Shown here: one piece after another, positions 1 through 64,000 of the stretch
How positions within the stretch are numbered: position 1 is the first letter of the stretch
How the letters are laid out: every line of letters begins with the position of its first letter
Assembly (NCBI RefSeq): GCF_900090105.1
Contig: NZ_FMDM01000014.1
Coordinates: 1-64,000, forward strand
From: Micromonospora humi
GTDB taxonomy: Bacteria; Actinomycetota; Actinomycetes; Mycobacteriales; Micromonosporaceae
Direction of reading: 5' to 3'
DNA length: 64,000 bases
Position numbers and translations under genes: made by a program
Notes under the pieces: generated by a model
Seen by the model: the letters and a program-made list of their open reading frames with translations, nothing else
Databases searched by the model: none
What the model was told of the DNA's origin: nothing

Positions 1-1
1 C

Positions 2-319
2 GCCGCGGTCGTCTCGATCGCCACCGCCCTGCAGGAGTCGAAGCTGGAGAACCTCGGGCACCTCGGCGACCGCAATGACCACGACTCGCTGGGCCTGTTC
101 CAGCAGCGCCCCTCCAGCGGTTGGGGCACCCCGGAGCAGATCACCGACCCCGAGTACTCCACCCTGGCGTTCCTCAAGGGCCTCAAGCAGGTCGACGGCT
201 GGCAGGACATGCCGCTGACCAAGGCCGCCCAGACCGTACAGGTCTCGGCCTACCCGGACGCCTACGCCCAGTGGGAGAAGCAGGCCACCGACCTCGTCAA
301 CCAGCACTGGACCAAGTAA
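2..319 (+). CDS. Lysozyme/transglycosylase-like protein, 3' part only
   Basis: Only the last 105 codons are in the window; the gene begins upstream and ends at TAA. The reading contains ALQESKLENL followed about 18 residues later by LGLFQQRP. This resembles the ES...GLMQ motif pair of soluble lytic transglycosylases, with the Glu of QES as the possible catalytic acid. Many actinobacteria have secreted proteins with this signature, but the signal peptide, if any, lies outside the window. A role in cell-wall cleavage is inferred; it could be a non-catalytic wall-binding relative. A strong hairpin follows directly. Confidence 0.75.
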   Translation, partial: AAVVSIATALQESKLENLGHLGDRNDHDSLGLFQQRPSSGWGTPEQITDPEYSTLAFLKGLKQVDGWQDMPLTKAAQTVQVSAYPDAYAQWEKQATDLVNQHWTK

Positions 320-330
320 GCACACACGTG

Positions 331-360
331 AAGGCCGGCACCCCGAGGGGTGCCGGCCTT
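331..360. terminator. Bidirectional hairpin terminator
   Basis: A perfect 14-bp inverted repeat (AAGGCCGGCACCCC and its complement) with a 2-base loop. It lies 12 bases after the lysozyme-like gene and touches the stop codon of the convergent methyltransferase gene, so it probably ends both transcripts. Confidence 0.8.
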
Positions 361-953
361 CAGCGACTCACCGGCCGGCGGCAGTGGTAGACCAGGGCCG
401 GCGGCAGGTTGGCCCAGACCGTCCGCCCGATCGTCACCTCTTCGAACGACCCGGTCAGCAGCCGCCGGAAGCGGCGGGCGGGCCGGGTCGGCGATGCGTG
501 TCGGTACGCGAACGTGGTGAACGCTCCGCCCGGCCGTAGGGATCGCCGCACCGCGTCCAGGACGGCGATCTGCCGCCCGCCGCCGAACGCGGCCCAGGGC
601 AGCCCGCTCACCACGACGTCGGCGGCCGGCAGGTGCCGGTCGGCGAGCACCCGGTCGAGGCTCGCGGCGTCGGCGCGTACCACGTCCACGGTCGGGTGCC
701 GGCGCGCCAGGGCGGCGGCGAAGGTCGGGTTGAGTTCGACCGCCAGGTGGTGTCCGCGTCCGGCCAGTCGCTGCTGGATGGCGCGGGTGAACGCGCCCGT
801 GCCGGGGCCGAGTTCCACCACCAGCGGATGCCCGGTGCGCGGCACGGCGGCGGTGATGTCCCGGGCGAGGACCGTGCCGCTGGGCAGCACCGCGCCGGTG
901 GCGAACGGGTAGCGGGCGAACTGGCCGAGGAAGGCGGGGGCGTCACTGATCAC
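360..953 (-). CDS. SAM-dependent methyltransferase, KsgA/PmtA-like
   Basis: A 197-residue protein starting at GTG (VISDAPAFLG). SAM-binding motif I is VVELGPGTGAF at about residues 45-55, followed by the acidic AVELNP. SGLPW (about 116-120) sits where N6-adenine and phospholipid N-methyltransferases carry a NLPF-like motif. The fold fits rRNA-dimethyladenosine-type or phospholipid N-methyltransferases; the substrate cannot be fixed from sequence. The gene is single and divergent from the histidine kinase. A TAGCGT hexamer lies 8 bases before the GTG, which suggests a leaderless transcript. A long open frame continues upstream of the GTG but is antisense to the kinase, so it was not used. Confidence 0.8.
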   Translation of the reverse strand: MISDAPAFLGQFARYPFATGAVLPSGTVLARDITAAVPRTGHPLVVELGPGTGAFTRAIQQRLAGRGHHLAVELNPTFAAALARRHPTVDVVRADAASLDRVLADRHLPAADVVVSGLPWAAFGGGRQIAVLDAVRRSLRPGGAFTTFAYRHASPTRPARRFRRLLTGSFEEVTIGRTVWANLPPALVYHCRRPVSR

Positions 954-1070
954 GCCGACCGACGCTAGGCGGGTCGGGGCTGTCCGGATCTCGTGCGGCG
1001 GGCCGGCACACCGGCCAGTCGGAGGAGGGGTAGCGGCCGGAGGTAGGGCCGTCCGGTCCGCCCGGCTCCG

Positions 1071-1076
1071 TATGGT
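1071..1076 (+). promoter_or_regulatory. -10 box of a leaderless promoter for the histidine kinase
   Basis: TATGGT lies exactly 6 bases before the GTG at 1083, the spacing expected when transcription starts at the start codon. No Shine-Dalgarno sequence precedes the GTG. Confidence 0.5.
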
Positions 1077-1082
1077 GGCCGG

Positions 1083-2258
1083 GTGAGCGACGGGCGGTGG
1101 ATCCGGTGGCCCGAACTGCTGCTCGGGCTCGGCACGGCCACCCTGGGGTTGATCAGCACGCGTACCGCCGTCCCCGCCGTCCCGCACGCGGCGCGTGTGG
1201 TCGTCTTCGCAGTGCTCGCCGGAGTGGCCCTCGTCGGAGTCCGCCGCTGGCCGTGGCCGGTGCTGCTCGTCACGTCGACGCTGACGGTCGCCGCCGACGC
1301 GGCCGGCGTGACCGCCGGGGACATCGCCCAGATCGCCGCCGCTGTCGCGCTGGGCTACGTCGCCTACCACTCGGGCTGGCCGGCCACGGCCGCCGGGTAC
1401 GTGCTCTTCCTGGCCGTGACGCTGGCCAATGTGATCGACCCGGAGAACCCGGAGATGCTCCGTGGCGGTCTCGGGGTGCTCCGGCTGGTGACGCTGGCCG
1501 GGTTCGCCGCCGCGCCGGTCGCCTTCGGCCGCTACCTCGGCGGGGTGCGCCAGGCGGCGGCCGCGGCGGAGGAACGGGCCCGGGAGGCGGAGGAGCGGCG
1601 GGCGGCCGAGGCGCGCATGGCGCGGCTGACCGAGCGGACCGCGATCGCCCGGGACCTGCACGACATCGTCGCCCACCACGTCGCGGCGATCGCCCTGCGC
1701 GCCGGCGCGGCCCGGTACGCGGTGCAGCACACCGGACGCCCCGAGGAGGCGGTGCTGGCGCTCGGGGAGTTGCGGGACACCGCCGGGCAGGTGCTGGACG
1801 AGTTGCGGGATCTGCTGGAGGTGCTCCGCGACCCGGACGCGGTGGAGCCGGCGGAGTCGCAGGTCGAGCCGGAGCAGGTGATCCGGGACGCGGCCCGTCG
1901 GGTGCGGGAGGCCGGGCTGGCGGTGCAGGTGCGGATGCCGGAGGCGCTGCACCGGGTTCCGCTGGTGGTCGGGACCACGGCGGCCCGGGTGGTGCAGGAG
2001 GCGTTGACCAACAGCCTGAAGCACGCCGGACCGGGCACGATCGTCTCGGTCGACGTCGAGGTGGCCGGCGGAGCCCTGCTGGTCGAGGTGCTGGACAGCG
2101 GCCCGGTCCGCCCGCGTACCCGGCTGCCCGCCTCCGGACACGGTCTGCGGGGGATGCGTGAGCGGGTCGGTCTGCTCGGTGGCACGCTCGTCGCGGGGGC
2201 CACCGACGGAGGCGGCTGGCGGGTGCGGGTTCGGCTGCCGATCAGGGAGAACGAATGA
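1083..2258 (+). CDS. NarL-type sensor histidine kinase
   Basis: A 391-residue membrane kinase. The first 130 residues hold about four hydrophobic segments. An Ala/Glu/Arg-rich coiled linker leads to the HisKA_3 dimerisation helix with RDLHDIVAHH; His193 is the expected phosphorylation site. The ATPase domain shows the N-box VVQEALTNSLKHA and the G-box GHGLRGMRERVG. It is translationally coupled to the response regulator (overlap ATGA at 2255-2258), so the two form a cognate pair. The stimulus is unknown; the membrane part resembles small sensors of cell-envelope stress or antibiotics in this family, but that is inference. Confidence 0.93.
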   Translation: MSDGRWIRWPELLLGLGTATLGLISTRTAVPAVPHAARVVVFAVLAGVALVGVRRWPWPVLLVTSTLTVAADAAGVTAGDIAQIAAAVALGYVAYHSGWPATAAGYVLFLAVTLANVIDPENPEMLRGGLGVLRLVTLAGFAAAPVAFGRYLGGVRQAAAAAEERAREAEERRAAEARMARLTERTAIARDLHDIVAHHVAAIALRAGAARYAVQHTGRPEEAVLALGELRDTAGQVLDELRDLLEVLRDPDAVEPAESQVEPEQVIRDAARRVREAGLAVQVRMPEALHRVPLVVGTTAARVVQEALTNSLKHAGPGTIVSVDVEVAGGALLVEVLDSGPVRPRTRLPASGHGLRGMRERVGLLGGTLVAGATDGGGWRVRVRLPIRENE

Positions 2259-2947
2259 TCAGGGTGCTGGTGGTCGACGATCAGGCGCTCGTCCGTGCCG
2301 GGGTGTCCCTGGTGCTGCGGACGGCCGGTGGCTTCGAGGTGGTGGGCGAGGCGGGGGACGGCCACGAGGCGGTCCGGCTCGCCGAGCGGCTGCGGCCGGA
2401 CGTGATCCTGATGGACCTGCGGATGCCCCGGCTGGACGGCATCGAGGCGACCCGGCGGATCCTGCGGCAGCAACCGGCGGCCCGGGTGCTGGTGCTCACC
2501 ACGTTCGCCGACGACGCGAACGTCTACGGGGCACTCGGGGCCGGCGCGCAGGGCTACCTGGTCAAGGACGGCGCTCCTGAGGACCTGGTGGACGCGGTAC
2601 GGCGGGCGGCCTCGGGCGAGCCGCTCCTGGCTCCGCCGGTGCTGGCCAGGGTGTTGCGTCGGGCGATGGCCGCCCACGACCGTGACCGTGCCCCCGATCC
2701 GGCCGCCGCGGGGCTCGGTCACCTCAGCCCCCGGGAGCGGGAGGTGCTGGCACTGGTCGGCGCGGGCCTGTCGAACGCCGAGATCGGGGCCCGGCTGCAC
2801 CTCGGGGTGACCACCGTGAAGACGCACGTCTCGGCCGCGATGGAGAAGTTGGAGCTGCGCAACCGGGTGCAGGCCGCGGTGGTGGCGCACCGGCTCGGCC
2901 TGGTCGACGACGGGTTCAACCCAGTGCCGGGTCCGGGGGGACCCTAG
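2255..2947 (+). CDS. NarL/LuxR-family response regulator
   Basis: A 230-residue regulator. The receiver domain (about 1-120) has VVDDQ and the phospho-acceptor Asp54 in ILMDLRMP. The C-terminal LuxR helix-turn-helix (about 160-210) contains LSPREREVLALV and TVKTHVS. The ATG overlaps the kinase stop codon, so both proteins come from one message. The targets are not evident. The downstream DedA gene is 80 bases away with its own promoter-like sequence and need not be in the operon. Confidence 0.94.
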   Translation: MIRVLVVDDQALVRAGVSLVLRTAGGFEVVGEAGDGHEAVRLAERLRPDVILMDLRMPRLDGIEATRRILRQQPAARVLVLTTFADDANVYGALGAGAQGYLVKDGAPEDLVDAVRRAASGEPLLAPPVLARVLRRAMAAHDRDRAPDPAAAGLGHLSPREREVLALVGAGLSNAEIGARLHLGVTTVKTHVSAAMEKLELRNRVQAAVVAHRLGLVDDGFNPVPGPGGP

Positions 2948-3027
2948 GGCGGCGGCCGGCCAGTCGGAGGACCCGTCCGGGCCACGGGCAGGACGTCACC
3001 GGTTGGCCCACGCGTGACGCTTGGCGT

Positions 3028-3756
3028 ATGACCTTCCTGGACTCCCTGGTGGACCGGCTCGACGCGCTGCCGCCGAGCCTCGTGCTGCTGGTCGCGGCGG
3101 CGGTGCTCGCCGGCGAGGTGGGTCTGTTGGCCGGCCTGGTGCTGCCGGCCGCGACCACCATGCTGACGGTCGGGCTGCTGGCCCGCGCCGGCCGCGTCGA
3201 CCTGGGAGCCGCGCTGGCGGTGACCACCGCCGCCGCGTTCGTCGGCGACCAGATCGGCTATCTGGAGGGGCGGCTGCTCGGTCCCCGGCTCCGGCGCGGC
3301 GCGCTGGGCCGGTGGGTGGGGGAGCGGCGCTGGCGGCGGGCCGAGGAACTGGTTGCCGCCCGGGGCGGGAGCGCGGTGCTGCTCGGCCGCTGGACCGCCT
3401 TCGCCCGCACGCTGGTGCCCCGGGTGGCCGGCGCGGCCGGGTTGCCGTACCGCCGGTTCGTGCTCTTCGACGGCGCGGCGGTGGCGGTCTGGGTGCCCGG
3501 CACGGTGCTGGTCGGCTGGGCGGCCGGCGGCCTGCCGCCCGGTCTGCCGGCCGCCGCCGGGGTGGCGGTCGTGGCGGCGGTCGCCCTCGCGGCCGGGTTC
3601 CGGCGCCTTCGGGTACGCCGGCAGCGCGCCGCCCGCCGGGCCTGCTCCGGAGCGGTCCCGGCCCGGCGAGGACCGGCCCGGCGCCGGCCGGGTTCCCGCC
3701 GTCCCGGTGCGGGCCGGACCGCGCCCGTCCGGCGAGGCGCGGTCGACCGCTGCTGA
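3028..3756 (+). CDS. DedA-family membrane protein
   Basis: A 242-residue membrane protein with the DedA/VTT layout: an N-terminal amphipathic part, the conserved stretch from AGEVGLLAGLVLPAATTM, the acidic FVGDQIGYLEG, and RWTAFARTLVPRVAG, which matches the family's F.R.(F/L)VP signature. DedA proteins are proposed lipid transporters or scramblases that support membrane homeostasis. The last 40 residues are Arg/Pro/Ala-rich and unlike the family, a disordered cytoplasmic tail. GACGCT lies 6 bases before the ATG, which suggests a leaderless transcript. Confidence 0.85.
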   Translation: MTFLDSLVDRLDALPPSLVLLVAAAVLAGEVGLLAGLVLPAATTMLTVGLLARAGRVDLGAALAVTTAAAFVGDQIGYLEGRLLGPRLRRGALGRWVGERRWRRAEELVAARGGSAVLLGRWTAFARTLVPRVAGAAGLPYRRFVLFDGAAVAVWVPGTVLVGWAAGGLPPGLPAAAGVAVVAAVALAAGFRRLRVRRQRAARRACSGAVPARRGPARRRPGSRRPGAGRTAPVRRGAVDRC

Positions 3757-3894
3757 CCGGCCGACCCGGTTCGCCGGCCGACCGGTGCTGCCCGGCAGAC
3801 GCGGTCGACCGATGCCGATAGTGCCGGCTCTGTGCGGGCGGTGACCCGGTGCTCGGCCGGCGCGCCCGGGCGCGGCGCCGCCACCGGACGCCGG

Positions 3895-4269
3895 TCAGCC
3901 CGTCTCGGCCACCAACTCCACCTCGTACCCCTGGTTGTCGGTGAGGTAGGCGGCGTAGCTGTCCGGGCCGCCGGCGTGCGGGTGTCGGTCGCCGAAGAGC
4001 AGCGCCCAGCCGTGCTCGGGAGCTGCCGCGACCAGGCGGTCGACGGCGGCCGGCGGACCGGCGTGGAAGGCCAGGTGGTTGAGGCCGGGCGCGAGCCGGT
4101 CGTGGGTCCGGCCGGTGAGCGCCGGCGACTCCTCCAGCACCAGGTAGGTGGGCCCGTGCCGCCAGGAGACGCCGACGGGCCAGTCCTGGTACGGCGTCCA
4201 GCCCAGTTCGCCGAGAAGCCAGCCCCAGGCACGTCTGGCCGCCGCCAGGTCGGGTACCCACACCTCCAC
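3895..4269 (-). CDS. VOC (glyoxalase/bleomycin-resistance fold) protein
   Basis: A single-domain VOC protein of about 124 residues with the two beta-alpha-beta-beta-beta repeats. The metal-site-like features are HHVEVWV at the N-terminus, LNHLAFHA in the middle and the Glu in GYEVELVAE at the end. The GTG used here begins inside the first strand, so the real start is probably a few codons upstream ([10 protein letters not shown] is in frame after a CTG near 4293). The function is unknown; VOC members range from dioxygenases to drug-binding proteins. It sits 20 bases from the adenosyltransferase stop and may be its operon partner. Confidence 0.7.
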   Translation of the reverse strand: MEVWVPDLAAARRAWGWLLGELGWTPYQDWPVGVSWRHGPTYLVLEESPALTGRTHDRLAPGLNHLAFHAGPPAAVDRLVAAAPEHGWALLFGDRHPHAGGPDSYAAYLTDNQGYEVELVAETG

Positions 4270-4289
4270 GTGGTGCAGGCCGCCGACGG

Positions 4290-4862
4290 TCAGCGCTTAC
4301 CGCCCGGCACCCATAGCACATCTCCACCGGGATTGGCCGTTCTTGACAGGATGAAGAGCAGGTCGGAGAGCCGGTTGAGATACTTCGCCGGGAGGGTGCT
4401 GGTCCGATCGGGGTCGTGGGTGACCAGCGCCCATGCCGCACGCTCGGCGCGCCGGGCGGTCGTCCGTGCCACGTGCAGCAGTGCCGCGCCCGCGGTGCCG
4501 CCGGGGAGGATGAAGGAGTCGAGCTTGCTCAGGCGCGCGTTGAACTCGTCGCACCACCCCTCGAGGCGCTCGACGTACTCCTCGGTGACCCGCAGCGGCG
4601 GATACTTCGGGTCCGGCTCCACCGGCGTCGCCAGGTCCGCGCCGACGTCGAACATGTCGTTCTGCACGGATTCCAGCACGGTCCGCAGCTCGTCCGGGAG
4701 CTGCCCCAGGGCGAGCGCGACGCCGATCGAGGCGTTGCACTCGTCGACGTCGGCGTACGCGGCGATCCGCGGATCGGTCTTCGGCACCTGCTCGTTGTTG
4801 CTCAGCCTGGTCATGCCGGCGTCGCCGGCCTTGGTGTAGATGCGCGTGAGGTGGACGGCCAT
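4290..4862 (-). CDS. PduO-type cob(I)alamin adenosyltransferase
   Basis: A 190-residue enzyme that transfers adenosyl from ATP to cob(I)alamin, making the coenzyme B12 used by the mutases in this window. Family marks are [15 protein letters not shown] (ATP-binding) near the N-terminus, the acidic [12 protein letters not shown], the Arg-rich [10 protein letters not shown] and [10 protein letters not shown]. Length matches the family. TAGGCT lies 7 bases before the ATG on this strand (4870-4875), so the message is probably leaderless. The ATG overlaps the ATG of murA on the opposite strand by two bases. Confidence 0.93.
4848..4854 (+). promoter_or_regulatory. Shine-Dalgarno site that supports the murA ATG
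   Basis: GAGGTGG lies 6 bases before the murA ATG at 4861 and inside the first codons of the opposite-strand adenosyltransferase. It favours the 4861 start over the later GTG codons at 4900 and 4924, which have no such site. Confidence 0.55.
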
Positions 4863-6291
4863 GACGCACAGCCTACGGATACCTGACCTGACCATTCCGG
4901 TGCGGCCGGACCGGCCGACCGCGGTGGGGCCGGGCGATGCCGGCGACCCGGCGCTCGGTGACGTCGACGTCATCCGGGTGCGCGGGAACGCCCGGCTGAC
5001 CGGCACCGTGCACGTGGTGGGCGCGAAGAACTCCGCGTTGAAGCTGATGGCCGCCGCGCTGCTCGCGCCCGGCCGCAGCGTGATCACCAACGTGCCCCGG
5101 ATCACCGACATCGCGATCATGGGCGAGGTGCTGCGGCGGCTCGGCTGCGGCGTACGCTTCGGCCCGGACGACCCGGTCGATCCGATGGTTGCCGGCGGCG
5201 GCCGGGAACGGTCCCGCTCGGTCGTCATCGACGTGCCGGAGCGGCCCGGCGCGGAGGCCGACTACGACCTGGTCCGCCGGCTGCGCGCGTCGATCTGCGT
5301 GCTCGGCCCGCTGCTGGCCCGGCGCGGCCACGTGCGGGTGGCCCACCCCGGCGGCGACGCCATCGGCTCGCGCGGCCTGGACATGCACATCGCCGGGCTG
5401 GCCCGGATGGGCGCGGAGATCTCCGGCGAGCACGGCTTCGTCATCGCCGAGGCGCCGGACGGCCTGCACGGCGCGGACATCGTGCTGGATTTCCCGAGCG
5501 TCGGCGCGACCGAGAACCTGGTGATGGCGGCGGTGCTGGCCCGCGGCGACACGACGATCGACAACGCGGCCCGGGAGCCGGAGATCGTCGACATCTGCGC
5601 CATGCTGAGCCGGATGGGCGCGCGGATCGCCGGCGCCGGCACCTCGACGCTGCACATCGTCGGCGTGCCGGAGCTGCACCCGGTCCGGCACGCCACGGTG
5701 GGCGACCGGATCGTCGCCGGCACCTGGGCGTTCGCCGCGGCGATGACCCGGGGGGACGTCACCGTGACCGGTCTCGACCCGGCCTACCTGGAGGTCGCGC
5801 TGGACAAGCTGGTCTCGGCCGGCGGCCTGGTGGAGACCCGCGGCGACGCCTTCCGGGTACGGATGGACGACCGGCCGGCGGCCGTCGACGTGGTCACGCT
5901 GCCCTATCCGGGCTTCGCCACCGACCTGCTGCCGATGGCGATCGGGCTGGCCGCGGTCAGCGAGGGTGGATCGCTGATCACCGAGAACATCTTCGACGGC
6001 CGGTTCATGTTCGCCAACGAGATGATGCGGCTCGGCGCGGAGATCCGCACCGACGGTCACCACGCCCTGGTGTGCGGCCGGGAGCGGCTCTCCGGCGCCC
6101 CGGTGCGCGCCACCGACATCCGGGCCGGCGCCGGCCTGATCATCGCCGGGCTCTGCGCCGACGGCGTCACCGAGGTCTCGCACGTGCACCACGTCGACCG
6201 GGGCTACCCGGATTTCGTGGCGGACCTGCGGGCGCTCGGCGTCGAGGTGGAGCGGGGCACCGCGCCGGAGGAACCCGACCTGGCCATCTGA
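4861..6291 (+). CDS. murA: UDP-N-acetylglucosamine 1-carboxyvinyltransferase MurA
   Basis: First committed enzyme of peptidoglycan synthesis: it transfers enolpyruvate from PEP to UDP-GlcNAc in the cytoplasm. The 476-residue reading has [31 protein letters not shown] and the C-terminal [11 protein letters not shown]. The loop that carries the fosfomycin-reactive Cys in most MurA proteins (PGGC) reads [11 protein letters not shown], with Asp166 in its place. The same exchange is known in mycobacteria and gives intrinsic fosfomycin resistance. The first 37 residues are not part of the enzyme core, so the start could be further in (GTG 4900 or 4924), but only 4861 has a Shine-Dalgarno site. Confidence 0.93.
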
Positions 6292-6296
6292 CGGGC

Positions 6297-6312
6297 CTTA
6301 TCCCTCGTTAAG
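6297..6312. promoter_or_regulatory. Weak operator-like palindrome before 3-hydroxybutyryl-CoA dehydrogenase
   Basis: CTTATCCCTCGTTAAG has CTTA...TAAG ends and matches 12 of 16 positions of the sequence before the isobutyryl-type mutase (36079-36094). A -10-like TAGGAC follows at 6333-6338, which places the element near the -35 region. It is the weakest member of the proposed operator set. Confidence 0.35.
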
Positions 6313-6357
6313 TAGGGTTCTCCCAGACGTTGTAGGACACGGGCGAGGGAGAAGCAG

Positions 6358-7206
6358 ATGGCGGGTCGACTCGCGGTCGTCGGTGCCGGGCTGATGGGCT
6401 CGGGCATCGCCCAGGTGGCGGCGCAGGCGGGCTGGCAGGTGACGCTGCGCGACGTCGACGACGCGGCCACGAAGCGGGGCGTCGACGACATCCGGAAGTC
6501 GCTGGCGAAGTTCGCCGAGAAGGGGAAGATCGAGGCGTCCGACGTCGAGGCGACGCTGGGCCGGATCACCCCGACCACCGAGCTGGAGGCGGCGGCGGAC
6601 GCGGACATCGTGGTCGAGGCGGTCTTCGAGAAGATCGAGATCAAGCACGAGGTGTTCCGCGCGCTGGACAAGATCTGCAAGGCGGACGCGGTGTTGGCCA
6701 CCAACACCTCGGCCATCCCGGTCACCCAGATCGCCACCGCCACGCAGCGCCCGGAGTCGGTGGTCGGCACCCACTTCTTCTCGCCGGTGCCGATGATGAA
6801 GCTCTGCGAGCTGGTCCGGGGCTACAAGACCAGCGACGCGACGATGGACACCGCCCGTGGCTTCGCCGAGGAGATCGGCAAGACCGTCGTGGTGGTCAAC
6901 CGGGACATCGCCGGCTTCGTCACCACCCGGCTGATCTGCGCGCTGGCGATGGAGGCGGTCAAGCTGGTCGAGTCCGGCGTGATCTCCGCCGAGGACCTGG
7001 ACACCGCCTGCAAGCTGGGCTTCGGGCACGCCATGGGCCCGCTGGCCACTGTCGACCTGACCGGCGTGGACGTGCTGCTCAACGCCACCCGCAACATCTA
7101 CACCGACACCGCGGACGAGAAGTTCTTCCCGCCGGAGCTGCTCCAGCGCATGGCCACCGCCGGCGACCTGGGTCGCAAGACCGGGCAGGGCTTCTACCCG
7201 TACTGA
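6358..7206 (+). CDS. 3-hydroxybutyryl-CoA dehydrogenase
   Basis: A 282-residue single-unit dehydrogenase that interconverts acetoacetyl-CoA and 3-hydroxybutyryl-CoA. The Rossmann motif is VVGAGLMGSGIAQVAA at the N-terminus. IVVEAVFE and ATNTSAIPV follow, and the catalytic His lies in VGTHFFSPVPMMKL. The C-terminal domain shows KLGFGHAMGPLATVDLTG and ends in RKTGQGFYPY. GAGGGAGAAG is a good ribosome site before the ATG. It could feed crotonyl-CoA to Ccr or serve polyhydroxybutyrate or fatty-acid turnover; cofactor preference is not determined. Confidence 0.92.
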   Translation: MAGRLAVVGAGLMGSGIAQVAAQAGWQVTLRDVDDAATKRGVDDIRKSLAKFAEKGKIEASDVEATLGRITPTTELEAAADADIVVEAVFEKIEIKHEVFRALDKICKADAVLATNTSAIPVTQIATATQRPESVVGTHFFSPVPMMKLCELVRGYKTSDATMDTARGFAEEIGKTVVVVNRDIAGFVTTRLICALAMEAVKLVESGVISAEDLDTACKLGFGHAMGPLATVDLTGVDVLLNATRNIYTDTADEKFFPPELLQRMATAGDLGRKTGQGFYPY

Positions 7207-7218
7207 CCGTGCCGACCG

Positions 7219-7251
7219 CCCCGCCCCGGACGGCTCACGTCCGGGGCGGGG
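7219..7251. terminator. Convergent hairpin terminator
   Basis: A perfect 14-bp stem (CCCCGCCCCGGACG) with a 5-base loop. It lies between the dehydrogenase and the esterase and runs into the last codons of the esterase gene. It can act on both strands. Confidence 0.8.
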
Positions 7252-8044
7252 TGAGCGCGGCGCCGAGCAGCGCGAACGCGTCCGGGATGACGGTGCCCCA
7301 GTAGCCGAAGTTGTGCCGCCCGTCCGCCCAGGCGGCGCGTACCGGGCGCTCGGGCAGCACCCGGGCCAGCGCGCGGACGTCGGGAAGGAAGTTGTCCTGC
7401 CGGCCGCACCACAGCCCGACCGGGGTCCCGCGCAGCTTGTCCACGCCGGTGAAGACCGCGTCGCCGGGGCGCACCGCGGGGGAGAAGGCGGCGGCCATCC
7501 GCAGCCACGTCGGGTACGTCTCGGCGAGCAGCAGCGCCCCGAAGCCCCCCATCGACCAGCCCCACACGGCCAGCCGGCTGCTGTCGAAGCCCCGTCGGGC
7601 GCACCAGGTGGGCACCTCCTCGCGCACCATCCGCCGCGGGTCGTCGGCGCCGTTCGGCCGCCAGGAGAGCCGGCCGCCGGTCGCGCCGGCGAGCGCGAAC
7701 GGCGGGGCGCCGCGGCGTACCGCGTCGGTGAGGAAGCGGGCCAGCCCGAACCGGCCGAAGTCGCGCGGGGTGGCCGACGCGCCGTGCAGCACCAGGCAGA
7801 CGGGCAGGCCGCGGCCGTCGCCGTACCCCTCGGGCACGGCGGTCCAGAAGTCCACCTCCCGGCCGCGGGCGGCGGAGGCGATGCGGATCAGCCGCTCGTC
7901 GCCGGCCGGGGCGTCGGGCAGGTCGGGTCCCGCCCCGGGCCGGGGCCCGGACAGTTGCCGGGCGGCCAACCCGCCGACCAGCGCCGCGCCGGCGACCCCG
8001 CCCCCGGCGGTCAGCAGTGCCCGCCGGCTCAGCATGCGTCCCAT
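7235..8044 (-). CDS. Secreted alpha/beta-hydrolase esterase with Tat-type signal
   Basis: A 269-residue protein of the esterase D/feruloyl-esterase-like group. The N-terminus has LSRRALLTAGGG followed by a hydrophobic Ala/Gly/Val stretch, a likely twin-arginine signal. The nucleophile elbow is GWSMGGFGALL; an oxyanion-like LVLHGASAT lies earlier and the likely catalytic His is in DGRHNFGYW near the end. The substrate is unknown, perhaps an acyl or phenolic ester outside the cell. ATG codons at 8044 and 8035 are both possible. A repeat element separates it from the ABC operon. Confidence 0.83.
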   Translation of the reverse strand: MGRMLSRRALLTAGGGVAGAALVGGLAARQLSGPRPGAGPDLPDAPAGDERLIRIASAARGREVDFWTAVPEGYGDGRGLPVCLVLHGASATPRDFGRFGLARFLTDAVRRGAPPFALAGATGGRLSWRPNGADDPRRMVREEVPTWCARRGFDSSRLAVWGWSMGGFGALLLAETYPTWLRMAAAFSPAVRPGDAVFTGVDKLRGTPVGLWCGRQDNFLPDVRALARVLPERPVRAAWADGRHNFGYWGTVIPDAFALLGAALTPPRT

Positions 8045-8066
8045 GCTCGGCAGTGTGCCATCTCGT

Positions 8067-8117
8067 GTTAAGCGGGGCCCCTTCCGATACACCAGGCGTT
8101 AAGCGGGGCCCCCGCCT
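8067..8117. repeat. GGGGCCCC-type intergenic element, copy 1 (tandem form)
   Basis: GTTAAGCGGGGCCCC occurs twice as a direct repeat with a 31-base period. Each copy centres on the palindrome GGGGCCCC. It lies just after the stop of the ABC permease gene (8124, minus strand). The element belongs to the same family as those at 32350, 47605 and 54704. Confidence 0.75.
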
Positions 8118-8123
8118 TACACC

Positions 8124-8969
8124 TCAGCCGTCGCGGCGGGTGGTCCACCGGAAGGTGGTCAGGCACAGGATCAGGCCGAGCACGCACCAGGCCCCGAGCA
8201 CCAACGCCACCCGGCCCAGCTCGAACGAGCCGCCCGGCTCCTGGGCGCCGAAGCTGTCCGGCAGGAAGACCGAGCGCAGCCCCTGGCACATCCACTTGAG
8301 CGGGAAGATCGCGGCGACCTGCTGCATCCAGGTGGGCAGGCTGGTGAAGACGAAGAACACGCCGGAGATGAACTGGAGCACCAGCGCGACCGGGGTGACC
8401 ACGGCCGAGCCGCTGCGCGCGGTGCGGGCCAGCGACGAGATGGCGATGCCGCAGAGCGTGCAGGCGGTGACGCCGAGGACCGCGACCCAGCCGAACGTCA
8501 GCCACTTGGCGGCGGTCTGTGGCAGGTCCAGGTCGAACAGGGCGACCGAGACGGCGAGCAGCAGCGCGGTCTCGGCGATGCCGATGACCACCACCATGAT
8601 CACCTTGCCGGCGAACCAGACCCACTTCGGCATCGGCGTGCCCCGGTAGCGCTTGAGCACGCCCCGGTCCCGCTCGATCGGGATCCAGATGCCGAGGTTC
8701 TGGAAGCTCACCGTCATCAGGCCGGTCGCGATCATGCCGGTGATGAAGTATTGCGTGTAGCTGACGCCCGGGGCGATCTCGTCGCTGAAGATCGCCGCGA
8801 AGATCAGGATCATGATGATCGGGAAGCCCATCGTGAACACGACGGACTCCCGGCTGCGCAGGAACTGGGTGATCTCCAGCCGCCCCTGGCGCAGGGCCAG
8901 CGCGCCCGCGCCGAGCCGCCGGGCCGGCGCGGCGGTGACCGGGGCCGCCGGCTTCGTGGTGGTGGTCAT
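8124..8969 (-). CDS. ABC-2 type transporter permease
   Basis: A 281-residue membrane protein with about six hydrophobic segments. The central QNLGIWIPIERDRGVLKRYRGTP region, read in parts, is the usual cytoplasmic loop of DrrB/NodJ-type permeases. Its ATG overlaps the stop of the ATPase gene (ATGA), so the two form one exporter operon. The N-terminus is Thr/Ala/Pro-rich and cytoplasmic. DrrAB-type exporters move hydrophobic drugs or lipids, but the substrate here is unknown. Confidence 0.9.
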   Translation of the reverse strand: MTTTTKPAAPVTAAPARRLGAGALALRQGRLEITQFLRSRESVVFTMGFPIIMILIFAAIFSDEIAPGVSYTQYFITGMIATGLMTVSFQNLGIWIPIERDRGVLKRYRGTPMPKWVWFAGKVIMVVVIGIAETALLLAVSVALFDLDLPQTAAKWLTFGWVAVLGVTACTLCGIAISSLARTARSGSAVVTPVALVLQFISGVFFVFTSLPTWMQQVAAIFPLKWMCQGLRSVFLPDSFGAQEPGGSFELGRVALVLGAWCVLGLILCLTTFRWTTRRDG

Positions 8970-9814
8970 GAGTGTCCGATCATCCGCAGGTAGACGTCTT
9001 CCAGGGTCGGCCGGGTCACGGCCAGGCCGGGGACCTCGCCGCCGAAGCGCGCGGCCAGCTCGGCCACCAGCGCCGTCGGCGTCGCGGTCTCCGCCGACTC
9101 GGCCAGCCCGTCCGGGGTACGCCAGGAGACGGTCGCCAGCGCCTCCTGCCGGTTGCCGAGCCGGTTCGGCGGCGCCACCTCCACCACCCGGCCGGCCGCG
9201 ATCACGCCGACCCGGTCGGCGAGCGCCTCGGCCTCGTCGAGGTAGTGGGTGGTGAGCACGATCGTGGTGCCGGCGGCGGAGAGGTCCCGGATCAGCTCCC
9301 AGAACTCGCGCCGGGCCTCCGGGTCGAAGCCGGTGGTCGGCTCGTCGAGGAAGAGCAGCTCGGGGCGGCCGATGATGCCCAGCGCCACGTCGAGGCGGCG
9401 CTTCTGCCCGCCGGAGAGCGTGTGCGTACGGGCCTTGGCCTTGGCGCCCAGCCCGACCCGCTCGACGACCTTGGCCGGGTCGTCGGCGTCCGGGTAGAAG
9501 CCGGAGAAGTGCCGGACCACCTCGCCGACGGTCAGCTCGTCGAACTCGCCGGTGCCCTGGAGCACGATGCCGACCTTCGAGCGCCAGTCGGCGTCCGGCT
9601 TGGCCGGGTCGACGCCGAGCACCCGGACCTCGCCGGCGTCGCGGTGCCGGTAGCCCTCCAGGATCTCGACCGTGGTGGTCTTGCCCGCGCCGTTCGGGCC
9701 GAGCAGGGCGAACACCTCGCCCCGGTGGACGTCCAGGTCCACCCCGGCCACCGCGACGTTGTCGCCGTACGTCTTGCGCAGTCCCCGTACGGAGATCGCG
9801 AGCTGCTGGTCCAT
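8966..9814 (-). CDS. ABC transporter ATP-binding protein, DrrA-like
   Basis: A 282-residue ATPase with Walker A GPNGAGKTTT, signature LSGGQKRRLDVALG, Walker B LLFLDEPTTGFD and the switch His in VLTTHYLDEAEAL. The C-terminal extension ending TLEDVYLRMIG is usual for DrrA/CcmA-type exporters. It is translated first and overlaps the permease gene. CACACT lies 6 bases before its ATG, so the message is probably leaderless. It is divergent from the PadR gene, which probably controls it. Confidence 0.93.
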   Translation of the reverse strand: MDQQLAISVRGLRKTYGDNVAVAGVDLDVHRGEVFALLGPNGAGKTTTVEILEGYRHRDAGEVRVLGVDPAKPDADWRSKVGIVLQGTGEFDELTVGEVVRHFSGFYPDADDPAKVVERVGLGAKAKARTHTLSGGQKRRLDVALGIIGRPELLFLDEPTTGFDPEARREFWELIRDLSAAGTTIVLTTHYLDEAEALADRVGVIAAGRVVEVAPPNRLGNRQEALATVSWRTPDGLAESAETATPTALVAELAARFGGEVPGLAVTRPTLEDVYLRMIGHS

Positions 9815-9864
9815 GACTCAAGTGTGCGTGCTGCCGTCGCCCGCTGCGATCCCGGGGTTCACTA

Positions 9865-9890
9865 TATACGCGAGGTATACACCCGGTGTA
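9865..9890. promoter_or_regulatory. Two overlapping palindromes, probable PadR operator
   Basis: TATAC-GCGAG-GTATA (9865-9879) and TACACC-C-GGTGTA (9878-9890) are both perfect inverted repeats and share two bases. The second overlaps TAGTCT (9889-9894), a -10-like hexamer 6 bases before the padR ATG. A regulator bound here would block padR and could reach the divergent ABC promoter. PadR proteins commonly bind such short inverted repeats and repress themselves. Confidence 0.6.
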
Positions 9891-9900
9891 GTCTGCCCGC

Positions 9901-10425
9901 ATGACGGTGCCCCTGACCCTGCTCGGCCTGCTCGAACGCGAGCCGAGCCACGGCTACGACCTGAAGCGTGACTACGACACCTTCTTCGGGCGCGGCAAGC
10001 CGCTGCCCTACGGGCAGGTCTACTCGACGCTCAGCCGGCTGGCCCGCGACGGCAAGGTGGTGGTCAGCGACGTCGAGCCCGGCGCCGGCCCCGACCGCAA
10101 GCGCTACGTCATCACCGACCGGGGCGCCACCGAGGTGGAGCACTGGCTGACCGAGCCGGTCGAGCCGGAACCCCATCTGCAGACCGTGCTGTTCGCCAAG
10201 GTCGTGCTCGCCCTGATGCTGGGCCGCCCGGCGGAGGAGTACCTGGACACCCAGCGCGCCGCCCACCTGCGCCGGATGCGGGAGCTGACCGAGGTCAAGC
10301 GGGCCGGCGGACTGGTCGACGTGATGCTCGCCGACCACGGCCTCTACCACCTGGAGGCGGACCTGAGATGGATCGAGATGGCCGGCGCCCGACTGGACGC
10401 GCTACGGAAGGCGGTACGGCGATGA
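9901..10425 (+). CDS. PadR-family transcriptional regulator
   Basis: A 174-residue regulator. The winged helix (about 1-85) begins TLLGLLEREPSHGYDLKR and has YGQVYSTLSRLARDG, the usual PadR recognition-helix pattern; a C-terminal helical dimerisation part follows. PadR proteins often sense exported drugs. It sits between two ABC systems: divergent from the DrrAB-like operon and overlapping (ATGA) the next ATPase gene, so it may control both. Confidence 0.92.
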   Translation: MTVPLTLLGLLEREPSHGYDLKRDYDTFFGRGKPLPYGQVYSTLSRLARDGKVVVSDVEPGAGPDRKRYVITDRGATEVEHWLTEPVEPEPHLQTVLFAKVVLALMLGRPAEEYLDTQRAAHLRRMRELTEVKRAGGLVDVMLADHGLYHLEADLRWIEMAGARLDALRKAVRR

Positions 10426-11102
10426 CCGTGACGATCGAGGCCCGGGACGTGACGTTCTCGTTCGGCGAGACCCAGGCCCTGCGTGGCGCGAGCCTCGCCG
10501 TCGAGGCCGGTGAGATCGTCGCCGTGATGGGCCCCAGCGGCTCCGGCAAGTCGACGCTGCTGCACTGCCTGGCCGGCATCCTGGTGCCCGACTCCGGCGA
10601 GGTCCGCTTCGGCGACGTGCGGCTCGACACGCTCGGCGAGGCGGAGCGGAGCGCGCTGCGCCGCGACCGCTTCGGGTTCGTCTTCCAGTTCGGCCAGCTC
10701 GTCCCGGAACTCACCGCGGCGGAGAACGTCGCGCTGCCGCTGCTGCTCGGCGGCGTCCGGCGCGGCCCGGCGCTGCGGTCCGCCCGCGCCTGGTTCGAGC
10801 GGCTCGGGCTGGGCGGCCTGGAGCACCGCCGCTCCGGCGAACTCTCCGGCGGGCAGGCCCAACGGGTGGCGCTGGCCCGGGGCCTGGTCGCCCGGCCGCA
10901 GGTGCTCTTCGCCGACGAGCCCACCGGCGCGCTCGACTCGCTCACCGGCGAGGAGGTGATGGACCTGCTCGTCGACACCGCGCGGGAGCAGGGCACCACC
11001 GTCGTCCTGGTCACCCACGAACCGCGCGTCGCCGCGTACGCCGACCGCGAGGTCGTGGTGCGGGACGGCCGGGTCAACGCGCCGGCCGGGGTCGGCTCGT
11101 GA
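10422..11102 (+). CDS. ABC transporter ATP-binding protein, LolD/MacB-like
   Basis: A 226-residue ATPase with Walker A GPSGSGKSTL, Q-loop FVFQFGQLVPELTAAENV, signature LSGGQAQRVALARGL and Walker B VLFADEPTGALDS. This is the class that works with FtsX-like permeases in mechanotransmission rather than classical transport. The start overlaps the padR stop, and the next gene overlaps its own stop by 4 bases, so padR, ATPase and permease are one translationally coupled unit. Confidence 0.93.
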   Translation: MTVTIEARDVTFSFGETQALRGASLAVEAGEIVAVMGPSGSGKSTLLHCLAGILVPDSGEVRFGDVRLDTLGEAERSALRRDRFGFVFQFGQLVPELTAAENVALPLLLGGVRRGPALRSARAWFERLGLGGLEHRRSGELSGGQAQRVALARGLVARPQVLFADEPTGALDSLTGEEVMDLLVDTAREQGTTVVLVTHEPRVAAYADREVVVRDGRVNAPAGVGS

Positions 11103-13252
11103 TCGCGCTCGCGCTCCGCCTGGCGGTCGCGGGCGGCCGGGAGGCGCTCGTCCGGCTGGCCGCCGTCGCCGCCGCCGTGGCGATCGGCGCCGGGCTGCTG
11201 CTCACCACCGTGGCCGGCGTGCACGCCACCAACGCCCAGCTCGGCCGGTACGCCGCGATGTATCCGCAGGAGACGGCCGGCGGCGCGGCCGACCCGCTGC
11301 TCTGGTCGACCCGGTTCGACTACTTCCACGGCACCCAGATCCAGCGCGTCGACGTCGCCGCGACCGGGCCGACCGCGCCCACCCCGGTCGGCGTGCCCCG
11401 GGTGCCCGGCCCCGGCGAGTACTACGCCTCCCCGGCGCTGCGGAAGCTGCTGGCCACCACGCCGGCCGACCAGCTCGGCGACCGCTATCCCGGCCGCGAC
11501 CTCGGCGCCGTCGGCCCGGCGGGGCTCACCTCGCCGGAGAGCCTGCTCATCCTGGTCGGCGGGACGCCGGAGCAGGTGGGTGCGCTGGACCGGGTCCGGA
11601 AGGTCACCCGGGTGGCCGGCAACGAGGCGCCGCTGCCGGAGACCGCGATCGACCTCATCCTCGGCGTGGTGGCCGGCGGGCTGCTCTTTCCCGTGCTCAT
11701 CTTCATCGGCACCGCGACCCGGCTCGGCGCCGCCCGCCGGGAGCAACGCTTCGCCGCGATGCGCCTGGTCGGCGCCACCCCACGACAGATCTCGGTGGTC
11801 GCGGCCGTGGAGGCCGCGCTCGCGGCGGCGATCGGCGCCGCGGTCGGCTTCGCCCTGTTCCTCGCGTTCCGCGGGCAGCTCGCCGCGATCCCGTTCACCG
11901 GCGTGCCGTACTTCCCCGGCGACCTCGCCCTCGGGTTGCCGGACGTCCTGCTGGTGGCGCTCGGGGTGCCGGCGGGCGCGGCGGTCGCCGCCTGGGTGGC
12001 GTTGCGCCGGGTGCGGATCTCCCCGCTCGGCGTCACCCGGCGGGTGACGCCGCGGCCGCCGCGGGCGTACCGGTTGATCCCGCTCGTGCTCGGTTTCGCC
12101 GGGCTGGGCCTCGGCCTGCTCTACCGGCCCGTCACCGGCGACGGTCAGACCGCGCTCTTCCTGCCCTCCCTGCTGCTGGTGATGACCGGGCTGGTCACCG
12201 GCGGGCCCTGGCTGGCCATGGTCGGCGCCCGGGCGATGGCCGCCCGCGCCGGCCGGCCGGCCGCGCTGATCGCCGCCCGCCGGCTCGCCGACAATCCGGC
12301 CGCCGGGTTCCGGGCGGTGAGCGGGGTGATGCTCGCGTTGTTCGTGACGACCGTGGCGGTCGGCGTGATGGGGACGATCGCCGCCGAGCGCGGCCCGGCC
12401 CCGCGGGGTTCGCTGGAGGCCGGCCGGCTGTCCTTCAGCCTGCTGAACGACGCGCCGGTGCCCGCCACGCTGCCGACCGAGCTGGCCGCGGTCCCCGGCG
12501 TGCGCAACCCCGTGGTCATCCGGGAGAACCCGGTGCAGGGCGCGGGTCACGACGACGGGGTGATCGCCTGCGCCGACATCCCGGCCGCCTACGGGCGGTG
12601 CGCCGACGGGGCGACCGTCGCCGAGGTGACGGAGGGCCTGATCCCCTGGCGGGAGTCCGCCTCCGCGGACCGGGTCTGGCCCGCCTCCGAGGTCGACCCG
12701 ACGGCCCTCCCTCAGCTGCCTGTCGCTTCCCTGGCGGTCGACGCGGACGGCCCGGTCGCGATCGAGCGGGCCCGGACGATCATGGTGGCCGCGTTCCCCG
12801 GCTACGTGGTGGCGCCGACCGTGCCCGGCGACTTCGAGTCCGACTTCGCGAACACCATGCGGGGTTGGCAGCGGTTGGCCGACGTGGTGGTGGTGTTCAG
12901 CCTCGCGCTCGCCGGGTGCAGCCTGGCGGTCGCCGTGGCGGCCGGCCTCAGCGAGCGGAAGCGGCCGTTCAGCCTGCTGCGGCTCAGCGGCGCGCCGGTG
13001 CGGCTGCTGCGCCGGGTGGTGGCGCTGGAGAGCGTGGTGCCGATGCTCACCGTCGCCGCGGTCGCGGTCGGGATGGGCCTGGTCGCCGCGCACCTGTTCC
13101 TGCGCGCGCAGATGCACTACGACCTGCGCCTGCCCGGGCTCGGATTCGCCGCCGTGGTGGCCGTCGGGCTGCTCGGCTGCCTCGCCGTCATCGCCGCCAC
13201 GCTGCCGCTGCTGGAACGCGTCACCGGCCCGCAGGCCGCCCGCAACGAGTGA
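11099..13252 (+). CDS. FtsX-like ABC permease
   Basis: A 717-residue membrane protein that starts at GTG. An N-terminal transmembrane helix is followed by an extracytoplasmic domain. A first FtsX block (hydrophobic segments around residues 195-320, with ARREQRFAAMRLVGATPRQI) and a second one near the C-terminus ([19 protein letters not shown]) come after it. This two-block layout is typical of actinobacterial MacB/FtsX partners. With the preceding ATPase it may serve envelope defence or remodelling. The second extracytoplasmic domain between the blocks is not recognised. Confidence 0.88.
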   Translation: MIALALRLAVAGGREALVRLAAVAAAVAIGAGLLLTTVAGVHATNAQLGRYAAMYPQETAGGAADPLLWSTRFDYFHGTQIQRVDVAATGPTAPTPVGVPRVPGPGEYYASPALRKLLATTPADQLGDRYPGRDLGAVGPAGLTSPESLLILVGGTPEQVGALDRVRKVTRVAGNEAPLPETAIDLILGVVAGGLLFPVLIFIGTATRLGAARREQRFAAMRLVGATPRQISVVAAVEAALAAAIGAAVGFALFLAFRGQLAAIPFTGVPYFPGDLALGLPDVLLVALGVPAGAAVAAWVALRRVRISPLGVTRRVTPRPPRAYRLIPLVLGFAGLGLGLLYRPVTGDGQTALFLPSLLLVMTGLVTGGPWLAMVGARAMAARAGRPAALIAARRLADNPAAGFRAVSGVMLALFVTTVAVGVMGTIAAERGPAPRGSLEAGRLSFSLLNDAPVPATLPTELAAVPGVRNPVVIRENPVQGAGHDDGVIACADIPAAYGRCADGATVAEVTEGLIPWRESASADRVWPASEVDPTALPQLPVASLAVDADGPVAIERARTIMVAAFPGYVVAPTVPGDFESDFANTMRGWQRLADVVVVFSLALAGCSLAVAVAAGLSERKRPFSLLRLSGAPVRLLRRVVALESVVPMLTVAAVAVGMGLVAAHLFLRAQMHYDLRLPGLGFAAVVAVGLLGCLAVIAATLPLLERVTGPQAARNE

Positions 13253-13258
13253 GGTCCA

Positions 13259-13296
13259 GGTGGGCCGGCCACATCCGGAGCCCCGGTCGGCCCACC
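13259..13296. terminator. Possible terminator after the FtsX-like permease
   Basis: A 9-bp inverted repeat (GGTGGGCCG and its complement) with a 20-base loop, starting 7 bases after the permease stop codon. It is weaker than the other hairpins listed. Confidence 0.35.
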
Positions 13297-13335
13297 GGCG
13301 CGGACATCCAACTGTGTGGTTTTGCACAGCCTCTT

Positions 13336-13357
13336 TTACTGAACGGTAACTTAGACT
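13336..13357 (+). promoter_or_regulatory. Operator-like palindrome and -10 box of the ethylmalonyl-CoA mutase gene
   Basis: TTACTGAACGGTAA (13336-13349) has TTAC...GTAA ends. Two bases later TAGACT (13352-13357) lies exactly 6 bases before the ATG at 13364, so the transcript is probably leaderless. The palindrome differs at one position from TTACTGAACGGTAG before the ccr gene and resembles the site before the aldehyde dehydrogenase gene. A TetR-type regulator is a likely binder, by inference. Confidence 0.6.
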
Positions 13358-13363
13358 CCGGCC

Positions 13364-15358
13364 ATGGACGACGCGATGCCGGGACGCCTGCCGGAGCGGG
13401 ACCGCCCGTGGGTGATGCGCACGTACGCCGGGCACTCCTCCGCCGCGGCCTCCAACGCGCTCTACCGCCGCAACCTGGCCAAGGGGCAGACCGGCCTGTC
13501 GGTCGCGTTCGACCTGCCCACCCAGACCGGGTACGACCCGGACCACGAGCTGGCCGCCGGTGAGGTGGGCCGGGTCGGCGTGCCGGTGGCGCACCTCGGC
13601 GACATGCGCGCGCTCGTCGACGGCATCCCGTTGGCCGACATGAACACCTCGATGACCATCAACGCGCCGGCCATGTGGATGCTCGCGCTCTACGGCACCG
13701 CCGCCGTCGAGCAGGGCGCCGAGCTGCGCCGCTGCGCCGGCACCACGCAGAACGACATCATCAAGGAGTACCTGTCCCGGGGGACCTACATCTTCCCGCC
13801 GGCCGCGTCGCTGCGGCTGACCGCGGACGTCGTCGCGTACACGCTGCGGGAGATGCCGCGGTGGAACCCGGTCAACATCTGCTCGTACCACCTCCAGGAG
13901 GCCGGTGCGACGCCGGTGCAGGAGGTCGGCTTCGCGCTCGCCACCGCGGTCGCCGTGCTGGACACCGTGCGCGACTCCGGGCAGGTGCCGGCCGAGCGGA
14001 TGGGCGACGTGGTCCAGCGGATCTCGTTCTTCGTCAACGCCGGGGTGCGCTTCGTCGAGGAGATCGCCAAGATGCGCGCGTTCGGCGCGCTGTGGGACGA
14101 GATCACCCGGGACCGCTACGGCGTTACCGAGCCCAGGCAGCGCCGGTTCCGCTACGGCGTGCAGGTCAACTCGCTGGGCCTGACCGAGGCGCAGCCGGAG
14201 AACAACATCCAGCGGATCGTGCTGGAGATGCTCGGCGTCACGCTCTCCCGCGACGCCCGGGCCCGGGCCGTGCAGCTGCCCGCCTGGAACGAGGCCCTCG
14301 GCCTGCCCCGCCCGTGGGACCAGCAGTGGTCGCTGCGCATGCAACAGGTCCTGGCGTACGAGTCGGACCTGCTCGAATATCCCGACCTGTTCGAGGGGTC
14401 GCACGTGATGACCGCGCTCGTCGACGACATCGTCGCCGGGGCCCGGGTCGAGCTGGACAAGGTGCTGGAGATGGGCGGCGTGGTGACCGCCGTGGAGTCC
14501 GGCTACCTCAAGAGCGCGCTGGTCGCCTCGCTGGCCGACCGCCGCCGACGGATGGAGTCCGGCGCGGACGTGGTGATCGGCGTCAACCGGTTCACCGAGA
14601 CCGAGCCGTCCCCGTTGACCGCGGCCGGTGCCGAGGCGATCGAGCAGGTCGACCCCGCGGTCGAGGCGGCCGCCGCGGCCGGCGTACGCGAATGGCGGGC
14701 CGGGCGGGACGCGGGCGCGGTGGACGCCGCGCTGGACCGGCTGCGCGCGGACGCCGCCACCACGACGAACCTGATGCCGGCGACGCTGGCGTGCGTGGCC
14801 GCCGGGGTGACCACGGGGGAGTGGGCCGGCGCGCTGCGCCAGGTCTTCGGCGAGTACCGGGCGCCGACCGGGCTGTCCGGGGCGGCCGGGGCCGGCGGCG
14901 ACGCGAGCCTCGCGGCGGTCCGCGAGCGGGTCGCCGCGACCGCCGGTGAGCTGGGCAGCGGCCGGCTGCGCCTGCTGGTCGGCAAGCCGGGGCTGGACGG
15001 GCACTCCAACGGCGCCGAGCAGATCGCGGTACGCGCCCGCGACGCCGGCTTCGAGGTGATCTACCAGGGCATCCGGCTGACCGCCGGGCAGATCGTGGCC
15101 GCCGCCGTGGAGGAGGACGTCGACCTGGTCGGGCTCTCCGTGCTCTCCGGCTCGCACCTGGCCGCCGTGCCGGCGGTGCTGGACGGGCTGCGCGCCGCCG
15201 GGCGGGGCGACCTGCCGGTGGTGGTGGGGGGCATCATCCCGCCGGCCGACGCCGAGGCGCTGCGGGCCGCCGGGGTGGCCCGGGTGTTCACGCCGAAGGA
15301 CTTCGCGCTCACCGGCATCATCGACGAGCTGGTCACCGTCATCCGCGAGCGGATGTAA
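13364..15358 (+). CDS. ecm: Ethylmalonyl-CoA mutase (Ecm/MeaA)
   Basis: A 664-residue coenzyme-B12 mutase converting ethylmalonyl-CoA to methylsuccinyl-CoA. The TIM-barrel part begins RPWVMRTYAGHSSA and contains GLSVAFDLPTQTGYD. Tyr in RTYAG and Arg in YLSRGTYIFPP match methylmalonyl-CoA mutase Tyr89 and Arg207, as expected for a substrate with a free carboxylate. The C-terminal B12 domain has KPGLDGHSNG with His547 as the cobalt ligand, then SVLSGSH and GGIIPP. Single-chain size and overall sequence match MeaA of streptomycetes, where it is encoded beside ccr; here ccr is 17 kb away. The assignment to Ecm rather than methylmalonyl-CoA mutase rests on family resemblance. Confidence 0.88.
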   Translation: MDDAMPGRLPERDRPWVMRTYAGHSSAAASNALYRRNLAKGQTGLSVAFDLPTQTGYDPDHELAAGEVGRVGVPVAHLGDMRALVDGIPLADMNTSMTINAPAMWMLALYGTAAVEQGAELRRCAGTTQNDIIKEYLSRGTYIFPPAASLRLTADVVAYTLREMPRWNPVNICSYHLQEAGATPVQEVGFALATAVAVLDTVRDSGQVPAERMGDVVQRISFFVNAGVRFVEEIAKMRAFGALWDEITRDRYGVTEPRQRRFRYGVQVNSLGLTEAQPENNIQRIVLEMLGVTLSRDARARAVQLPAWNEALGLPRPWDQQWSLRMQQVLAYESDLLEYPDLFEGSHVMTALVDDIVAGARVELDKVLEMGGVVTAVESGYLKSALVASLADRRRRMESGADVVIGVNRFTETEPSPLTAAGAEAIEQVDPAVEAAAAAGVREWRAGRDAGAVDAALDRLRADAATTTNLMPATLACVAAGVTTGEWAGALRQVFGEYRAPTGLSGAAGAGGDASLAAVRERVAATAGELGSGRLRLLVGKPGLDGHSNGAEQIAVRARDAGFEVIYQGIRLTAGQIVAAAVEEDVDLVGLSVLSGSHLAAVPAVLDGLRAAGRGDLPVVVGGIIPPADAEALRAAGVARVFTPKDFALTGIIDELVTVIRERM

Positions 15359-15428
15359 GCGGGGATCCGGCCCGGTGTCCGCCGGAAAAGCCTAAAGTCG
15401 GGGCAAGACACCACGGAAGGGCGGAAAG

Positions 15429-15725
15429 ATGACCGCGTCTTTGGAGATGCCCCGGGTCCAGGAATGCGCCGTCCGGTCCTGCGCCTACAACCACACGAAC
15501 GACTGCCACGCGTTCGCCATCACGATCGGCAGCAGCGACCACGCCCACTGCCACACCTACGTGGACATGCCGGTGCGCGGCGGCATCGAGCAGTTGACCG
15601 CCCAGGTCGGCGCCTGCTCGCGGTCCGACTGCCAGCACAACTCCGACCTGGAGTGCCACGCCCCGGCCATCACCGTCGGCCCGGACATGGACATGGCCGA
15701 CTGCATGACCTACCGCAGCCGCTGA
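15429..15725 (+). CDS. DUF1540 double-domain cysteine-rich protein
   Basis: A 98-residue protein with two copies of the DUF1540 motif. Copy one runs from CAVRSCAYNHTNDCHAF to HCHTYVD; copy two runs from GACSRSDCQHNSDLECHAP to DCMTYRSR. Each copy has four Cys spaced like a small metal-binding knot, eight Cys in all. The function of the family is unknown; a zinc or copper site is plausible. GGAAGGGCGGAAAG precedes the ATG as a ribosome site. The gene is monocistronic and convergent with the DUF4126 gene, 12 bases apart. Confidence 0.88.
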   Translation: MTASLEMPRVQECAVRSCAYNHTNDCHAFAITIGSSDHAHCHTYVDMPVRGGIEQLTAQVGACSRSDCQHNSDLECHAPAITVGPDMDMADCMTYRSR

Positions 15726-15737
15726 CGCGGCCCCCGC

Positions 15738-16355
15738 TCAGACGCGGAAACCGGCCGCCCGGGCCGCCGCGCGTTCCCGGCGTCGGTCCTTGCGGCGGCG
15801 GAACAGCCAGACCACGAACGCCACCAGGCCGACCGCGAACACCAGCACCAGCACCGGCAGCAGGATCGCCACCACCGACATGATCACGCTGGTGGCGTCC
15901 TCGGCGGTGCTCGCCACCGGCGCGCCGAAGCCGGCCGTGGTCGCGTTGACCACCGGCCGGGCGGCGGCCTTGAGCAGGTGCACGCCGAGCGCGATGAGCA
16001 CGCCGACCACCACCGGCACCCACTGGTGGGTGGAGAAGAACGTGTCCGGGTCGCTGACCGTCACCGTCTCCGAACCGGACCCGGCGCCGAACGCCAGACC
16101 ACCCGCGGTCGGCCGCACCACGGTCTGCACCATGTCGTTGACGTGGTCGACCACCGGCACCTTGTCGGCCACCACCTCGACCGCGAGCAGCACGGCGAGG
16201 ATCAGCAGGACCCAGCCGTTGCCCAGCCACTGCCAGCCGCCGGGCAGCTCGATCAGGTTGGTGTAGCGGGCCAGCAGGCCCATCAGCATCAGCGGGATGT
16301 AGGCGTTGAGGCCCGCCGAGGCGGCGAGACCGGAACCGGTGAGGACTTCGAGCAC
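15738..16355 (-). CDS. DUF4126 membrane protein
   Basis: A 205-residue protein that starts at GTG. It begins [20 protein letters not shown], the usual N-terminus of DUF4126 proteins, and has about five hydrophobic segments. The C-terminal tail is strongly basic ([16 protein letters not shown]), a cytoplasmic anchor. The family has no known function. CATATT lies 6 bases before the GTG, consistent with a leaderless message. Confidence 0.85.
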
Positions 16356-16414
16356 GATCTCAATATGGCACCGGTGCGCCAGTGGCGCTCGTCGGCGCCG
16401 GCCGGGGGCTCGGC

Positions 16415-16420
16415 TACCCT
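16415..16420 (+). promoter_or_regulatory. -10 box of a leaderless nucS promoter
   Basis: TACCCT lies exactly 6 bases before the nucS GTG at 16427, with no ribosome site between. This supports the 16427 start over an upstream ATG at 16382. Confidence 0.5.
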
Positions 16421-16426
16421 CGTCGG

Positions 16427-17086
16427 GTGCGGTTGGTCATTGCGAAGTGCTCGGTGGACTACGTCGGACGACTCTCGGCTCACCTGCCGCCGGCCACCCG
16501 GCTGCTCATGGTGAAGGCGGACGGCTCGGTGTCGATCCACGCGGACGACCGGGCCTACAAGCCTCTGAACTGGATGAGCCCGCCGTGCCGGCTGGAGGAG
16601 GCACCCGGCGTGTGGCGGGTGGTCAACAAGGCCGGCGAGGAGTTGCGCATCACCCTGGAGGAGATCTTCCAGGACACCTCGTACGAGCTGGGGGTCGACC
16701 CCGGCCTGCGCAAGGACGGCGTCGAGGCGCACCTGCAGGAGCTGCTCGCCGCCAACCCGGCAACGCTGGGCGAGGGCTACACGCTGGTCCGCCGCGAGTA
16801 CATGACCGCGATCGGCCCGGTCGACCTGCTCTGCCGCGACGCCAACGCCGGCGCGGTCGCGGTCGAGGTGAAGCGGCGCGGCGAGATCGACGGGGTGGAG
16901 CAGCTCACCCGCTACCTGGAGCTGATGAACCGCGACCCGCTGCTCGCGCCGGTCACCGGCGTCTTCGCGGCGCAGGAGATCAAGCCGCAGGCCCGGGTGC
17001 TCGCCACCGACCGCGGCATCCGCTGCGTGGTGGTCGACTACGACAAGCTGCGCGGCATCGAGCGCGACGAGCTGACGCTGTTCTAG
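16427..17086 (+). CDS. nucS: Mismatch-specific endonuclease NucS (EndoMS)
   Basis: A 219-residue nuclease that cuts both strands at mismatches and replaces MutS/MutL in actinobacteria. The start [16 protein letters not shown] is the conserved N-terminus of the family (read with GTG). The C-terminal RecB-like nuclease domain shows GPVDLLCRD and [21 protein letters not shown], read in parts, with the D...EVK metal-binding residues. NucS normally binds the sliding clamp through its last residues; here the tail is RDELTLF. The stop codon overlaps that of the aldehyde dehydrogenase gene on the other strand (CTAG). Confidence 0.93.
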
Positions 17087-18585
17087 CGCTTCCGGCCGTA
17101 CATCAGCTTGGCCACCCTGACCAGGCGGGCGACGTCGGCCGGGGTGCGCTCGAACGTCATGGCGGGCAGCAGCGAGCGGGCCCGCCGGCGGGTGATCGCC
17201 TTGGGGCGGCCGAACTCGCGCAGCCCGTCCTCGCCGTGGATCCGCCCGAAGCCGGACTCGCCGGTGCCGCCGAACGGCAGCGTCGACATGCCGGCGAACG
17301 TCAGCGCCGAGTTGACCGAGGCCATCCCGGAGCGCAGCCGCCGCGCCACCGCCACCGCCCGCGCCCGGCCGAAGACCGAACCCCCGAGGCCGTACGGCAG
17401 CGCGTTGGCGCGCTCCACGGCCTCGTCGACGTCGCGGACCCGGCTGACGGTCAGCGTCGGGCCGAACGTCTCCTCCCGGACGGCGGTCGAGTCCTCCGGC
17501 ACGTCGACCAGCACGGTCGGGTGCACGTACGGCGGCCGCACCGCCTCCGGACCGCCGAGCACGGCCCGGCCGCCCCGGGCGACCGCGTCGTCGATGTGCC
17601 GGCGGATCACGTCGATCTGGGACGGCATGGTGATCGGGCCGAGGTCGGACCCCTCGGCGCCCACGGTCAGCCGGCCGGCCTTCGCCACCACCTTGTCGAC
17701 GAACGCGTCGAAGACCTGCTCGACCGCGTAGACCCGCTCGATGCCGATGCAGGTCTGGCCGGCGTTGGTCAGGCCGCCCCAGACGGCCGCCTCGGCGGCG
17801 GCGTCCAGGTCGGCGTCGGAGTCGACGATCATCGCGTCCTTGCCGCCGGCCTCCAGCAGCACCGGGGTGAGCGTCTCGGCGCAGGCCGCCATCACCTTCT
17901 TGGCGGTGGCGGTGGACCCGGTGAAGGCCACCTTCGCCACCCCGGAGCGGCAGAGCGCCGCGCCCACGTCGCCCAGCCCGTGCACGGCCTGGAACACCGG
18001 CTGCTCCGGCACCACCTCGGCGAACCGGTCGACCAGCCACTGGCCCACGGCCGGGGTGTACTCGCTGGGCTTGAACACCACCGCGTTGCCGGCGGCCAGC
18101 GCGTAGGCGGCGGAGCCGATCGGCGTGAAGACCGGGTAGTTCCACGGCCCGATGACGCCGACCACGCCGTACGGCTGGTATTCGAGGTGGCCGGTGAACT
18201 CGGCGAGGATCAGCCGGGAGCGGACCCGCCGGGGGCCGAGCACCCGCCGGGCGTTGCGCGCGGCCCAGTCGACGTGCTCCAGGGCGGTGAGGATCTCGAC
18301 CACGGCGTCGCCGACCGGCTTGCCGCCCTCGGTGTGCATCAGGTCGGCCAGCTCCTCGATGCGCCGGGCGAGCACCCCGCGCCAGCGCTGGAGCCGGTCC
18401 CGCCGGCCGTCGAAGCCGAGCCCGGCCCACCAGTCGGCGGCGGGGCGGGCCCGCTCGACGGCGGCACGCACGTCGGCCTCGGTCGCCACCGGCAGCCGGC
18501 CGGCCTCCGCGCCGGTCGCCGGGCTGGTCGACACCAGTCGGCCGGCGGAGATGAGCGGGGTCCCGGGGACATGCACGGCGGTCAT
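17083..18585 (-). CDS. NAD(P)-dependent aldehyde dehydrogenase
   Basis: A 500-residue ALDH-superfamily enzyme, nearest to succinate-semialdehyde/aromatic aldehyde dehydrogenases. It has the cofactor motif [26 protein letters not shown], the catalytic Glu in [12 protein letters not shown] and the catalytic Cys in [12 protein letters not shown]. The end has [14 protein letters not shown]. The substrate is not determined. TAGACT lies 6 bases before the ATG, exactly as at the ecm gene, with an operator-like palindrome just upstream. That suggests co-regulation with acyl-CoA metabolism. Confidence 0.92.
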
Positions 18586-18591
18586 GGCCGC

Positions 18592-18621
18592 AGTCTAGAC
18601 CCGAACATTACTCACCGGTAG
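18592..18621 (-). promoter_or_regulatory. Leaderless promoter and operator-like site of the aldehyde dehydrogenase gene
   Basis: On the minus strand CTACCGGTGAGTAA (18608-18621) is followed by TGTTCGGGTC and then TAGACT (18592-18597), 6 bases before the ATG. The palindrome is of the TTACTSAMCGGTAR type seen before ecm and ccr. The TGTTCGG part also matches the epimerase/thiolase site. Confidence 0.5.
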
Positions 18622-18826
18622 GTGTCGCGGGGCCCGCACGCTGCCCGTACCGATCACCATCGCATCGACATCAGCTAATGGCCGATCGCGCCCTTCCCGG
18701 CCGTCCGAACGGCGAACGGGAGTTGACCACCCGGGGTCGCGGGGGTGACCGCGCGGCGGTGGGAGCCACTACGGTGAGGTGGCAGGCTGGCGCCGCGGGG
18801 CGATGTGGGGTGGAGGTCGACTGTCC

Positions 18827-19273
18827 ATGGAGGAGCATCCTGAGCTGATGCCGTTGCTGACGGTGTCGGGCGGGGCGATGCGCGGGCTCAGCTTCCGGGT
18901 CGGGCGGGGCGTGCAGGTGATCGGCCGGGCGCCGACCGCCGACGTGGTGCTCGCCGACCCGCACCTGAGCCGCCGGCACGCCACCGTCCAGGCCACCGGT
19001 GAGGGGGTGGTGCTGACCGACCTCGGCTCCACCAACGGCACCTGGCTCAACGACACGCGCATCACCGGCAGCGTGCCGATCTCCGACGGGGACGTGGTCC
19101 GGCTCGGCCGCACCGACCTGCGTCTCTACGATCCGGGCGTGGCCCGCACCGATCCGGTCGGAATGAGCTTCGGCCAGCCGCGCCGCGACCAGCGGCCCAC
19201 CCTCCCGCTGCCCGTGCCGGCACCGCGGCAGTCGATCGAGTCGCGCGAGGCGCAGCCGGTCGACGCCGGCTGA
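18827..19273 (+). CDS. FHA-domain protein
   Basis: A 148-residue protein whose central part (about 20-100) is a forkhead-associated phosphothreonine-binding domain. The expected residues are GRAPTADVVL, LSRRHATV and GSTNGTWLND, including the Arg, Ser and Asn that contact the phosphopeptide. The tail is Pro/Arg-rich and disordered. The ATG at 18827 was chosen because the domain follows closely; an in-frame ATG at 18779 would add 16 residues. Its kinase partner is not nearby. Such proteins usually read Ser/Thr-kinase signals. Confidence 0.87.
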   Translation: MEEHPELMPLLTVSGGAMRGLSFRVGRGVQVIGRAPTADVVLADPHLSRRHATVQATGEGVVLTDLGSTNGTWLNDTRITGSVPISDGDVVRLGRTDLRLYDPGVARTDPVGMSFGQPRRDQRPTLPLPVPAPRQSIESREAQPVDAG

Positions 19274-19358
19274 CCGGGCGCTCGGCCACAGGCGCGGGCC
19301 GCGCGGCATGGCTGCCGGCCACCTGGTCACCGACCGGGCGGTGTGTCAGCATGCGCGG

Positions 19359-20423
19359 ATGCGGAGCGCGCGGCAGACGGTTCAGGCCAACGGCATCACC
19401 CAGGCGGTCCGGGTGGCCGGCCCACCGGACGGCGTGCCGGTGCTGCTGGTGCACGGCAACGTCTCGTCCTCGGCGTTCTGGGAGCCGTTGCTGCCCCGGC
19501 TGCCGGAGACGCTCCGGGTCGTCGCCCCCGACCTGCGCGGATACGGCGAGACCGACACCGCCCCGGTCGACGCCACCCGAGGGCTCGGTGACGTCGCCGA
19601 CGACGTGGCCGCCCTGCTCGACGTCCCCGGGCTGTTCGCGCCCGGCGCCCGGCCGGTGGTGGCCGGGCACTCGCTCGGCGGCGGGGTGGCGATGCGCCTG
19701 CTGGTCGACCACCCGGAGCGGGTGGCCGGGCTGCTGCTGGCGGCGCCGGTCTCGCCGTACGGCTTCGGCGGCACCCGGGACGTCGACGGCACCCCCACCA
19801 CGCCCGACTTCGCCGGCACCGGGGCGGGCGGCGCGAACCCCGACTTCGTGGCCCGCCTCGCCGCCGGTGACCGGGGCGCCGACGGCCCCACCAGCCCGCG
19901 CAACGTGCTGCACGCCGCCTACGTGGCCGACCCGGCGTCGCTCGGCGAGCACGAGGACCTGCTGTTGGAGAGCATGCTGACCACCGTCACCGGGGACGAC
20001 AACTACCCGGGCACCGCGGTCGGCTCGGCCAACTGGCCGGGCACCGCCGCCGGCCGGCGCGGCGTGCTCAACGCGTTGGCCCCGGCCCACTTCCGGCTCG
20101 CCGACGAGTTGGTCGCCGTGCCGGTCAAGCCGCCGGTGACCTGGGTACGCGGCGACGCCGACGTGATCGTCTCGGACACCTCGCTGTTCGACCTGGCGTA
20201 CCTCGGTCAGCTCGGGATCGTGCCCGGGTGGCCCGGCGCCGGCGAGTGCCCGCCGCAGCCGATGGTCGCCCAGACCCGCGCGGTGCTGGACCGGTACGCG
20301 GCGGCCGGCGGCGCCTACCGGGAGGTGGCGCTGCCGGGCTGCGGGCACAGCCCGCACCTGGAGCGCCCGGCCGAGTTCGTCGCCGAACTGCTGGCGCTCG
20401 CCGGGGTGGTCGCGCCCGCCTGA
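19359..20423 (+). CDS. Alpha/beta-hydrolase
   Basis: A 354-residue hydrolase. VLLVHGNVSSSAFWEPLL is the oxyanion region, VVAGHSLGGGVAMRLL carries the nucleophile Ser, WVRGDADVIV has the likely acid and GCGHSPHLERP the catalytic His. A cap domain lies between residues 140 and 270 and may decide substrate choice. The family includes epoxide hydrolases, haloperoxidases and lactonases; nothing here separates them. The start at 19359 leaves a short N-terminus before the first strand; an ATG at 19308 is in frame but less likely. Confidence 0.85.
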   Translation: MRSARQTVQANGITQAVRVAGPPDGVPVLLVHGNVSSSAFWEPLLPRLPETLRVVAPDLRGYGETDTAPVDATRGLGDVADDVAALLDVPGLFAPGARPVVAGHSLGGGVAMRLLVDHPERVAGLLLAAPVSPYGFGGTRDVDGTPTTPDFAGTGAGGANPDFVARLAAGDRGADGPTSPRNVLHAAYVADPASLGEHEDLLLESMLTTVTGDDNYPGTAVGSANWPGTAAGRRGVLNALAPAHFRLADELVAVPVKPPVTWVRGDADVIVSDTSLFDLAYLGQLGIVPGWPGAGECPPQPMVAQTRAVLDRYAAAGGAYREVALPGCGHSPHLERPAEFVAELLALAGVVAPA

Positions 20424-20492
20424 GGCAAGCTCGTGAAATATCCCACGGCGTCTCGACAACACAGCGTCACGTGGCAGACTCCGGCGCATAAC

Positions 20493-20508
20493 CTTAGCGG
20501 CCGTTCAA
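20493..20508. promoter_or_regulatory. Operator-like site before the double 3-hydroxyacyl-CoA dehydrogenase gene
   Basis: CTTAGCGGCCGTTCAA matches the site before the isobutyryl-type mutase gene (CTTAGCGATCGTTCAG) at 13 of 16 positions. It lies 36 bases before the GTG start, just after a CAGACT -10-like hexamer (20475-20480), so bound protein would sit over the start of transcription. Confidence 0.55.
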
Positions 20509-20544
20509 GTCGGCAACGGCGGAGTCAACCGAGGGAGGCCGGTC

Positions 20545-22335
20545 GTGGCGCGCGAGTTCACCAGGGTGGGTGTGGTGGGTCTGGGCACCATGGGTGCCGG
20601 CATCGTCGAGGTGTTCGCCCGTAACGGCGTCGACGTGACCGCCGTGGAGATCTCCGACGCCGCCCTGGAGCGCGGCCGGGTCACGCTGACCGGCTCCACC
20701 GACCGCGCCGTGGCCAAGGGCAAGCTCGCCGAGGCCGACCGGGACGCGCTGATGTCGCGGGTCGACTTCCGGGTCGGGCTGGGCGCCCTGCACGACGTCG
20801 ACCTGGTGATCGAGGCGGTGCCCGAGCACCTGGACCTGAAGCAGCGGATCTTCGCCGAGCTGGACCGGGTCTGCAAGCCCGACGCCATCCTGGCCACCAA
20901 CACGTCGTCGCTCAGCGTCACCGAGATCTCCGTCGCGACCACCCGGCCGAACCAGGTCATCGGCATCCACTTCTTCAACCCGGCCCCGGTGATGAAGCTG
21001 GTCGAGGTGGTGCGCACGGTGGTCACCTCGGCCGAGGTGGTGGCCGACGTGGAGGCGCTCTGCGAGCGGCTCGGCAAGGTCGACGTGACCATCAGCGACC
21101 GGGCCGGGTTCATCGCCAACGCGCTGCTCTTCGGCTACCTGAACCACGCCGTCGGCATGTTCGAGGCCCGCTACGCCACCCGCGAGGACATCGACGCCGC
21201 CATGAAGCTCGGCTGCGGCCTGCCGATGGGTCCGCTGGCGCTGATGGACCTGATCGGGCTGGACACCGCCTACGAGATCCTCGACACCATGTACCGGCGC
21301 GGCGGCCGGGACCGGCGGCACGCCCCGGCCCCGCTGCTCAAGCAGATGGTCACCGCCGGGCTGCTCGGCCGGAAGTCCGGGCGCGGCTTCTACACCTACG
21401 AGCGGCCGGGCTCGCCCAAGGTGGTCGCCGACGAGCACACGCCGGTCGCCGCGGAGGCCGCGGTCGCCGACGGCGCCCGGGCCGTGGCCAAGGTGGGCGT
21501 CGTGGGGTCGGGCACCATGGCCACCGGCATCATCGAGGTCTTCGCCAAGGCCGGCTACGAGGTCGTCTCGGTCACCCGGGGCGCGGAGAAGTCCGCCAAG
21601 GTCTGCGAGGCGGTCAAGACCTCGCTCAACAAGGGCGTGGTCCGGGGCAAGCTCGCCGAGACCGACCGGGACGCCGCGATGGGCCGGATCACCTGGTCGG
21701 CCACGCTGGAGCACCTCGCCGACGTCGACCTGGTGGTCGAGGCCGTGGTCGAGGAGTTGAGCGTCAAGAAGGCGCTGTTCGCCAGCCTGGACGAGATCTG
21801 CAAGCCGGGCGTGGTGCTCGCCACCACCACCTCCTCGCTTCCGGTGATCGACGTCGCGATGGCCACCCAGCGGCCGGCCGACGTGGTCGGCCTGCACTTC
21901 TTCAACCCGGCGCCGATCATGCCGCTGGTGGAGGTGGTCCGGACCATCCGCACCTCCGCCGAGACGTCGGCCACCGCCCGGGCGATCTGCGCCGCGGTCG
22001 GCAAGACCGGTGTGGTCTGCGGCGACCGGTCCGGCTTCATCGTCAACGCGCTGCTCTTCCCGTACCTGAACGACGCGGTGAAGATGCTGGAGGCCAGCTA
22101 CTCCACCGCCGACGACATCGACTACGCGATGAAGCTCGGCTGCGGTTACCCGATGGGCCCGTTCGAGCTGCTCGACGTGGTCGGCCTGGACGTCTCGCTG
22201 GCCATCCAGCGGGAGCTGTACCTGGAGCTGCGCGAGCCCGGATTCGCCCCGGCGCCGCTGCTGGAGCACCTGGTCACCGCCGGCTACCTGGGGCGCAAGA
22301 GCGGTCGCGGGTTCCGCGACCACACCAACCGCTGA
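20545..22335 (+). CDS. Tandem-fused 3-hydroxyacyl-CoA dehydrogenase
   Basis: A 596-residue protein made of two complete dehydrogenase units. Unit one (about 1-290) starts VGVVGLGTMGAGIVEVFARN; unit two (about 312-596) starts VGVVGSGTMATGIIEVFAKA. Each has its own Rossmann motif, its own FFNPAP catalytic region (GIHFFNPAPVMKL; GLHFFNPAPIMPL) and its own RKSGRGF end. Ordinary bacterial enzymes have one unit of about 285 residues. Both units look intact, so this is a gene duplication and fusion, perhaps with different chain-length preferences. It starts at GTG after GAGGGAGG. Confidence 0.9.
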   Translation: MAREFTRVGVVGLGTMGAGIVEVFARNGVDVTAVEISDAALERGRVTLTGSTDRAVAKGKLAEADRDALMSRVDFRVGLGALHDVDLVIEAVPEHLDLKQRIFAELDRVCKPDAILATNTSSLSVTEISVATTRPNQVIGIHFFNPAPVMKLVEVVRTVVTSAEVVADVEALCERLGKVDVTISDRAGFIANALLFGYLNHAVGMFEARYATREDIDAAMKLGCGLPMGPLALMDLIGLDTAYEILDTMYRRGGRDRRHAPAPLLKQMVTAGLLGRKSGRGFYTYERPGSPKVVADEHTPVAAEAAVADGARAVAKVGVVGSGTMATGIIEVFAKAGYEVVSVTRGAEKSAKVCEAVKTSLNKGVVRGKLAETDRDAAMGRITWSATLEHLADVDLVVEAVVEELSVKKALFASLDEICKPGVVLATTTSSLPVIDVAMATQRPADVVGLHFFNPAPIMPLVEVVRTIRTSAETSATARAICAAVGKTGVVCGDRSGFIVNALLFPYLNDAVKMLEASYSTADDIDYAMKLGCGYPMGPFELLDVVGLDVSLAIQRELYLELREPGFAPAPLLEHLVTAGYLGRKSGRGFRDHTNR

Positions 22336-22376
22336 GCCGGGTCAACAAGCCGCGCCGGTGACGGCGTCATGAGGGT

Positions 22377-22871
22377 GTGACCTTCGAGGAGTACGTCGGC
22401 AGCCGGGGCCCGGCCCTGTTACGCCTGGCCCGGCTGCTGACCGGCGACGCGCACCGCGCCGAGGACCTGACCCAGGACGTGCTGGCCCGCGCGTACGTGC
22501 ACTGGCGGCGGATCGCCCGCGCGGACCGGCCCGACGTGTACGTGCGGCGGATGCTGGTCAACGCCAACAACTCCTGGTGGCGGCGGCGCTCCAGCCGCGA
22601 GCTGGCGGTGGACACGTTCGCCGAGCGGCCCCAGCGGGGCGACCTGGACGGCGAGGCGGCCGCCCGGGACGAGATGTGGCGGTTGATCCGCGCCCTGCCC
22701 GACCGCCAGCGTGCCGTGCTCGTGCTGCGCTACTACGAGGATCTGGACGACCACACGATCGCCCAGATCCTCGACTGCTCCCCGGTCACCGTCCGCACCC
22801 ACGCGATGCGGGCGCTCACCCACCTCCGGGAGCGCTGCGGCGTCCCGACGACCAAGGGGAGCCGGCCGTGA
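22377..22871 (+). CDS. SigE-family RNA polymerase sigma factor
   Basis: A 164-residue ECF-type sigma factor of the actinobacterial SigE (SigE-M-like) family. Region 2 includes ARLLTGDAHRAEDLTQDVLARAY and region 4 includes LPDRQRAVLVLRYYEDL and VTVRTHAMRALTHLR, read in parts. It starts at GTG and overlaps the next gene by GTGA, so factor and membrane partner are made together. GTCAACAAG and CGTCAT upstream, 16 bases apart, resemble an ECF promoter and suggest self-regulation, but that is inference. Confidence 0.9.
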   Translation: MTFEEYVGSRGPALLRLARLLTGDAHRAEDLTQDVLARAYVHWRRIARADRPDVYVRRMLVNANNSWWRRRSSRELAVDTFAERPQRGDLDGEAAARDEMWRLIRALPDRQRAVLVLRYYEDLDDHTIAQILDCSPVTVRTHAMRALTHLRERCGVPTTKGSRP

Positions 22872-23932
22872 CCGACCTCGACCAGCGGATCGCCTCGGTG
22901 CTGCGCGAGCGCGCCGAGGGGGAGATCGACGCCCGCCGCCTGCTGCGCGGCTCCCGCGCGCTCGGCCGACGCCGGCAGATCCGCCGCCGGGCCGCCGCCG
23001 GGACCGCGCTCGCCCTGGTCGGCGTGCTCGGTTTCGTCGGCGTGGTGCGGGCGGACGTGGGCGGGCTGGCCGGGCGGCTGCCGTGGACCGCCACGACGCC
23101 GGCGGTGGCGCCGCCCCCGGTGCCGCCACTCGCCGGCGGGGTGCCCGGCGCGGCCACCGAGCCGACCCTGGTCGGTAGCGATCCGCAGGTGCTGCACTTC
23201 GGCGTGGACCCGGACCGGGCTCGCTATCTGAGCTGGGCTGCGCACCAGGGGACGATCGAATCGGTCCGGTTCAGCGTCGGCGCCGGCACGCCGGTCCTGG
23301 TCGAGGTCACCGCTGCGGCGGGAGGACTGGACGACTTCCCGGTCGAGGGACTGCCGGTGGACGTGGTGCGGGACCCGTTGCCGTTCGACGGCAGCATCAG
23401 GCCCGTGTCGGGGAGCGCCGGGCTGCTGATGAGCTGGCAGCCGGTGCCGGGGTTGTACGCCCGCGCCAGCACGACGGACCTCGACCAGAGCGCGTTTCGC
23501 CGTGCGGTGGACGTGCTCCGCTTCGACACCGCCCGCCGCTGTGCCAGCCCGGTACGGCCGACGGAGCTGCCGACCGGCGCGCGGGTCGCCGGTTGCGACG
23601 TGGACGTCTCCTCGTTCCCGGGCCTGGTGACCGCGGAGGTGACGATCAACCGCGCGCGGACGCAGTACATGTGGCTGCGGTACCGCTACGCGAGTCACGT
23701 CGCCGGTGGTCGGACCGAGGGAAACCGGACGGTGGCCGGGCGCCCCGCGTACCTCAGCCCGGACGGTACGAGCCTGGAACTGCTCGGCCTGCCGAGAGTG
23801 GACCTGATCGCCCAGTTGCGGTGGGCGGTCGCGGGAGCCGAACCGTCGGGGTTCACCGAGGCGGAGGCGGGGACGCTCCTGGCCGGCGCGAAGGTGGCCG
23901 GGAACCCCGCCGACCCGCAGACCTGGCCCTGA
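22868..23932 (+). CDS. Membrane protein coupled to the sigma factor, possible anti-sigma factor
   Basis: A 354-residue protein with a short Arg-rich cytoplasmic part (1-42), one transmembrane helix (about 43-63, TALALVGVLGFVGVV) and a long extracytoplasmic region after a Pro/Ala linker. It has no zinc-binding HxxxCxxC anti-sigma motif. Overlap with the sigma gene and the one-helix layout suggest it senses outside conditions and restrains the sigma factor. The outer domain is not recognised. It starts at GTG. Confidence 0.7.
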   Translation: MTDLDQRIASVLRERAEGEIDARRLLRGSRALGRRRQIRRRAAAGTALALVGVLGFVGVVRADVGGLAGRLPWTATTPAVAPPPVPPLAGGVPGAATEPTLVGSDPQVLHFGVDPDRARYLSWAAHQGTIESVRFSVGAGTPVLVEVTAAAGGLDDFPVEGLPVDVVRDPLPFDGSIRPVSGSAGLLMSWQPVPGLYARASTTDLDQSAFRRAVDVLRFDTARRCASPVRPTELPTGARVAGCDVDVSSFPGLVTAEVTINRARTQYMWLRYRYASHVAGGRTEGNRTVAGRPAYLSPDGTSLELLGLPRVDLIAQLRWAVAGAEPSGFTEAEAGTLLAGAKVAGNPADPQTWP

Positions 23933-24014
23933 CCCACCACGCGCGCGATCTTGGTGCGGAACCCGTCCCCTCCCGCGGGGCGTGCCCGTGCCGAGAACGC
24001 GCGGACTCGGGCCG

Positions 24015-24020
24015 TAGGCT
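24015..24020 (+). promoter_or_regulatory. -10-like box before the small zinc-ribbon-like gene
   Basis: TAGGCT lies 8 bases before the GTG at 24029, which suggests a nearly leaderless transcript and supports this start. Confidence 0.4.
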
Positions 24021-24028
24021 TGGCAGTT

Positions 24029-24355
24029 GTGAGTCCCCGTCGCAATCGGCCCCGCCGGGAGGAAGGTCCCGGCCTGGACGCCGAACGAGCCCGGCACGGC
24101 GTGCCGACCGTGCAGCAGTGGCGCGACGGCGACTGGCAGGTACGCGGGATCAGCGGGGGCGCGTCCGCCAAGACGTACCGTTGTCCCGGCTGTGACCAGG
24201 AGATCCGTCCCGGCGTGCCGCACCTGGTCGCCTGGCCGGCCGACGACCGGGGGGACCTCACCGACCGCCGGCACTGGCACAGCGGTTGCTGGCGCGCCCG
24301 GGATCGACGCGCCCCCAACCTCCAGCGCGGTCGCGGCGCCCCGCGCCACGGCTGA
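24029..24355 (+). CDS. Small conserved protein with zinc-ribbon-like motif
   Basis: A 108-residue basic protein that starts at GTG. The C-terminal half has YRCPGCDQEI, then PHLVAW and HWHSGCWRAR. The Cys-Cys and His-x-His...Cys pattern would suit one zinc ion. Similar proteins occur widely in actinobacteria next to hydrolase genes, but no function is known to me. The Arg-rich N-terminus and C-terminus may bind nucleic acid; this is inference. Confidence 0.7.
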   Translation: MSPRRNRPRREEGPGLDAERARHGVPTVQQWRDGDWQVRGISGGASAKTYRCPGCDQEIRPGVPHLVAWPADDRGDLTDRRHWHSGCWRARDRRAPNLQRGRGAPRHG

Positions 24356-24398
24356 GCGATCTGGATCACCCCGGCGGGCGGCGCGGCCGGGGACGCGG

Positions 24399-24404
24399 GA
24401 GACT
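24399..24404 (+). promoter_or_regulatory. -10-like box of a leaderless promoter
   Basis: GAGACT lies exactly 6 bases before the GTG of the hydrolase gene at 24411. No ribosome site is present. Confidence 0.4.
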
Positions 24405-24410
24405 GGCAGG

Positions 24411-25220
24411 GTGAGCACTGCGATCCGCGCGTCGTCGATCCTGCCCGGCCGCCGGGAGGACATCGAGCTGCACACCGCCGACGGCCTGACGCTGGTCGGC
24501 GAGCTGGCCCGGCCGCTGGACCGCGAACCGGTCGGCACGCTGATCTGCCTGCACCCGCTGCCCACCCACGGCGGGATGATGGACAGCCACGTGTTCCGCA
24601 AGGCGGCCTGGCGGCTGCCCGCGCTGGCCGACCTGGCCGTGCTCCGGTTCAACACCCGGGGCACCAGCAGCGTCCGGGGCACCAGCGAGGGGGCGTTCGA
24701 CAACGCCGACGGCGAGCGGTTCGACGTGGCCGCCGCGATCGAGTACGCCGAGTTCCACGAGCTGCCGAACATCTGGCTGGTGGGCTGGTCGTTCGGCACC
24801 GACCTGGCGCTGAAGCACGGCTGTGACCCGGCGGTCACCGGCGCGATCCTGCTCTCCCCGCCGCTGCGTTTCTCCGCCCCGGAGGACCTCGCGGTCTGGG
24901 CCGAGTCGGGCCGGCCGCTGACCGCCCTGGTGCCGGAGTTCGACGACTACCTGCGCCCCGAGGAGGCCCGCCGGCGGTTCGCCGCGATTCCGCAGGCCGA
25001 GGTGGTCGGCGTGGACGGCGCGAAGCACCTCTGGGTCGGCGACGCGGAGACGGTGCTCGACGAGATCGTCCGGCGGGTCGCCCCGGCCGTGCCGCTGCCG
25101 CTGCCGACGACCTGGGACGGCCCGATGGAGACCGGCGACGTCAGCTCGTACGCCGACCGCACGGTGGCCGCGTTCGCCGACACGCCGGTTCCCGGCCCGG
25201 CCCAGCGCAGCGCCGAGTAG
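24411..25220 (+). CDS. Alpha/beta-hydrolase, acyl-esterase-like
   Basis: A 269-residue protein. LICLHPLPTHGGMMDSH is the oxyanion loop and VGWSFGTDLAL the nucleophile region with Ser in GWSFG. The catalytic acid is probably in VPEFDDYL and the His in DGAKHLWVG. This matches the serine aminopeptidase/YfhR-like small hydrolases; the pattern LHP instead of HG is typical of that group. The substrate is unknown. It is convergent with the exporter gene, 4 bases apart. Confidence 0.82.
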   Translation: MSTAIRASSILPGRREDIELHTADGLTLVGELARPLDREPVGTLICLHPLPTHGGMMDSHVFRKAAWRLPALADLAVLRFNTRGTSSVRGTSEGAFDNADGERFDVAAAIEYAEFHELPNIWLVGWSFGTDLALKHGCDPAVTGAILLSPPLRFSAPEDLAVWAESGRPLTALVPEFDDYLRPEEARRRFAAIPQAEVVGVDGAKHLWVGDAETVLDEIVRRVAPAVPLPLPTTWDGPMETGDVSSYADRTVAAFADTPVPGPAQRSAE

Positions 25221-25224
25221 CGCC

Positions 25225-26652
25225 TCAGCGCGCGTCCTGGCGGGGCAGCACCACCTCGCGCAGGATCAACTGCAACGCGGCCACCGTCGGGATGGCGATC
25301 AGCGCGCCCACCACGCCCAGCAGCGACACCCCGAGGAGCGCGGCGAGCAACGCGGCCACCTCGTTCACCGACACCGCCCGGCGCATGATCTTCGGGTAGA
25401 TCAGGTAGTTCTCCACCTGCTGGTAGACCACGAAGAACACCAGGCAGGCGATGCCCACCGGCAGGTCGGTGGCGAGGCCGACAAGCGTCACCACCACCGC
25501 GCCCAGGGTCGCCCCGATCTGCGGGATCAGGTCGGTCACCGCCACCACCACGGCCAGTGCGAACGGGTAGGGCAGGTCGACGACCATCGCGAACACGAAC
25601 GTGCTCGCCCCGGCGAGCACCGCGATGGCCAGCGCGCCGACCATGTACGCGCCGACCCGGGTGAGGATCTCGTCGCCGATCAGCCGTACCCGCTCCCGGC
25701 GCGAGCGCGGCACCAGCGCGTACCCGAGGCTGCGCAGCTTGTCGAAGTAGGCCAGGAAGTAGATCGTCAGCACCAGCACGGTCAGGACCCGGAAGATCGT
25801 GCCGAAGATCAGTTGCGCTCCGCCGAGCACGCCGCCGAGCGCCCGGCTGATGGTGTCGGCGTTCGCGGCCGACCGGACCCGCTCCATCACGTCGTAGCGG
25901 ACCACGAGGTCGTTGACGGTGGGATTGCGGCGCAGGTCCTCGACGTAGCCGGGTAGCTGCTGGACGAACTGCCCGGACTGGGTCACCACCGGGGGCACCA
26001 GCGCGAGCAGGCCGCCCACGATCAGCAGCACCACGGTCAGCGTCACCACCGCCACCGCCAACCCGTGCGGCAGGCCCCAGCGGCGCAGCCGGACCACCGC
26101 CGGGTGCAGGCCGACCGCCAGGAAGAGCGCGATCACCACCAGGACCAGGATGCCGGCCGCGTTCCGGACGCCCAGGAAGACGGCGTACGCCAGCAGCACG
26201 CCGAGCGCGCCGGTGAACCCGACCAGGAAGCTGTTGCGCCGCAGCGGCCGCCCCGGCACGCCGAAGCGCCCGGACGGCTCGAACTCGCCCGGCTCGATCT
26301 CGGTGACGGCGGCGCCGGTGCTTCCGGCCCGGGGTGTCGGGCCGGCGCCGGTGCTTGCGGTCGGGGTGGTCGGGCCGGGTTCGGTGCGGGCGGTGCCGGT
26401 GCTTGCGGTCGCGGTGGTCGGGCCGGGTCCGGTGCGGGCGGTGCCGGTGCTTGCGGTCGGGTTCGTCGGGCCGGGTCCGGAGCTGGAGCGGCGCGCTGCG
26501 CCGGAACCCGGAGGTCGGGCCGGCGCGGTGTCCTTCGGAGCGGCCTCGTGCGGCGGTGTCGGCGCGCGACCCGGGTCGCGCGGCTCCGGCTCCTCGCGCA
26601 ACGCCTCGAACGGGTCGTCGTCCTCCGGCGCGGCGGATCCCTCCTGCGACAC
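25225..26652 (-). CDS. AI-2E-family (PerM-type) membrane transporter
   Basis: The last 340 residues form a typical AI-2E exporter core with about seven to eight transmembrane helices, the conserved FFVVYQQVENYLIYPKIM (in parts) and ending VALQLILREVVLP. The first 120 residues are hydrophilic and rich in Pro, Thr, Ser, Gly and Ala, with imperfect 16-residue repeats encoded by 48-bp DNA repeats. A GTG start (VSQEGSAAPED) is used; an in-frame ATG at 26691 would add 13 Gly/Cys-rich residues. Family members export small molecules or ions; the substrate is unknown. Confidence 0.87.
   Translation of the reverse strand: MSQEGSAAPEDDDPFEALREEPEPRDPGRAPTPPHEAAPKDTAPARPPGSGAARRSSSGPGPTNPTASTGTARTGPGPTTATASTGTARTEPGPTTPTASTGAGPTPRAGSTGAAVTEIEPGEFEPSGRFGVPGRPLRRNSFLVGFTGALGVLLAYAVFLGVRNAAGILVLVVIALFLAVGLHPAVVRLRRWGLPHGLAVAVVTLTVVLLIVGGLLALVPPVVTQSGQFVQQLPGYVEDLRRNPTVNDLVVRYDVMERVRSAANADTISRALGGVLGGAQLIFGTIFRVLTVLVLTIYFLAYFDKLRSLGYALVPRSRRERVRLIGDEILTRVGAYMVGALAIAVLAGASTFVFAMVVDLPYPFALAVVVAVTDLIPQIGATLGAVVVTLVGLATDLPVGIACLVFFVVYQQVENYLIYPKIMRRAVSVNEVAALLAALLGVSLLGVVGALIAIPTVAALQLILREVVLPRQDAR
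26335..26480. repeat. 48-bp in-frame tandem repeats within the transporter gene
   Basis: Just over two full units and partial flanking units of a 48-base sequence, each containing GGTGCTTGCGGTCG, encode the Pro/Thr/Ser-rich cytoplasmic tail. The frame is kept, so copy-number change would only alter linker length. Confidence 0.75.
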
Positions 26653-26804
26653 CGTGCCTCCCCCGCAGCTCCCCGTCGCCCCGACCGGCATGTCGGAGCG
26701 CTCCTGAGCCGCCCGCGCGTGGTCGACGCCGCGGCCCCGCCCCGCAGGTTAGCGGCCGCCACGCGTGCCGACCATCCCTCGGCCCGCCCTCTCCCCGCCC
26801 GGTC

Positions 26805-26859
26805 GATCATGAGGCTGACGGTGTGGAAAGCGCTCTCCGAGGCGGACAACTTCATGATC
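26805..26859. repeat. Palindromic element with GATCATGA ends
   Basis: GATCATGAGG and CTTCATGATC form 10-base arms with one mismatch around a 35-base centre. The centre contains TGGAAAGCGCTCTCC, itself nearly palindromic. It resembles the second element in having GATC at both ends and in size (55 bases). Confidence 0.6.
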
Positions 26860-26897
26860 ACCCACGCGACGTGCCCCGGTGGGGTGGGGCCGGATGG

Positions 26898-26953
26898 TGA
26901 TCAAGGGGTTCGTGTCATCGGGGAGATCGACTCCGACACGAACTCCTTGATCA
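26898..26953. repeat. Palindromic element with TGATCAAGG ends
   Basis: Two 19-base arms, TGATCAAGGGGTTCGTGTC and its complement, differ at one position and flank an 18-base centre. It lies 17 bases after the stop codon of the long coiled-coil gene, so it may also act as its terminator. Confidence 0.7.
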
Positions 26954-26969
26954 ATCCGAGGGGGGCGGG

Positions 26970-29060
26970 TCAGTCCTTGTCGACGGTGACGGCGCTGGGG
27001 TTGGCGCTGCGCTCGTCGGTGGTGGGCTTGGTCGGGCGCTTGCCGTTCTCGCCGGTGCTGGTGATCTTCGTGGGTGTGGCGCCCCGGCCGCCCTCGCCCG
27101 GTACGGCGGCCACGGTGGGCTCGCCGTCGACGCCCGCCCCGACGGCCGAGTCCATCGTCGTCACCGGCTCGGCGATCGGCTTCGCCTGCCCGGCCTCGGC
27201 CGGCTCGCCGGTCGACCGGGTCCCGCCCTTCTCCGGCCCGGTGCCGTTGGCCGGCACCGCGGCCGTGCCCTTCGCCGCCCCGGCGCCGACCAAGGCGCCA
27301 CCGTCGGCCGGGTCGCCGCCGCCCACGGGAACACCGTCACCCGTCGACCGGCCGCCGCTGCCCACGGGAACGCCGTCGCCCGTCGGCCGGCCGCCGTTGG
27401 CGGCGGTGGCGAGGTCACCGGGGTCGACCGGGGTGGCGGCGATGCCGGCCGAGTCGGCGTCCCGCCGCAGCGCGGTGAGCCGGTTCTCCAGGTCGTCGGA
27501 CTCCTGCCGGGACTTCCACGTCTCGGTGCGCAGGTCGGCAAGCTCCTGCTGGGCCTTGGCGATCTCCAGCATCACCCCGGCGAGCTGCTGCCGGCCGGCG
27601 GCCACCTCCTGCTGGGTGGCGGCGAGGTGCTGCTGGGTGGTGGCCAGGTGCTGCTGGGTGGTGGCCGCGTACTCCTCGAACTGGCGACGCGAGGCCGCGA
27701 CGTGCTCGTCGGCCTTGCGGCGCTGCTCGGTGGCGCTCGCCTCGGCCCGGCGCAGCAACTCGGCGGCCTCCAGCTCGGCCTGCTGCCGCATGGTCAGCGC
27801 GTCTTCCTCGGCGGCCTGCCGGATGCTCGCGGCGTTGCGCTCGATCTCGTCACGCCGGGTCGTGTACGCCTGCTCCAGCTCCTCGTGCCGGGCGGTGTGC
27901 TGCTTGTCCAGCTCGTCGCGGCGCTTGGCGAACTCCTGCTCGGCGGCGGCCCGGCGCTGGGCCAGCTCCTTCTCCGCCTTCTCCCGCTGCCCGGCCACCT
28001 CCTTCTCCACCCCGGCCCGCCAGGCGCCCAGCTCCTGCTGGGTCTGGGCGCGGGACTGCTGCACGTACGCCTCGGTCTCGGTGCGCATGCGCTGCACGTA
28101 CGCCTCGACCTCGGCGCGGTTGCGCTTGCCGGCCTCGACGGCCTCGGTGGTGAGCCGGTTGGCCTCGGTGCGGGCCCGGCCACGGGTGGCCTTGGCGGCC
28201 TCCTCCGCGTCGTCCACGATCTTCTTGGCCTCGGCCAGCGCCTTGGCGTGGGTGGCCCGACCGGCCTCGGCGGCGGCGTCGGTGAGCCGCTTGGCCTCCT
28301 GCTGACCCTTGGCGTGCACCTCCTTGGCCGCCTCGCGCAGCTGGTTGGCCTCCTGCTGGGCCTTGGCCAGCGCCTCCTTGGCCGACTCGCGCAGTCGCGC
28401 GGCCTCCTGCTGGGCCCGGGAGTGGATCTCCTTGGCGGTGTCCCGCAGCTGGGTGGCCTCCTGCTGGGCCTTGGCCAGCGCGTCCTGGGCGGTCCGGCGC
28501 AGCTTCTCGGCCTCGTCCTGGGCGGCCGTCCGCAGCTTGGTGGACTCGTCCTTGGCGGCCTTCAGCGTGGCCTCCGCCTCGGCCTTGCGGGCGGCGGTGT
28601 GCCGCTCCTCCTCGGCCCGGCGGGCGGCGAGCGCGATCTCGAAGTCCTTGAGGGCCTGCGCGGCCTGCTCCCGGGCCTCCTCGACGATGTGCTCGGCGGC
28701 GGCCCGGCGAGCCTCGATCTCCTCGTTGGCGGCGGCGAGGATGTCGTCGGCCTGTTCCTCGGCCATGGTGAGGATCTGCTCGACCCGGGGACCGAGATGC
28801 CGGAACGAGGCTCGGTCGACCACACCCACCTGCTTGCGCACCTGGGCGAGGTCGCGTTGCAGCACCTCGACCTGGCCGGCCAGCTTGTGGATCTGGGTGT
28901 ACGCCTGCTCCCGCTCGGTGGTCAGCGCCGCGATCTCGTGCTCGGCGCGGGCGACGTAGCGGTCGACCTGACGTTTCTCGTATCCCCGCAGCGCGGACTC
29001 GAAGCTGGGTTCCGTGGTCACGTCCCCGCCGAGCGCGAACAGTTCCTCGCCGTGCGACAT
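26970..29060 (-). CDS. Long coiled-coil cytoskeletal protein, Scy-like
   Basis: A 696-residue protein. The N-terminus has a DivIVA-like motif (ALRGYEKRQVDRYVARAE); a Glu/Ala/Arg/Lys/Gln-rich coiled coil fills about residues 35-525. Four 18-residue repeats of the type ALAKAQQEATQLRDTAKE lie at about 194-265. The last 160 residues are Gly/Pro/Thr-rich and disordered. Scy of Streptomyces, a polarity scaffold at hyphal tips, has the same layout and is encoded next to filP and a methylmalonyl-CoA epimerase gene, as seen nearby here. It is shorter than Streptomyces Scy (about 1300 residues). Tip localisation is inferred. Confidence 0.82.
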   Translation of the reverse strand: MSHGEELFALGGDVTTEPSFESALRGYEKRQVDRYVARAEHEIAALTTEREQAYTQIHKLAGQVEVLQRDLAQVRKQVGVVDRASFRHLGPRVEQILTMAEEQADDILAAANEEIEARRAAAEHIVEEAREQAAQALKDFEIALAARRAEEERHTAARKAEAEATLKAAKDESTKLRTAAQDEAEKLRRTAQDALAKAQQEATQLRDTAKEIHSRAQQEAARLRESAKEALAKAQQEANQLREAAKEVHAKGQQEAKRLTDAAAEAGRATHAKALAEAKKIVDDAEEAAKATRGRARTEANRLTTEAVEAGKRNRAEVEAYVQRMRTETEAYVQQSRAQTQQELGAWRAGVEKEVAGQREKAEKELAQRRAAAEQEFAKRRDELDKQHTARHEELEQAYTTRRDEIERNAASIRQAAEEDALTMRQQAELEAAELLRRAEASATEQRRKADEHVAASRRQFEEYAATTQQHLATTQQHLAATQQEVAAGRQQLAGVMLEIAKAQQELADLRTETWKSRQESDDLENRLTALRRDADSAGIAATPVDPGDLATAANGGRPTGDGVPVGSGGRSTGDGVPVGGGDPADGGALVGAGAAKGTAAVPANGTGPEKGGTRSTGEPAEAGQAKPIAEPVTTMDSAVGAGVDGEPTVAAVPGEGGRGATPTKITSTGENGKRPTKPTTDERSANPSAVTVDKD
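28266..28481. repeat. 54-bp repeats inside the Scy-like gene
   Basis: Four consecutive 54-base units encode 18-residue repeats with QQEA and LR at fixed places. Units one and three (ALAKAQQEA) are more alike than units two and four (IHSR/VHAK), which suggests that a two-unit block was duplicated. Confidence 0.65.
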
Positions 29061-29160
29061 GCCCCCATCCTCACACGCATCCGGCTCTGTGGGGGCGATA
29101 CGGACGCCCCTTCTGGGACCTACTTCACCCTCGTGGCGAAACGGTCCGGAGAAAGCATGA

Positions 29161-29202
29161 CGGCGCGGAGTGGCACCGGTAACCCGGTGTCACTCCGCGC
29201 CG
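29161..29202. terminator. Strong hairpin between the two coiled-coil genes
   Basis: A 19-base stem with one G-T pair and a 4-base loop lies 28 bases after the stop of the FilP-like gene. It probably ends that transcript, so the two coiled-coil genes can be expressed separately. Confidence 0.8.
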
Positions 29203-29230
29203 CGGCTCATGCCCCGTCAGCGGGTGGTGC

Positions 29231-30484
29231 TCAGCCGGCCGACTCGGCCGTGACCTTCTGGCCGGCGGCGTCGGCCTTCGGCGCCTCGGCCTTGTTGCCG
29301 CCCGCCGGCACGCCCGGCACGATGCCGGCCAGGCCGGAGAGCATCTGCCCGAGCTGCGAGGTGACCGCGTCCTTCTGGCGGGTGAGGTCCTCCACCTCGC
29401 GGCGGGCCGCCTGCGTGGTCAGCTCGGCCTCGGTGCGAGCCTCGTTGAGCACCCGCTGCGACTCGGCCCGGGCCTCGTTCAGCGTCTTGTCGGCCAGCGC
29501 CTTGGCCTTGTCGACGGTGTCGTTGGCGGTGCGCTCGGACTCGACCCGGCGCGCCTCGGCCCGCTGCTCGATCTCCTTCGCCCGCTCCTGGGCGGCGCGC
29601 GCCCGCTGCTCGGCCTCGTTGACCATCTTCTGGGTCTGGCTGACCTGGGCGGCGTGCCGCGCCGACTCCTCGCGCTCGGCCTTCTCGCGCCGCTCGGCGA
29701 GCTGCAGCTCCAGCGCCTGCAGGTCCTTGTCGCGCTTGTCGCGCGCGTCGGTGAGCAGCTTGGTGGCCTCGGCCCGCTTCTCCTCGGCCTCCCGGGCGGC
29801 CTTGGCCCGCTGCTGGGTGATCTCCCGCTCGGCGGTGGCGCGCAGGGTGGCGACCTCCCGCTCGACGGTCGACTTCAGCTCGGCCACCTCGTGCGCGGTG
29901 ACCGTACGCAGCTGCTTGGTCTCCCGGTCGGCGTCGGCGCGCAGGGTGTCCGCCTCCCGGCGGGCCTGCACGCGCACCTCGGCGGCCTCACGCTCGGCGG
30001 CGGTGCGGACGCTGCCGGCCTCACGCTCGGCGGTGGCCTTCATGGCGGCCGCCTCGGCGCGCGCCTTGTCGGTGATCTCCCGGGCCTCGAGGCGGGCGGC
30101 GGAGAGGATGCCCTCCGACTCGCGCTTGGCCTCGTTGCGGTGGTCGTTGGCCTGCTCCTCGGCCAGCCGGAGGATCTGCTCGACGCGGGTGCCCAGGCCG
30201 GAGAGGGTCGGCCGGCTGTTCTCCTCGAGCTGCTTGTTGGTCTCGGTGAGCTTCTGCTCGAGCGCGCCCTGGCGCTGCTCGGCCTGCCGGAGGCGGCGCT
30301 GGGCGTCGTTCATCCGCTGCTCGGCCTCGGCGCGGGCCTGCTCGGACTGGCTCAGTGCGGCGCTCAGCCGGCCGATGAAGTCGTCGACCTGGTTGGTGTT
30401 GTATCCGCGCAGGCCAACAGTGAAATCGGGCTGTGAGTTCGCGTTATCGAAGAACGCAAGAGGGGAGGACTGCTGCTGGGGCAT
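29231..30484 (-). CDS. Coiled-coil intermediate-filament-like protein, FilP-like
   Basis: A 417-residue protein. After a short N-terminus it has the DivIVA-like VGLRGYNTNQVDDFIGRL, then an almost unbroken Glu/Ala/Arg-rich coiled coil (about 40-385), and a Gly/Ala/Pro tail. The motif near residue 100 (GTRVEQILRLAEEQA) is shared with the Scy-like neighbour, so the two genes are paralogues. Streptomyces FilP, about 310 residues, forms filaments that stiffen hyphal tips; this protein is longer. Conserved gene order with scy, mce and the thiolase gene supports the assignment. Confidence 0.82.
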   Translation of the reverse strand: MPQQQSSPLAFFDNANSQPDFTVGLRGYNTNQVDDFIGRLSAALSQSEQARAEAEQRMNDAQRRLRQAEQRQGALEQKLTETNKQLEENSRPTLSGLGTRVEQILRLAEEQANDHRNEAKRESEGILSAARLEAREITDKARAEAAAMKATAEREAGSVRTAAEREAAEVRVQARREADTLRADADRETKQLRTVTAHEVAELKSTVEREVATLRATAEREITQQRAKAAREAEEKRAEATKLLTDARDKRDKDLQALELQLAERREKAEREESARHAAQVSQTQKMVNEAEQRARAAQERAKEIEQRAEARRVESERTANDTVDKAKALADKTLNEARAESQRVLNEARTEAELTTQAARREVEDLTRQKDAVTSQLGQMLSGLAGIVPGVPAGGNKAEAPKADAAGQKVTAESAG

Positions 30485-30641
30485 TGGGACATACTCGCAG
30501 ACGCCCCAGGGTGGTTCGCAAGAGTGGTCGGCAGCTTTCGCGTCCTCTTTACATGGTCAACTCGCACGACCGGCGAGGCCGGACCAACCGGCGATCTTGG
30601 CAGGTCCCGGGCGCGGCGGGCGTCGCGGCGACGATGCCGGG

Positions 30642-30673
30642 AAAGGGCCGCGGGTCGGTACCCGCGGCCCTTT
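30642..30673. terminator. Hairpin terminator after ccr
   Basis: A perfect 14-base stem (AAAGGGCCGCGGGT) with a CGGT loop, with AAA/TTT at the base. It lies about 75 bases after the ccr stop codon on the minus strand and can serve as its terminator. Confidence 0.7.
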
Positions 30674-30748
30674 GTCCGCACGACTGTCTGCACGCCAGTC
30701 GAATGGCGTCACGGTCGGCCGGAAAGGCAATCCGGCGTCGCCGTACGG

Positions 30749-32104
30749 TCAGTGCCCGCGGAACCTGTTGATCGCGCTTTCGTGCCGGGACCGCAGCTCG
30801 GTGTCCCGGACGCCGAGCCCGTCGCCCGGCGCGAGGCAGCGCACGCCGACCTTGCCCTGGTGCGCGTTGCGGTGCACCTCGTACGCGGCCTGGCCGGTCT
30901 GCTCCAACGGGTACGTCTTCGACACGGTCGGATGCACCTTGCCGAGCGCGACCAGCCGGTTGGCCTGCCACGCCTCGTGGTAGTTGGCGAAGTGGCTGCC
31001 GACGATGCGCTTGAGGTGCATCCACAGGTAGCGGTTGTCGTACTGGTGCAGGAAGCCGCTGGTGGAGGCGCAGGTGACGATCGTGCCGCCCTTCTTGGCG
31101 ACGTAGACGCTGGCGCCGAACGTCTCCCGGCCCGGGTGCTCGAACACGATGTCCGGGTCCTCGCCGCCGGTCAGCTGACGGATCCGCTCGCCGAAGCGGC
31201 GCCACTCGTCCTGGTCCTGCGTGTTCTCGTCGGACCAGAACCGGAAGCCCTCGGCGGTGCGGTCGATGACCAGCTCGGCGCCCATCTTCCGGCACAGCTC
31301 GGCCTTCTCCGGGGAGGAGACCACGCAGACCGGGATCGCGCCGCCGTTGAGCGCCATCTGGGTGGCGTACCCGCCCAGGCCGCCGGAGGCGCCCCAGATC
31401 AGCACCACGTCGCCCTGCTTCATGTTCGCCCCGTGGTGCGAGACGAGCTGCCGGTAGGCGGTGGAGTTGACCAGCCCGGGGCTGGCCGCCTCCTCCCAGC
31501 TCAGGTGGCGCGGCTTCGGCATCAGCTGATTGGCCTTGACCACGCACAGCTCGGCCAGGCCGCCGAAGTTGGTCTCGAAACCCCAGATCCGCTGCTGCGG
31601 GTCGAGCATGGTGTCGTCGTGGCCGGCGGCGTCCTCCAGCTCGACCGACAGGCAGTGCGCGACGACCTCGTCGCCGGCCTTCCACCGGGTCACCCCGGGC
31701 CCGGTCCGCAGCACCACGCCGGCCGCGTCCGAGCCGACCACGTGGTACGGCAGGTCGTGCCGGCGGGTCAGCTCGGAGAGCCGGCCGTAGCGCTGGAGGA
31801 ACTTGAACGTGGGCAGCGGCTCGAAGATGCTCGTCCACACGGTGTTGTAGTTGATCGCGCTGGCCATCACCGCGACCAGCGCCTCACCGGGAGCCAGCTC
31901 CGGGGTGGGCACCTCCTGCAGGTGCAGCGCCTTGCGCGGGTCCTTGTCCCGGGTGGCCATGCCGTCGAACATCCGGGTGTCCTCGGCGCGGACCACCACG
32001 CCGCGGTAGCTCTCCGGCACCGGCAGGCCGGCGAGGCCGGCGAGTTCCCGTTCCGGCTGCGTCGAGCCCTCCGCCGCCATGATCGCTTCAAGGATGTCCT
32101 GCAC
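30749..32104 (-). CDS. ccr: Crotonyl-CoA carboxylase/reductase
   Basis: A 451-residue medium-chain dehydrogenase that reduces crotonyl-CoA with NADPH while adding CO2, giving (2S)-ethylmalonyl-CoA. The NADPH fold has VVLIWGASGGLGGYATQM. The CO2-binding residues described for the Kitasatospora setae enzyme (Asn81, Phe170, Glu171, His365) appear here as Asn87, Phe176, Glu177 and His371, all shifted by six, so carboxylation is well supported. Start is GTG after GGGAGGT. The product feeds the ethylmalonyl-CoA pathway and polyketide extender units. An operator-like palindrome lies about 130 bases upstream. Confidence 0.95.
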   Translation of the reverse strand: MQDILEAIMAAEGSTQPERELAGLAGLPVPESYRGVVVRAEDTRMFDGMATRDKDPRKALHLQEVPTPELAPGEALVAVMASAINYNTVWTSIFEPLPTFKFLQRYGRLSELTRRHDLPYHVVGSDAAGVVLRTGPGVTRWKAGDEVVAHCLSVELEDAAGHDDTMLDPQQRIWGFETNFGGLAELCVVKANQLMPKPRHLSWEEAASPGLVNSTAYRQLVSHHGANMKQGDVVLIWGASGGLGGYATQMALNGGAIPVCVVSSPEKAELCRKMGAELVIDRTAEGFRFWSDENTQDQDEWRRFGERIRQLTGGEDPDIVFEHPGRETFGASVYVAKKGGTIVTCASTSGFLHQYDNRYLWMHLKRIVGSHFANYHEAWQANRLVALGKVHPTVSKTYPLEQTGQAAYEVHRNAHQGKVGVRCLAPGDGLGVRDTELRSRHESAINRFRGH

Positions 32105-32231
32105 GGTGACCTCCCGTTCGTCAGCACCCGCACCGGGGCAGGGGTGCTGCCATCGTCGGCGCCGGCGCGACGGGGAACCATGTCGGCAATCGACACATCC
32201 GGCACCGGTCGCGCTCCTGTGGGCCCGGACG

Positions 32232-32245
32232 TTACTGAACGGTAG
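32232..32245. promoter_or_regulatory. Operator-like palindrome upstream of ccr
   Basis: TTACTGAACGGTAG differs by one base from the palindrome at the ecm promoter (13336-13349). It lies about 130 bases upstream of the ccr start, implying a leader if it marks the promoter. The ccr -10 box could not be fixed. Confidence 0.55.
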
Positions 32246-32349
32246 CTAGGGCGGGAAGTCCTCTGTGAAAAACTGCATCGGCCGATGCGTGGAGATGTCC
32301 GTGGGAACGTGAAACCGCGCATGGCCGCGCGTCTTCCCACGTGTTAGGA

Positions 32350-32390
32350 AGGGCCCCCTATTAACAGACGTCTGTTAACAAGGGGGCCCT
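32350..32390. repeat. GGGGCCCC-type intergenic element, copy 2 (inverted form)
   Basis: AGGGCCCCCT and its complement flank a perfect 18-base palindrome, TTAACAGACGTCTGTTAA, together about 41 bases. It lies 10 bases after the epimerase stop codon and probably ends that message. Confidence 0.75.
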
Positions 32391-32399
32391 GCTTGCATC

Positions 32400-32864
32400 T
32401 CAGGCGGGCTGGACCAGCTCGATCAGCACGCCGCCGGCGTCCTTCGGGTGCACGAAGTTGACCCGGGAGTCGGACGTCCCGCGCCGCGGGGCCTCGTAGA
32501 GCAGCCGGACGCCGCGCTCGCGCAGCGCCGCGCAGGCCACGTCGATGTCCGCCACCGTGTAGGCGACCTGCTGGATGCCGGGACCGCGCTTGTCCAGGAA
32601 CTTGCCGATCGTGCTGTCCGGCGAGAGCGGGGCCAGCAGCTGCACCATGCCGCCGGAGGCGTCCGGCCCGACCGCCAGCATCGCCTCGCGTACGCCCTGC
32701 TCGTCGTTCGTCTCGGTGTGCACGCAGCGCATGCCGAAGGTGCGCTGGTAGAAGTCGATCGCGGCGTCCAGGTCCGCGACCGCGATCCCGACGTGGTCGA
32801 TGCGGCGCAGACCGATGTCTGTGACAAACTCGGCAGCGGGCTCGACGGAGGAGTTCTCAGCCAT
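32400..32864 (-). CDS. Methylmalonyl/ethylmalonyl-CoA epimerase
   Basis: A 154-residue VOC-fold enzyme that interconverts the 2R and 2S forms of methylmalonyl-CoA and probably ethylmalonyl-CoA. RRIDHVGIAVADLDAAI carries the first metal His. Further ligands are in GGMVQLL and PGIQQVAYTV (here Gln where many have His), and the end has FVHPKDAGGVLIELVQ with the catalytic Glu. CAGACT lies 6 bases before the ATG, so the message is probably leaderless. It is divergent from the thiolase gene and shares an operator-like site with it. Confidence 0.9.
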   Translation of the reverse strand: MAENSSVEPAAEFVTDIGLRRIDHVGIAVADLDAAIDFYQRTFGMRCVHTETNDEQGVREAMLAVGPDASGGMVQLLAPLSPDSTIGKFLDKRGPGIQQVAYTVADIDVACAALRERGVRLLYEAPRRGTSDSRVNFVHPKDAGGVLIELVQPA

Positions 32865-32877
32865 GGCGCTAGTCTGA

Positions 32878-32893
32878 CCGAACAATCGTTAAG
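32878..32893. promoter_or_regulatory. Operator-like site between epimerase and thiolase genes
   Basis: On the minus strand CTTAACGATTGTTCGG matches the mutase-gene site (CTTAGCGATCGTTCAG) at 13 of 16 positions. It begins one base upstream of the CAGACT -10 box of the epimerase gene and 34 bases before the thiolase ATG, so one bound regulator could control both directions. Confidence 0.6.
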
Positions 32894-32926
32894 GCGTACA
32901 GGTCGGCACCCCCCTCGGAGGCAGGC

Positions 32927-34126
32927 ATGGCTTCGGTGATCGTCAGCGGCGCGCGGACCCCGATGGGCCGCCTGCTGGGCAACCTCAAGGACCTCCCGGC
33001 GACCAGGCTCGGCGGCATCGCGATCAAGGCGGCGCTGGAGCGCGCCGGCGCGGCACCCGACCAGGTGCAGTACGTGATCATGGGGCAGGTGCTCCAGGCC
33101 GGCGCGGGCCAGATCCCGGCCCGGCAGGCCGCCGTCGAGGCCGGCATCCCGATGTCCACCCCGGCGCTGACCATCAACAAGGTCTGCCTCTCCGGCCTGG
33201 ACGCGATCGCGCTGGCCGACCAGCTCATCCGCGCCGGCGAGTTCGACATCGTGGTGGCCGGTGGCATGGAGTCGATGACCAACGCCCCGCACCTGCTGCT
33301 CGGGCAGCGCTCCGGCTACAAGTACGGCGACGTGACGGTCAAGGACCACATGGCGCTCGACGGCCTCACCGACGCCTGGGACTGCTGCTCCATGGGTGAG
33401 TCCACCGAGCGGCACGGCGCGCGGCACGGCATCGCCCGCGAGGAGCAGGACGCGTTCGCCGCCGCCAGCCACCAGCGCGCCGCCGCCGCCCAGAAGAACG
33501 GCCACTTCGCCGAGGAGATCACCCCGGTGATCATCCCGCAGCGCAAGGGTGACCCGCTCGTGGTCGGCGAGGACGAGGGCATCCGGCCGGACACCACCGC
33601 CGAGTCGCTGGGCAGGCTGCGCCCCGCCTTCACCAAGGACGGCACCATCACCGCCGGCAGCTCCTCCCCGATCTCCGACGGCGCCGCCGCGGTGGTCGTG
33701 ATGAGCAAGGCCAAGGCGACCGAGCTGGGGCTCACCTGGCTGGCCGAGATCGGCGCGCACGGCAACGTGGCCGGGCCGGACAACTCCCTGCACTCGCAGC
33801 CGTCGAACGCCATCAACCACGCCCTGAAGAAGGGCGGCCTGGGCATCGACGACCTCGACCTCATCGAGATCAACGAGGCGTTCGCCGCGGTCGGCATCCA
33901 GTCCACCCGTGACCTCGGGATCAGCCCGGACAAGGTCAACGTCAACGGCGGCGCCATCGCGCTCGGCCACCCGATCGGCATGTCCGGCGCCCGACTGGTG
34001 CTCACGCTCGCGCTGGAGCTGAAGCGGCGGGGTGGCGGCACCGGCGCGGCCGCGCTCTGCGGTGGCGGCGGCCAGGGTGACGCGCTGATCATCCACGTGC
34101 CGACGGGCGGCGAGTCGCACGCGTGA
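32927..34126 (+). CDS. Acetyl-CoA C-acetyltransferase (thiolase)
   Basis: A 399-residue thiolase that joins two acetyl-CoA to acetoacetyl-CoA or runs in reverse. The nucleophile is Cys87 in [33 protein letters not shown] and the second Cys in [11 protein letters not shown] complete the active site. A good ribosome site (CGGAGG) lies 5 bases before the ATG. The stop overlaps the meaB start (GTGA), so the two are co-translated. In Streptomyces the same order epimerase, thiolase, meaB follows scy and filP. Confidence 0.94.
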
Positions 34127-35115
34127 GTGACGTGACCAACCCGGGCCCCGGCCCGGTGCGCCGCAGCCGGGACGTACCCCTGCTGGTCGAGCGGGCCCGC
34201 GCGGGCGACCCCCGCGCGGTGGCCCGGCTGATCACCCTGGTCGAGTCCGGCGACGAGGTGCTGCCGCGGGTCGCGGCCGCGCTGGCGCCCTACGCCGGGC
34301 ACGCCCAGGTGGTCGGCCTGACCGGTTCGCCGGGCGTGGGCAAGTCGACCACCACGAACGAGCTGGTACGCGCCCTTCGGGCGCGCGGTCACCGGGTCGG
34401 CGTGCTGGCCATCGACCCGTCCAGCCCGTTCACCGGCGGGGCGATCCTCGGCGACCGGGTCCGGATGCAGGACCACGCCACCGACCCCGGGGTGTACATC
34501 CGTTCCATGTCCAGCCGGGGCCACCTCGGCGGGCTCTCCGCGGCCACGCCCCAGGCGGTCCGTGTGCTGGAGGGCGCCGGCTGCGACGTGGTGCTGGTCG
34601 AGACCGTCGGGGTCGGGCAGGCCGAGGTGGAGGTGGCCTCGCTGGCCGACACCACGCTGGTCCTGCTCGCCCCGGGCATGGGCGACGCGATCCAGGCGGT
34701 CAAGGCCGGCATCCTGGAGATCGCCGACGTCTTCGTGGTCAACAAGGCCGACCGGGACGGTGTCGACGCCACCGTGCGCGACATCCAGGGCATGATCGCG
34801 CTCGGCGAGCGCGGCCCGGGGGAGTGGCGCCCGCAGGTGGTGCGTGCGATCGCCGCCCGGGCCGAGGGCATCGACGACATCGCGGCCGCGATCGACAAGC
34901 ACCGCGACTGGCTGGAGCAGCACGACGAGCTGCGCCGCCGCCGGGAGGCGCGGGCCGCCGCCGAGATCGAGGCCATCGCGCTCGGCGCCCTCCGCGCCAA
35001 GATCGGTTCGCTGCGCGACGGTACGCAGCTCCCGTCGCTCGCCGCCAAGGTGGCCGAGGGCACCCTTGATCCGTACGCCGCGGCGGACGAGTTGCTGACC
35101 CAGCTCGGCACCTGA
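34123..35115 (+). CDS. meaB: MeaB-type GTPase, B12-mutase chaperone
   Basis: A 330-residue G3E GTPase that loads and protects adenosylcobalamin in acyl-CoA mutases. Walker A is [12 protein letters not shown], followed by [21 protein letters not shown] (in parts), the switch [12 protein letters not shown] and the guanine motif NKAD. A C-terminal helical dimerisation arm follows. It starts at GTG inside the thiolase stop. Likely clients are Ecm (13364) and the mutase large subunit (36149). Confidence 0.94.
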
Positions 35116-35164
35116 ACCGCTACGCTCCCGGGGTCTGGTTGGGCGAGGGGGATGGGGAGCAGGC

Positions 35165-35578
35165 GTGGAGCACGAGGCTACGCAGGAGCTGTCGATGACG
35201 CCGGACGCCACCGCGGGCGGGACGACGCACGTCGCCGACGAGGTGGTGGAGAAGATCGCGGTGGCCGCCGCGAAGTCCGTCCCCGGCGTGGCCGAGCTGG
35301 GTGGTGACGTGGCCCGGTTCTTCAACGCCGTGTTCGACCGGGTCGGTCTGGACCAGCTCGGCGACGCCCGACGGGGCTGCTCGGCGCACGTCACCGACGG
35401 CGCGGCGGTGGTCAACCTGGTCATCGTGATCGACGGTGGTCACCCGGTGCCACAGGTCACCGACGGCGTGCGGGCCGCTGTCACGTCCGCGGTCGAGGCG
35501 TACGGGCTGCGCGTCGACGAGATCAACATCCGGGTGGACGACGTGGCGATCGGTGCCCCGGGCACGTCGCTCAGCTGA
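35165..35578 (+). CDS. Asp23/Gls24-family envelope stress protein
   Basis: A 137-residue protein that starts at GTG after GGGGAGCAGGC. The Asp23 domain (about 20-130) has ADEVVEKIAVAAAKSVPGV, then VNLVIVIDGGHPVPQVTDGVRAAV (in parts) and VDEINIRVDDV. Members attach to the membrane through partner proteins and respond to envelope stress; none of the usual partners (AmaP, DUF2273) is next to it. It lies 49 bases after meaB and may share its transcript. Confidence 0.85.
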   Translation: MEHEATQELSMTPDATAGGTTHVADEVVEKIAVAAAKSVPGVAELGGDVARFFNAVFDRVGLDQLGDARRGCSAHVTDGAAVVNLVIVIDGGHPVPQVTDGVRAAVTSAVEAYGLRVDEINIRVDDVAIGAPGTSLS

Positions 35579-35775
35579 TTCCGTCCTCCGGACGCCGGCC
35601 CGCCCGCCCGGGCGGTACGTCACCGCCCCCGCGCCGTACGCGGACCGTGGGTGGAACACCATGGGTGTGTTCGAGGCACCGCGAACGCGTCGAACGGACA
35701 TGCAGGCCCACCGGACGCGAGGCAACGGCGGGTGCCTGAGTCATCCTCGTCGTCGGCTCGACAGGCGCCCAGCCT

Positions 35776-35839
35776 GGCGTTGATCAACGCCGGTACGCCG
35801 AAGTGGCGGTGTCACGCCGGTGGGGATCCCGCCACTTCG
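35776..35839. repeat. Adjacent palindromes (16-bp perfect plus 11-bp arms)
   Basis: GGCGTTGATCAACGCC is a perfect palindrome. Seven bases on, CGAAGTGGCGG and its complement flank a 19-base loop. The pair could form two neighbouring hairpins; no gene lies there. Confidence 0.6.
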
Positions 35840-36078
35840 ACGAACTGGCGTCGGTTGCGAGTCGGCCCGTGACTCGGGGCGTCGGGGCTGACGGGCCAGG
35901 TCGGGACGATGCCCGAGGCTGGTCGGTCGGGTCAGGCGTCGTGGGGGCGGACCAGCTCGACCTCGTCGCCGGGCAGCAGGTCCACCTCGCCCGTCGGGCC
36001 GTGGACCTCCGTGTCGGCCGAGGACGCGGGCCGGCCACGACGGGCCCTGCTCGCGGGTTACCGGCCGGTACGCCCGTC

Positions 36079-36110
36079 CTTAGCGATCGTTCAGGTGCAC
36101 GTTCTACACT
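36079..36110 (+). promoter_or_regulatory. Operator-like site and -10 box of the mutase gene
   Basis: CTTAGCGATCGTTCAG (36079-36094) overlaps the expected -35 region of a promoter whose -10 box is TACACT (36105-36110). Transcription would start near 36117, giving a leader of about 30 bases with the ribosome site GAGGAGG. It is the reference copy for the CTTARCGRYYGTTCRG set. Confidence 0.6.
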
Positions 36111-36148
36111 CGGTCTTCTGACGAGGACTTCGAGGAGGAGCTCCGCGC

Positions 36149-37837
36149 ATGGACGCTGACGAGATCGCCGCTGGCCGTGCCCGCTGGCAGGCCCGCTACG
36201 ACGCCGCCCGCAAGCGCGACGCGGACTTCACCACGCTCTCCGGGCTGCCGGTCGACCCGGTGTACGGCCCGCCGGAGGGGACCGCGTACCCGGGCTTCGA
36301 GCGGATCGGCTGGCCGGGCGAGTTCCCGTACACCCGGGGTCTGCACCCCACCGGCTACCGCGGACGGGCCTGGACCATCCGGCAGTTCGCCGGCTTCGGC
36401 AACGCCCGGCAGACCAACGAGCGCTACAAGATGATCCTCGGCGCCGGTGGCGGCGGGCTCTCCGTCGCCTTCGACATGCCGACGCTGATGGGGCGCGACT
36501 CGGACGACCCGCAGTCGCTCGGCGAGGTCGGTCACTGCGGCGTGGCGGTCGACTCGGCCGCCGACATGGAGGTGCTCTTCGACGGCATCGACCTGGCCGG
36601 CGTCACCACCTCGATGACCATCTCCGGCCCGGCCGTGCCGGTCTTCTGCATGTACCTGGTGGCCGCCGAGCGGCAGGGCGCCGACCTGTCCACGCTGGAC
36701 GGCACGCTGCAGACCGACATCTTCAAGGAGTACATCGCGCAGAAGGAGTGGCTCTTCGACCCCGAGCCGCACCTGCGCCTGATCGGCGACCTGATGGAAT
36801 ACTGCGCCGCCGAGATCCCGCGCTACAAGCCGCTCTCGGTCTCCGGCTACCACATCCGGGAGGCCGGCTCGACCGCCGCGCAGGAGCTGGCGTACACGCT
36901 GGCCGACGGCTTCGGCTACGTCGAGCTGGGCCTGTCGCGCGGGTTGGACGTCAACGTCTTCGCCCCCGGGCTGAGCTTCTTCTTCGACTCGCACCTCGAC
37001 TTCTTCGAGGAGATCGCCAAGTTCCGGGCCGCGCGCCGGATCTGGGCCCGCTGGCTGCGCGACGTCTACGGGGCCACCAGCGAGAAGGCGCAGTGGCTGC
37101 GGTTCCACACGCAGACCGCCGGGGTGTCGTTGACCGCCCAGCAGCCGGTCAACAACGTGGTACGCACCGCGGTGGAGGCGCTGGCGGCGGTGCTCGGCGG
37201 CACCAACTCGCTGCACACCAACGCGCTGGACGAGACGCTCGCGCTGCCCACCGACGAGTCCGCCGAGATCGCCCTGCGTACCCAGCAGGTGCTGATGGAG
37301 GAGACCGGGGTGACGAACGTGGCCGACCCGCTCGGCGGCGCCTGGTACGTCGAGGCGCTCACCGACCGGATCGAGGCCGAGGCGGAGGAGATCTTCGCGC
37401 GGATCAAGCAGCTCGGCGGCGAGGGTCCGCACCAGATCGGCCCGATGACGTCGGGCATCCTGCGCGGCATCGAGGACGGCTGGTTCACCGGGCACATCGC
37501 CGAGTCGGCGTTCGTCTACCAGCAGGCGCTGGAGAAGGGCGACAAGAAGATCGTCGGCGTGAACTGCCACACCGGCACGGTCGCCAAGGAGCTGGAGATC
37601 CTGCGTATCTCGCACGAGGTGGAGCTGGAGCAGCGCCGGGTGCTGGCCGAGCGCAAGTCGGTCCGCGACGACGCCGCGGTCACCGCCGCCGTACGCCACA
37701 TGGTGGAGGTCAGCCGCACCGGGGAGAACATGATCCCGGCGATGCTGGACGCGGTCCGCGCCGAGGCCACCCTGGGCGAGATCTGCGACGCGCTGCGCGG
37801 CGAGTGGGGCGTCTACCGGGAGCCCGCCCGTTTCTAG
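36149..37837 (+). CDS. icmA: Isobutyryl-CoA-type mutase large subunit (IcmA-like)
   Basis: A 562-residue TIM-barrel subunit of a B12-dependent acyl-CoA mutase, lacking the B12-binding domain. Relatives begin [12 protein letters not shown] and [15 protein letters not shown]. Methylmalonyl-CoA mutases have Tyr89 and Arg207 to hold the substrate carboxylate; here the aligned residues are Phe80 (TIRQF) and Gln198 (YIAQK). These are the same residues at the same numbers as described for isobutyryl-CoA mutase, so butyryl-/isobutyryl-CoA is the probable substrate pair. The small IcmB-type B12 subunit must be encoded elsewhere. A 2-hydroxyisobutyryl-CoA mutase is less likely because that group has Ile at the Phe position. 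Confidence 0.87.
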
Positions 37838-37858
37838 CGTCTGAGCAGGGGTGAGAGT

Positions 37859-37876
37859 CGCAACGTCGCCGTTGCG
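37859..37876. terminator. Short hairpin after the mutase gene
   Basis: CGCAACG and CGTTGCG flank a TCGC loop, 22 bases after the stop codon. It is a modest terminator candidate. Confidence 0.5.
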
Positions 37877-37918
37877 GCTGAGCGGAGTTCGGTGCGGCAC
37901 GTGCGAGACTAGACAACC

Positions 37919-38836
37919 ATGAGCGACCCACGGATCACCTCGTCGATCTTCACCCGCGGCGCGGTCGACCTCAGCGCGCTGCGCACCCCCGCACCGGCCG
38001 ACACCCCTCCCGCCACACCGTCCCAGGGCGCCCCACCCGCCGGGCTGCCGGGCAGCCCGGCGGGCTCGGCCGCCGTGATCGACGTGACCGAGGCGAACAT
38101 CCAGTCCGAGGTGCTCGAACGCTCGCTCAGCACACCGGTCGTGGTCTTCTTCGGCGCCGCCGGTTACCCGGAGAGCGACCAGTTCGCCCCGGTGCTGGAG
38201 AAGCTGGCCGCCGAGGGCGCCGGAGCGTGGCTCCTGGCCCGGGTCGACGTGCAGCAGCAGCCCCGGCTCGCGCAGATGTTCCAGCTCCAGGCGCTGCCCA
38301 CCACCTACGCCATCGTCGGTGGCCGCCCGGTCGACGCCTTTCCCGGCCCGCTGCCCGAGTCGGAGTTGCGCAAGTGGCTCCAGGCCGTGCTCAAGGCCGC
38401 CGGGGTCAGCGTGGCCGAGCCGGAGGATCCGAGGCTCGACGCGGCCGACGACGCGCTGATGAGCGGCGACCTCGACGCCGCCGAGGCGGAATACCGGAAG
38501 ATCCTGGCCGAGTCCCCGGCCGACGCGGCGGCGGAGGCCGGCCTGGCGCAGGTCGGGTTGGCCCGTCGGGTGGCCGGCGCGGACCCGCAGGGCGCGCTCG
38601 ACGCCGCGGCGGCCGCCCCCGACGACGTGGACGCCCAGTTGCTGGCCGCGGACATCGAGGTGCTCAGCGGCCTGGCCGAGCAGGCCTACCAGCGCCTGGT
38701 CGCCACCGTCCGCCGGACCGCCGGCGAGGAGCGGGACCGGGTACGCCAGCACCTGATCGCCCTGTTCACCATCGCCGGCCCGGACGACCCCGCCGTGGCC
38801 TCCGCCCGACGCGCACTGGCCAGCGCGTTGTTCTGA
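37919..38836 (+). CDS. YbbN/CnoX-like thioredoxin-fold protein with TPR tail
   Basis: A 305-residue protein. After a Pro/Ala-rich start, a thioredoxin domain (about 50-165) contains VVVFFGAAGYPESDQFAPVL; the usual WCxxC is replaced by GAAGY, so it cannot do dithiol chemistry. LQALPTTYAIVGG has the cis-Pro. The C-terminal half is TPR-like helices (AEYRKILAESP). This matches actinobacterial tetratricopeptide co-chaperedoxins that hold unfolded proteins. It starts at ATG. Confidence 0.85.
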   Translation: MSDPRITSSIFTRGAVDLSALRTPAPADTPPATPSQGAPPAGLPGSPAGSAAVIDVTEANIQSEVLERSLSTPVVVFFGAAGYPESDQFAPVLEKLAAEGAGAWLLARVDVQQQPRLAQMFQLQALPTTYAIVGGRPVDAFPGPLPESELRKWLQAVLKAAGVSVAEPEDPRLDAADDALMSGDLDAAEAEYRKILAESPADAAAEAGLAQVGLARRVAGADPQGALDAAAAAPDDVDAQLLAADIEVLSGLAEQAYQRLVATVRRTAGEERDRVRQHLIALFTIAGPDDPAVASARRALASALF

Positions 38837-38904
38837 ACCCGACGCACACCCGCGCGGGCCGGCGCACCGCCGGCCCGCCCGACCACCGAGGACGGGAGCT
38901 CATG

Positions 38905-40113
38905 ATGCGCCGGATCGCCGTCCTCGACGCGCCGACGAACCTCGGGCTGCGCCCGCCCACGGCCAGCTCCGTCCCCGGCTGCGGCAAGGCGCCCGGCGCG
39001 CTGCGCGACCACGGGCTGCTGGCCCGGCTGCGGGCCCGCGACGCCGGCTGCCTCACCTCGCCCCGGTACGACCCCGGTGACTGGCGCCCGGGCGACGGCG
39101 TCTGCCACGCGCCGGAGATCTCCGCGTACTCGGTGGCGCTGGCCGACCGGATCGGCGCCATCATCGACCGTGGCGAGTTCCCGCTGGTGCTCGGCGGGGA
39201 CTGCTCGGTGCTGCTCGGTTCGGCGCTGGCCATGCACCGGCTCGGCGAGGCGGTCGGCGGGCGGATCGGGCTGGTCTTCGTCGACGGCCACTCCGACTTC
39301 CGGCACCCCGGCAACGCCTCGTACGTCGGTGCCGCGGCCGGGGAGGACCTGGCGCTGGTCACCGGGCGGGGGCAGCCCGACCTGGCCGCGATCGAGGGGC
39401 GCCGCCCCTACTTCCGGGACGTCGACGTGGTGGTGCTCGGCATCCGCGCGCAGGACGAGTACCGGCTCGACCTGCAGGCCGCCGGCATCACGACCCGGCC
39501 GGTGCCGGCGCTGCGCGCGGAGGGTGCCGCCCGGACCGCGCAGTGGGCGCACGAGCAGCTCGTGGACTGCGCCGGTTACTGGGTGCACATCGACGTGGAC
39601 GTGCTCGACCCGGCGGTGATGCCGGCCGTCGACGCGCCCGACCCCGGCGGGATCGCCTTCGCCGAGCTGGAGATCCTGCTCGCCGGGCTGGTCGACACCC
39701 CGCACTGCCTCGGCGTCGAGCTGACCGTCTTCGACCCGGACTACGACCCGGACGGCGCGTACGCGGCGGAGATCGTGAACACCGTGGTGGCCGGCCTCGC
39801 CCCGGTCGCCGCCCCGGGAGCGGTGCCGCCCCGGCTGCTGCCGGCCGGGCCGGTCGCCCCGGCGCCCCGCGCGGGCACGAGCCACCCGGCCGAACGTGTC
39901 GCGGCGGGCGTGCCCGCGCCCGCCGTCGCGACCGACCCGATCGGCCCGCCGGCCGCCCCGGAGGGCGTCGAGCGCGACCCGGCGCCGGAGGCGCCCGGTG
40001 GCGGGGAACCCCGGTCGGCGGTCGGCCCCGGCCTGCTCCGCCGGGTCGCGGTCCCCGACGCGGACGCGGCCCCGATCGGGGAGGCGTCTGCCGTCGGCGA
40101 CGGCACCGACTGA
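38905..40113 (+). CDS. Arginase-family protein with altered metal site
   Basis: A 402-residue protein. The first 300 residues are the ureohydrolase fold with VLGGDCSVLLG, VFVDGHSDFRHP and HIDVDVLDPAVMP. In arginases and agmatinases the first motif is GGDH; here the metal-binding His is Cys. The other ligands (Asp-His-Asp and Asp-Asp) are kept. The last 100 residues are Pro/Ala/Gly-rich and not part of the enzyme. GGGAG lies 6 bases before the ATG at 38905; the preceding ATG is too close to it. The substrate is unknown. Confidence 0.82.
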   Translation: MRRIAVLDAPTNLGLRPPTASSVPGCGKAPGALRDHGLLARLRARDAGCLTSPRYDPGDWRPGDGVCHAPEISAYSVALADRIGAIIDRGEFPLVLGGDCSVLLGSALAMHRLGEAVGGRIGLVFVDGHSDFRHPGNASYVGAAAGEDLALVTGRGQPDLAAIEGRRPYFRDVDVVVLGIRAQDEYRLDLQAAGITTRPVPALRAEGAARTAQWAHEQLVDCAGYWVHIDVDVLDPAVMPAVDAPDPGGIAFAELEILLAGLVDTPHCLGVELTVFDPDYDPDGAYAAEIVNTVVAGLAPVAAPGAVPPRLLPAGPVAPAPRAGTSHPAERVAAGVPAPAVATDPIGPPAAPEGVERDPAPEAPGGGEPRSAVGPGLLRRVAVPDADAAPIGEASAVGDGTD

Positions 40114-40158
40114 CCGGGCGGCGGAGCCGGGCGGACAGCGCGCCCAGTGCCTCCGCCG

Positions 40159-40269
40159 CCGACCTCGGTCGGTGGGACGCCGTCGGCTCGCCGGGCCGAC
40201 CTCGGTCGGTGGGACGCCGTCGGCTCGCCGGCCGACCTCGGTCGGTGGGACGCCGGTGGGGTCGCCGGG
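40159..40269. repeat. Three tandem 36-37-bp hairpin repeats
   Basis: Three copies start at 40159, 40196 and 40232. Each begins CCGACCTCGGTCGG, a 6-base stem with a 2-base loop, and continues TGGGACGCCG. They fill most of the 181-base gap between convergent genes and may end transcription from both sides. Confidence 0.8.
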
Positions 40270-40294
40270 CCGCTCCCGGTCGGACGCCTCCGGG

Positions 40295-42256
40295 TCAGCG
40301 GGGCAGACCGCGCAGGAAGCGCTCGGCGATCGGCACCGCGCTGGTGGTGCTGGAGCCGCCCTGCTCGACGAAGACGGCGAAGGCCACGTCGCCCTGCCAG
40401 CCCACGAACCAGGCGTGGGTGTGCGCCGGGTTGTTGTCGTATTCGGCGGTGCCGGTCTTGCCGTGCACCGGGTCGCCGGGCACGTCCGCCAGCGCGGCGC
40501 CGGTGCCGCCGGTGACCACGCCGCGCATCAGCGTCCGCAGCGCCGCCACGGACTCCGGCTTGAGCTCCGGCCCGGCCGGGGCGGGCTCGGCCGGCGCCGG
40601 GTCGAGCAGCAGCTTGGGCTGCTCGAAACGGCCCCGGGCCACCGCCGCGGTGGCACCGGCCATCGCCAGCGGGCTGACCACCGTGGTGCCCTGGCCGATC
40701 GCGGCGGCCGCCTGCTCGGTCAGCCCGCCGTTCGCGGAGACCTTGCCGGTGAACACGTCCACCCCGAGGTCCCACCCGGCCTCCAGACCGAGCGTACGGC
40801 CGGCGCGGGCGAGGCCGTCCGCGCCGAGCTTCGGGGCCAGCGCGGTGAAGGCGGTGTTGCAGGACTTGGCGAAGTCGGTGGCGAACGGCACCGCGCCCAG
40901 CTCGAAGTTGTCCGAGTTCTTGAAGATCCGGCCGTCGACCTCGGCGGTCTTCGGGCAGGCGACAGTGGTCTGCGGCGTCACCGCGCCCTGGTCGAGCAGG
41001 CCGAGCGCGCTGACCATCTTGAACGTCGAACCCGGCGGCACCTGGGCGGTGAAGGCGAGGTTCTCGCCGGCCGCGCCGGGGCCGTTCGCGGTCGCCAGCA
41101 CCGCGCCGTCGCTGATTCGCAGGGCGACCAGCGCGGAGCGCCGCTTCTCGCTCCGTAGCGCCGAGTCGGCGGCGTTCTGGGTGGCGACGTCCAGAGTGGT
41201 CCGCACCGACTGCCCGGGCTTCGGGTCGCTGCGGAACACCTCGGTGCCGGTGGGTTCGGTGGCGCCCTCGGCGGCCGGCCGCTCGGTGATCACGGTGACG
41301 CCGGGGGCACCGCGCAGCCGTTCGTCGTAGCGGCCCTGGAGACCGCCGTGGCCGACCAGGTCGCCGCGGGCGTAGCGGTCGGGGTGGGCCTTGAGGTCGT
41401 CGGCCTGGGCCGGGTCGACCGAGCCGAGCAGCGCCCGGGCGAACTCCCGGGTCGGTGCGAGCATGAGCTTGTCGGTGGGAAACCGGGTGCCGGGCAGGTC
41501 GTAGATGCGGGGCTTGATCTGCCGGTAGGCCTCGTCGCGCAGGGTCACCACCTCGACGAGCGCGCCCCGGTCCGCCTCCTTGAGGCGCTTGGGCAGGTCG
41601 CTGAGGTCGACCGGCGGGTTGAGCGGGGGCCGGATCGCCTTGAACGCGGCGTCGAGCCGCCGGACCAGGCCCGGCGCGTCGGTGACCTCGCCCGGCGCGA
41701 TCTGCACCCGGACCACCGGGCGGGGCGAGACGATCGGGTTGCCCGCGGCGTCCAGCACCCCGGCGCGCTCCGCCACCTCCCGGCGCAGGGCGAGATGGTC
41801 GTCGGCCTCCAGCTTCTCGTGCACCAGGCTCGGCTCCCAGATCACCTGCCACTCGTCACCGCCGCCGCGGAGGCGGACCGGGTTCTCGTACGCCCAGCGG
41901 GCGCCGCCCGGCAGCGGCCAGGTCACCCGGACACGGGCGGTCGCGATGTCCCCGGCGACCTTGATCTCGCCGGTGCGCGCCAGCTCCGGCGGGTTCGCGG
42001 CCAGCTCGCCGGAGAGCGCCCGGAGCCGCTTCGTCACCTCGGTGGCCGGCACCCGCCCGCCGGTCGGCTCGACGAAGCCGACCGCCTGCAGGTCACCCGA
42101 GCGCCAACCGCTCAGGAAGGCGTCGACGGTGCGCTCCGGCCCGTCCTCGCCCGAGCACCCGGCCAGCACTCCGGCGGCCATCAGCGTGGCGGCCAGCGCC
42201 GCGGTCAGCCGGCGGCGGGATTGGCGGCGGGGGCGAACGGGGTACGACACGGGCAT
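40295..42256 (-). CDS. Class B penicillin-binding lipoprotein
   Basis: A 653-residue peptidoglycan transpeptidase. The signal peptide is basic (RPRRQSRRR) followed by a hydrophobic stretch and lipobox LAGC, so it is probably a lipoprotein on the outer face of the membrane. A MecA-like NTF2 domain and a PBP dimer domain precede the catalytic domain. Catalytic motifs are STFK (in PPGSTFKMVSAL), SCN (KSCNTAF) and KTG (GKTGTAEY). The MecA_N-type N-terminus resembles low-affinity PBPs such as those linked with beta-lactam tolerance. ATG at 42256 was chosen because the signal follows directly. Confidence 0.92.
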   Translation of the reverse strand: MPVSYPVRPRRQSRRRLTAALAATLMAAGVLAGCSGEDGPERTVDAFLSGWRSGDLQAVGFVEPTGGRVPATEVTKRLRALSGELAANPPELARTGEIKVAGDIATARVRVTWPLPGGARWAYENPVRLRGGGDEWQVIWEPSLVHEKLEADDHLALRREVAERAGVLDAAGNPIVSPRPVVRVQIAPGEVTDAPGLVRRLDAAFKAIRPPLNPPVDLSDLPKRLKEADRGALVEVVTLRDEAYRQIKPRIYDLPGTRFPTDKLMLAPTREFARALLGSVDPAQADDLKAHPDRYARGDLVGHGGLQGRYDERLRGAPGVTVITERPAAEGATEPTGTEVFRSDPKPGQSVRTTLDVATQNAADSALRSEKRRSALVALRISDGAVLATANGPGAAGENLAFTAQVPPGSTFKMVSALGLLDQGAVTPQTTVACPKTAEVDGRIFKNSDNFELGAVPFATDFAKSCNTAFTALAPKLGADGLARAGRTLGLEAGWDLGVDVFTGKVSANGGLTEQAAAAIGQGTTVVSPLAMAGATAAVARGRFEQPKLLLDPAPAEPAPAGPELKPESVAALRTLMRGVVTGGTGAALADVPGDPVHGKTGTAEYDNNPAHTHAWFVGWQGDVAFAVFVEQGGSSTTSAVPIAERFLRGLPR

Positions 42257-42488
42257 GAAGGGGTCCCTCCGGTGCGTAGCTGACCTGCACGCTAATACGG
42301 CACGTGGTTCCCCACCGCCCCGCCACCGTGTGGGCGGGGTGAGAAGTGGCGTGTGGCAGTGTGATGAACATCGCCAGCCGGGGTACTCCGGGACCGGCCG
42401 ACCACGCACCCGCAACAGGTGAAAGGGCACAGTCCCGATCCGGACGTCCGGCCAGTGGTCCGCCGACCGAGGGGCACGACGGCAGGCC

Positions 42489-42534
42489 TAGGCTGGGCGG
42501 CAGAGTGACCCACAACGCGGTGGGTCGAGGGGAG
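42489..42534 (+). promoter_or_regulatory. -10 box and ribosome site of the gdh gene
   Basis: TAGGCT (42489-42494) would start transcription near 42501. GAGGGGAG (42527-42534) lies 8 bases before the ATG at 42543 and decides this start over the in-frame GTG at 42534. Confidence 0.5.
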
Positions 42535-42542
42535 TGGCACCG

Positions 42543-45500
42543 ATGGACCGGCGTCCGGCGATCAAACCGGGACCCGATCTCCAGGCTGACACCAGCCGGG
42601 ACGATGACAGCTTCGATTCGGCGACCGACGGGGACGGTTTCGGCCGTCTCGACACAGGAGTGACCGGCCTGACCGGTTCCAGCATCGACACCCTCTACGA
42701 CCTGGGTCTGCCCGCGCAGGCGCTGGCCGACGACGTCGAGGACGCCGAGCTGGACGAGCCGGTGCCCAACGCGGAACGGCTGGTCGCCCAGGCGGTCGCG
42801 CTGGCCGGCGAGGACCATGACGCCGCCACGCTGGTGGACCGCTTCTGGCGGTTCGCGCCGGACGAGGAGCTGATCGGCTTCACCGCCGAGGAGATGCTGG
42901 AGGCGGCCCGGGCGCACCGGGACCTGGCCCAGCAGCGGGTGCCGGGCGAGCTGAAGCTGCGGATCCACGAGCCGGACGCCGAGCAGCACCACACCGTCGT
43001 CGAGATCGTCACCGACGACATGCCGTTCCTGGTCGACTCGGTCACCGCGCTGCTGAACTCCCGGCACCTCGACGTGCACCTGCTGGTGCACCCGCTGGTG
43101 GTGGTCCGGCGCGAGCCGCTGGGCCGGCTCACCGAGGTCTCCGCCGACGTGGAGCCGGACGACGCGATCGCCGGTGACCTGGTCGAGAGCTGGATGCGGA
43201 TCGAGATCGACCCGGTTCGCGACCCGGCCGAGCGGGAGACGGTGCGGCGCGAGCTGCAGCGGGTGCTCACCGACGTGCGGGAGGCGGTCGAGGACTGGCC
43301 CAAGATGCGCCAGCGGGCGCTGGCGCTCGCCGACGAGCTGGCCGCCGCACGCACCTCGGACAATCGCCCGCCGGTGCCGGAGAAGGACATCACCGACTCG
43401 GTGGAGCTGCTGCGCTGGCTGGCGCACGACCACTTCACCTTCCTCGGCTACCGGGAGTACCGCCTGGTCGACACGGACGGGGCGGACGGCGGGCAGGCGC
43501 TCGAGGCGGTCCTCGGCACCGGGCTGGGCATCCTGCGGTCCGACTCGCCGGAGGCCCGGTCGCTGAACTCGATGACCCCCGAGGCGCACGAGCGGGTGCT
43601 GGAGAAGCGCCTGCTCATCATCACCAAGGCCAACTCCCGCGCCACCGTGCACCGGTCGGCCTACCTGGACTACATCGGCTTCAAGATTTTCAACGAGGCC
43701 GGCGAGGTGGTCGGGGAGCGGCGCTTCCTGGGCCTGTTCTCCACCGCCGCCTACCGGACCAGCGTGCAGGAGCTGCCGGTGGTCCGCCGCAAGGTGGCCG
43801 AGGTGCTCGACCGTTCCGGCCTGAGCCTGCGCAGCCACTCCGGCAAGGACCTGCTCCAGATCCTGGAGACCTACCCGCGCGACGAGCTGTTCCAGATCAA
43901 GACCGACGACCTCTACCACGCGGTGATCGGCGTGCTGCGGATGGCGGGTCGCCGGCAGTTGCGGGTCTTCCTGCGCCGGGACGCGTACGGGCGGTTCATC
44001 TCCTGCCTGATCTACCTGCCCCGGGACCGGTTCACCACCCAGAACCGGCTGCGCATGCAGGACATCCTGCTGCGCGAGCTGAACGGCGTCGGGGTCGACT
44101 ACACCACCCGGGTCACCGAGTCGATGCTGGCCCGGGTGCACTTCATCGTCCGCACCGACCCGAACAATCCGCCCGGTGAGATCGACGCCGACCTGCTGGC
44201 CGAGGAGTTGGCCGACGCCACCCGGCTCTGGGACGACGACTACCGGCTGGTGCTGGAGCGCAAGCTCGGTGACGAGCAGGCCAAGCACCTGTTCGGCCGC
44301 TACGCCGACGCGTTCCCGGAGGGCTACAAGGACGGGCACACGCCGTACGAGGCGATGAAGGACCTGGCCAAGCTGGAGCTGCTGGAGGAGCCCGGCCAGC
44401 TGGAGATGCACCTGTTCCGCAAGCAGTTGGCGCCGCGCGCCTACTCGGGCCGGGCGAACGACGCCGACGAGTCGATGGACGTGCGGTTCAAGGTCTACCG
44501 GTACGGCGAGCCGATGATGCTCTCCGCCGTGCTGCCGGTGCTGCACTCGCTCGGCGTGAAGGTGGTCGACGAGCACCCGTACGAGGTGGAGCGGGTCGAC
44601 GGCCGGATCTGGCTCTACGACTTCGGTCTGGAGCTGCCCGAGCGGCACCAGGACCTGGCCGAGGTGCGCCCGCACGTGGAGAACGCCTTCGCCGCCGCCT
44701 GGCGGGGCGAGGCCGAGGTGGACGGCTTCAACGAGCTGGTGCTGCGTACCGGGCTCACCTGGCGGCAGGTGGTGGTGCTGCGGGCCTACGCGAAGTACCT
44801 GCGGCAGGCCGGCACCGTGTTCTCCCAGGAGTACATGGAGCAGACGTTCATCGCGTACCCGCGCATCGCCGGGTTGCTGGTGCAACTCTTCGAGACCCGG
44901 TTCGCGCCCGGCGCGACCACCCTGGACGAGCGCCGGCAGCGCAGCGGCGAGCTGGTCGACGCGATCGGTGAGGCGTTGGACGAGGTGGCCAGCCTCGACC
45001 AGGACCGCATCCTGCGGGCCTACCTGACGCTGATCCAGGCCACCCTGCGCACCAGCTTCTACCAGAAGCCGGTGGGCGGTCGGCCCAAGCCGTACGTGGC
45101 GTTCAAGCTGGACCCGCAGGCGATCCCGGACCTGCCGGCCCCGCGGCCCAAGTTCGAGATCTTCGTCTACTCGCCCCGCTTCGAGGGCGTGCACCTGCGG
45201 TTCGGGCCGGTGGCCCGGGGCGGCCTGCGCTGGTCCGACCGGCGCGAGGACTTCCGCACCGAGGTGTTGGGCCTGGTCAAGGCGCAGATGGTGAAGAACG
45301 CGGTGATCGTGCCGGTCGGTGCCAAGGGCGGCTTCGTGCTGAAGCAGAAGCCGGGCGACCGGGACGAGGCGGTGGTCTGCTACAAGGAGTTCATCTCCGC
45401 GCTGCTCGACGTCACCGACAACATCGTCAGCGGCGAGATCGTGCCGCCGGACGACGTGGTGCGGCACGACGCCGACGACCCGTACCTGGTGGTGGCGGCG

Positions 45501-47603
45501 GACAAGGGCACGGCGACGTTCTCCGACATCGCCAACGAGATCTCCACCGCGCACCGCTTCTGGCTGGGCGACGCGTTCGCCTCCGGCGGCTCGGCCGGCT
45601 ACGACCACAAGAAGATGGGCATCACCGCCCGCGGCGCCTGGGAGTCGGTGAAGCGGCACTTCCGGGAGCTGGGGCACGACACCCAGACCCAGGACTTCAC
45701 AGTGGTCGGCGTCGGCGACATGTCCGGTGACGTGTTCGGCAACGGCATGCTGCTGTCGGAGCACATCCGGCTGCTGGCCGCCTTCGACCACCGGCACATC
45801 TTCCTGGACCCGGACCCGGACGCGGCCACCTCGTTCGCCGAGCGCAAGCGGCTGTTCGACCGGCCCCGGTCCTCGTGGGAGGACTACGACCCGGGGCTGA
45901 TCTCGGCCGGTGGCGGCATCTTCCCGCGTACCGCGAAGTCGGTGCCGATCACGCCGCAGGTGCGCGCGGTGCTCGACCTCGACGACGACGTCACGCAGCT
46001 CAGCCCGCAGGAGTTGATGAAGGCGATCGTCACCGCGCCGGTGGACCTGTTCTGGAACGGCGGCATCGGCACCTACGTCAAGGCGTCGACGCAGACCAAC
46101 GCCGAGGTCGGGGACAAATCCAACGACGCCATCCGGGTGGACGGCAAGAGCCTGCGCTGCCGGGTGGTCGGCGAGGGCGGCAACCTGGGCTTCACCCAGC
46201 AGGGCCGGATCGAGTACGCCGCGACCGGTGGCCGCATCTACACCGACTTCATCGACAACGCGGCCGGGGTGGACTGCTCCGACCACGAGGTGAACATCAA
46301 GATCCTGCTCAACACCGCGGTCGCCGACGGGGAGCTGGACCGGCCCGAGCGCGACGAGCTGCTGGCCCAGATGACCGACGAGGTCGCCGAGCTGGTGCTG
46401 CGGGACAACTACGACCAGGCGCGGGCGCTCAACAACGCCCAGGCCCAGGCGGCCTCGCTGCTCCCGGTGCACCGCCGCATGATCAACGAGCTGGAGCGGT
46501 CCGGCGCGCTGGACCGGGCGCTGGAGGCGCTGCCGCCGGACGAGGAGCTGGCCGTCCGCACCGAGAGCGGCCTCACCGCGCCGGAGTTCGCGGTGCTGCT
46601 CGCGTACGTGAAGATCGTGCTGGAGCGGGAGATCGTCAGCGAGGGGCTGGCGGACGAGGAGTGGACGACCGACGTCCTGGTCAACTACTTCCCGACGCCG
46701 CTGCGGCAGCGCTTCGCCGACCGGATGGGGCGGCACCGGCTACGCCGGGACATCGTCACCACGGTGCTGGTCAACGAGGCGATCAACCGGGGCGGCATCT
46801 CGTTCGTGTTCCGGGTGGTCGAGGAGACGGCCGCCTCGGCGGCGGACGTGCTGCGGGCGTACGTGGTGGTCCGCGAGGTGTTCGAGCTGGGCGACCTGTG
46901 GAACGCGGTGGAGGCGCTGGACAACAAGGTCTCGCCCGAGCTGCAGACCGCCGTCTACCTGGACACCCGGCGGCTGCTCGACCGGGCGGTGCGCTGGCTG
47001 GTCACCAACCGGCGCTCGCCGATCGACGTGCCGGCGGAGATCGCCCGGCTGCGCGACGGGGTGGCCCGGCTCATGCCGGACCTGGAGCACCTCTTCTGGG
47101 GCACCGAGCGGGAGGCCATCGCGGCGCACATCGAGGCGCTGGTCGGCAAGGGGCTGCCGCGGGAGCTGGCCGTGCAGGCGACCCGCCTGATGTACAGCTT
47201 CGGCCTGCTCGACATCGTCGAGACGGCGCAAACGAGCGGGCGGGAGGTGAGCGAGGTGGCCTCGGTCTACTTCGTGCTCTCCGACCGGTTCCGGGTGGAC
47301 GCCCTGCTGTCGAAGATCTCCCTGCTGCCGCGGGAGGACCGCTGGCAGACGCTGGCCCGGATGGCGCTGCGCTACGACCTGTACGCCGCGCTGGCCGCGC
47401 TCACCGCGGAGGTGCTGGGCTCCACCTCCGACGACCTGCCGCCGGTGGAGCGGGTGCAGGAGTGGGAGCAGGCGAACGCGACGTCCATCCACCGGGCGCA
47501 CCGGGCGATGGGGGAGTTCGACGAGTCCCGCGCCGACCTCTCCGCGTTGTCGGTGCTGCTGCGGCAGATCCGTACCCTGGTGCGGACCTCGGCGGCGGCC
47601 TGA
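42543..47603 (+). CDS. gdh: NAD-dependent glutamate dehydrogenase, large 180-kDa class
   Basis: A 1686-residue enzyme that oxidises glutamate to 2-oxoglutarate, the largest gene in the window. The N-terminal third holds ACT-like regulatory domains (DDMPFLVDSVTALL). The catalytic core (about 840-1200) has RGGLRWSDRREDFRTEVLGL, the catalytic-Lys region VIVPVGAKGGFV and the NAD-binding VVGVGDMSGDVFGNGML. A helical C-terminal region follows. The length matches the Streptomyces clavuligerus-type L_180 class. This class is catabolic and regulated by amino acids. The gene is single, with its own promoter and a strong hairpin element after it. Confidence 0.95.
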   Translation: MDRRPAIKPGPDLQADTSRDDDSFDSATDGDGFGRLDTGVTGLTGSSIDTLYDLGLPAQALADDVEDAELDEPVPNAERLVAQAVALAGEDHDAATLVDRFWRFAPDEELIGFTAEEMLEAARAHRDLAQQRVPGELKLRIHEPDAEQHHTVVEIVTDDMPFLVDSVTALLNSRHLDVHLLVHPLVVVRREPLGRLTEVSADVEPDDAIAGDLVESWMRIEIDPVRDPAERETVRRELQRVLTDVREAVEDWPKMRQRALALADELAAARTSDNRPPVPEKDITDSVELLRWLAHDHFTFLGYREYRLVDTDGADGGQALEAVLGTGLGILRSDSPEARSLNSMTPEAHERVLEKRLLIITKANSRATVHRSAYLDYIGFKIFNEAGEVVGERRFLGLFSTAAYRTSVQELPVVRRKVAEVLDRSGLSLRSHSGKDLLQILETYPRDELFQIKTDDLYHAVIGVLRMAGRRQLRVFLRRDAYGRFISCLIYLPRDRFTTQNRLRMQDILLRELNGVGVDYTTRVTESMLARVHFIVRTDPNNPPGEIDADLLAEELADATRLWDDDYRLVLERKLGDEQAKHLFGRYADAFPEGYKDGHTPYEAMKDLAKLELLEEPGQLEMHLFRKQLAPRAYSGRANDADESMDVRFKVYRYGEPMMLSAVLPVLHSLGVKVVDEHPYEVERVDGRIWLYDFGLELPERHQDLAEVRPHVENAFAAAWRGEAEVDGFNELVLRTGLTWRQVVVLRAYAKYLRQAGTVFSQEYMEQTFIAYPRIAGLLVQLFETRFAPGATTLDERRQRSGELVDAIGEALDEVASLDQDRILRAYLTLIQATLRTSFYQKPVGGRPKPYVAFKLDPQAIPDLPAPRPKFEIFVYSPRFEGVHLRFGPVARGGLRWSDRREDFRTEVLGLVKAQMVKNAVIVPVGAKGGFVLKQKPGDRDEAVVCYKEFISALLDVTDNIVSGEIVPPDDVVRHDADDPYLVVAADKGTATFSDIANEISTAHRFWLGDAFASGGSAGYDHKKMGITARGAWESVKRHFRELGHDTQTQDFTVVGVGDMSGDVFGNGMLLSEHIRLLAAFDHRHIFLDPDPDAATSFAERKRLFDRPRSSWEDYDPGLISAGGGIFPRTAKSVPITPQVRAVLDLDDDVTQLSPQELMKAIVTAPVDLFWNGGIGTYVKASTQTNAEVGDKSNDAIRVDGKSLRCRVVGEGGNLGFTQQGRIEYAATGGRIYTDFIDNAAGVDCSDHEVNIKILLNTAVADGELDRPERDELLAQMTDEVAELVLRDNYDQARALNNAQAQAASLLPVHRRMINELERSGALDRALEALPPDEELAVRTESGLTAPEFAVLLAYVKIVLEREIVSEGLADEEWTTDVLVNYFPTPLRQRFADRMGRHRLRRDIVTTVLVNEAINRGGISFVFRVVEETAASAADVLRAYVVVREVFELGDLWNAVEALDNKVSPELQTAVYLDTRRLLDRAVRWLVTNRRSPIDVPAEIARLRDGVARLMPDLEHLFWGTEREAIAAHIEALVGKGLPRELAVQATRLMYSFGLLDIVETAQTSGREVSEVASVYFVLSDRFRVDALLSKISLLPREDRWQTLARMALRYDLYAALAALTAEVLGSTSDDLPPVERVQEWEQANATSIHRAHRAMGEFDESRADLSALSVLLRQIRTLVRTSAAA

Positions 47604-47604
47604 C

Positions 47605-47660
47605 GGTAAGGCGGGGCCCCCTGTTAACGCCTCCGGTAGAGGAGGGGGCCCCGCTTAACA
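47605..47660. repeat. GGGGCCCC-type intergenic element, copy 3 (inverted form)
   Basis: GCGGGGCCCCCT and its complement form 12-base arms; between them GTTAACGCCTCCGGTAGAGG can fold further (CCTC/GAGG). It starts 2 bases after the gdh stop codon and lies between convergent genes, an ideal bidirectional terminator. Confidence 0.8.
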
Positions 47661-47682
47661 CCACCCCGACGCGCCGCGCCGG

Positions 47683-48573
47683 TCACGCGGTCATGTGTGC
47701 GTAGACCACGATGTTGTTCAGGTAGCTGCCGGCGCTCCGGTCGAACACCCCGCCACAGGTGACCACCCGCAGGCCGGGCACGCCGGACGGTCCGTAGACC
47801 TGCTCCGCGGGAAAGGCGGTCTTCGGGTACGACCGGACCTCGTCCACGGTGAAGGTGGCGGTCGAGCCGTCCTGCCGGGAGACCGCGATGGTGTCGCCGC
47901 GCACCAGCGCACCGAGGTTGAAGAAGACCGCCGGGCCGAGCTTGGCGGAGTCGACGTGCCCGACCACCACCGCGTTGCCGACCTCACCGGGGCTGGCGCC
48001 GGGGGAGTACCAGCCCGCCTTCATCGCCTGGTCCAGCGGGGGCACCTGCACCGTGCCGTCCGGGTTGGTGCCGAGCGTCATGATCTCTGCGCGTACCCCG
48101 ATCCGGGGGATCGTGATGGTGGTCGGCGCCGATCGGGGCAGACCGACCGGCACGCCGCCGGCGCCCGCCGGGGAGCCGGGCGGCGCGGCCGGAGCGGCTC
48201 CGGCCGTGGCCGGCGGGACGGCTCCGCCCGGCGAGACCGCCGGCGTCTGCCCGGTCGGTGCCCCGGGGGTGGTGGGACCCGTCGACGGTGCGGGAACCGT
48301 CGGGGCCGGAGTGGTCGGGGGAGTCCAGTCCCACGGCGCGGCGGTCGCGACGTCCGCGTCGGGAACGCCGGCCGGATCGGCGGTGCCGGTCGGGCCGGCC
48401 TGCGCGATCGGCTGCGGCTGCGGCGGGGTGGGCGACGGCACGGTACGGACCGACGCGCCGATCAGGCCGGAGCCCACCATGGCGAGCAGGACGACGAGCG
48501 CCGCGCCGGCGGCACGCCACGGTCTCCCGTGACGGCCGCCGGCCCGGTTCGTCGTCCGGTCAGACCAGGTCAC
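47683..48573 (-). CDS. Class F-type sortase
   Basis: A 296-residue membrane-anchored transpeptidase. One N-terminal helix (ALVVLLAMVGSGLIGASV) is followed by a 110-residue Pro/Thr/Ala/Gly linker. The sortase barrel then begins TITIPRIGVRAEI and holds the catalytic His in VVVGHVDS and Cys in LRVVTCGG. The GTG start overlaps the end of the preceding surface-protein gene by 14 bases, so the two are co-expressed and that protein is the obvious substrate. Confidence 0.88.
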   Translation of the reverse strand: MTWSDRTTNRAGGRHGRPWRAAGAALVVLLAMVGSGLIGASVRTVPSPTPPQPQPIAQAGPTGTADPAGVPDADVATAAPWDWTPPTTPAPTVPAPSTGPTTPGAPTGQTPAVSPGGAVPPATAGAAPAAPPGSPAGAGGVPVGLPRSAPTTITIPRIGVRAEIMTLGTNPDGTVQVPPLDQAMKAGWYSPGASPGEVGNAVVVGHVDSAKLGPAVFFNLGALVRGDTIAVSRQDGSTATFTVDEVRSYPKTAFPAEQVYGPSGVPGLRVVTCGGVFDRSAGSYLNNIVVYAHMTA

Positions 48574-49756
48574 CGGCCCGCCGCCGGCGCAGCAGCACCA
48601 GCCCGCCCAGTGCGGCGGCACCGATCATGCCGGCGCCCCCGGTGGCGAGACCGCGGTCCAGACCGGTGCCGGCCATGCCGCCGTCACCGCCGTCGACCCC
48701 GCCGTGCGGCAGGACCACCAGTTCGCCCTCGCCGCAGGAGCCCCGCAGCTCGTAGCGGCCCGGGTGGACGTCCTTCCAGACGCTGGCCTCGCCGTAGTAG
48801 ACGAAGTCCTTGCCGTGCTCCCAGCCGGCCTCGTCGCCGCCGGAGCCGTACTCGTCCCCGCCCTGCCAGGCGTCGCCGCCCTGCCACTCGGCCCCGTGCT
48901 CGTCCTTGCCGTCCTTGCCGTACTCGTCCCCGGCCTCGGGGCCCTTGCCGTGGTCGTCCTTGGCCTCGGGGCCCTTGCCGTGCTCGTCCTTGGCCTCGGG
49001 GCCCTTGCCGTGCTCGTCCTTGGCCTCGGGGCCCTTGCCGTGCTCGTCCTTGGCCTCCGGGCCCTTGCCGTGGTCGTCCTTGCCGTCCGGGCCGTGCCCC
49101 TCCTTGCCGTCCTTGCCGTGCTCGTCGTCGGCCCAGTCGGCGGCGTCCCAGCCCGGCTCGGCGGCCTGGCCGTACTCCTCCGGGACCTGCAGGTCCGCAC
49201 CCTGGGCGGCGGGGTCGGCGGCGGCACCGGCACCCGTGCCGCCGGGCTGGGGCGCGTCGGCCGGCGGCTGCGGCATCCCCGCCTCGCCCGGCCCGTGCCC
49301 GTCCTTGCCCTGCTCGTCCTTGCCCTCGGGGGCCTTGCCGTCGGGGCCCTTGCCGTGGTCGTCCTTGCCCTGCTCGTCCTTGCCCTCCGGGCCCTTGCCG
49401 TGGTCGTCGCCGCCGTGCGCGTCCTTGCCGTCGGGACCCTGGTCCGCGTCGGCCCAGTCGCCACCACGATCGGCCCAGTCGGCGCCGTCGGCCCAGTCGC
49501 CGTGCTCGCCGTCGCGGGCCGGGTGCAGGTCGACCTTCCCGGTCACCTTCGACCAGACGTAGGCGTGCTCCTGAGGCTCGGAGCAGATCTGGAGCAGTTC
49601 CACGGTGTCGCCCGCCTTGACCACGTGCGGCTTGGCGATGACCTTGCCCTCGTCGTCGTGCCCGCCCGCGTAGGCCAGCCCTGGGGTGAACACGAGAAGG
49701 CCCGCGCCGCCGAGAGCGGCACCCGCGACGACCTTCCCGAGCATCTTCTTAGCCAT
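48560..49756 (-). CDS. Secreted repeat-rich surface protein, likely sortase substrate
   Basis: A 398-residue protein with a signal peptide (KKMLGKVVAGAALGG...LAYA). A first folded part (about 30-75, with CSEPQEHAYVW) precedes a long Asp/Gly/His/Lys-rich region with 10-residue repeats of the type DEHGKGPEAK. A second small Cys-containing part (VHPGRYELRGSCGEGE) follows. The C-terminus has GLATGGAGMIG, a hydrophobic helix and RRRR: a cell-wall sorting signal, with LATGG in place of a standard LPxTG or LAxTG. The charged repeats could bind metal ions; this is inference. The function is unknown. Confidence 0.82.
   Translation of the reverse strand: MAKKMLGKVVAGAALGGAGLLVFTPGLAYAGGHDDEGKVIAKPHVVKAGDTVELLQICSEPQEHAYVWSKVTGKVDLHPARDGEHGDWADGADWADRGGDWADADQGPDGKDAHGGDDHGKGPEGKDEQGKDDHGKGPDGKAPEGKDEQGKDGHGPGEAGMPQPPADAPQPGGTGAGAAADPAAQGADLQVPEEYGQAAEPGWDAADWADDEHGKDGKEGHGPDGKDDHGKGPEAKDEHGKGPEAKDEHGKGPEAKDEHGKGPEAKDDHGKGPEAGDEYGKDGKDEHGAEWQGGDAWQGGDEYGSGGDEAGWEHGKDFVYYGEASVWKDVHPGRYELRGSCGEGELVVLPHGGVDGGDGGMAGTGLDRGLATGGAGMIGAAALGGLVLLRRRRAGDLV
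48925..49100. repeat. 30-bp in-frame repeats in the surface-protein gene
   Basis: About five near-identical 30-base units encode DEHGKGPEAK or DDHGKGPEAK. A second, more diverged block with related KGPEGKDEQGK units lies at about 49310-49430. Copies differ by single bases, so the array looks recently expanded. Confidence 0.85.
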
Positions 49757-50241
49757 GAGCAGCGTCACTCCATCCCTGTTCGTCCTGAGCCCGACGTCAG
49801 TCGAGCTACCGCCGACGTTAGACCTTTTCGCGACTTATTCGGGGAAAGATTCGTTTTTAGGACTTTGCCGATGATGTGGCTTTCGCGCGTGCGGAGCGCC
49901 GCCGCGCCCGGTCTGGGCCTCGAAGAACCCGCTGCGCGGTAGGGTCGGGGAGGGCGTATCGAGGCATTGCCATGGAAGCGCTCCCATGCAAGAATCGCTG
50001 CACGCGGTTCGGGGAGCCACACCGCGAGCTCAGACGTCGAGGGCAACCGGCACCGCCGGACGACGTCCGCTCCTACGGCCGGTCCTGCGGACCGGTCGGC
50101 ACCACCACCCCCTCACGCCCGTCCGGGTCGGGCGTCCCCCGAAGCAACCCGTGGCGCGCACGGTCGATCCCGCAGGGCGACCGCCACCGCCATTCCGCCG
50201 GGCCGTACGCGGATCCGGTCTCGCCCAAGGAGATCAGTGGT
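49757..50241. other. 485-bp divergent regulatory region
   Basis: No gene is supported. The half next to the surface-protein gene is AT-rich for this genome and should hold its promoter. The other half has the CebR-type operator and a leader of about 250 bases before the cellulase gene. Confidence 0.65.
49973..49986. promoter_or_regulatory. CebR/CelR-type operator
   Basis: TGGAAGCGCTCCCA matches 13 of 14 positions of TGGGAGCGCTCCCA, the palindrome bound by the LacI-family repressors CelR (Thermobifida) and CebR (Streptomyces). These let go when cellobiose or cello-oligosaccharides bind. It is the only such site seen here and it precedes a cellulase gene. Confidence 0.85.
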
Positions 50242-52044
50242 ATGAATCTGTGGAGAAGGCTGTCCGGCCGGAGCCGGACGCTCGCGCTCACCGGCGCCGG
50301 CGTCCTCGTGGCCGGTGGGCTCGTGACCCTTCCGGTCACCGCGGCGCAGGCCGCGACCCAGTGCAGCGTGGAATACACCACCAACGACTGGGCCGGCGGC
50401 TTCACCGCCAGCGTGGTCATCAAGAACCTCGGTGACCCGGTCAGCTCGTGGAACCTCGGCTTCACGTTCCCGAACAGCAGCCAGCGCGTGCAGCAGGGCT
50501 GGTCGGCGAAGTGGACCCAGAGCGGCCAGAACGTCACCGCGCAGAACGAGTCCTACAACGGCTCGCTGGGCACCGGCGCCAGCACCAACATCGGGTTCAA
50601 CGGCGCCTGGAGCGGCAGCAACCCGAAGCCGACGCAGTTCACGCTGAACGGCACGGTCTGCAACGGCGGCACGCCGCCCACCAGCACGCCGCCCACGAGC
50701 ACCCCGCCGACCAGCACCCCGCCCACCAGCACCCCGCCGACCAGCACGCCGCCCACGAGCACGCCGCCCACCAGCACCCCGCCGGGGCAGAAGGTGGACA
50801 ACCCCTTCGTCGGGGTCAAGGGCTACGTGAACCCGGAGTGGAAGGCCAAGGCCGAGTCGGTCGCCGGCGGCAGCCGGGTGTCGAACAACCCGACCGCGGT
50901 CTGGATCGACCGGATCGCCGCCATCAACGGCACCCCGGACAGCAGCTCCAACGGCGCGATGGGGGTCAAGGCACACCTGGACGCCGCGCTCGCCCAGGGC
51001 GCCGGCTACATCCAGTTCGTCATCTACAACCTGCCCGGCCGGGACTGCTCCGCGCTCGCCTCGAACGGTGAGCTGGGCCCGAACGAGCTGCCCCGCTACA
51101 AGGCCGAGTACATCGACCCGATCGCCGCGATCCAGGGCGACGCGAAGTACAAGAACCTGCGGATCGTCAACATCATCGAGATCGACTCGCTGCCCAACCT
51201 GGTGACCAACACCTCGGGCAACCCGGGCGGCACCGCGATGTGCGACACGGTCAAGGCCAACGGCGCGTACGTCAACGGCGTGGGCTACGCCCTGGCCAAG
51301 CTCGGCGCCATCGGCAACGTCTACAACTACATCGACGCCGGCCACCACGGCTGGCTCGGCTGGGACAGCAACTTCGGCCCGGTCGCCGACCAGCTCAAGG
51401 CCGCCGCCGTCGCGTCCGGCAGCACCGTGCACAACGTGCAGGGCTTCATCACCAACACGGCGAACTACTCCGCGCTCAAGGAGCCGTACGTCAAGATCAC
51501 CGACTCGGTGAACGGCCAGACCGTGCGGCAGTCCAAGTGGGTCGACTGGAACATGTACGTCGACGAGCTCTCGTTCGCCCAGGCCTTCCGGCAGAAGCTG
51601 GTCTCGATCGGCTTCGACAGCAACATCGGCATGCTGATCGACACCTCCCGCAACGGCTGGGGCGGCGCCGCCCGACCCACCGGACCTGGCCCGTCGACCT
51701 CGGTGGACGCCTACGTCGACGGTGGTCGGATCGACCGTCGCTTCCACGCCGGCAACTGGTGCAACCAGGCGGGTGCGGGCCTCGGCGAGCGGCCGAAGGC
51801 GGCGCCGGAGTCCGGCATCGACGCCTACGTCTGGGTGAAGCCCCCGGGTGAGTCGGACGGCTCCAGCAAGGAGATCCCGAACAACGAGGGCAAGGGCTTC
51901 GACCGGATGTGCGACCCGACGTACACCGGCAACGCCCGCAACGGGAACAGCATGTCCGGCGCCCTGCCGGACGCGCCGATCTCCGGCGCCTGGTTCCCGG
52001 CCCAGTTCGCGCAGCTGATGCAGAACGCCTACCCGGCGCTCTGA
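50242..52044 (+). CDS. Secreted GH6 cellulase (cellobiohydrolase) with CBM2
   Basis: A 600-residue secreted enzyme. A signal peptide (to about residue 40, ending AAQA) is followed by a family 2 cellulose-binding module (about 41-140, CSVEYTTNDW to GTVCNG). A linker of seven TSTPP repeats leads to a GH6 catalytic domain (about 180-600). IYNLPGRDCSALAS carries the catalytic acid region and EIDSLPNLVTN and WVKPPGESDG the other conserved parts. The domain length and loops fit an exo-acting cellobiohydrolase better than a short endoglucanase. A CebR-type operator upstream implies induction by cello-oligosaccharides. Confidence 0.95.
   Translation: MNLWRRLSGRSRTLALTGAGVLVAGGLVTLPVTAAQAATQCSVEYTTNDWAGGFTASVVIKNLGDPVSSWNLGFTFPNSSQRVQQGWSAKWTQSGQNVTAQNESYNGSLGTGASTNIGFNGAWSGSNPKPTQFTLNGTVCNGGTPPTSTPPTSTPPTSTPPTSTPPTSTPPTSTPPTSTPPGQKVDNPFVGVKGYVNPEWKAKAESVAGGSRVSNNPTAVWIDRIAAINGTPDSSSNGAMGVKAHLDAALAQGAGYIQFVIYNLPGRDCSALASNGELGPNELPRYKAEYIDPIAAIQGDAKYKNLRIVNIIEIDSLPNLVTNTSGNPGGTAMCDTVKANGAYVNGVGYALAKLGAIGNVYNYIDAGHHGWLGWDSNFGPVADQLKAAAVASGSTVHNVQGFITNTANYSALKEPYVKITDSVNGQTVRQSKWVDWNMYVDELSFAQAFRQKLVSIGFDSNIGMLIDTSRNGWGGAARPTGPGPSTSVDAYVDGGRIDRRFHAGNWCNQAGAGLGERPKAAPESGIDAYVWVKPPGESDGSSKEIPNNEGKGFDRMCDPTYTGNARNGNSMSGALPDAPISGAWFPAQFAQLMQNAYPAL
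50675..50785. repeat. 15-bp in-frame repeats encoding the cellulase linker
   Basis: Seven units of about 15 bases (ACCAGCACGCCGCCC and variants) encode TSTPP. The linker separates the binding module from the catalytic domain. Confidence 0.85.
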
Positions 52045-52102
52045 TTCCGCGGCCGGACCACCCGCCGCGGCGGGAGTGAGGCACCGCCGCGCGGGTTCCC
52101 CC

Positions 52103-52138
52103 GGGCCCCTGGTCGACGCCCACGTCGACCAGGGGCCC
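52103..52138. terminator. Convergent hairpin terminator
   Basis: A perfect 16-base stem (GGGCCCCTGGTCGACG) with a CCCA loop between the cellulase gene and the minus-strand gene that ends at 52154. Confidence 0.8.
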
Positions 52139-52153
52139 CCGGCCGTCCAGGGG

Positions 52154-52531
52154 TCAGGGCACCGTCTTCTCGATCGCCGCCCGGCCCAGCTCATCCAGGT
52201 CACGGCGGGCCCGCTCCACGTTCTCCGCCGTCACGTCCTGACCACGGGCCCGCACCAGGTCCTCCGGCTCCCAGGGCTGCTCCGCGCCGGTACGGATGTT
52301 GTCCCCGCCCGCGCCGGTGCCGGTGCCGGTCGCGCCGGTCCCGGCCGCGTACGGGTCACCGAGGATGTCCGGCGACCCGGTGTCGGCCACCGCGCCGTCC
52401 GGTTCGGTGAAGGTGGGGTTGTCCGGGTCGGTGCCGCCGGTACGCAGCTGCGGCACCGTGCTGTCGTCGTCCACCGCCGCGGCCACCTCGGGGGTCTCCT
52501 CCAGCGGTCGTCCGGGGTCACGATCGGCCAT
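52154..52531 (-). CDS. Small acidic hypothetical protein
   Basis: A 125-residue protein with no recognised domain. It is rich in Asp, Gly, Thr and Pro, with a low-complexity GTGATGTGTGAGG stretch in the middle and a more ordered C-terminus (PEDLVRARGQDVTAENVERA). It looks largely disordered and cytoplasmic. It follows the symporter genes on the same strand with an 81-base gap. ATG at 52531 is preceded by GGAGG. Confidence 0.7.
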   Translation of the reverse strand: MADRDPGRPLEETPEVAAAVDDDSTVPQLRTGGTDPDNPTFTEPDGAVADTGSPDILGDPYAAGTGATGTGTGAGGDNIRTGAEQPWEPEDLVRARGQDVTAENVERARRDLDELGRAAIEKTVP

Positions 52532-52612
52532 GCTGCTGCCTCCTTGTCCCAATCGGTGATCCCCCTGGCGTACCCCCTGCGGGGGCGGCCATGCCGGCCC
52601 TCCGCCGACGGC

Positions 52613-52933
52613 TCAGGACTCGTCGGAGCGCGTCTTCGGCGCCTCCGTCGGGCTCACCTTCTGCCACAGCAGCATGAGCAGCCCGAAGACCAGCATCACC
52701 GCACCGGCCCACAGGTTGATCCGCAGGCCCTGCGCCTTGTCGATCTCGGCCGACGAGTCGAAGAGCCCCATCAGCCCGACGATCAGCCCGTACGCGACGA
52801 ACAGCCCGCCGATGACCCGGCGGATGTCGAACAGCCGGGCCGCGGCCGAGTTCTCCTCCCGGGCGTCCTCGGTCTCGTCGACAAGCGGGTCGTGGGCCTC
52901 GCCGCCCTGGTAGCGGTCCTCGTTGTCTGCCAT
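52613..52933 (-). CDS. Small two-helix membrane protein beside the symporter
   Basis: A 106-residue protein with an acidic N-terminus and two transmembrane helices (GGLFVAYGLIVGLMGLF and INLWAGAVMLVFGLLMLLW). It starts 16 bases after the symporter stop, clearly in the same operon. Small two-helix partners accompany several solute:sodium symporters, so it may assist assembly or gating. I do not recognise the family with certainty. Confidence 0.8.
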   Translation of the reverse strand: MADNEDRYQGGEAHDPLVDETEDAREENSAAARLFDIRRVIGGLFVAYGLIVGLMGLFDSSAEIDKAQGLRINLWAGAVMLVFGLLMLLWQKVSPTEAPKTRSDES

Positions 52934-52949
52934 GACCTGGGTCCCTTCC

Positions 52950-54605
52950 TCAGAAGACCGGGATGTAGAAGAGGGCGGCGAGCACCACGGCGACCAGGCC
53001 GAGCAGCACCGGGGACCGGTACCAGGCCGCGTCGCCGGCCAACGAGTCGTCCTTGAGCGTGGTGTCGCTCATGCCGTACACCAGACCGGTCAGCTCGTCG
53101 TCGGTCTTCGGCCGGGTCAGCGGCGTGATGATCGCGGCCACCACCGCGACGGTGACGAAGGCCAGCCCCGCGCCCCAGAAACTCTCCTCCAGGTCGGAGT
53201 TGAAGCTGATCACGCCGAGCTTGTAGAGCAGGTAGGTGGCGATCGCCACCACGGTGCCGGAGAGCAGCGACCAGAAGCCGGCCAGCGCGCTCATCCGCCG
53301 CCAGAACATGCCGATGATGAAGGTGCCGAAGAGCGGGGCGTTGAAGACCGAGAAGAGCGCCTGGATGTAGTTCATGATGTTGCTGAAGCCGGCCGCGATG
53401 AACGCGGTGCCGATGCCGACCACCACGGCCACCACCGTGGCGATCCGACCCACCTTCACGTAGTAGCCGTCCGGGCGGTCCCGCCGGAAGTACGCCTGCC
53501 AGATGTCGTACGTGAAGACGGTGTTGAAGCCGCTGACGTTGGCCGCCATGCCGGCCATGAACGACGCCACCAGGCCGGTGACCGCGATGCCGAGCACGCC
53601 GTTGGGCAGCAGGTCGCGCATCAGCAGCGGGATGGCGTTGTTGTAGACCAGGTCGCCCTGGTCGGCGCCCAGCCCCTTGACCGTGATCAGGGCGATCAGG
53701 CCGGGGATCACGGTCACCACCGGGATGAGCAGCTTCGGGTACGCCCCGATGATCGGGGTACGCCGGGCGGCGCTCATGTTCCGCGCCGACAGCGCGCGCT
53801 GCACCTCGGCGAAGTTGGTGGTCCAGTAGCCGAAGGAGAGCACGAAGCCGAGACCGAAGACGATGCCCAGCCAGTGCGCGCCGAGCGGGTTGTCGGTGCT
53901 GCCGGTGCCCTGCCAGGCGTGCAGGCCGGCCTCGCCGAGCTTGGACTCCCGGACCGCGTCCATCAGCCCGCTCACGCCGCCGACCTTGACCAGGCCGATC
54001 ACCGTGATCGGCACCAGCCCGGCGATGATCACGAAGAACTGGAGCACCTCGTTGTAGATGGCGCCGGACAGGCCGCCGACGGTGATGTACGCCAGCACGA
54101 TCACCGCACCGATCACGATCGCCACCCAGAGCGGCCAGCCCAGCAGCGCCTGCATGATCAGCGCCAGCGCGTAGAGGTTGACGCCGGCGATCAGCACCTG
54201 GGCGACCGCGAAGCTGATCGCGTTGAGCAGGTGGGTCGGGCGGTTGAAGCGCAGCCGCAGGTACTCCGGCACGCTGCGGACCTTGGAGCCGTAGTAGAAC
54301 GGCATCATCACGATGCCGAGGAAGACCATCGCCGGCACCGCGCCGATCCAGTAGTAGTGCACCGTCATGATGCCGTACTGGGCGCCGTTGGCGGCCATGC
54401 CGATGATCTCCAGCGCGCCCAGGTTCGCCGAGACGAACGCCAGGCCGGTGACCCAGGCGGGCAGCGACCGCCCGGAGAGGAAGAAGTCGACGCTGGTCTT
54501 GATGGCGCGCCGGGCGGCGAAACCGACCCCGAGCACCGTGACGAAGTAGAGCGCCAGGATCAGGTAGTCCAGGGCGTTCATGTTCAACCGTAGGCCGCTG
54601 CCCAT
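52950..54605 (-). CDS. Sodium:solute symporter (SSS family)
   Basis: A 551-residue transporter with about 13-14 transmembrane helices. The SSS signature includes the stretch from FFLSGRSLPAWVTGLAFVSAN, read in parts, and GGLSGAIYNEVLQFFVIIAG. The overall pattern is closest to the SGLT-like sugar branch, but substrate residues were not assigned. GAGGGGAG lies 8 bases before the ATG at 54605. Being near the cellulase is suggestive of sugar uptake but is not proof. Confidence 0.9.
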   Translation of the reverse strand: MGSGLRLNMNALDYLILALYFVTVLGVGFAARRAIKTSVDFFLSGRSLPAWVTGLAFVSANLGALEIIGMAANGAQYGIMTVHYYWIGAVPAMVFLGIVMMPFYYGSKVRSVPEYLRLRFNRPTHLLNAISFAVAQVLIAGVNLYALALIMQALLGWPLWVAIVIGAVIVLAYITVGGLSGAIYNEVLQFFVIIAGLVPITVIGLVKVGGVSGLMDAVRESKLGEAGLHAWQGTGSTDNPLGAHWLGIVFGLGFVLSFGYWTTNFAEVQRALSARNMSAARRTPIIGAYPKLLIPVVTVIPGLIALITVKGLGADQGDLVYNNAIPLLMRDLLPNGVLGIAVTGLVASFMAGMAANVSGFNTVFTYDIWQAYFRRDRPDGYYVKVGRIATVVAVVVGIGTAFIAAGFSNIMNYIQALFSVFNAPLFGTFIIGMFWRRMSALAGFWSLLSGTVVAIATYLLYKLGVISFNSDLEESFWGAGLAFVTVAVVAAIITPLTRPKTDDELTGLVYGMSDTTLKDDSLAGDAAWYRSPVLLGLVAVVLAALFYIPVF

Positions 54606-54703
54606 GCCTGTTGCTCCCCTCGTGTGGGTGCGTGCTGCGCCGGCAGTTACCCCGATCGCGACGTTTCATGCCTGCTGTTCCGGTTCACCCGGGGACGCAA
54701 GGA

Positions 54704-54742
54704 GGGGCCCCTTCTTAACGCCTGGCGTCGAGAAGGGGCCCC
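54704..54742. repeat. GGGGCCCC-type intergenic element, copy 4 (inverted form)
   Basis: GGGGCCCCTTCT and its complement form 12-base arms; the loop contains ACGCC-T-GGCGT, a further stem. It lies about 50 bases after the stop of the acidic protein gene (54793, minus strand) and before the symporter start. Confidence 0.8.
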
Positions 54743-54792
54743 TTCTCACCGGTCGGCCGGTGAGGTGCAGGTGCAGGTGCGGGTTGCGGGCC

Positions 54793-55956
54793 TCAGCGCC
54801 CCAGCACGCGGTCCAGGAAGTCGCGGTAGCCGCGTACCGCGACCCGAAGCTGCTCGGTGTCCGACGAGCCGGACTCCTGCCAGGTGCCGAGCTTGGTGCG
54901 CTGCTCCCGGAGCGCCGTGGACAGCGCCTCGATCGCCTCCTCGACCAGCGACTCCGCCTCGCCGACCGCGGCCTTCGGGTCGTCCACGAAGCGCAGCTGG
55001 ACGTCGCGCCAGCGGTCCCGGAAGCCCTGCGCGGCGTCCGCGGCGAACAGCGTCGCCGCGTCGCCCGGCACGGCGCCGGGCGTGGGCCGGTCGGCGCCGG
55101 CCAGTGCCGCGCCGGCCGCGCCACCGGCCACCGCGCCGGCCGCCGCGGTGGCGGCGTCCGGGGCGACGGTGTCGTGATGCCGTCCGGTGGCCTCGGCGTC
55201 CGTGGGGACCGGCTCGGCGTCGGGGTCTACCAGGCCCGGCTCCGGGCTGCCGTAGCCGACCGCGCCGGCGGCCACCGCGTCGTCCCGGTCCCGGTCCGGC
55301 GCGCCGTCGCGGTCCGTGTCGGCGGCCAGGGCGTCGTCCCGGTGCTCGTCGTCCACGAGGGTGTCGTCGCGGTCCGCGTGCGCGTCGGCCACGGAACCGT
55401 CCCGGTCCCCGTCGTCGACGAGGTCGCCGTCGGGGTCCGCGTCGGGGTGCTCGGCCGCCCAGTGGTCCCGGTCGTGCAGCCGGTCACCGGCCGTCGGGTC
55501 GGCCCGCTCGTCGTCCAGCGGGTCGGTCCGGCCCGGCGCGCCGTCGCCCGGCACGGCGGTGTCCTCGCCGCGCGCGTCCCGCTCGTCCTGCGGACGGCCG
55601 CCGGCCAGCGCCGAGGCGGCCACCGCGTCGCCGACCGTCGCCGCGCCGAACGCCGTCGGCAGCGGCGCCGGCTCGGCGAACCCCGGGCGTCCGTCGTCGT
55701 CGCGTGCCTCGTCGTCGTCCGACCTGTCGGCCTCGTCCCGCAGCTCACCGGCGTCGTACGCCCGGGTCTCGTCGAGCCCGGCGGCCCGGTCGTCGCCCAC
55801 GGCCGGGTCGTCGAACGTGCCCCGGTCGTCCAGGGCGTCCTCGGGCCCGTCGGCCCGGCCGTCCCGGTCCTGGTCACCCGGCGGGGGGACCGGTACCGGC
55901 GTGGACCGTACGGCCTCGGGGTGGTCCTGCGTGACCTGCTGCTCTTCCTGGCGCAT
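54793..55956 (-). CDS. Asp-rich protein with C-terminal helical domain
   Basis: A 387-residue protein. About 270 residues are highly acidic and low in complexity (Asp, Arg, Ala, Gly, Pro; many DRD and DDD runs). An Ala/Gly-rich stretch (about 265-285, AAAGAVAGGAAGAALAG) is followed by a folded C-terminus: RDRWRDVQLRFVDDPKAAVG to the end. That domain is shared with the adjacent upstream gene. It is probably cytoplasmic, possibly membrane-associated. The function is unknown. It is co-transcribed with its neighbour (12-base gap). Confidence 0.78.
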   Translation of the reverse strand: MRQEEQQVTQDHPEAVRSTPVPVPPPGDQDRDGRADGPEDALDDRGTFDDPAVGDDRAAGLDETRAYDAGELRDEADRSDDDEARDDDGRPGFAEPAPLPTAFGAATVGDAVAASALAGGRPQDERDARGEDTAVPGDGAPGRTDPLDDERADPTAGDRLHDRDHWAAEHPDADPDGDLVDDGDRDGSVADAHADRDDTLVDDEHRDDALAADTDRDGAPDRDRDDAVAAGAVGYGSPEPGLVDPDAEPVPTDAEATGRHHDTVAPDAATAAAGAVAGGAAGAALAGADRPTPGAVPGDAATLFAADAAQGFRDRWRDVQLRFVDDPKAAVGEAESLVEEAIEALSTALREQRTKLGTWQESGSSDTEQLRVAVRGYRDFLDRVLGR

Positions 55957-55968
55957 GGCGGCGGCTCC

Positions 55969-56562
55969 TCAGCGGCTCGTGGCGTCGTGCTCGGAATCGG
56001 GGTGGCGCTGCTCCGGCGCCCGCTGGCCGACCGGATCCTCGCCGAGCAGGTCGGCGAAGAGGGCCCGGTAGTGCACCAGCGCCTGCCGGAGGTCCTCGGT
56101 GCCGGCCTCACCGCGCTCGTTGCGCTGCCGGATCTCGTGGGCGTCGCGGTAGTGGGTCAGCGTGCGGGCGTGCTCGACGGAGAGGTGGGCGATCTGGTCC
56201 GAGAAATCCCCGGTGGGGTAGCCGCGCTCGGCGATCAACCGGCCGACCAGCTCGTCGGCGTCGCCGACGGTCTCCGCCGGCGAGTCGACGAAGCGCACCT
56301 GGAGGTCCTCCCAGGCAGCGGCGTAGCGGGCCCGGGACTCCGGGCTGAGCGGGGTGAGCTCCAGCTCGGCGTGCCGGCGCTCGCGCTCCCGCAGCTCACG
56401 CTCGGCGGCGCCCCGGCTGTCCTGCTCCTGCACGGCCCGGTCGTACTCGGGGCCGAAACGCTGCCGCAGCGCCCGCCGGCGGTTCGCGACCACGGCGAAC
56501 GCGACCAGAGCGGCGACCACGACGACGACGATGACTATGACGACTACCTGGGTGGGCGACAT
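55969..56562 (-). CDS. Membrane-anchored protein with the same helical domain
   Basis: A 197-residue protein. One N-terminal transmembrane helix (VVVIVIVVVVVAALVAFAVV) is followed by a charged helical region. The domain AAWEDLQVRFVDSPAETVGD and what follows matches the C-terminus of the next gene. ATG at 56562 follows a GGAGG site. The pair may form a complex at the membrane, the first as anchor and the second as its acidic partner. The function is unknown. Confidence 0.78.
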   Translation of the reverse strand: MSPTQVVVIVIVVVVVAALVAFAVVANRRRALRQRFGPEYDRAVQEQDSRGAAERELRERERRHAELELTPLSPESRARYAAAWEDLQVRFVDSPAETVGDADELVGRLIAERGYPTGDFSDQIAHLSVEHARTLTHYRDAHEIRQRNERGEAGTEDLRQALVHYRALFADLLGEDPVGQRAPEQRHPDSEHDATSR

Positions 56563-56804
56563 GGCTCCTCCTTCGGCAGCTGGTATTCCCTGGTGGGGGT
56601 GATCGCCAATCCCGTTCCGGCGCACTTTCCCGGCCGGAACGCGAAAGCTGAGCCGTTCCAGAAACGCCCGTACGGCGACGGGGCGGGCTCCACCGGCCGT
56701 CCGGCATGGTCATCTCGGACGGTAGTGAGGGGCGAGACGGCCGGTAGTGCATCCGCCGGGGATTACGTATCCTGCCCAAGGCGTCCGGGTCGGGGCCCGG
56801 CGTC

Positions 56805-59240
56805 GTGGCCGGTCACCTGACGGCCGCTGCCGGCGCCACCCAGCGAACCTTCCCGGGCGAGGTCTTATTGAACACCCGCGACTGGCCGATCCGCGCCAAG
56901 CTGACCGCGCTGGTCATCGGTCCGGTGACCGGGCTGCTGGCATTGTGGATCTTCGCCACCACGCTGACCTTCGGGCCGGCGCTGGATCTGCTCGCCGCCC
57001 GTACCCTCCTCTACGACCTGGGCCGGCCGGGCGAGAACGTGGTCGCCGAGCTGCAGCGGGAACGGCGGCTCTCGGTGGTCCAGCTCGCCGGCGACGGCGT
57101 CCTGCCGGAGCTGGCCGGGCAACGCGACCGCACCGACCGGGCGGTCGTCGAGCTGCGCCGGCGGATCGACGGCGAGGAGTTGCGCGACGCCGCCGACGAC
57201 CAGCTCGACGCGCGGCTCGACCAGCTCGGCGCGGCGCTCGAGGCGCTGCCCGCGGGGCGGGTCTTCATCGACGACCGGAAGGTGGACCGGGCCGGCGCGG
57301 TCGGGCTCTACAGCGGGATGATCGGCTCCGCGTTCCAGGCGTTCTCCGCCATGGCCACGCTCCCCGACGTCCACCTCAATCGGGAGGCCTCGGCGCTCAC
57401 CGCGCTGGGCCGCTCCCGCGAGCTTCTCGGTCAGGCCGACGCGCTGCTGGCCGGCGCGCTCACCGCCGGCCGGTACGCCGAGGGCGAGCACGAGCAGCTG
57501 GTGCGGACCGTGGAGAACCAGCGGTTCCTGGCCGAGAGCGCGGTCGCCGACCTGCCGCCCGACGAGCGGGCCGGCTACCAGCGGCTCACCGAGGGCGCGG
57601 GGTTCCTGCGCCTGCGCGCCCTGCAGGACGCGCTGATCCGCGCCGACGAACTGCCCGCCCGGTTCGACGTCCGGGCCTGGGAGAGCAGCCACGCCGAGGT
57701 CTGGCAGGGGCTGCGGGACTTCGAGCTGCGCGGCGCGGACAGTCTGGCCGAACGCTCGGTGCCGATGGCGGTGCGCATCCTGGTCCAGCTCGCCGCCGCG
57801 GGGGTGCTCGGCCTGGTCGCGATCGTCGTCTGCGTGCTGGTGGCGCTGCGGGTGGGCCGGTCGCTGGCGCACCGGCTGACCGGCGTGCGGTCGGCCGCGA
57901 CCGAGATGGCCGAGGAACGGCTGCCCGACGTGGTCGCCCGGCTGCGCCGGGGCGAGGAGGTCGACGTCGCCCGCGAGGCCCCCGAGATGGACCACGGCGG
58001 GGACGAGATCGGCCAGGTGGCGAGCGCCTTCAACGAGGTACGCCGCACCGCCGTGCAGGCCGCCGTCGACGAGGTCACCCTGCGCCGCGGCTTCCACGAG
58101 GTCATCCTCAACCTCGCCCGGCGCAGCCAGGGCCTGGTCCATCGCCAGTTGGCGCTGCTGGACCGGCTGGAACGGCGCACCGAGGACCCGGACGAGCTGG
58201 CCGGGCTGTTCCAGGTCGACCACCTCGCCACCCGGCTCCGCCGGCACGCCGAGGACCTGGTCATCCTGGCCGGCGCCGCGCCCGGGCGGGGTTGGCGTCG
58301 GCCGGTCGCCGCGGTGGACGTGATGCGCGGGGCGATCTCCGAGGTCGAGGCGTACCACCGGGTCGACGTGGGTGAGGTGCAGCCGGCCGGCGTGCTCGGC
58401 CGGGCCGTCGGTGACGTCATCCACCTGCTCGCCGAGCTGATCGAGAACGCGACCGCCTTCTCCCCGCCCGGCACCCGGGTGGACGTGACCGGCCGTACCG
58501 TGCCGGGTGGCTACACCATCGAGATCACCGACCGGGGGTTGGGCATGTCGGCGGCGACGATGGCGGCGGCCAACCGCAAGCTGGCCGCCCCGCCCGAGTT
58601 CGACCCGGCCGACAGCGCCCGGCTGGGCCTGTTCGTGGTGGCCCGGCTGGCCGCACGGCACGGCGTTCGGGTGGAACTCCGGCCGGGCCGGCCGACCGGG
58701 ACGACGGCCTCCGTGTTCATCCCGTCCGACCTGGTCACCGACGAGCCCGCGGTCGGCCCGGACGCCGCCTCCGCCGGGCCGGAACGCCGGCGGATGGCGA
58801 AGGTGAGCCGGCTGACCACGGTGCCGCGCGGGCGGGCGGGCCGGCCGGCCCGGGAACGCCCCGAGTCCACGGTGATCCCGCTGCCGACCACCCGGGCCTC
58901 GACGGTGGAACCGCCCGCCGACTCCGACGGCCTGCCCCGCCGGGTGCGGCGGCGCGGCCCGGTGGCGCGCCCGCGCACGGTCGCCGCCGACACGCCGGCC
59001 CACCGCCCGCCGGAGGAGGCGCGCCGGGCCATGTCCGCGTTGCAGGCCGGTACCGCGCGGGGGCGTCGGGACGGCGTCCGCACGGGCGGCCCGGCGGTCA
59101 CCCGGATCCGGGGCGCCGGCCCGGACACGCCCACCGACGTGCCGGCCGACACCGGTACCCCGCCCATCGCGCCGGATCCGACCACGGAGCCCTCCCCGCC
59201 GGCGCCGGACCGACGAACCGCGACTGAGAGGGACGCCTAG
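56805..59240 (+). CDS. Conservon histidine kinase (CvnA-type, NIT sensor)
   Basis: An 811-residue membrane sensor. Two transmembrane helices (about 35-55 and 325-350) enclose an extracytoplasmic nitrate/nitrite-sensing-type helical domain. A HAMP-like linker, a helical region and an ATPase domain follow (N-box LLAELIENATAFSPPG, G-box DRGLGMSAATM). The last 150 residues are Pro/Arg-rich and disordered. In conservons this kinase works with a roadblock protein, a DUF742 protein and a GTPase, all present next. GTG at 56805 is used; a TTG at 56868 (NTRDWPIRAKL) is a plausible alternative. Confidence 0.9.
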   Translation: MAGHLTAAAGATQRTFPGEVLLNTRDWPIRAKLTALVIGPVTGLLALWIFATTLTFGPALDLLAARTLLYDLGRPGENVVAELQRERRLSVVQLAGDGVLPELAGQRDRTDRAVVELRRRIDGEELRDAADDQLDARLDQLGAALEALPAGRVFIDDRKVDRAGAVGLYSGMIGSAFQAFSAMATLPDVHLNREASALTALGRSRELLGQADALLAGALTAGRYAEGEHEQLVRTVENQRFLAESAVADLPPDERAGYQRLTEGAGFLRLRALQDALIRADELPARFDVRAWESSHAEVWQGLRDFELRGADSLAERSVPMAVRILVQLAAAGVLGLVAIVVCVLVALRVGRSLAHRLTGVRSAATEMAEERLPDVVARLRRGEEVDVAREAPEMDHGGDEIGQVASAFNEVRRTAVQAAVDEVTLRRGFHEVILNLARRSQGLVHRQLALLDRLERRTEDPDELAGLFQVDHLATRLRRHAEDLVILAGAAPGRGWRRPVAAVDVMRGAISEVEAYHRVDVGEVQPAGVLGRAVGDVIHLLAELIENATAFSPPGTRVDVTGRTVPGGYTIEITDRGLGMSAATMAAANRKLAAPPEFDPADSARLGLFVVARLAARHGVRVELRPGRPTGTTASVFIPSDLVTDEPAVGPDAASAGPERRRMAKVSRLTTVPRGRAGRPARERPESTVIPLPTTRASTVEPPADSDGLPRRVRRRGPVARPRTVAADTPAHRPPEEARRAMSALQAGTARGRRDGVRTGGPAVTRIRGAGPDTPTDVPADTGTPPIAPDPTTEPSPPAPDRRTATERDA

Positions 59241-59662
59241 TGGTGCACACGACGCGGCAGAACGCCGATCTCGACTGGCTGCTCGACGACCTGGTGGAGC
59301 GGGTGCCGGCGGCCCGCCGGGCGGTGGTCCTCTCGGCGGACGGGCTCCTGCTCGGTGCCTCCGCCGACCAGGACCGCACCGACGCGGAGCACCTCTGCGC
59401 GCTGGCGTCCGGCTTCTCCGGCCTGGCCAAGGGGGCCACCCGGCACCTGGACGGCGGCGCGGTCCGCCAGACGGTGGTGGAGATGGAGTCGGCGTACCTG
59501 TTCGTCACCGCCGCCGGGCAGGGCGCCTGCCTGGCCGTGGCGAGCGACGCCGACGCCGACATCGGCCTGGTGGCGTACGAGATGGCGATGCTCGTCATCC
59601 GCGTCGGTGAGAACCTGGCCGCGCCGGCCCGGACGCCGGGAGCGCCGACCGATGCGGGCTGA
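59240..59662 (+). CDS. Roadblock/LC7-domain protein (CvnB-type)
   Basis: A 140-residue protein starting at GTG and overlapping the kinase stop by one base. The roadblock fold includes LDWLLDDLVERVPAARRAVVLSADG (in parts), GFSGLAKGATRHL and YLFVTAAGQGACLAV. Such proteins are GTPase-activating or binding partners of the small GTPase encoded two genes on. Confidence 0.92.
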   Translation: MVHTTRQNADLDWLLDDLVERVPAARRAVVLSADGLLLGASADQDRTDAEHLCALASGFSGLAKGATRHLDGGAVRQTVVEMESAYLFVTAAGQGACLAVASDADADIGLVAYEMAMLVIRVGENLAAPARTPGAPTDAG

Positions 59663-60041
59663 GTCGCCGGGGCCCCAGCACGAGTGGCTGGACGCCGACG
59701 CGGGCCCGGTGGTCCGCCCCTACACGCTCACCGGTGGGCGGGTACGCCCGCCGGTCGACGGGTTCGACCTGCTGGCCTTCGTGCTCACCACGTCGGCGGC
59801 CGAGTCGGCGGGTGTTCCCGGTCTCCAGCCGGAGCACCGCCGCCTGGTCGAGCTGGCCCGGCGGCCGAAGGCCGTCGCCGACCTCGCCGCCGACCTGGAT
59901 CTCGCCGTCGGCGTGGTCCGGGTGCTGCTCGGCGATCTCCTCGCCCATGGGTTCGTCGCGGTGCACCGGCCCCCGGCCACCGCGTACCTGCCCGACGACA
60001 ACATCCTCAAGGCGGTGGTCAGTGGACTCCGTGCGCTTTGA
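59652..60041 (+). CDS. DUF742 protein (CvnC-type)
   Basis: A 129-residue protein whose ATG overlaps the previous gene by 11 bases. It contains VVRPYTLTGGRVRPP near the start and a winged-helix-like middle (HRRLVELARRPKAVADLA), ending DNILKAVVSGLRAL, all standard for DUF742. It is always found in conservons; a DNA-binding or scaffold role has been suggested for the family. Confidence 0.92.
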   Translation: MRAESPGPQHEWLDADAGPVVRPYTLTGGRVRPPVDGFDLLAFVLTTSAAESAGVPGLQPEHRRLVELARRPKAVADLAADLDLAVGVVRVLLGDLLAHGFVAVHRPPATAYLPDDNILKAVVSGLRAL

Positions 60042-60624
60042 CCGGGAGCCGGCCGCGTCGCGGGTGCCGCTGGCCCTCAAGATCCTCATCGCGGGTGGTT
60101 TCGGCGCCGGCAAGACGACGCTGGTCAGCGCGTTGAGTGAGGTCCGGCCGTTGCAGACCGAGGAGGTGCTGACCGGGGCCGGTCTCGGCACCGACGACGT
60201 CTCCGGCGTGGAGCAGAAGTCGACCACCACGGTGGCGATGGACTTCGGCCGGATCACCATCAACGACGACCTCCAGGTCTACCTGTTCGGCACCCCGGGT
60301 CAGGACCGGTTCTGGTTCCTCTGGGACGAGTTGGCGTTCGGCGCGCTCGGCGCGGTGGTGCTCGCGGACACCCGTCGGCTGGCCGACTGCTTCCCCTCGA
60401 TCGACTACTTCGAGCAGCGCGGCGTCCCCTTCGTGGTCGGGGTGAACTGCTTCGAGGGTTCCCGGCGGTTCGGCCTGGAGGCGGTGCGCGACGCGCTGGA
60501 CCTCGACCCGGACGTCCCGCTGGTGCTCTGCGACGCGCGCGACCGGCAGTCCGGGAAGATGGTGCTGATCTCACTCGTCGAGCACGTGGCCCGGCAGCGC
60601 GGCGAGCCGGTGCCGGTGGGCTGA
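60022..60624 (+). CDS. Conservon GTPase (CvnD-type)
   Basis: A 200-residue small GTPase that starts at GTG and overlaps the DUF742 gene by 20 bases. Walker A is GGFGAGKTTLVSAL, switch II FGTPGQDRFWFLWD and the guanine motif is in VGVNCFEG. It completes the four-gene conservon, in which kinase, roadblock and GTPase form a membrane complex resembling eukaryotic G-protein systems and affecting development and secondary metabolism. No cytochrome P450 gene follows. Confidence 0.92.
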   Translation: MDSVRFDREPAASRVPLALKILIAGGFGAGKTTLVSALSEVRPLQTEEVLTGAGLGTDDVSGVEQKSTTTVAMDFGRITINDDLQVYLFGTPGQDRFWFLWDELAFGALGAVVLADTRRLADCFPSIDYFEQRGVPFVVGVNCFEGSRRFGLEAVRDALDLDPDVPLVLCDARDRQSGKMVLISLVEHVARQRGEPVPVG

Positions 60625-60643
60625 GCCGCCCGGCTCCCGATTC

Positions 60644-60673
60644 CCGCCCGGCGTTCCACGACTGACCGGGCGG
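60644..60673. terminator. Possible terminator after the conservon
   Basis: CCGCCCGG and CCGGGCGG form an 8-base stem with a 14-base loop, 20 bases after the GTPase stop. Confidence 0.35.
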
Positions 60674-60725
60674 CCCGCCGGGAAGGCTGGTTGGATCACA
60701 GCAGGATCGGCGGAAGGTGGGAGCG

Positions 60726-61760
60726 TTGACCGGGCAGCACGAGGTCGTCCACATCGGCGGCTACACGGCGGAGTCGGACGGGCGGGCGGACGGGATCGTC
60801 GCGGCCCGGCGGGACCCGGTGACCGGGGCGTTGACGCCGCTCGGGACCGTGGCGGCGACGCCGTCGCCGTCGTTCCTCGCCCGGCATCCGGCGCTGCCGG
60901 TGCTCTACGCCGTCAACGAGCTTCCCGACGGGCTGGTGAGCGCGTTCCGGGTGGGGTCCGACGGCGACCTCATGCCGCTGGTCGTGCGCCCGACCGGTGG
61001 GGCCGAGCCGTGCCATCTGGCGGTCGCGCCGGACGGCCGGAACCTGTTCGTGGCGAACTACGGCGGCGGCAGTCTGGCGGTGTTCGGCCTGGACGCCGAC
61101 GGCGTGCCGGGGGAGCGCACCGACCTGGTCCGGCACGAGGGACACGGCGCCGATCCCGATCGGCAGGAGCGGGCGCACTGCCACATGGTCTCGCCGGACC
61201 CGGCCGGGGGGCCGTTGCTCGCCGTCGACCTGGGCACCGACTCGGTCTACCGCTACGACCTGGAGGCCGCCTCCGGGCGGCTGGTGCCTCGGGCGCCCCG
61301 GCTGCGGACGCCGGCCGGCACCGGACCCCGGCATCTGGCCCGGCACCCGGACGGGCGGCGCTGCTGGCTGGTCGGCGAGCTGGACGGCACCGTCACCGCG
61401 TACGACCTGACGCCGGACGGGCCGCACCAGCGGGCCCGGGTGGACGCCAGCGGCCGGGCCGGGCACGTGCAACCCTCCGAGGTGGCGGTCGGGCCGGACG
61501 GACGATTCCTCTACGTGGGCAACCGCGGCGTGGGCACGGTGGCCGTCTTCGCGCTGGACGGCGCGGCGCCGGAGCTGGTGGCCGAGGTGGACACCGGTGG
61601 CGGCTGGCCGCGGCACTTCGCGCTGACCGGCGCGCACCTGTACGTCGCCGACGAACGGGCCGACCTGATCAGGATCTTCCAGGTGGACCGGGCCAGCGGG
61701 GTCCCGGAGCCGGTCGGCGAGCCGGTTCCGGCGGCCAGCCCGACCTGCGTGCTGCTGTGA
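60726..61760 (+). CDS. Lactonase-family beta-propeller protein
   Basis: A 344-residue seven-bladed propeller related to 6-phosphogluconolactonase of the Pgl type. Blade motifs are IGGYTAESDG at the start, PCHLAVAPDGRNLFVANYGGGS, HCHMVSPDPAG, GPRHLARHPDGRRCW and EVAVGPDGRFLYVGNRG (each quoted in part). The TTG at 60726 is chosen because AAGGTGGGAG lies at a good distance before it; the GTG at 60717 would leave no ribosome site. Likely role is sugar-lactone hydrolysis, but other substrates are possible. Confidence 0.83.
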   Translation: MTGQHEVVHIGGYTAESDGRADGIVAARRDPVTGALTPLGTVAATPSPSFLARHPALPVLYAVNELPDGLVSAFRVGSDGDLMPLVVRPTGGAEPCHLAVAPDGRNLFVANYGGGSLAVFGLDADGVPGERTDLVRHEGHGADPDRQERAHCHMVSPDPAGGPLLAVDLGTDSVYRYDLEAASGRLVPRAPRLRTPAGTGPRHLARHPDGRRCWLVGELDGTVTAYDLTPDGPHQRARVDASGRAGHVQPSEVAVGPDGRFLYVGNRGVGTVAVFALDGAAPELVAEVDTGGGWPRHFALTGAHLYVADERADLIRIFQVDRASGVPEPVGEPVPAASPTCVLL

Positions 61761-61910
61761 CCGGGCGGTAACCGAGGGCGCTGTCCGGAGTGGATGGCGA
61801 TCATCTGCGTCACTGAGGCATAACTCAGCGTATCGAATATGTGATCAACTGTTTCTCCTGCGTAACTTTCGTCCGAACGGTTGTGGCAGTAACCCCACGA
61901 GATACGCAAG

Positions 61911-63695
61911 ATGGTCACCGTGTCTGGCCGCCATCGCATGCGATCCAACCTCCGTGGGGCAGGTGCCGCCGCCGCGGCGACCGCCCTCGTCGCCGTCGTA
62001 GCCGGCTCCTGGTTCGGTTACCAGCAGCTGGCCGGCCCGAGTTGTTCGGGCCGGATCGAGCTGTCCGTGTCGGCCGCCCCGGAGATCGCCCCCGCGGTCC
62101 GCGGCGCCGCCGACGACTGGGTTGCCAACGGCGCGGCCGTCGGCGGCACCTGCATCGCGGTGAACGTCCTCTCCGCCGAGTCGGTCGACGTGGCCGCCGC
62201 CGTGGCGAGCAAGCACGGCGCCACGCTCGCCGGAGTCGGGCAGGCCAGCGGCACCGCGGTCACCCCCGACGTCTGGGTGCCCGACTCGTCGACCTGGCTG
62301 GTGCGGCTCAAGGCGGGCGGCGCCAGCGCCTTCGCGCCGGCCAACGGCGCCTCGATCGCGCGCAGCCCGGTGGTGGTCGCGCTGCCCGAGCCGGTGGCCA
62401 CCCGGATCGGCTGGCCGAACAAGGAACTGCGCTGGTCCGACATGCTCGACCAGGTCACCGCCAGCAAGCCGCTGCGGGCCGGCATCGTCGAGCCGACCCA
62501 GGACGCGGCCGGCCTGTCCGGCCTGCTCTCGCTGACCGCTGCGGCCAGCTCCACCGGCGAGGCCGGCTCCCCGAAGGCGCAGGAGGCGATGGTCGGGGCG
62601 CTGCGCGCGCTCGCCACCAACCGCTCCTCGCTGCGGCAGGACCTGCTCGCGCGGTTCCCGCGTTCGACCGACCCGACGGCCATCGCCAACGGGTTGGGCG
62701 CGGCGGCACTGTCCGAGGAGGACGTGATCGCCTACAACAACACGAAGCCGCCGATCAAGCTGGCCGCGCTCTACCTGGATCCGGCGCCGATCCCGCTGGA
62801 CTTCCCGTTCGCGGTGCTGCCCGGCATCGAGCCGAGCAAGGCCTCGGCCGCGCGGGTGCTCTTCGAGGCGCTGCGCTCGCCCGACTTCAAGGACCGGCTC
62901 GCGGCGCAGGCGCTGCGTGCCCCGGACGGCAACTGGGGCAGCGGCTTCCAGGCGCCGACCGGCGCGCCGAGCCCGGCCAACGGCGGTGAGAAGCAGGTCC
63001 CGCCGTCCGGTCAGGGCGGCGCGGCCGACCTCGACCCGGTCGCCATCTCGACCGCGACCACCACCTGGTCGGTGGCCACCCAGTCCGGCCGGATGCTCTG
63101 CGTCATCGACGTGTCCGGTTCGATGAAGAAGCCGGTCGCCACCGCCAACGGGGCGAGTCGTGAGCAGGTCACCGTCGCGGCGGCGAGCCAGGGCCTGGGG
63201 CTCTTCGACGACTCCTGGTCGATCGGCCTGTGGACCTTCTCCACGAACCTCCAGGGCTCGCAGGACTGGAAGGAGCTGGTCGGGATCCGGCCGCTGTCGA
63301 GCAACCGGGGCGAGTTGCAGCGCGGCCTCGCCTCGATCCGGCCCTCCAGCGGCAACACCGGTCTCTACGACACCGTGCTCGCGGCGTACAAGAAGGTCCA
63401 GCAGGACTGGGAACCCGGCAAGGTCAACTCGATCGTGCTCTTCACCGACGGCAAGAACGAGGACGACGCCAACGGCATCTCGCAGAAGGGTCTGCTCGCG
63501 CAGATCAAGAAGCTCCGGGACGACGAGCAGCCGGTGCAGGTGATCATCATCGGTATCGGCACCGAGGTGAACCGGGCCGAGCTCAAGTCCATCACGGACG
63601 CCGCCGGCGGTGGTGCCTTCGTGACCACCGACCCCAGCAAGATCGGTGAGATCTTCCTCCAGGCGATCGCGCTGCGGCCCCCCGCACCGCGCTGA
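61911..63695 (+). CDS. Substrate-binding-like / von Willebrand A fusion protein
   Basis: A 594-residue membrane-anchored or secreted protein. One N-terminal helix (about 20-40) is followed by a periplasmic-binding-protein-like region (about 48-355: IELSVSAAPEIAPAV, VTPDVWVPDSSTWLVRL). A Gly/Pro linker (355-375) leads to a VWA domain (about 385-590) with the MIDAS motif DVSGSMKK starting at Asp400, TGLYDTVLAAYKK and the later FTDGKNEDD. The metal-binding site is intact. The combination is common in actinobacteria but its job is unknown. ATG 61911, GTG 61920 and ATG 61938 are all possible starts. Confidence 0.85.
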   Translation: MVTVSGRHRMRSNLRGAGAAAAATALVAVVAGSWFGYQQLAGPSCSGRIELSVSAAPEIAPAVRGAADDWVANGAAVGGTCIAVNVLSAESVDVAAAVASKHGATLAGVGQASGTAVTPDVWVPDSSTWLVRLKAGGASAFAPANGASIARSPVVVALPEPVATRIGWPNKELRWSDMLDQVTASKPLRAGIVEPTQDAAGLSGLLSLTAAASSTGEAGSPKAQEAMVGALRALATNRSSLRQDLLARFPRSTDPTAIANGLGAAALSEEDVIAYNNTKPPIKLAALYLDPAPIPLDFPFAVLPGIEPSKASAARVLFEALRSPDFKDRLAAQALRAPDGNWGSGFQAPTGAPSPANGGEKQVPPSGQGGAADLDPVAISTATTTWSVATQSGRMLCVIDVSGSMKKPVATANGASREQVTVAAASQGLGLFDDSWSIGLWTFSTNLQGSQDWKELVGIRPLSSNRGELQRGLASIRPSSGNTGLYDTVLAAYKKVQQDWEPGKVNSIVLFTDGKNEDDANGISQKGLLAQIKKLRDDEQPVQVIIIGIGTEVNRAELKSITDAAGGGAFVTTDPSKIGEIFLQAIALRPPAPR

Positions 63696-63711
63696 CCTGT
63701 GAGTCAGCGAT

Positions 63712-63751
63712 AGCCTTCCGCCGTACCGGGAATCCGGTACGGCGGAAGGCT
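63712..63751. terminator. Strong hairpin terminator
   Basis: A perfect 18-base stem (AGCCTTCCGCCGTACCGG) with a GAAT loop, 16 bases after the stop of the VWA fusion gene. Confidence 0.88.
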
Positions 63752-63909
63752 TCCCGGGTCAAGGTACGAGAAGTGAACTGACGGTAATGTGTCCGAATCA
63801 ATCGGTAACCATAATTGTCCTGGCATGATGTCCGGGTGCCTCGACCGCGGGTCCCGGGGCGGGACCGGACGGGAACGGGGCGGTCGGTGAGTTGAGTGGG
63901 GGAGGGCCG
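63752..63909. other. Promoter region of the last gene
   Basis: This 158-base stretch begins AT-rich (around 63775-63835), which marks a likely promoter. It also has a 7-base hairpin GGTCCCG/CGGGACC at 63850-63866. No gene is seen. Confidence 0.4.
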
Positions 63910-64000
63910 GTGACCTCGGCGACGCTGTTGACTCCTGCCAGGACGTCGCGACCCGGGGGTGAGCGACCCGGTGCGACGACACGAGCCGCGGAACGGGCCT
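63910..64000 (+). CDS. Start of an unidentified gene, cut by the window end
   Basis: A GTG preceded by GGGGGAGGG opens a frame (VTSATLLTPARTSRPGGERP) that runs to the window end without a stop. The 30 residues are Arg/Thr/Ala-rich and give no family clue. Confidence 0.5.
   Translation, partial: MTSATLLTPARTSRPGGERPGATTRAAERA

Follow-up and report, generated by a model that had tools for sequence, protein, structure and literature searches.

Two short palindromes with GATC-containing ends stand side by side in a gap between genes of Micromonospora humi, which raises the question of what they are and what keeps them there. The original prediction took them for two families of small non-coding elements and saw, in the centre of the first one, a sequence similar in form to a LacI-family operator. 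The window, i.e. the whole stretch of 64,000 nucleotides that was analysed (C25:1-64000), belongs to a genome of 6.66 Mb in 37 contigs. The pair, termed here E1 and E2, occupies the gap 26692-26969 between two minus-strand genes. The features of the locus are the following:

26804-26860, no strand: E1 palindrome core, 57 bp, ends CGATCATGAGGCTGAC...GACAACTTCATGATCA, arms YGATCATGARGYTG.., AGCGCT-centred loop
26823-26841, no strand: E1 loop region, with the centre likened earlier to a LacI operator
26898-26953, no strand: E2 palindrome core, 56 bp, ends TGATCAAGGGGTTCGTGTC...GACACGAACTCCTTGATCA, arms TGATCAAGGRGTTCGTGTC, loop with GGAGATCGAC
26917-26934, no strand: E2 loop, its nearest within-genome relative being the loop of C18:28655
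26780-26803, no strand: C-rich zone adjoining E1, read towards the element on the plus strand, matching the family-wide flank composition
26954-26969, no strand: G-rich zone adjoining E2, which on the minus strand reads C-rich in the direction of the element, matching the family-wide flank composition
26740-26780, minus strand: stretch GGGATGGTC..CTAACCTGCGGGG, retained in many relatives, promoter-like by position only
26970-29060, minus strand: gene of a 696 aa coiled-coil protein; E2 starts 16 nt past its stop (stop at 26970)
25225-26691, minus strand: AI-2E family transporter gene (PF01594, E 1.6e-55), downstream of the coiled-coil gene and in the same direction

The GATC-ended palindromes are real, the 55 bases first given for E1 being the GATC-to-GATC span of its 57 bp core, and 37 bases separate the two cores. 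E2 has arms of 19 nt that are 95% complementary; those of E1 are weaker and interrupted. Folding on either strand gives E2 a z-score of about -7 and E1 one of -2.3 to -2.6. Covariance models score E1 at 58.6 bits on the plus and 45.3 bits on the minus strand (model R2) and E2 at 67.3 and 61.5 bits, respectively (model R1).

The AI-2E gene has its best named relatives in Micromonospora species, and the 696 aa coiled-coil protein has no Pfam match. The latter looks related to the product of the next gene upstream (29231-30484), which scores 26.7 bits against DivIVA (PF05103), slightly below the 28-bit cut-off. A sigma-70 promoter scan that included the stretch 26740-26780 gave nothing. Rfam covariance models had no match at gathering score in the window and only chance-level matches in the E1/E2 gap (E 0.33 and 0.75). 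Palindromes of another type, AAGGGGCCCCTT cores with TTAAC, lie in the window at 54700-54746 and 32346-32393, and a AAGGGCCCCTCGC..GAGGGGCCCTT hairpin similar to them adjoins an E1 in genome G251 (L424).

Two arm families in the genome and the genus

The genome-wide arm search that the original prediction had called for recovered further copies of both half-sites, far above reversed patterns: 72 occurrences of the E2 half-site against 3 (at most 2 mismatches) and 196 of the E1 half-site against 31 (at most 3 mismatches). Half-site patterns and covariance models for each family gave 38 E1 and 33 E2 places that were carried into the analysis. Two weak E1 matches (C28:90293, C17:664408) are excluded from these 71 places, while the covariance and alignment sets hold 16 of 17 E1 (C17:659715 omitted) and 25 of 26 E2 (the E2-like L034 omitted). 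Core length is 56-58 bp in 66 of the 71 places, with exceptions of 36, 39, 47, 48 and 70 bp. The family unit is about 57 bp long, with outer arms near-fixed in sequence (GATCAWGRRGTT), a free inner loop and a fixed length. Arms are conserved and loops variable, yet E1 and E2 have loop types in common; the 66 full-length units comprise 24 loops with GATC plus two pyrimidines, 7 with CGACA..CG, 3 with AGCGCT and 32 others. Both window loops figure in the top two of 2145 within-genome loop pairs, E2 with C18:28655 (similarity 0.85) and E1, inverted, with C22:604227 (0.81).

The side-by-side arrangement is recurrent, since an E1 lies within 130 bp at 5 of the 33 E2 places, against about 0.05 expected genome-wide or 0.5 if one tenth of the genome were available. 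Neighbouring elements are found elsewhere too, with E2, E1 and E1 in a row in G116 and two E2 in G320. Half-sites are rarely single: nearly all of 52 listed E2 half-sites with 0-1 mismatch are paired (by eye). In Neisseria, DNA uptake sequences in inverted pairs are described as acting as terminators (PMC2397512), and their dialects are presented in PMC3630211. The palindromes resemble them in that a short word, conserved but varying in dialect among lineages, occurs as inverted pairs where genes end, and differ in that the half-sites hardly ever stand alone; an uptake-sequence pair was rejected on the grounds that half-sites are almost always paired (by eye) and not abundant singly.

A joint pattern of both arm types matches 157 of 160 genomes of the same genus and, elsewhere in the family, 19 of 194 (hand counts from the table), with up to 122 copies per genome; its reversed control has no match in any genome. 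The E2 model alone finds elements in 79 of 250 genomes, 62 of them of the same genus (this genome included), and as at most 21 candidates were scored per genome, copy counts from this survey are lower bounds. The GATC-to-GATC span is 54-56 bp in 81 of the 95 matches listed (hand count), the pattern admitting 30 to 90. Arm dialects differ among genomes, e.g. AAGGAGTT in this genome and AAGAGGTT in G320. The original prediction, which was to fall if there were no further copies and no conserved arms, stands on both points, its two small non-coding families being borne out by the many genome copies and the genus-wide distribution. E1 and E2 almost certainly represent two arm families of one palindromic element that is dispersed in Micromonospora and in some of its relatives. 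Titles and abstract openings of the literature on Micromonospora and its family held nothing relevant on such repeats.

The joint pattern has 0 to 2 matches in the same-genus genomes G289, G296, G338, G318, G283, G179, G257 and G319 (5.1-5.9 Mb); among same-genus genomes of this size G291 (5.1 Mb) stands apart with 15. Contigs of G251 (C43, C71, C87, C88) and G197 (C26, C34) end at most about 90 bp from an element, suggesting that strong palindromes may break short-read assemblies.

Position at gene ends and composition of the flanks

According to gene calls made by a purpose-written, codon-based finder, the 71 places fall into 28 convergent, 27 tandem and 6 divergent gaps, 9 called ORFs and 1 contig edge. 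Elements are enriched between convergent genes (28 against 33 in other gaps) relative to element-free control gaps from the same fetched loci, which are not length-matched (14 against 125, p = 6.6e-8), and depleted from divergent gaps (p = 2e-5). The upstream stop is the nearer in 23 of the 27 tandem gaps (medians 37 and 151 nt), the closest stop lies within 50 nt in 20 of the 28 convergent gaps, and in 6 cases the TGA of the element is the gene's own stop codon. Of the nine places in called ORFs, four lie at the very start and one at the end of the ORF, and are for this reason probably miscalls; C22:582136, C9:25449 and C27:12133 are possibly inside coding sequence, and C16:397111 has a strongly non-coding score. 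E1 and E2 are therefore, as REP elements are by definition, many short palindromes that are chiefly extragenic and 3' of genes.

The flanks have a composition of their own. In the direction of the element, both 45 nt flanks contain 0.52-0.55 C and 0.20-0.27 G in every gene context, compared to 0.33-0.43 C and 0.33-0.37 G around the midpoints of 89 element-free gaps. At the site C32:498905, followed in 16 genomes, C reaches 0.63 and G 0.18-0.19 on both sides in sequence that is otherwise poorly alignable. The two flanks pair with each other no better than with permuted partners (15 of 60 permutations as good), so the signal is one of composition and not an extended stem. G-rich short tandem repeats, (GGGAC)n and (GGGCA)n, start directly beside an element in L427 (G116) and L393 (G260), where the flanks look as if growing by slippage.

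C-rich, G-poor RNA before the end is a hallmark of Rho-dependent termination, and the approach to the elements has this character, by composition only. Intrinsic terminators of the T-run forms covered by the scan (a G+C-rich hairpin followed by a T run) are absent from 26600-27050. Several observations speak against a terminator or a transcript-end role in general. Firstly, in tandem gaps the flank facing the next gene is as C-rich (C/G 0.55/0.24) as the opposite one (0.56/0.23), a feature that a one-way terminator does not need. Secondly, a plain terminator has no need of conserved outer-arm sequence. Thirdly, 6 of the 71 places are divergent and three may be in coding sequence. Moreover, counting G-U and A-C pairs on the sense strand of tandem gaps gives no bias towards the former (29 against 22, p = 0.40), and in 29 of 30 genomes a separate GC-rich hairpin belongs to the right-hand gene at C32:498905. 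The equal C-richness of both sides, the lack of a G-U bias and this separate hairpin leave room for a role at the DNA level or for no role. A titles-level literature search on convergent or two-way terminators in actinobacteria was without result.

Persistence, loop inversion and dispersal

The gap of the window was compared among relatives of the AI-2E gene, for which 62 of 80 loci and the window were taken in. In G082 (83% identical over the stretch) E1 and E2 occupy the same places and have related loops; G233 combines an intact E2 with an E1 reduced to one arm, and G311 has E1 alone, also with an AGCGCT centre. The other 26 of 30 loci have neither E1 nor E2 in the gap (by eye), several carrying other palindromes, and neither element is found in the gap of 39 named-relative loci. 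Other palindromes with GATC near their ends (AGATCTTGGACAGTTTCCG.., GAGATCTTGGTACGAAACGGCCCC..) lie upstream of the AI-2E gene in L206, L208, L209, L215, L221 and L267, and a further family, with ATATACCGCTG.GTCATA..TATGACTCAGCGGTATAT and ACATACCTGTGAGTCATAT, is found there in L272, L276, L288 and L292; this gap is occupied as if several palindrome families took turns. Loop similarity has a median of 0.64 between orthologues and of 0.23 within the genome. Some copies, the window pair included, are old and others disperse.

Between this genome and G082, 32 sites align across both flanks, 31 of them with an intact G082 element; the G082 regions were fetched because they bear elements, so that rates of presence and absence between the two genomes are not derivable. 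Setting aside four pairs with loop similarity below 0.35, three of which combine an E1 in G082 with an E2 in this genome, leaves 27 pairs, or 26 scorable ones after removal of a tie. The loop orientation is kept in 20 of them and inverted in place in 6, the direction of the flanks being unchanged. Three flips are clear (C32:498905, C20:45702 and C32:185722), no other G082 loop being as similar, and the best flip has a similarity of 0.86 inverted vs 0.21 direct. In the three moderate ones, C36:227718, C32:322515 and C33:5731, fractions of 0.05, 0.14 and 0.10 of other loops are as similar.

The site C32:498905 was followed by eye in 30 genomes. In 20 of them E1 is recognisable with two arms; it is degraded in two and absent from eight. 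Ten of the 20 loops are forward, three reversed and two unscored, while the remaining five carry a different inner arm and loop type, four in one orientation and one in the other. The reversed state requires three changes on the neighbouring-gene tree, as it does on every bootstrap range shown. The sister pair G000/G082, well supported in this tree where many other branches are weak, differs in loop orientation; the tree does not support a clade of the five genomes with the other loop type. In the arms (27 pairs, 19 positions each), 18 positions changed on both sides, compared to about 4.4 expected from the one-sided rate. Covariation within the genome, a signal that relatedness can also produce, is above shuffles for E1 (3 of 500) and hardly so for E2 (36 of 500).

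A small invertible switch operated by a site-specific recombinase was rejected, the invertible part of about 20 nt seeming too small for such a system. The flips and joint arm changes fit template switching because switching between inverted repeats produces both, and we consider template switching the probable cause of the loop flips. It can also mimic RNA covariation. In yeast, template switching is described as homogenising the arms of inverted repeats and inverting their spacers (PMC8604942), and PMC8794818 presents it as making and mending hairpins; inversions in chloroplast trnH-psbA (PMC2903610) are a comparable case of inverted repeats with spacer inversion. The palindromes share with these systems the homogenised arms and repeated spacer inversion. 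However, the inverted spacers of yeast are described as changes of 2-5 bp (PMC8604942), whereas here they are loops of about 20 nt in a dispersed bacterial family.

Dispersal is seen in G251, where two E1-type units 42 kb apart are 98.5% identical over 65 bp in unrelated flanks, one of the copies lying near a contig end; the same unit in two unrelated places indicates that units disperse. There is no clear target duplication around these two copies, and no empty pre-insertion site was found, C17:658735 in G082 being a partial copy that cannot count as one because an arm remains. Y1 transposase (PF01797) has no match in this genome at E 0.01 in a search that was positive in 6 of 14 control genomes. 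No transposase was seen beside single half-sites in six loci, several of these half-sites being chance matches in genes. A RAYT-driven REP is rejected on account of the Y1 transposase missing from this genome, and E1 and E2 are not REPs as defined.

REP, REPIN and BIME elements of gamma-proteobacteria are short intergenic palindromes in many copies, mostly 3' of genes and sometimes paired, all of which applies to E1 and E2. The differences are the lack of a RAYT in this genome, other arms and unit length, symmetric C/G flanks and loops inverted in place. With MITEs, which are dispersed non-coding units of constant length with inverted ends, the palindromes share this build, but their unit is shorter than typical and neither a parent element nor a target duplication was found. 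Dispersal, constant length and arm dialects point to a REP- or MITE-like nature, and REP-like elements without RAYT are the best reading.

Transcript ends and competing readings

That copies have stayed at gene ends for long, with a symmetric C-rich approach, suggests that they are retained for some task at the ends of transcripts. New copies would arise by a copying or transposition process, and a polymerase switching templates within the hairpin would account for the flipped loops and for some or all of the match between the arms. Copies located after genes would then be retained, the C-rich approach and the stable hairpin ending transcription and/or protecting the 3' end in both directions, as a two-way Rho-type terminator or 3' barrier. 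We give even weight to this best explanation as a whole, namely a dispersed family with template-switch flips whose copies may be kept as two-way transcript-end hairpins. The role itself, ending or protecting transcripts, is proposed from sequence and its probability falls a little short of even. A more ambitious version appears doubtful to us: it joins a modular build (arm type by loop type), genus-wide palindromes that evolve in dialects and would act at transcript ends in both directions with a lineage-specific factor, template switching that flips loops on species time scales and yields covariation without selection, and a spread without RAYT.

A purely selfish nature, with REP- or MITE-like elements that some transposase moves and that are biased to 3' positions only because insertions harm least there, would account for the G251 unit at two unrelated places, the varying dialects and the fixed unit length. 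This reading is rather unlikely, though the first to be considered among the alternatives. Y1 has no match in this genome, no other transposase could be tied to the ends, target duplication was not seen, and copies at C32:498905 persist with their C-rich/G-rich surroundings in the 20 genomes noted above; spread alone leaves the symmetric flanks unexplained.

Less probable still are DNA-level binding sites at which a protein specific to the lineage, of a nucleoid, gyrase-like or cruciform-binding kind, would act where transcription units meet. Such sites would agree with the conserved outer 12 bp, the constant and symmetric spacing of the ends, the tolerated loop inversion, the enrichment between convergent genes and the G-U pairs without strand bias. 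Against them, the inner arms change jointly with pairing kept (the 18 double changes), and no candidate protein was identified. A LacI-family operator controlling the AI-2E gene from the E1 centre (TGGAAAGCGCTCTCC) is highly improbable: AGCGCT is retained in G082 and also forms the centre in G311, but in the former it becomes GGGAAGCGCTTCCC within the same palindrome; it is one of several loop types, found in 3 of 66 loops of the genome and in E2-type loops of G320, and the element is located 151 nt upstream of the AI-2E start and behind another gene, in a gap that lacks E1 and E2 in 26 of the 30 genomes examined, as a member of a family placed at gene 3' ends and not at promoters. This part of the original prediction was abandoned, neither promoter position nor operator conservation being found.

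If the explanation by template-switch flips and copies kept at transcript ends is true, Micromonospora genomes would offer dozens of sites each for the direct measurement of hairpin-loop inversion in bacteria, and paired stem changes, the usual proof of RNA structure, could arise by mutation alone. In view of the lack of a Y1 transposase in this genome, the elements may spread by a mechanism other than RAYT. Should the transcript-end role hold, the palindromes would be recognisable as two-way terminators of a major antibiotic-producing genus and usable as tool parts.

Follow-up and report, generated by a model that had tools for sequence, protein, structure and literature searches.

The part that class F sortases play in physiology has been stated to be unknown (PMC13251363). 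In Actinoplanes missouriensis, deletion of all four class F sortases produced no sporangium phenotype (PMC13251363), from which it follows that the function of these enzymes may be subtle. SrtF of P. acnes, the single member of the class to have been examined in vitro, was reported to use the motif LPQTGE (PMC7451113). Two A. missouriensis proteins, AMIS_11010 and AMIS_36440, are encoded beside srtF1 and srtF4, respectively, and carry no known pentapeptide; proteins beside two class F sortases of this species were set aside because a known motif was not seen (PMC13251363). In the same organism, a sortase attaches the disordered protein SspA to the wall, and SspA is required for the sporangium matrix (PMC13293333). 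Both class F sortases and a C-terminal signal of the GVDTG type are already catalogued by NCBI, and thus the locus described below does not represent a new kind of system; in the open-access literature, no paper treating GVDTG as a sorting motif was found. Repetitive sequence in sortase substrates is familiar from the staphylococcal Sdr proteins, LPXTG proteins in which an acidic, tandem, low-complexity region forms a linear stalk between the domain and the anchor.

The stretch of DNA analysed here (the window, 64,000 nucleotides) belongs to contig C25, from a Micromonospora-type genome of 6.66 Mb, and carries a two-gene locus with genes for a glutamate dehydrogenase and a cellulase as its neighbours. 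The first gene (48560-49756, minus strand, as are all features of the pair given below) starts with ATG and encodes a surface protein of 398 amino acids, while the second (47683-48573) starts with GTG and encodes a sortase of 296 amino acids. The GTG codon is positioned 14 nucleotides inside the 3' end of the surface protein gene, in agreement with an earlier note on this DNA that had placed the sortase start within the last codons of its neighbour. That note had also described a signal peptide and tandem DEHGKGPEAK repeats in the surface protein, and both are plain in the sequence and in tandem-repeat (TRF) output. The N-terminus, MAKKMLGKVVAGAALGGAGLLVFTPGLAYA, is signal-peptide-like, with two lysines, a hydrophobic core and the sequence LAYA (residues 1-30, 49667-49756); the region is kept by all orthologues, and cleavage would be expected after AYA. 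At the other end, residues 371-398 (48563-48646) form a hydrophobic stretch followed by an RRRR tail, with GAAALGG..LRRRR conserved. Neither ORF is a product of chance, given the orthologues in the same genus and the kept start of the sortase gene.

The sortase is assigned to class F, as it scores 205.3 bits with NF033748 (curated cut-off, 166 bits), the best-scoring of all the sortase models; the class E and class D models score 25.4 and 13.6 bits, respectively. Sortases rely on a triad of histidine, cysteine and arginine, and the corresponding residues are found in their expected sequence contexts, namely His206 (GHVD), Cys273 (VVTCGG) and Arg279 (FDR), the last being the probable third catalytic residue. 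Among solved sortases, 5utt is the only one recovered by sequence (E 0.61); matches to dPPR designed-repeat proteins score better, look spurious, and were discarded. The class F model has seven matches in this genome, of which five exceed the cut-off.

All 37 same-genus genomes that were searched encode the surface protein, and the 24 genomes searched in the order's other families gave no instance of it. The 76 loci of a GTDB genome scan belong to Micromonospora (including Verrucosispora), with one in Salinispora and one in a genome named only to family, and more distant homologues of the surface protein are carried by other genera of the family. The earlier note had offered to abandon its sortase-substrate pairing should the gene pair be absent from relatives. 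Instead, the pair occurs throughout the genus and in several further genera of its family, it is conserved with its overlap, and in places it has been duplicated as a unit. The sortase start codon precedes the end of the surface protein gene by 14 or 17 nucleotides in 66 of the 67 orthologous loci for which both ends are readable. This constancy points to translational coupling of the two products.

Linkage by itself could have a more mundane origin. The hydrophobic stretch at its C-terminus might simply retain the surface protein in the membrane without any sorting, the sortase serving other substrates and sitting beside it through operon inertia. The genus neighbourhood is indeed fixed, in that 45 of 45 long loci keep the glutamate dehydrogenase end and 44 of 45 have a cellulase relative nearby, so that linkage of the pair within the genus is partly plain synteny. 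Against an unsorted, membrane-held protein, which is judged improbable, stand an overlap held to 14 or 17 nucleotides, two genomes of another genus (loci L216 and L217) in which the pair is tandemly duplicated with each copy overlapping, and the different partner proteins that adjoin other class F sortases and bear the same glycine-rich motif (see below). In L216 and L217, one copy has a long charged loop and the other a short Pro/Gln-rich loop, and in a tree the sortases group by the loop type of the adjoining copy, the rows having been given to the two kinds of copy by order of encounter in the script. The duplications, together with the occurrences in other genera, are stronger evidence that substrate and sortase belong together than is linkage within the genus. 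At one further locus of another genus (L218), a 145-aa ORF for a short homologue retains a signal peptide, a GWVDGGAGG motif and a tail, seemingly having lost the beta-domain described below, and is followed by a sortase frame.

If the sortase acts on its neighbour, the sequence at which it does so is of particular concern. The earlier note had seen a sorting-signal-like end built on the unusual pentapeptide LATGG. This site lies in a variable stretch and takes 14 forms in 69 orthologues (LATGG in 28, LAAGG in 11, LATAG in 9, MAAGG in 5, LATTG in 2, and others), and LATGG was rejected as a sorting signal because of this poor conservation. Upstream of it lies a conserved motif, GVDGGDGG, which is exact in 50 of 69 orthologues, the remainder being near variants such as HVDGGDGG, HVEGGDGG and GVKAGDGG; none of the 69 departs from it at the valine or at the positions of the final G-x-G-G. 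The sorting motif is therefore likely to be the conserved P-x-G-G-V-D-G-G-D-G-G rather than LATGG, and is proposed to correspond in this protein to P-H-G-G-V-D-G-G-D-G-G at residues 350-360 (48677-48709). The alignment to the NCBI model for GVDTG proteins, NF058571 (GVDTG_CTERM), begins at residue 350, such that the GVDTG core falls on G353-V354-D355-G356-G357.

A different reading of the LATGG site is that it represents a degenerate LAXTG signal for a housekeeping class E sortase, in which case the neighbouring class F sortase would not be the cognate enzyme. For instance, the class E sortase of A. missouriensis anchors LPVTG proteins (PMC13251363), and the LATTG found in two of the 69 orthologues does fit LAXTG. 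Yet the surface protein is not matched by the LPXTG anchor model, the conserved pentapeptide expected of an LPXTG or LAXTG substrate is lacking at a site so variable, and what is conserved in its place is the GVDGG motif and the overlap with a class F gene, all of which makes involvement of a class E enzyme very unlikely indeed. The preferred candidate thus remains the glycine-rich motif, at which transpeptidation by the overlapping class F sortase would take place.

The arrangement of this C-terminus is that of GVDTG proteins, with the motif, a hydrophobic stretch and a basic tail following in that order beside a class F sortase. The points of difference are GVDGG in place of GVDTG, a long insert between the motif and the hydrophobic stretch, and a borderline score to NF058571 (24.9 bits by hmmscan and 29.9 in the genome search, with a cut-off of 29); many orthologues score over the cut-off. 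Of 55 matches to the GVDTG model in 31 genomes, 44 are located no more than 1.5 kb from a class F sortase, the expected number being about 0.1. In the same genome as the window, the partners of class F sortases on contigs C17 and C22 and at 145 kb on C25 each give a weak match to the GVDTG model at the same place. The pattern P-x-G-[GAS]-[VA]-x-[TAG]-G-x-G-[GS], composed after the tails had been seen, occurs in 29 of 32 distinct tails of proteins adjoining other class F sortases of the order, against 0.8 in shuffled sequences. In a tree of 92 sortase domains, the sortases cluster by the type of neighbouring partner, with 25 label changes as opposed to 56 in shuffles. Within the clade of this pair, several of the rows given as 'other' are members of the same partner family that escaped the label rule; the clade itself has only moderate support (84/78). 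On contig C18 (locus L095 of G000), a weaker class F-like sortase stands beside a 276-aa protein ending in APGGVPSGTGGQAG, which has no NCBIfam match though its motif looks alike.

Compared with the described systems, the substrate encoded by the overlapping gene here differs from that of P. acnes SrtF in lacking LPXTG and in carrying GVDGG instead. A further resemblance, drawn by description only, is to AMIS_11010 and AMIS_36440, which likewise have a signal peptide, a C-terminal hydrophobic stretch, a basic tail and a class F neighbour.

In the AlphaFold model, made from a single alignment of 58 sequences from close relatives, 72 residues, lying in two stretches (approximately 39-80 and 318-350) that together comprise eight strands, have a pLDDT of 90 or more. 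The N-terminal half of this beta-sandwich (residues 37-81, 49514-49648) has a pLDDT of about 95 over residues 41-80 and contains the invariant Cys58, and the C-terminal half (residues 315-351, 48704-48814) has a pLDDT of 95-97 over residues 321-350 and contains the invariant Cys341. By contrast, pLDDT falls below 50 nearly throughout residues 89-314 and 357-398. With two confident halves flanking residues 89-314, the repeat region is predicted to be an inter-strand loop, and the model as a whole predicts a small beta-sandwich directly before the anchor with a loop of approximately 230 residues inserted within it.

Support for a split domain also comes from a relative. A second class F sortase, about 97 kb away on the same contig (G000:C25:145561-146010, locus L093), has a partner of 170 amino acids with a GPATGGGG motif. 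When a profile of 52 orthologues with the loop deleted was compared with this uninterrupted relative by hhalign, the two aligned with 96% probability (E 4.6e-9) over 70 collinear columns that span the junction, whereas a control in which the halves had been exchanged aligned by its N-terminal half alone (70%). Collinear, and with their two cysteines in register, the proteins belong to the same small beta-domain family, of which the 170-aa partner carries the uninterrupted form. The class F sortase on C17 has a 161-aa partner whose two cysteines and similar length are suggestive by eye; hhalign gives only 4%, and homology to it is not claimed. Because Cys58 and Cys341 are invariant among orthologues and in register with the two cysteines of the relative, a disulfide between them that closes the loop is likely. 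A Foldseek search against the PDB returned only weak, non-significant matches to Ig-like domains (E of at least 0.18), on which no fold was assigned.

The loop itself (residues 82-314, 48815-49513) is acidic and predicted to be disordered, and contains two repeat blocks. The DEHGKGPEAK array (48913-49093) consists of a 30-bp unit in 6.0 copies with 94% matches (TRF score 299), and the second, more diverged block (49293-49440) shows periods of 15, 45 and 60 bp. In 59 Micromonospora orthologues, the loop is 122-304 residues long, with a net charge of -14 to -62 (median -34), 20-41% Asp plus Glu, and a median of 0.4% VILMF. The repetitive and highly charged nature attributed to the protein by the earlier note is thus borne out by the repeat arrays and the loop composition alike. 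Its suggestion that the number of blocks varies holds in part, in that the repeat unit, the period and the length differ between species, and the loop sequence is not conserved. The search for the repeat in other genomes that had been proposed as a check found DEHGKGPEAK in one of 59 orthologues, namely that of the window itself, so that this unit does not define a conserved repeat family. As for the stretchable wall layer that had been envisaged, this reading of the repeats, like that of a linear stalk, was dropped in the face of the split-domain prediction and the homology to the relative, since both ends of the repeat region are predicted to return to one folded domain before the anchor. 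This is also where the protein departs from Sdr-type LPXTG proteins, with which it shares an acidic, tandemly repeated, low-complexity region in a sortase substrate; here, the repeats are predicted to form a loop inside a domain that abuts the anchor. What SspA would have in common with it is disorder and attachment to the wall through a sortase, although SspA is anchored by the class E enzyme SrtE, has 191 amino acids, and is predicted to be disordered over its whole mature part with no folded domain.

Outside the genus, the composition of the loop is less uniform. The second copy in L217 has a Pro/Gln-rich loop with little charge and no histidine, and the loops of L222 and L226 are of mixed composition. 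In L227 (G150:C1:4464000-4468000), the loop is made of HHHDKKWDDKKHFEH-like (HHHDKK) repeats, is 25% histidine and near neutral. In Salinispora vitiensis (L154), the protein has 702 amino acids and a much longer loop with YESKGHDYKG and GGWGSESE repeats. The trait common to the family is a hydrophilic, repeat-prone insert, and members of the genus have a negative charge in common as well; an anionic brush is accordingly a genus-level reading, as the loops of the L217 second copy and of L227 are not anionic.

The histidine content bears on the proposal that the loop is a metal store or sponge, binding Zn, Ni, Cu or Ca at the wall through its His-, Asp- and Glu-rich sequence for storage, uptake or protection. 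Histidine is enriched in the loop (1.9-10.5% within the genus, median 5.2%), acidic residues are plentiful, and Corynebacterium diphtheriae has cell-wall zinc-binding proteins with HxD/HxH motifs (PMC12445094). Across the family, however, histidine ranges from 0 to 25%, and homologous loops with 0-2% (the L217 second copy, L216 and L222) are left unexplained by metal binding. No conserved metal-ligand motif or spacing was found in the loops, whose units differ between species, the DEHGKGPEAK unit being private to one; and the neighbours of the pair are the dehydrogenase and the cellulase, with no adjacent metal transporter or regulator. Metal storage as the purpose of the loop therefore has a small chance of being correct, and ion or metal binding, as put forward in the earlier note, is unsupported as a common function. 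Binding of metal by particular His-/Asp-rich repeats is possible, above all in L227-like homologues, and L227 is the best member of the family in which to test it.

One element of the loop is more constant than its surroundings. A mid-loop motif, GGTGAGAAA followed by D (residues 172-181, 49217-49243), conforms to GGxGxGxAAD, which is present in a loose form in 53 of 60 orthologues and in a strict form in 32 of 60, with a mean of 0.98 in shuffled sequences, and occurs in some other genera too. Its persistence amid a drifting loop would suit a specific binding tentacle, in which GGxGxGxAAD recruits a polysaccharide, an enzyme or a spore-coat protein and the repeats are mere flanking spacers; the dependence of the A. 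missouriensis sporangium matrix on SspA lends this some precedent. The motif is nevertheless short and glycine-rich, it is missing from some homologues (L154 and L222, for example), and any partner is putative, such that a dedicated tentacle is given a modest chance. Rather than a tentacle, the most economical reading is a hydrated brush, because the composition of the loop is conserved while its sequence is not.

Upstream of the surface protein gene, a putative leader or promoter region (49757-49870) is strongly conserved, with 77% mean column identity in 32 orthologues. This leader of approximately 110 nucleotides contains a small hairpin with two covarying pairs, a related sequence precedes homologues in other genera, and an Rfam search of it gave no match. 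Separately, TGGAAGCGCTCCCA is found at 49973-49986 (no strand assigned), upstream of a secreted cellulase-like gene (50242-52044, plus strand), and differs by one base from TGGGAGCGCTCCCA, which we take to be the CebR-type palindrome.

The observed gene pair, with its class F sortase, split domain, predicted disorder, conserved motif and variable loop, is in our view rather probably a two-gene module, in which a surface protein is paired with a dedicated class F sortase and displays a hydrated, anionic, looped brush. The signal peptide would export the surface protein, and the hydrophobic stretch and RRRR tail would hold it in the membrane until the sortase encoded by the overlapping gene cuts within GVDGG(DGG), by analogy at GVDG|G, and joins it covalently to peptidoglycan. 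The small beta-sandwich would then be presented directly on the anchor, with one inter-strand loop grown into a disordered, repeat-built and strongly anionic chain of approximately 230 residues, the two ends of which would be held together by the domain and probably also by the Cys58-Cys341 disulfide. Less firmly than these steps, the loop may provide the cell or spore with a hydrated polyelectrolyte brush on its surface, for which the exact loop sequence would be of little matter, with the central GGxGxGxAAD possibly serving as a docking site.

A broader proposal is offered more tentatively, and is somewhat less likely than not. Many actinobacterial class F sortases would serve a single neighbouring substrate through P-x-G-G-V-x-x-G-x-G-G and not LPXTG, and in the Micromonosporaceae pair an inter-strand loop of an Ig-like domain would have become a disulfide-closed, repeat-expanding, wall-fixed, looped polyelectrolyte brush. 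No description of the GVDGG variant, of the genus-wide overlapping pair, or of a split domain with a freely evolving loop was found in the open-access literature. The gene pair offers a way into a group of sortases that is still poorly understood, since the motif in the neighbours of class F sortases and the genus-wide overlapping arrangement make the question of class F substrates directly testable at the bench. The split domain, with its freely evolving loop, would in turn offer a natural scaffold on which a wall could present repetitive, disordered sequence, of interest both for surface engineering and for understanding how repeats can expand without breaking a fold.
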